Shown: positions 1-10,486 of the stretch, piece after piece
How the letters are laid out: each line of letters opens with the position of its first letter
How positions within the stretch are numbered: the first letter of the stretch is position 1
From: an uncultured Lachnospiraceae bacterium
GTDB lineage: Bacteria; Bacillota; Clostridia; Lachnospirales; Lachnospiraceae
DNA length: 10,486 nucleotides
Assembly: GCA_947594085.1 (NCBI GenBank)
Contig: CANQEB010000072.1
Location: 1-10,486 of the forward strand
Direction: 5' to 3'
Program-made: the position numbers and the translations under genes
Notes under the pieces: generated by a model
What the model was told of the DNA's origin: nothing
Databases searched by the model: none
Seen by the model: the letters and a program-made list of their open reading frames with translations, nothing else

Positions 1-1
1 C

Positions 2-106
2 CGCGCGGTCGATGGCGAAGACCACCGGAAGATTCTGCAGACAGACGTCGTGCAAAATCTGGTCGTAGGCGCGCTGCAGGAAGGACGAATAGATCGCCAC
101 GATCGG
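2..106 (-). CDS. dxs: Internal fragment of 1-deoxy-D-xylulose-5-phosphate synthase
   Basis: Read leftward from 106, one frame gives 35 residues beginning [16 protein letters not shown] and continuing through [17 protein letters not shown] to the window edge. This matches a highly conserved stretch in the middle of Dxs, within the transketolase-type pyrimidine-binding domain. Dxs condenses pyruvate and glyceraldehyde 3-phosphate with thiamine diphosphate, the first step of the MEP isoprenoid pathway; dxr, the second step, is at 3037-4185. There is no start codon and no N-terminal half here: the codon before Pro reads Trp (TGG) and belongs to recA sequence, where Dxs usually has Lys. The gene presumably continues beyond position 1. 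It shares its strand, but not its frame, with recA. Identity is seen directly in the residues; why the fragment is here is inference (chimera or deletion). Confidence 0.9.
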
Positions 107-108
107 CC
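103..108. other. recA/dxs junction
   Basis: Reading on the minus strand, recA codons ACT-GGT-GGC-CG (114 to 104) pass directly into the Dxs codons CCG-ATC-GTG-GCG (106 to 95). The shared CCG (104-106) could belong to either gene, so the overlap is only about 3 nt. Both sides are well-conserved coding sequence right up to the join, with no insertion sequence, repeat or intergenic DNA between them. Confidence 0.85.
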
Positions 109-744
109 ACCAGTCGTCGTCTCCGGATTCCCGAACATGATACCTACCTTCTCACGAAGCTGGTTGATAAACACGACCGTACAATTCGACTTGCTGATCA
201 CGCCGGTCAGTTTGCGCAGCGCCTGAGACATCAATCTCGCCTGCAGCCCTACATGAGAGTCGCCCATATCGCCGTCGATCTCTGCCTTCGGCACCAGTGC
301 CGCCACGGAGTCTACAATGATGATATCCACAGCCCCGGAACGCACCATCGTCTCAGTGATCTCCAGCGCCTGCTCTCCGTTATCCGGCTGAGATATATAG
401 AGATTGTCGATATCCACGCCGATATTGCGCGCATATACCGGATCCAGTGCATGCTCCGCGTCGATAAAGCCGGCAATTCCACCACGCTTCTGTATCTCGG
501 ATACCATGTGGAGCGCGACGGTCGTCTTGCCGCTCGACTCTGGGCCGTAGATCTCTATAATACGCCCTTTCGGAATGCCGCCAAGACCAAGCGCGATATC
601 CAGGCTCAAGGAACCGGTCGGAACGGTCTCAATATTCATATGGGCCCCTGTGTCTCCCAACTTCATCACAGAACCCTTTCCAAACTGCTTCTCAATCTGC
701 GCAAGCGCAGCATCCAATGCTTTCAACTTATCTTCCTGTGCCAT
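104..744 (-). CDS. recA: RecA recombinase, N-terminal ~213 residues only (3' end lost at junction)
   Basis: RecA polymerises on single-stranded DNA, drives homologous pairing and triggers LexA self-cleavage. The reading frame starts at ATG 744 ([20 protein letters not shown]), 6 nt after an AAGGAGA ribosome binding site (751-757). Visible parts are the N-terminal helix; Walker A GPESSGKT at residues 67-74; the catalytic Glu in IDAEHALD (E97); Walker B IIIVDS ending at D145-S146; and loop L2 with [22 protein letters not shown]. The next residues should be close to (R/N)ALKFY; instead the frame runs into dxs sequence and gives an unrelated tail (SWRSIRPSC...) that stays open to the window edge. 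About 135 residues, including the end of the core and the C-terminal domain, are missing, so the product as written would not be functional. It has its own promoter with an SOS box. The first 213 residues look intact and unmutated, which fits a recent break or an assembly error better than an old pseudogene. Confidence 0.93.
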
Positions 745-761
745 CTTCTTTCTCCTTCTCT

Positions 762-775
762 CGAACTTATGTTCG
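762..775 (-). promoter_or_regulatory. SOS (LexA/DinR) box of recA
   Basis: A perfect 14-nt palindrome, CGAACTTATGTTCG on the plus strand, contains the Gram-positive SOS consensus GAAC-N4-GTTC (763-774). It lies just downstream of the predicted recA transcription start and upstream of its ribosome binding site, where LexA binding would block transcription. The match to the known Bacillus/Clostridia DinR box is exact in the conserved positions. Confidence 0.9.
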
Positions 776-786
776 CATCTGTTCTA

Positions 787-815
787 ATCCTATTACATTT
801 TGTTTCTATTGTCAA
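787..815 (-). promoter_or_regulatory. recA promoter (sigma-A type)
   Basis: On the minus strand a perfect -35 TTGACA (810-815) is followed after 17 nt by TAGGAT (787-792), a 4/6 match to TATAAT. Predicted transcription starts near 780, just ahead of the SOS box, giving a leader of about 35 nt before the recA start codon. Confidence 0.7.
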
Positions 816-837
816 GTAAATCTTTTGCAAATCAATG

Positions 838-859
838 AAAACCGCAAGTCAAGCGGCTT
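838..859 (-). terminator. Probable intrinsic terminator downstream of the nuclease gene
   Basis: On the minus strand AAGCCGC and GCGGTTT (853-859 and 839-845) can form a 7-bp stem including one G-T pair, with a 7-nt loop, followed by a short T run (838-841). It lies 23 nt before the recA -35 box, a natural place to end transcription arriving from the nuclease gene. The T tract is short, so efficiency is uncertain. The plus-strand reading also gives a stem, but no plus-strand gene needs it. Confidence 0.45.
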
Positions 860-887
860 CCTTTTCATATGTCTGTCAGCTCGTGCT

Positions 888-903
888 TATAGAATTCCCC
901 TGC
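888..903 (+). repeat. Left copy of inverted repeat flanking the nuclease gene
   Basis: TATAGAATTCCCCTGC, read inward on the plus strand, pairs with the minus-strand sequence of 1917-1932 at 15 of 16 positions. It lies about 88 bp beyond the nuclease stop codon and before the terminator-like hairpin, so it should be in the transcript's 3' untranslated part. No matching target-site duplication is visible outside it. Confidence 0.6.
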
Positions 904-930
904 GCTATATGAATGATTGAATAGAATATT

Positions 931-944
931 TGCCGGAACCGGCA
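931..944. repeat. Short perfect inverted repeat in the 3' region of the nuclease gene
   Basis: TGCCGGAACCGGCA is a perfect palindrome 48 nt beyond the nuclease stop codon. As a minus-strand RNA it would make a 5-bp stem with a GUUC loop. It is not followed by a T run, so I do not call it a terminator; it could protect the mRNA 3' end or be a protein site. Function not known. Confidence 0.5.
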
Positions 945-991
945 TTTAACAGTTAAAAAGAATATAGAATTGTCTTAGAAGCTGTATTTAC

Positions 992-1897
992 TCATCGTTT
1001 CGGAAGCTGTTGCGCAAATTCCTCCACAGAAGCGGCAGATATGGCCAACTTGTGGAATTCCCGCAGCATGTTGCAATCCTTCTCGGAAAAAAGGTATTCC
1101 CGCAGATTCTCAGTGACTGCGCCCGGTAAGTCTTCCAGGATGTCAAGGATAGCCTCTGCTCTTCCTTCTGCTCTTCCTTCTGCTCTTCCTTCTGCTCTTC
1201 CTTCTGCTCTTCCTTCTGCTCTTCCTTCTGCGCGCTCATCCTGCAGCATTTCCTCTAACACCATATATCTTGCCTCCATATCGCGGCTTGCCTTCACTTC
1301 GCGCACGGCTGCCTGTATCTGACGCACATAGCCGTCCCCGAAATCTTTTGTACTCTCCTGTAAACTTGATCCTATGTATCTCAGAAAGCTGACAAGATTT
1401 CCCGGAACTTCTTCCGGGTTTGCCCCGCAGGTACTCAAAAACATGGTGGTCTGACCGTCCCTGATCCCGAAGCTCTCCTCCAGACACATGTTCTGAAATG
1501 TATAGCGATATCTCCCGCGTCCGAACGGATCAAAATCGCAGACAAAGATCACATATGTATCCGACAGGCTTCCGTATGCATTTCCCCGTGTCAGCAGCTC
1601 CATGTCGATCTGGCTGCGATAATACCGCGCTCTGCGCTCCAGATAAGGCTTTTGAACAACCTGCATCTCCACATTGTAGCGGGTGCGTTTCTCATCGCTC
1701 GCCTCAACATCCAGCCGCACGCCCTTGTACTCCGGGTGGTACACCAGACTCTTTTCTGTACTGACGGTAAGTCTGCTAATCGGAAAACCAAGCGACATTT
1801 CCAGAAACGGCTTGCAATTCTCCGGATCGCACATTACCGCGCCGAACATGAAATTGTCTTTCATCGTCAGCATTTCTAATTTTTTGCATTCTGCCAT
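992..1897 (-). CDS. Rpn-family PD-(D/E)XK nuclease / putative transposase
   Basis: A 301-residue protein of the recombination-promoting nuclease (Rpn, 'PD-(D/E)XK nuclease family transposase') group. Proteins of this family are magnesium-dependent DNA nucleases, often present in many copies, and have been linked to RecA-independent gene transfer in E. coli. Seen here: an N-terminal DNFMFGAVM motif (residues 14-22); the active-site Asp in RLDVEAS (D63) followed by NVEMQ, giving the E-x-Q pair (E77, Q79); and a hydrophobic strand YVIFVCDFDPFG (115-126). A charged tail carries seven R-A-E units, six of them RAEG (222-248), then a helical C-terminus. The start at 1897 has a GGAGGA ribosome binding site (1903-1908) 5 nt away. 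It has its own promoter and a terminator-like hairpin, so it appears to be a single-gene unit between rseP and recA. The catalytic residues are intact, so it may be active. Whether it moves DNA is inference. Confidence 0.85.
   Translation of the reverse strand: MAECKKLEMLTMKDNFMFGAVMCDPENCKPFLEMSLGFPISRLTVSTEKSLVYHPEYKGVRLDVEASDEKRTRYNVEMQVVQKPYLERRARYYRSQIDMELLTRGNAYGSLSDTYVIFVCDFDPFGRGRYRYTFQNMCLEESFGIRDGQTTMFLSTCGANPEEVPGNLVSFLRYIGSSLQESTKDFGDGYVRQIQAAVREVKASRDMEARYMVLEEMLQDERAEGRAEGRAEGRAEGRAEGRAEGRAEAILDILEDLPGAVTENLREYLFSEKDCNMLREFHKLAISAASVEEFAQQLPKR
1155..1231. repeat. 12-bp tandem repeat (about 6.4 copies) inside the nuclease gene
   Basis: The unit TGCTCTTCCTTC repeats without a mismatch from 1155 to 1231 and encodes (RAEG)n on the minus strand. 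Because 12 is a multiple of 3, slippage would lengthen or shorten the linker without breaking the frame. Such RAEG-type tails occur at the same place in many Rpn proteins. Confidence 0.95.
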
Positions 1898-1916
1898 ATA
1901 AGTCCTCCACTTCTCA

Positions 1917-1932
1917 GCAGAGGAATTCTATA
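1917..1932 (-). repeat. Right copy of inverted repeat flanking the nuclease gene
   Basis: Read inward on the minus strand this is TATAGAATTCCTCTGC, differing from the 888-903 copy at one position. It begins 5 nt after the -10 box, so it would form the very 5' end of the nuclease mRNA, upstream of the ribosome binding site. In RNA the single mismatch becomes a G-U pair, so the two ends of the transcript could pair over all 16 nt. Confidence 0.6.
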
Positions 1933-1937
1933 CACTT

Positions 1938-1966
1938 ATTATAGAACAGATAGGCTTTGATTTCAA
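1938..1966 (-). promoter_or_regulatory. Promoter of the nuclease gene
   Basis: On the minus strand TTGAAA (1961-1966, 5/6 match) and a perfect TATAAT (1938-1943) are separated by 17 nt. It lies in the 108-nt gap between rseP and the nuclease gene and should start RNA near 1931. This is one of the best sigma-A matches in the window and suggests expression independent of the upstream operon. Confidence 0.75.
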
Positions 1967-2005
1967 GCAACAATATGGGGCAAAATCACATCCCGCCGTG
2001 CCCTT

Positions 2006-3049
2006 TTACACAAAAATTCTCTTGATATCGTTGAACATCACGACTACCATCAGCAGCATCAGAAGCATCAAACCCGCGAAATGCACCTTTGCCTCCAATT
2101 CCGGGTCGACGCGCTTCCTGCGGATCGCCTCGATGATCAGGAACACCAGACGTCCTCCGTCGAGCGCCGGGAGCGGGAGCAGGTTCATCACGCCCAGATT
2201 CGCAGTCAACAGAATCGAGATATTAAAAAGGTTCAGCCAGACATACAGCGTCCCCTCCGGCTTGCTCTCCTCGTAGGTATCCCCGATGACCTGCACGACA
2301 CCGACCGGTCCCGACATATCATCTATCCCTACTCCGCCGCTAAACAGCATCTTCAGGCTTTGTATGGTCGTATCAATCCAATAATAGACCTCATATGCGC
2401 TGTATCCCAGCGTCTGCAGTGGGTTCGTCCGCACCCGGGCGTAATTGACGCTCCCCGTAATCCCGTACTTGTACCCGTTGTCCGTGAGCACCGGCGTCAC
2501 CGTTGTCTCGTATCTCTGGCCATCGCGCTCGTATTCGAACGTCACGGTCTCTCCCTCATGGAACATCCCGTAATTGGAGACCTGCCGATACAGGCGGATG
2601 CGTTTGCCGTTCATCCGTGTGATCCGATCGCCTGCGCGCAGTCCGGCCTCCTGTGCCGGATAGCCCTCGGTCACAGAGCGGATGATCGGCGCGTCGTAGC
2701 CGATGTTTCCTATGATAAAGATCGAAAGCACAAACGCAAGCAGAAAATTGAACAGCGGACCCGCCGCCACCACCGCGATCCTCGCGCCGACCGGCTTGCT
2801 GCCAAACGAACCGTCGCTCATATCCTCGCCATCCTCGCCGAGCATCATGCACGAGCCACCGAACGGAAGGAGCTTCCAGGAATACCGCGTCCCGCCCGCC
2901 TGAAAACTCAAAAGTCGCGGCCCCATACCGAGTGAAAATTCCTCCACCGTGATGCCGTTCTTCTTCGCGAGCAGAAAATGTCCCAACTCATGTATGATAA
3001 TGATGACGCTGAATACAAGCAGCGCAATGATAATCTTCAAATATTCCAC
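2006..3049 (-). CDS. rseP: RIP zinc metalloprotease RseP (site-2 protease)
   Basis: A membrane-embedded zinc protease that cuts substrates within the bilayer, such as anti-sigma factors or leftover signal peptides. In 347 residues the sequence shows: a first transmembrane segment carrying the zinc site HELGH (residues 20-24); a conserved loop with AAGPLFNFLLA (95-105); a PDZ-like domain at about 118-185 (GYPAQEAGLRAGDRITRMNG); and a later membrane segment with NLLPLPALDGG, in which D297 is the third zinc ligand. A last hydrophobic helix lies near 325-340. The start is GTG at 3049, overlapping the last 13 nt of dxr, with no strong ribosome binding site, so translation probably depends on dxr. 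A TTG three codons further in, behind AGGTGG, is an alternative start. It closes the pyrH-to-rseP run; ispG, often next in related genomes, is absent. Confidence 0.95.
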   Translation of the reverse strand: MEYLKIIIALLVFSVIIIIHELGHFLLAKKNGITVEEFSLGMGPRLLSFQAGGTRYSWKLLPFGGSCMMLGEDGEDMSDGSFGSKPVGARIAVVAAGPLFNFLLAFVLSIFIIGNIGYDAPIIRSVTEGYPAQEAGLRAGDRITRMNGKRIRLYRQVSNYGMFHEGETVTFEYERDGQRYETTVTPVLTDNGYKYGITGSVNYARVRTNPLQTLGYSAYEVYYWIDTTIQSLKMLFSGGVGIDDMSGPVGVVQVIGDTYEESKPEGTLYVWLNLFNISILLTANLGVMNLLPLPALDGGRLVFLIIEAIRRKRVDPELEAKVHFAGLMLLMLLMVVVMFNDIKRIFV

Positions 3050-4185
3050 CTGCTTTCAATCATTTCGTATACGCTTCTCTCCGTCGCAAGGATCTCCTCC
3101 ACGTCCGGAGCTTCGATCACACAATGCCGGTCCATGCAATACCGTATGATCCCATAAATATCTGTAAAGCCGATCTTCCGCTTCAGGAAACCGGCCACGG
3201 CGCATTCATTCGCCGCGTTGAACACGGTCGGCATAGAACCGCCAACTCTGGCCGCCTCGAACGCATATTTCAACCCAAGGAAGGTCTCCGGATCCGGGTC
3301 TTCAAAGGCGATGCTTCCAATCTTCGCGAAATCGAGCCGTTCGCCCGCGAGATGCCTCCGCTCCGGGTAATAGAGCGCATACTGGATCGGCAGCTTCATG
3401 TCCGGCGTGCCGAGCTGCGCGATCACAGCTCCGTCCACAAACTGTACCATCGAATGGATAATGCTCTGCGGCTGCACGACGACCTGAATCTGGTCAAGCC
3501 CTGTCCCGAACAGCCAGCGCGCCTCCATGACCTCAAGTCCCTTGTTTACCATGCTCGCCGAGTCAACCGTGATCTTCTGTCCCATCGCCCAATTCGGATG
3601 CTTCAACGCATCCTCGAGCTTCACCTGCGCAAGCTGCTCGCGCGTCATACCGCGGAACGGCCCGCCCGAAGCCGTCAGGAGAATCCTGTCAATCTCGCCT
3701 CGGTTCTCTCCGTTCAACGCCTGGAAAATCGCGCTGTGCTCACTGTCTACCGGGAGAATGCGCACGCCGTACTCCTTCGCGAGCGGCATGATGATGTGCC
3801 CCGCCGTCACAAGCGTCTCCTTGTTCGCGAGCGCAATGTCCTTGCCAGCGCGGATCGCCTCGATGGTCGGGACAATCCCGATCATACCCACAATCGCAGT
3901 CACAAGCATCTGAGCCTCCTCGCAGACGGCCACAGCCTTCAGGCCGTCCATCCCGCAGAGTACCTCTACCGGAAGATCCGCCACCGCCACGCGCAGCGCT
4001 TTCGCATCCGTTTCCTCCCAGACCGCCGCGATGCGCGGCCGGAATTCGCGAATCTGCTGCTCCAGCAAACGAATATTTCGCCCCGCCGCGAGCGCCGCGA
4101 CTTGTATATCTCCGTTCGCCCGCACTACCTCGAGCGTCTGAGTCCCGATCGAGCCCGTCGATCCGAGGATCGAAATCGTCTTCAC
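3037..4185 (-). CDS. dxr: 1-deoxy-D-xylulose 5-phosphate reductoisomerase
   Basis: Converts DXP to 2-C-methyl-D-erythritol 4-phosphate with NADPH, the committed MEP-pathway step; it is the target of fosmidomycin. The 382 residues are normal for the family. Visible motifs: the NADPH-binding ILGSTGSIGTQTLE (6-19); NKETLVTAG (121-129); LPVDSEHSAIFQ with metal ligands D147 and E149 (144-155); LTASGGPF (170-177); HPNWAMGQKITVDSASM (196-212); and NKGLEVMEARWLF with E218, the third metal ligand. The frame is open for a further 232 codons upstream, but that stretch overlaps cdsA out of frame and looks nothing like Dxr. I choose GTG at 4185, just after a GAGGTGG ribosome binding site; the GTG two codons earlier is a weaker choice. 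rseP starts inside its last codons. It supplies precursors for the UppS step encoded in the same operon. Confidence 0.96.
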   Translation of the reverse strand: MKTISILGSTGSIGTQTLEVVRANGDIQVAALAAGRNIRLLEQQIREFRPRIAAVWEETDAKALRVAVADLPVEVLCGMDGLKAVAVCEEAQMLVTAIVGMIGIVPTIEAIRAGKDIALANKETLVTAGHIIMPLAKEYGVRILPVDSEHSAIFQALNGENRGEIDRILLTASGGPFRGMTREQLAQVKLEDALKHPNWAMGQKITVDSASMVNKGLEVMEARWLFGTGLDQIQVVVQPQSIIHSMVQFVDGAVIAQLGTPDMKLPIQYALYYPERRHLAGERLDFAKIGSIAFEDPDPETFLGLKYAFEAARVGGSMPTVFNAANECAVAGFLKRKIGFTDIYGIIRYCMDRHCVIEAPDVEEILATERSVYEMIESRWNI

Positions 4186-4316
4186 TTCCACCTCATCCTT
4201 TCGTGCTCCTGCGCCGCCGCGGCACACAGAGCTGCCTCTATCGCATATTGTTCCGCTCACCGGAGCACTTCCCCGGCCTGCATAGGAATTGTTGTTCGTC
4301 CAGTCGCAACACCCGC
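4186..4316 (-). other. 131-nt spacer between cdsA and dxr
   Basis: This is by far the longest gap in an otherwise nearly gapless operon. I see no promoter with good -35 and -10 boxes and no T-tailed hairpin. The octamer CCGCTCAC occurs at 4253-4260 and again at 4313-4320, the latter overlapping the cdsA stop codon, exactly 60 nt apart. No ribosome-binding-site-supported reading frame is present; very short frames exist but none is convincing. Confidence 0.6.
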
Positions 4317-5135
4317 TCACTGAAGCAGGAAAAACGCCTGCGCCAGATAGTACACGACCGGCGCGATAAAAATCACGCTGTCGAAGCGGTCCAAAATCCC
4401 GCCATGTCCCGGGATCAACGTCCCGTAATCCTTGATCCCGTGGTTTCGCTTGATCGCTGAAGCAGCCAGATCGCCCACCATAGAGATCAGAGCACTCACC
4501 GCGCAGATCACGCCGAAGTACAGCATATGATTTCCCTGCGTCGCCAATCTGCCGGAAACCACGGCCGCGTAGATCACGCCGAGCAGCGCCGCTCCGACGA
4601 CACCGCCGACGGCTCCCTCCACCGATTTCTTGGGGCTTAGCTTCGGCGACATCTTGTGTTTGCCGATCAGCATTCCTACGCAGTAGGCGCAAGTATCGCA
4701 GCCCCACGACCCGAGGAAAATGAGCCAGACCAGATACGCCCCATCCTTCATCATTCGCAGCTGATAGATGCACGAAAGCATCACCGCCACATAGACCACG
4801 CCGAAAAACGCACCGGTCACCTGCTGCGTCTGGTATCTTGGATACGTAAACACATAGACCGACATAAACAGAATCAGGCACACGGTCAGCACTGTCATAG
4901 TATATGCCGAAAAGCCAAGAAATACTATTATATAGTAGACGAAACAGCCCAGATAACCCACGACTGCAAGCGGCGAGAATCGCTTATCGTCGATCCTCAG
5001 CGCGCGGTACAGCTCATCCATCCCGATGATGGAGATCGCCAAAAGCGTCACCGCGAGAACAGGACCTCCGGTGATAATCACCACAAGCGCGATGGCCACA
5101 AGCACAATCCCGCTGATCAGTCTTGTACGAAACAT
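4317..5135 (-). CDS. cdsA: Phosphatidate cytidylyltransferase (CDP-diacylglycerol synthase)
   Basis: Makes CDP-diacylglycerol from CTP and phosphatidic acid, the branch point to phosphatidylglycerol and other phospholipids, in the cytoplasmic membrane. The 272-residue protein is strongly hydrophobic with roughly eight membrane segments. It carries the family signature near its C-terminus: SAIKRNHGIKDYGTLIPGHG followed by GILDRFD (residues 226-252), preceded by GDLAAS (221-226), plus the cytoplasmic loop SPKKSVEGAVGG (167-178). The start at 5135 is chosen over a longer open frame reaching 5171 because AAGGAGG lies 6-7 nt ahead of it and the extra residues do not resemble CdsA. The uppS stop codon lies 1 nt upstream of this ATG, so the ribosome binding site sits inside the end of uppS and the two genes are probably translationally coupled. 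Confidence 0.96.
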   Translation of the reverse strand: MFRTRLISGIVLVAIALVVIITGGPVLAVTLLAISIIGMDELYRALRIDDKRFSPLAVVGYLGCFVYYIIVFLGFSAYTMTVLTVCLILFMSVYVFTYPRYQTQQVTGAFFGVVYVAVMLSCIYQLRMMKDGAYLVWLIFLGSWGCDTCAYCVGMLIGKHKMSPKLSPKKSVEGAVGGVVGAALLGVIYAAVVSGRLATQGNHMLYFGVICAVSALISMVGDLAASAIKRNHGIKDYGTLIPGHGGILDRFDSVIFIAPVVYYLAQAFFLLQ

Positions 5136-5136
5136 T

Positions 5137-5844
5137 TCATTCCTCCTTGACCCCGCCGTAGCGTCTGTCACGGCTGTTGTATTTCTCTATGGCCTGCCAC
5201 AGATCGTCCTTCGTAAACGCCGGCCACGGCACCTCGGTGAAATAGAATTCCGTGTACGCGAGCTGCCACATCAGATAATTCGACAACCTCTGCTCTCCGC
5301 TCGTGCGGATCAGCAGATCGGGATCCGGCACCTCTGCCGTGTCGAGATAGCCGGAAAAGCGCTCCTCCGTGATCTCCTCCGGCTGTAGCTTCCCGTCCAC
5401 ACAGTCCTGCGCAGCCCTGCGGATCGCCCGCACGATCTCGTCCCGGCTTCCGTAATTGATCGCGATCTGGAAATTCAGCCCAGTATTGTCCTTTGAGGAT
5501 TCCACGAGCCGAGCCAGGCTGTCCTGAAGATCCTGATCGAGCGCGGTCGGATCGCCGAGCACGCGCACCTTCATATTGTTGTCCTTCGCCGTCTTGAGGC
5601 ATGTCTTCGTGTAGCTGCGGAACAGCTTCATCAACGCGTCCACCTCGTCCTTCGGGCGCTTCCAGTTCTCAGTCGAGAAAAGATACACCGTCAGATACTT
5701 GATTCCCATATTGTACGCGTCCCTGCAGATGACTTCCAGATTCTTCGCGCCCCGCACATGCCCGTAATTGCGCGGCATGCCCTTGCTCCTCGCCCAGCGC
5801 CCGTTTCCGTCCACTATAATCGCCACATGCTGCGGAATCACCAT
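5137..5844 (-). CDS. uppS: Undecaprenyl diphosphate synthase (cis-prenyltransferase)
   Basis: Extends farnesyl diphosphate with isopentenyl units to the C55 lipid carrier used for peptidoglycan and other wall polymers. Family motifs in the 235 residues: IPQHVAIIVDGNGRWA (3-18) with catalytic D12; GHVRGAKN (28-35); YLFSTENWKRP (54-64); INYGSRDEI (129-137); and the diphosphate-binding DPDLLIRTSGEQRLSN (174-189), followed by the LMWQLAYTEFYF stretch. An ATG at 5859 would add five residues but has no ribosome binding site; the ATG at 5844 follows GGAGGAG (5851-5857) by 6 nt, so it is the likelier start. The ribosome binding site thus overlaps the false upstream ATG. The gene is followed directly by cdsA and preceded by a hairpin after frr. 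Confidence 0.96.
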   Translation of the reverse strand: MVIPQHVAIIVDGNGRWARSKGMPRNYGHVRGAKNLEVICRDAYNMGIKYLTVYLFSTENWKRPKDEVDALMKLFRSYTKTCLKTAKDNNMKVRVLGDPTALDQDLQDSLARLVESSKDNTGLNFQIAINYGSRDEIVRAIRRAAQDCVDGKLQPEEITEERFSGYLDTAEVPDPDLLIRTSGEQRLSNYLMWQLAYTEFYFTEVPWPAFTKDDLWQAIEKYNSRDRRYGGVKEE

Positions 5845-5864
5845 GATGTTCTCCTCCATACAAA

Positions 5865-5889
5865 GGGACTGTCGCCGAACAACAGTCCC
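5865..5889 (-). terminator. 8-bp hairpin between frr and uppS (possible attenuator or processing site)
   Basis: GGGACTGT (5865-5872) and ACAGTCCC (5882-5889) form a perfect 8-bp stem around a 9-nt loop. On the minus-strand transcript it is followed by only TTTGTAT, so it would be at best a leaky terminator. It begins 6 nt after the frr stop and ends 7 nt before the uppS ribosome binding site. It may tune uppS expression or protect upstream mRNA. The plus-strand reading has a better T run, but no plus-strand gene is present. Confidence 0.55.
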
Positions 5890-5895
5890 CTATTT

Positions 5896-6447
5896 TTATA
5901 CTGTAAGGATTTCTTTCGATTTTTCTTCCACGGATTTGTCGATATCCTTGATGTACTTGTCTGTCAGCTTCTGGACGCTGTCCTCGAGGTCCTTGATCTC
6001 GTCCTCAGACACCTCTGTCTTGCCAAGCTTCTTCAGATAATCGTTCGCGTCTCTGCGGATATTGCGGATCGCAACCTTGGCCGCCTCTCCTTTTTTCTTG
6101 ACGTCTTTTACAAGATCTTTTCTGCGCTCCTCGGTCAGCTCCGGGAAGATCAGCCGAATGATCTTGCCGTCGTTCGACGGATTGATGCCGAGGTCAGAGG
6201 TGAGGATCGCCTTCTCGATCGCCTTCACCATCGAAGCCTCCCACGGCTGAATCTGCAGGACACGCGGCTCCGGAACCGTGATATTTCCCACCTGCTGCAG
6301 CGGCGTCGGCGTACCGTAGTAGTCCACGCGAATCTTGTTCAGCACGTTCGGATTCGCGCGCCCCGCACGGATCGTCCCGAACTCTTCCAGAAGATTCTTG
6401 TGCGTCTTCGTCATCTTCTCATCGTAAACTTTGATTCTCTCATCCAT
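5896..6447 (-). CDS. frr: Ribosome recycling factor
   Basis: Works with EF-G to split post-termination ribosomes. The 183 residues match the usual length of about 185. Recognisable parts: the N-terminal helix leading to [13 protein letters not shown] (24-36), the head-domain segment [20 protein letters not shown], and the conserved [14 protein letters not shown] and [11 protein letters not shown] stretches, followed by a lysine-rich C-terminal helix. The start at 6447 follows an AGGAGG ribosome binding site by 8 nt. pyrH ends 33 nt upstream; this pyrH-frr pairing is one of the most conserved in bacteria. Confidence 0.97.
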
Positions 6448-6480
6448 CTTTCTTCCCTCCTGTTGTGTAAAATATATAAC

Positions 6481-7176
6481 TCACGCTGTCACCTTTGTCC
6501 CGTTCAGCGTCCCCTTCACCGTGTCCACGATGCTGTTCTCCTGGTTCAGCCCGAACACCAGCATCGGCATGTGGTTCTCCATGCAGAGGATCGACGCCGT
6601 CATGTCCACCACGCCAAGCTTGCGGTCGATCACCTCCTGGATCGAGATCTCATCGAACTTCTTCGCCTGCGGATTGTCCTTCGGATCGCTGTCGTAGACT
6701 CCGTCCACTGACTTCGCGAGCAGAATCATCTCTGCCTCGATCTCGATCGCGCGCAGCACTGTGGCTGTGTCCGTCGAGAAATACGGATGTCCCGTCCCGC
6801 CGGCCAGGAATACCACTCTGCCCTCCGCGAAATACTCCATCACCTTGTCCTTAGAAAACAATTCCGTAAACGCGCCGCACGCGAATGGCGTCATCACAGC
6901 CGTCCGGATCCCGACTGATCGGAAGATCTCCGATACGTAGATACAGTTCATGACCGTCGCCAGCATTCCAATCTGGTCCGCCTTCGTCCGGTCGATATGT
7001 TCGCTGGACCTACCGCGCCAGAAATTGCCTCCGCCGATCACGATACCGATCTCCATGCCCTGCTCCACGAGCGTCTTCACCTGAAGAGCCACCTTCGTGA
7101 CCGTCGGCTCGTCGAACCCGGTCTTTTTATCTCCCGCGAGCGCCTCACCGCTCAGCTTCAAAAGTATCCGTTTCAT
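6481..7176 (-). CDS. pyrH: UMP kinase
   Basis: Phosphorylates UMP to UDP, the entry to all pyrimidine nucleotides; bacterial PyrH is a hexamer of the amino-acid-kinase fold, usually activated by GTP and inhibited by UTP. The 231 residues show KLSGEAL (7-13), IGGGNFWRGR (47-56), the DRTKADQIGMLATVMN segment (62-77), the acceptor-site GGTGHPYFSTDTAT (126-139), and KSVDGVYDSDP (155-165). The start at 7176 has AGGAGG 8 nt upstream. In many Firmicutes rpsB and tsf come first; here pyrH heads the run and has its own promoter, so the operon appears to begin with it. Confidence 0.97.
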   Translation of the reverse strand: MKRILLKLSGEALAGDKKTGFDEPTVTKVALQVKTLVEQGMEIGIVIGGGNFWRGRSSEHIDRTKADQIGMLATVMNCIYVSEIFRSVGIRTAVMTPFACGAFTELFSKDKVMEYFAEGRVVFLAGGTGHPYFSTDTATVLRAIEIEAEMILLAKSVDGVYDSDPKDNPQAKKFDEISIQEVIDRKLGVVDMTASILCMENHMPMLVFGLNQENSIVDTVKGTLNGTKVTA

Positions 7177-7196
7177 AAGTTATTCCTCCTACGCAC

Positions 7197-7225
7197 AGTA
7201 TACCAAAATCTTTCCGTGAAAGCAA
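7197..7225 (-). promoter_or_regulatory. Promoter of the pyrH-frr-uppS-cdsA-dxr-rseP operon
   Basis: On the minus strand TATACT (7197-7202) is preceded by the extended -10 TGG and, after a 17-nt spacer, by TTGCTT (7220-7225, only the TTG conserved). The good -10 and the TGN element make up for the weak -35. RNA would start near 7190, giving a very short leader (about 14 nt) that carries the pyrH ribosome binding site. Confidence 0.6.
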
Positions 7226-7319
7226 GGGAGTGAACCATATTCTCCTAACCACGTTACCTTTACCATGAGGGGTTTGGAATACGCGCCCATAATTTTCTGC
7301 AATAGCCGCTGCCCCACTC

Positions 7320-10193
7320 CTAGCCTTTTTGCCGTTTTTTCATATAATACTTTGACAGTCTCCTGACCCCGCCGCCCAGATAGCGGAAAGTCGGCTCCGT
7401 GATGATCGCGAAGATCACCAGAAGCATCACGCACTTCTTGGAGATCGACGTGATCGCAAAGATCTTGCTGACAAAGATCATGCAGTACAGCAGACCGGCC
7501 GCCATGCCGAACCACAGGAACCAGTGGTACTTCGTCATCGGGGACGCGATCTGGTACAGAATCATCAATCCGACGATCGCCAGCAGGATCGTGGACGACG
7601 TCGAGACATCGTTCGCATCCACGCCGAACTCCATGCAGAACAGATACAGGCCGCTGACCACGATAAAGTCAGTCAGACCGCCCGGCAGCGCCTTGAAGAG
7701 CACGTTGCTCAGGAAGTGTCCCTTGATGCGGTCTGTGTTTTGCTCCAGCGACATCACGAACGCCGGAATACCGATCGTGAACATGCTGATCAGCGAGATC
7801 TGCGACGGCTCCAACGGATAGTTGACCATCAGAACGATCGAGAGAATCGACAGAAACAGTGAGAAAATATTCTTTACGAGGAAGAGGCTGGCCGTGCGCT
7901 CGATGTTGTTCACGACACGTCTTCCCTCCGCCACCACGGCGGGCATTTTGGAGAAATCAGACTCCAACAGCACAAGCTGGGCCACCTGAGCCGCCGCGTC
8001 GCTTCCGGACGCCATCGCAATGCTGCAGTCCGCGTCCTTGAGCGCCAGCACGTCATTGACGCCGTCGCCCGTCATCGCCACCGTGTGTCCGGCACCCTTC
8101 AGTGCGCTGATGAGGCAGCGCTTCTGGTCCGGTGTGACGCGCCCGAAGACCGCATAACGATCTGCCGCCTCGACAAGTTCTTCATCGGTAAGCGTCGAAG
8201 TATCGATATAAGTCTCCGCACCGCGAATCCCGGCTTCCCTCGCCACCTCAGAAACCGTCACAGGATTGTCGCCGGAAATGACCTTGATCTCCACACCCTG
8301 CTCCGCGAAGTATGTGAACGTCTCCTTCGCATTCTCGCGCAACGGATTCGCTAGAAGCACCATTCCCATCGGCTCAACGCTCTCGCGCAACGCCTGTCCG
8401 TCCAGCACGCCGTTATATTTGGCAAACACAATCACGCGGAAGCCCTGGCGACTCCAATATTCAATCTGAGATGCATACGCGTCATACTGTCCCCGCAGGA
8501 CAGACTCCGGCGCGCCAAGCACATAGCTCGCATCCTCAAAAATCGCTCCACTGTATTTCGTGACCGAGGAGAAAGAGAAAACGCGCTCCGGGCGTTTTCC
8601 GCTGCGCTTGCGGAAGAAGTCCTTGATCGCCTTCATCGTGATATTGTCGGCTGCCATCGCCGCCGCAAAATCTCCTATTGCAAGCTCAAACTCCGCCGAC
8701 TCCTCCGCTGAAAACGCCGGGAGCTCTATTCCTTCGCCTTCCTTCGGATCGGCTTCTGCCGCCCCGAACGCTTTTGTCACGGTTTCCTTTGAACCGACTT
8801 CTGCCGTCCCGGCCACCTTCACCACGGTTTCTTTCGGCTCAGCTTCCGCCGTCCCGGCTGCCTTCGTCACAGTTTCCTTCGGATCTGCTTCTGACGCCTT
8901 CGCCACAATTTCCTTCGTCTCAGCTTCAGCTACCTCGGCTGCCTTCGCCACGGTTTCCTTCGGCTCAGCTTCCGCCGCCTCAACCGCCTTCGTCACAGTT
9001 TCTTTCGCCTCAACGCTTGCCGCCTCGGCCGCCTTCGTATCAACCTCCTGGCCCATCTTCAATCCGGCCCGCAGCGGAAACACTCTCTTGACCGTCATCG
9101 TGTTGTCTGTGATCGTGCCAGTCTTGTCGACGCAAAGCACATCCACACGCGCCAATGTCTCGATGCATTTCATATTGTGCACAAGTACCTTCTGCATAGC
9201 CAGGCGCATCACACTCACTGCCAACGCCACGCTCGCGAGCAGATACAAGCCCTCCGGAATCATGCCGAGGATCGCAGCGACCGTCGCAGTCACACTCTCG
9301 CGCACCGGAGTATTGTTGATAAAATGCTGCTGGCTGAACAGAATGATCGCAATCGGTATAATCAGCACACCAATCATCTTGACCAGGCGATTCAGAGAGC
9401 GTATCATCTCCGAAACCTCCTCGTCATTCATCTCCTTCGCCTTCAGCGTGAGCTGGGAGACATAGGAATCCTCACCGACACGCTCCACCCTACCGTAGCA
9501 CTGCCCGGATACGATGAAGCTCCCTGAGAGCAGCATGTCCCCTTTCTTCTTGGAGATCGCGTCTGATTCGCCTGTAATCAGCGACTCGTTGACCAGAACC
9601 TCTCCGTCCTCCACGATCGTGTCTGCCGGGATCTGATTCCCCGCAGCAAAAATCACGACATCGTCCAGCACAAGCTCTTCCGCCGGCACTTGTCGCTCCA
9701 CGCCGCCTCTCATCACCGTATTCTTCGGCGCGTTCAAAATGCGCAGATTGTCCAGCACCTTCTTCGACCGCAGCTCCTGGACTATACCGATCAACGTATT
9801 CCCGATGATAACCGGAAGAAAGGTCAGATCCCGAAATGATCCCACAAGAATCAGCATCACCGCAATGATAAAAAAGATCAGGTTGAAATACGTAAAAATA
9901 TTGCTGCAGATAATCTCTTTTTTGGATTTGGAGGGCGCCTCGATCGCATGATTCACCGCATCCTGACTGATGCGCTCCTGTACCTGCGCGTCCGACAACC
10001 CTTCCGCCACCGCCGGCGTATAACGCTTAAGTGGCGGAATGATCTTCTCTGGAAGCTGAAACTCTTCTGAGATCACCTTTGTCCGAAGCAACTTTTGTCG
10101 AAATGACTTGATGCTTCGCCACAGATCTTTCCCCTGCTTTTCTTCTGGCTTTATTTCTCCGTAATTTTCCACGTTGAGTTCTTCTTTTTCCAC
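7320..10193 (-). CDS. P-type cation-transporting ATPase (CtpE-like P2 group) with Ala/Glu repeat insert
   Basis: An ATP-driven cation pump of the plasma membrane; 957 residues, longer than I expect for its relatives. Domain order: charged N-terminus; membrane helices M1-M2 (about 98-140); actuator domain with TGES (207-210); M3-M4 with PEGL (313-316); phosphorylation site DKTGTIT (D356); a repeat insert (about 397-485); N domain with KYSG and GAPE (560-563); P domain with SGDNP (640-644) and TGDGVND (708-714); and six more hydrophobic helices to the end. PEGL lacking a following Pro, with no CPC motif, rules out P1B heavy-metal pumps and recalls CtpE-like pumps reported to move calcium, but the ion cannot be read from the sequence. 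The start at GTG 10193 has AGAGG about 8 nt upstream; the TTG at 10268 has none. No terminator is evident before the pyrH promoter. Confidence 0.88.
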   Translation of the reverse strand: MEKEELNVENYGEIKPEEKQGKDLWRSIKSFRQKLLRTKVISEEFQLPEKIIPPLKRYTPAVAEGLSDAQVQERISQDAVNHAIEAPSKSKKEIICSNIFTYFNLIFFIIAVMLILVGSFRDLTFLPVIIGNTLIGIVQELRSKKVLDNLRILNAPKNTVMRGGVERQVPAEELVLDDVVIFAAGNQIPADTIVEDGEVLVNESLITGESDAISKKKGDMLLSGSFIVSGQCYGRVERVGEDSYVSQLTLKAKEMNDEEVSEMIRSLNRLVKMIGVLIIPIAIILFSQQHFINNTPVRESVTATVAAILGMIPEGLYLLASVALAVSVMRLAMQKVLVHNMKCIETLARVDVLCVDKTGTITDNTMTVKRVFPLRAGLKMGQEVDTKAAEAASVEAKETVTKAVEAAEAEPKETVAKAAEVAEAETKEIVAKASEADPKETVTKAAGTAEAEPKETVVKVAGTAEVGSKETVTKAFGAAEADPKEGEGIELPAFSAEESAEFELAIGDFAAAMAADNITMKAIKDFFRKRSGKRPERVFSFSSVTKYSGAIFEDASYVLGAPESVLRGQYDAYASQIEYWSRQGFRVIVFAKYNGVLDGQALRESVEPMGMVLLANPLRENAKETFTYFAEQGVEIKVISGDNPVTVSEVAREAGIRGAETYIDTSTLTDEELVEAADRYAVFGRVTPDQKRCLISALKGAGHTVAMTGDGVNDVLALKDADCSIAMASGSDAAAQVAQLVLLESDFSKMPAVVAEGRRVVNNIERTASLFLVKNIFSLFLSILSIVLMVNYPLEPSQISLISMFTIGIPAFVMSLEQNTDRIKGHFLSNVLFKALPGGLTDFIVVSGLYLFCMEFGVDANDVSTSSTILLAIVGLMILYQIASPMTKYHWFLWFGMAAGLLYCMIFVSKIFAITSISKKCVMLLVIFAIITEPTFRYLGGGVRRLSKYYMKKRQKG
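8745..9005 (-). repeat. Degenerate 45-bp tandem repeat encoding KETVTKAAEAAEAEP-like units
   Basis: Six units lie in register inside the ATPase, at residues 397-483: five of 15 residues and one, the third, of 12. Each begins KETV or KEIV and continues with an Ala/Glu/Lys-rich segment ending in Pro, Thr or Ser. Both DNA and protein copies have diverged, so this is not a fresh expansion. It lies between the phosphorylation motif and the nucleotide-binding domain and is predicted, by composition, to be helical or extended and strongly charged. Confidence 0.9.
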
Positions 10194-10280
10194 GTTTGAA
10201 TCCTCTTCACAAATATAGAATATCGCCGTGCTCAGCCTCGGTTTGTATGTACCTCGGCCCAGTCGCAAGCTTTCGCGAAG

Positions 10281-10309
10281 ATTTTACCATACTTCACGCC
10301 TTTTTTTAA
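10281..10309 (-). promoter_or_regulatory. Likely promoter of the ATPase gene
   Basis: Minus strand: TAAAAT (10281-10286) with an extended -10 TGG, a 17-nt spacer, and TTAAAA (10304-10309, 4/6 match). RNA would start near 10274 and leave a leader of about 80 nt before GTG 10193. In the leader CCGAGG occurs twice, but I recognise no riboswitch. Confidence 0.5.
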
Positions 10310-10349
10310 CCCTGCAAATTCTGAAATTTTAGTAAACTATTTTAATTTC

Positions 10350-10378
10350 TTGTAACCTGCGGTGTAATTTGATATACT
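10350..10378 (+). promoter_or_regulatory. Divergent plus-strand promoter-like sequence
   Basis: TTGTAA (10350-10355, 4/6) and TATACT (10373-10378, 5/6) lie 17 nt apart with a TGA extended -10. It points away from the ATPase into the GC-rich right edge. The 29-residue frame from ATG 10385 has no room for a ribosome binding site, so what is transcribed is unknown. Confidence 0.45.
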
Positions 10379-10384
10379 TCCTGT

Positions 10385-10486
10385 ATGGTTGTAATGGCTA
10401 TCCGGACGCCCTGCAAGGGCTTGCAATGTCAGGCAGACCCGCTCGCGCTTAATCGGGCACGCAGCGGTGCATAAGCTCGCTTGCGC
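10385..10486. other. GC-rich right edge with overlapping inverted repeats
   Basis: No supported gene. Base composition turns sharply GC-rich after the AT-rich promoter region. Overlapping stems are possible: GCCC-TGCAA-GGGC and TGCAAG-GG-CTTGCA share bases near 10407-10425 and exclude each other, and GCAC/GTGC pairs around 10457-10470. GCTCGC occurs at 10441 and near 10475. It could be the start of a structured RNA, an intergenic repeat or a gene cut by the window edge. Confidence 0.4.

Follow-up and report, generated by a model that had tools for sequence, protein, structure and literature searches.

The window analysed here is a bacterial contig in full (contig C72 of genome G000, 10,486 bp), taken from a draft assembly of 319 contigs with a completeness of 71% and a contamination of 2%. 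At its left end, recA runs on the minus strand until it switches abruptly to the centre of dxs, read in another frame (Table 1). As the window is the entire contig, about 104 bases separate this join from the end of the contig. The earlier note had described recA as joined mid-gene to dxs through about 3 nt of shared sequence, and this description holds: the switch is abrupt, and comparison with relatives suggests an overlap of about 3-4 bases, GCCG. The length of the overlap can only be inferred, since the true parent sequence is known on neither side.

Table 1 Features at the recA-dxs join at the left end of the window.
Feature	Coordinates	Strand	Evidence
recA, codons 1 to ~213, cut at the join	104..744	-	Pfam RecA and DNA identity to relatives
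dxs internal piece, leaving through the contig end	1..106	-	Transket_pyr profile and dxs DNA matches
Join, ~3-4 shared bases (GCCG)	103..107		recA and dxs of relatives compared

The Pfam RecA profile matches the recA part with 384 bits, covering profile positions 1-208 of 262, and recA homology in the DNA of relatives ends at window position 104. On the other side of the join, positions 106-2 correspond in the other frame of the minus strand to the centre of Dxs, matching positions 76-110 of the Transket_pyr profile (E 4.4e-6, 26.9 bits, marginally below the curated cut-off of 27). In DNA comparisons, the better matches show dxs homology from base 1-3 onwards, and this homology gives out at about 100-108. 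Reading both frames, together with these two profile matches, confirms that the genes share a strand and differ in frame, as the earlier note had it. Of the two genes that it took as broken, recA is cut at the join; the dxs piece is terminated by the contig end, which does not show that the gene is truncated.

The recA part resembles that of the host's relatives. Over 641 bases starting at position 104, it shares 88% DNA identity with the closest one; the nearest by recA among 47 same-genus genomes are G038, G034, G042 and G037 (88%), then G035 (87%), G039 and G041 (both 86%). A contig from another Lachnospiraceae draft genome (L025, from Lapin-014 bin33) aligns to the window between positions 104 and 10,414 as six blocks whose DNA identity is 83-90%, with gene order kept; no alignment is obtained around 827-2003 and 8727-9052. 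These comparisons fit a recA part and a contig that for the most part follow one lineage, that of the host. The continuation of recA was also sought elsewhere in the bin, using the DNA of a relative from downstream of the join; this gave no match, a null result that is uninformative by itself.

Within the first of the stretches that do not align to L025, a gene for a transposase of the PD-(D/E)XK nuclease family (PF12784) lies on the minus strand at 992-1897; it holds, at 1155-1231, a tandem repeat with a period of 12 bases encoding AEGR units. At 8739-9038 we find a diverged tandem array with a period of 45 or 90 (multiples of three) and about 70% matches. It occupies a stretch partly unalignable to L025, where a putative long ATPase-like gene of L025 runs.

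The dxs piece has a different kinship from recA. Compared over 102 bases with the five recA-nearest relatives that have a dxs, its identity is 0.716 to G038, G042 and G039, 0.745 to G035 and 0.755 to G037. Among themselves, the dxs of these same relatives are 0.863-0.951 identical (10 pairs), and their recA identity to the window is 0.864-0.883. For G041, the values are 0.856 in recA and 0.794 in dxs. The pairing of recA with dxs drew on 19 recA loci (G036 was left out because of a gap), of which the 15 with a dxs piece were paired; in all 17 non-window pairs with a recA identity of at least 0.86, dxs identity lies between 0.794 and 0.951. The residues point the same way: LHDVCLQ is found in none of the 34 same-genus dxs pieces, all of which have CIQ at the place where the window has CLQ, and it is present in dxs pieces of other genera of the family. 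The low identity to the five relatives and the CLQ/LHDVCLQ residues together set the dxs piece apart from the host's close kin.

The best match over 102 bases is found in two genomes from genus g318, whose dxs reaches 85% (87/102); the best same-genus match, G033, reaches 83%, so that the gap is small. With BLAST, the best match in g318 is 87% over 100 bases (2 of 13 genomes) and the best in the host genus is 84% (again G033), 29 of the 46 other genomes there having given a match. No near-identical donor was found, the highest figures being 85% among 397 genomes drawn from the family and, by BLAST, 87% among the 13 of g318. Of 59 loci chosen for the dxs comparison, 7 yielded no dxs piece (L136, L146, L171, L175, L177, L063 and L072).

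In a 58-row tree, the dxs piece falls beside genus g318, although most forks are weak and the bootstrap had not settled. AU tests reject a tree in which the piece groups with the five recA-nearest relatives (p 0.031) but not one in which it groups with the host genus as a whole (p 0.075). The two parts of the join thus differ in origin in that recA tracks the nearest relatives and dxs does not, a difference to be read against a length of 102 bases and the p value for the whole genus. Descent of the dxs piece from another genus is likely, if not proved. The donor may instead be a distant member of the host genus, as the difference between 83% and 85% is small and the whole-genus grouping is not rejected.

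The join does not recur in the sets that we searched. A 41-base pattern spanning it, with up to 3 mismatches allowed, occurs in one of the 47 same-genus genomes, the window's own, and in none of the 46 others. A RecA loop motif has 101 matches in the loci examined: 94 go on as RecA, and the remaining 7 belong to copies of the window's contig. In the protein collection, 120 RecA relatives were listed of 7,995 scored; GG is followed by RALKFY in 119 of them and by RALKFN in one, and none of the 120 listed shares any five-residue word with the chimeric tail. The join is unseen in independent assemblies, whether the 46 genomes or these listed RecA relatives. As for a viral source, one exact 36-base dxs pattern had no match in viral contigs. 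A distant search of positions 1-744 against a phage collection returned 169 records; the matches of the 20 listed begin at base 100 or later and hence cover recA, not the dxs part. The top-scoring RecA of the protein list (P0001, 400 residues, on a 3.7-kb contig) has no chimeric tail; about 50 of its residues are duplicated internally in tandem, a repeat that may be another assembly error.

A second intact dxs, which the earlier note had expected, was not found in this 71% complete assembly by Dxs and profile searches. A Dxs of 623 residues found no match in it at E 1e-20 or better, and searches with the DXP_synthase_N and Transket_pyr profiles yielded, besides the window piece, only C274 and C25, neither of them found by the Dxs search. 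The same 623-residue Dxs has close matches in 45 of the 46 other same-genus genomes; the sole exception, G006, has no close match (best 29% identity). The native downstream neighbours of dxs sit on contig C285 of the same assembly, which starts inside tlyA and runs via a putative nadK and argR into recN. In a profile search, the tlyA piece shows an FtsJ-like domain.

Abrupt breaks are not confined to the window. On C285 (L186), within bases 1-58, the first ~40-58 bases are not tlyA, though the tlyA of a relative continues there; read on the opposite strand, this tip gives GSNPRQPSQEEMEKLLKCC, which may resemble the final part of an iron-containing alcohol dehydrogenase. On C76, the first 27 bases are 0.22 identical to the relative; a coding stretch then follows in which 52 of 60 match, inside a putative dUTPase.

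We surveyed such tips in 62 of the 319 contigs (C1-C40, C61-C81 and C285; C1-C12 with their left end only), comparing 112 real ends and, as controls, 1742 internal cuts made in these contigs with L025 and with 1.2 Mb of G038, whose genome measures about 2.8 Mb. There was no match for 62 real ends and 1098 controls, and no room in the relative's segment for 3 and 28. Short unaligned tips, of between 20 and 150 bases, were more frequent at real ends, with 13 of the 47 informative ones, than at internal cuts, with 65 of the 616 informative ones (Fisher p 0.0016). Leaving out the two ends that were suspected beforehand gives 11 of 45 (p 0.012); setting aside the window's right end in addition gives 10 of 44 (p 0.024). 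These p values are rough, because the controls overlap each other. Some of the unaligned tips are repeats, as at the window's right end, or possibly ordinary divergence.

We now propose that the join is very probably a chimeric contig tip, produced in the library or in assembly and carrying dxs DNA of another species. Directly observed are the abrupt switch, its position at a tip, the dxs piece's departure from the nearest relatives and the join's failure to recur in the searched sets; at ~104 bases, the join is also within about a read length of the contig end, the read length being an assumed one. The earlier note had likewise preferred a chimeric read or contig, and its preference gains support from the kinship of the dxs piece, from the absence of recurrence and from the other abrupt tips in the bin. 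A contig tip at the host's recA locus would have gained about 100 bases of another species' dxs, the donor probably belonging to another Lachnospiraceae genus. The cause would be either a library fragment that was itself chimeric or an assembler misjoin over a falsely matched short overlap. In the real genome, recA would most likely be intact and the host's dxs would fall in an assembly gap.

For short-read metagenome assembly, a review (PMC7299287) describes contigs that are chimeras, combining sequence of several genomes. The present contig is like them in having genes apparently from two genomes, an abrupt join near a contig end and a fragmented bin of origin. It differs in that it is known here from assembled sequence, which does not distinguish a library chimera from a misjoin.

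Set against a chimeric tip, a genuine rearrangement carried by some of the population, with transferred or duplicated dxs DNA breaking recA, is very improbable. In its first form, foreign dxs DNA would have been inserted into recA by horizontal transfer, which would account for the unlike kinship of the piece. Such an insertion would however break a recombination gene; moreover, only recA and dxs sequence is recognised at the join, the dxs piece stops at the contig end, and similar breaks stand at other tips of the bin. We hold it to be highly improbable.

The other real rearrangements depend on how the two genes are arranged in relatives. In all five contigs that carry both (L042, L063, L069, L072 and G018, the last being the only one from the host genus), the two genes share a strand, with dxs upstream. 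The distance between them is about 7-47 kb: within 10 kb in the four L contigs and 47 kb in G018. In other same-genus genomes, recA and dxs are on separate contigs or one of them is missing; in the close relatives they are on separate contigs. With dxs upstream, a window reading recA 5' to dxs 3' fits the head-to-tail junction of a tandem duplication, or of an excised circle, between the two genes. The dxs should then be the host's own, yet it is only 72-76% identical to that of the five recA-nearest relatives, and the join does not recur in the searched sets, which makes a junction of this kind highly improbable too.

The biological alternative of the earlier note was that a genuine deletion had brought recA and dxs together on one chromosome, perhaps in some members of the population. 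It could draw on the common strand and the ~7-47 kb spacing in the five contigs, as well as on the short overlap present at the join. The geometry is nevertheless wrong: with dxs upstream of recA, as in five of five contigs (G018 alone being of the same genus), a deletion gives the opposite join, dxs 5'-recA 3', where the window has recA 5'-dxs 3'. The dxs piece is also mismatched to the host's nearest relatives. We reject the deletion on gene order, as seen in these five contigs of relatives, and regard it as scarcely credible. Finally, a natural recA-dxs fusion protein, already ruled out in the earlier note, has next to no chance of being real and is rejected here as well: both parts are on the same strand, but the RecA frame past the join is not the Dxs frame and no common reading frame crosses it.

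Taken at face value, the join would suggest an organism without a working recA and with its MEP pathway broken. As a chimeric contig tip, the case is an ordinary one, and its sole interest is as a warning that, in draft metagenome bins, genes called less than about 150 bases from a contig end can be chimeric.

At its opposite end, positions 10392-10486, the contig enters an interspersed repeat that is about 200 bases long and for which strong hairpins are predicted. The window's copy has no Rfam match at the gathering threshold. Copies or pieces of this repeat are present at many places in the G000 assembly, several of them at contig ends, and also in G038.
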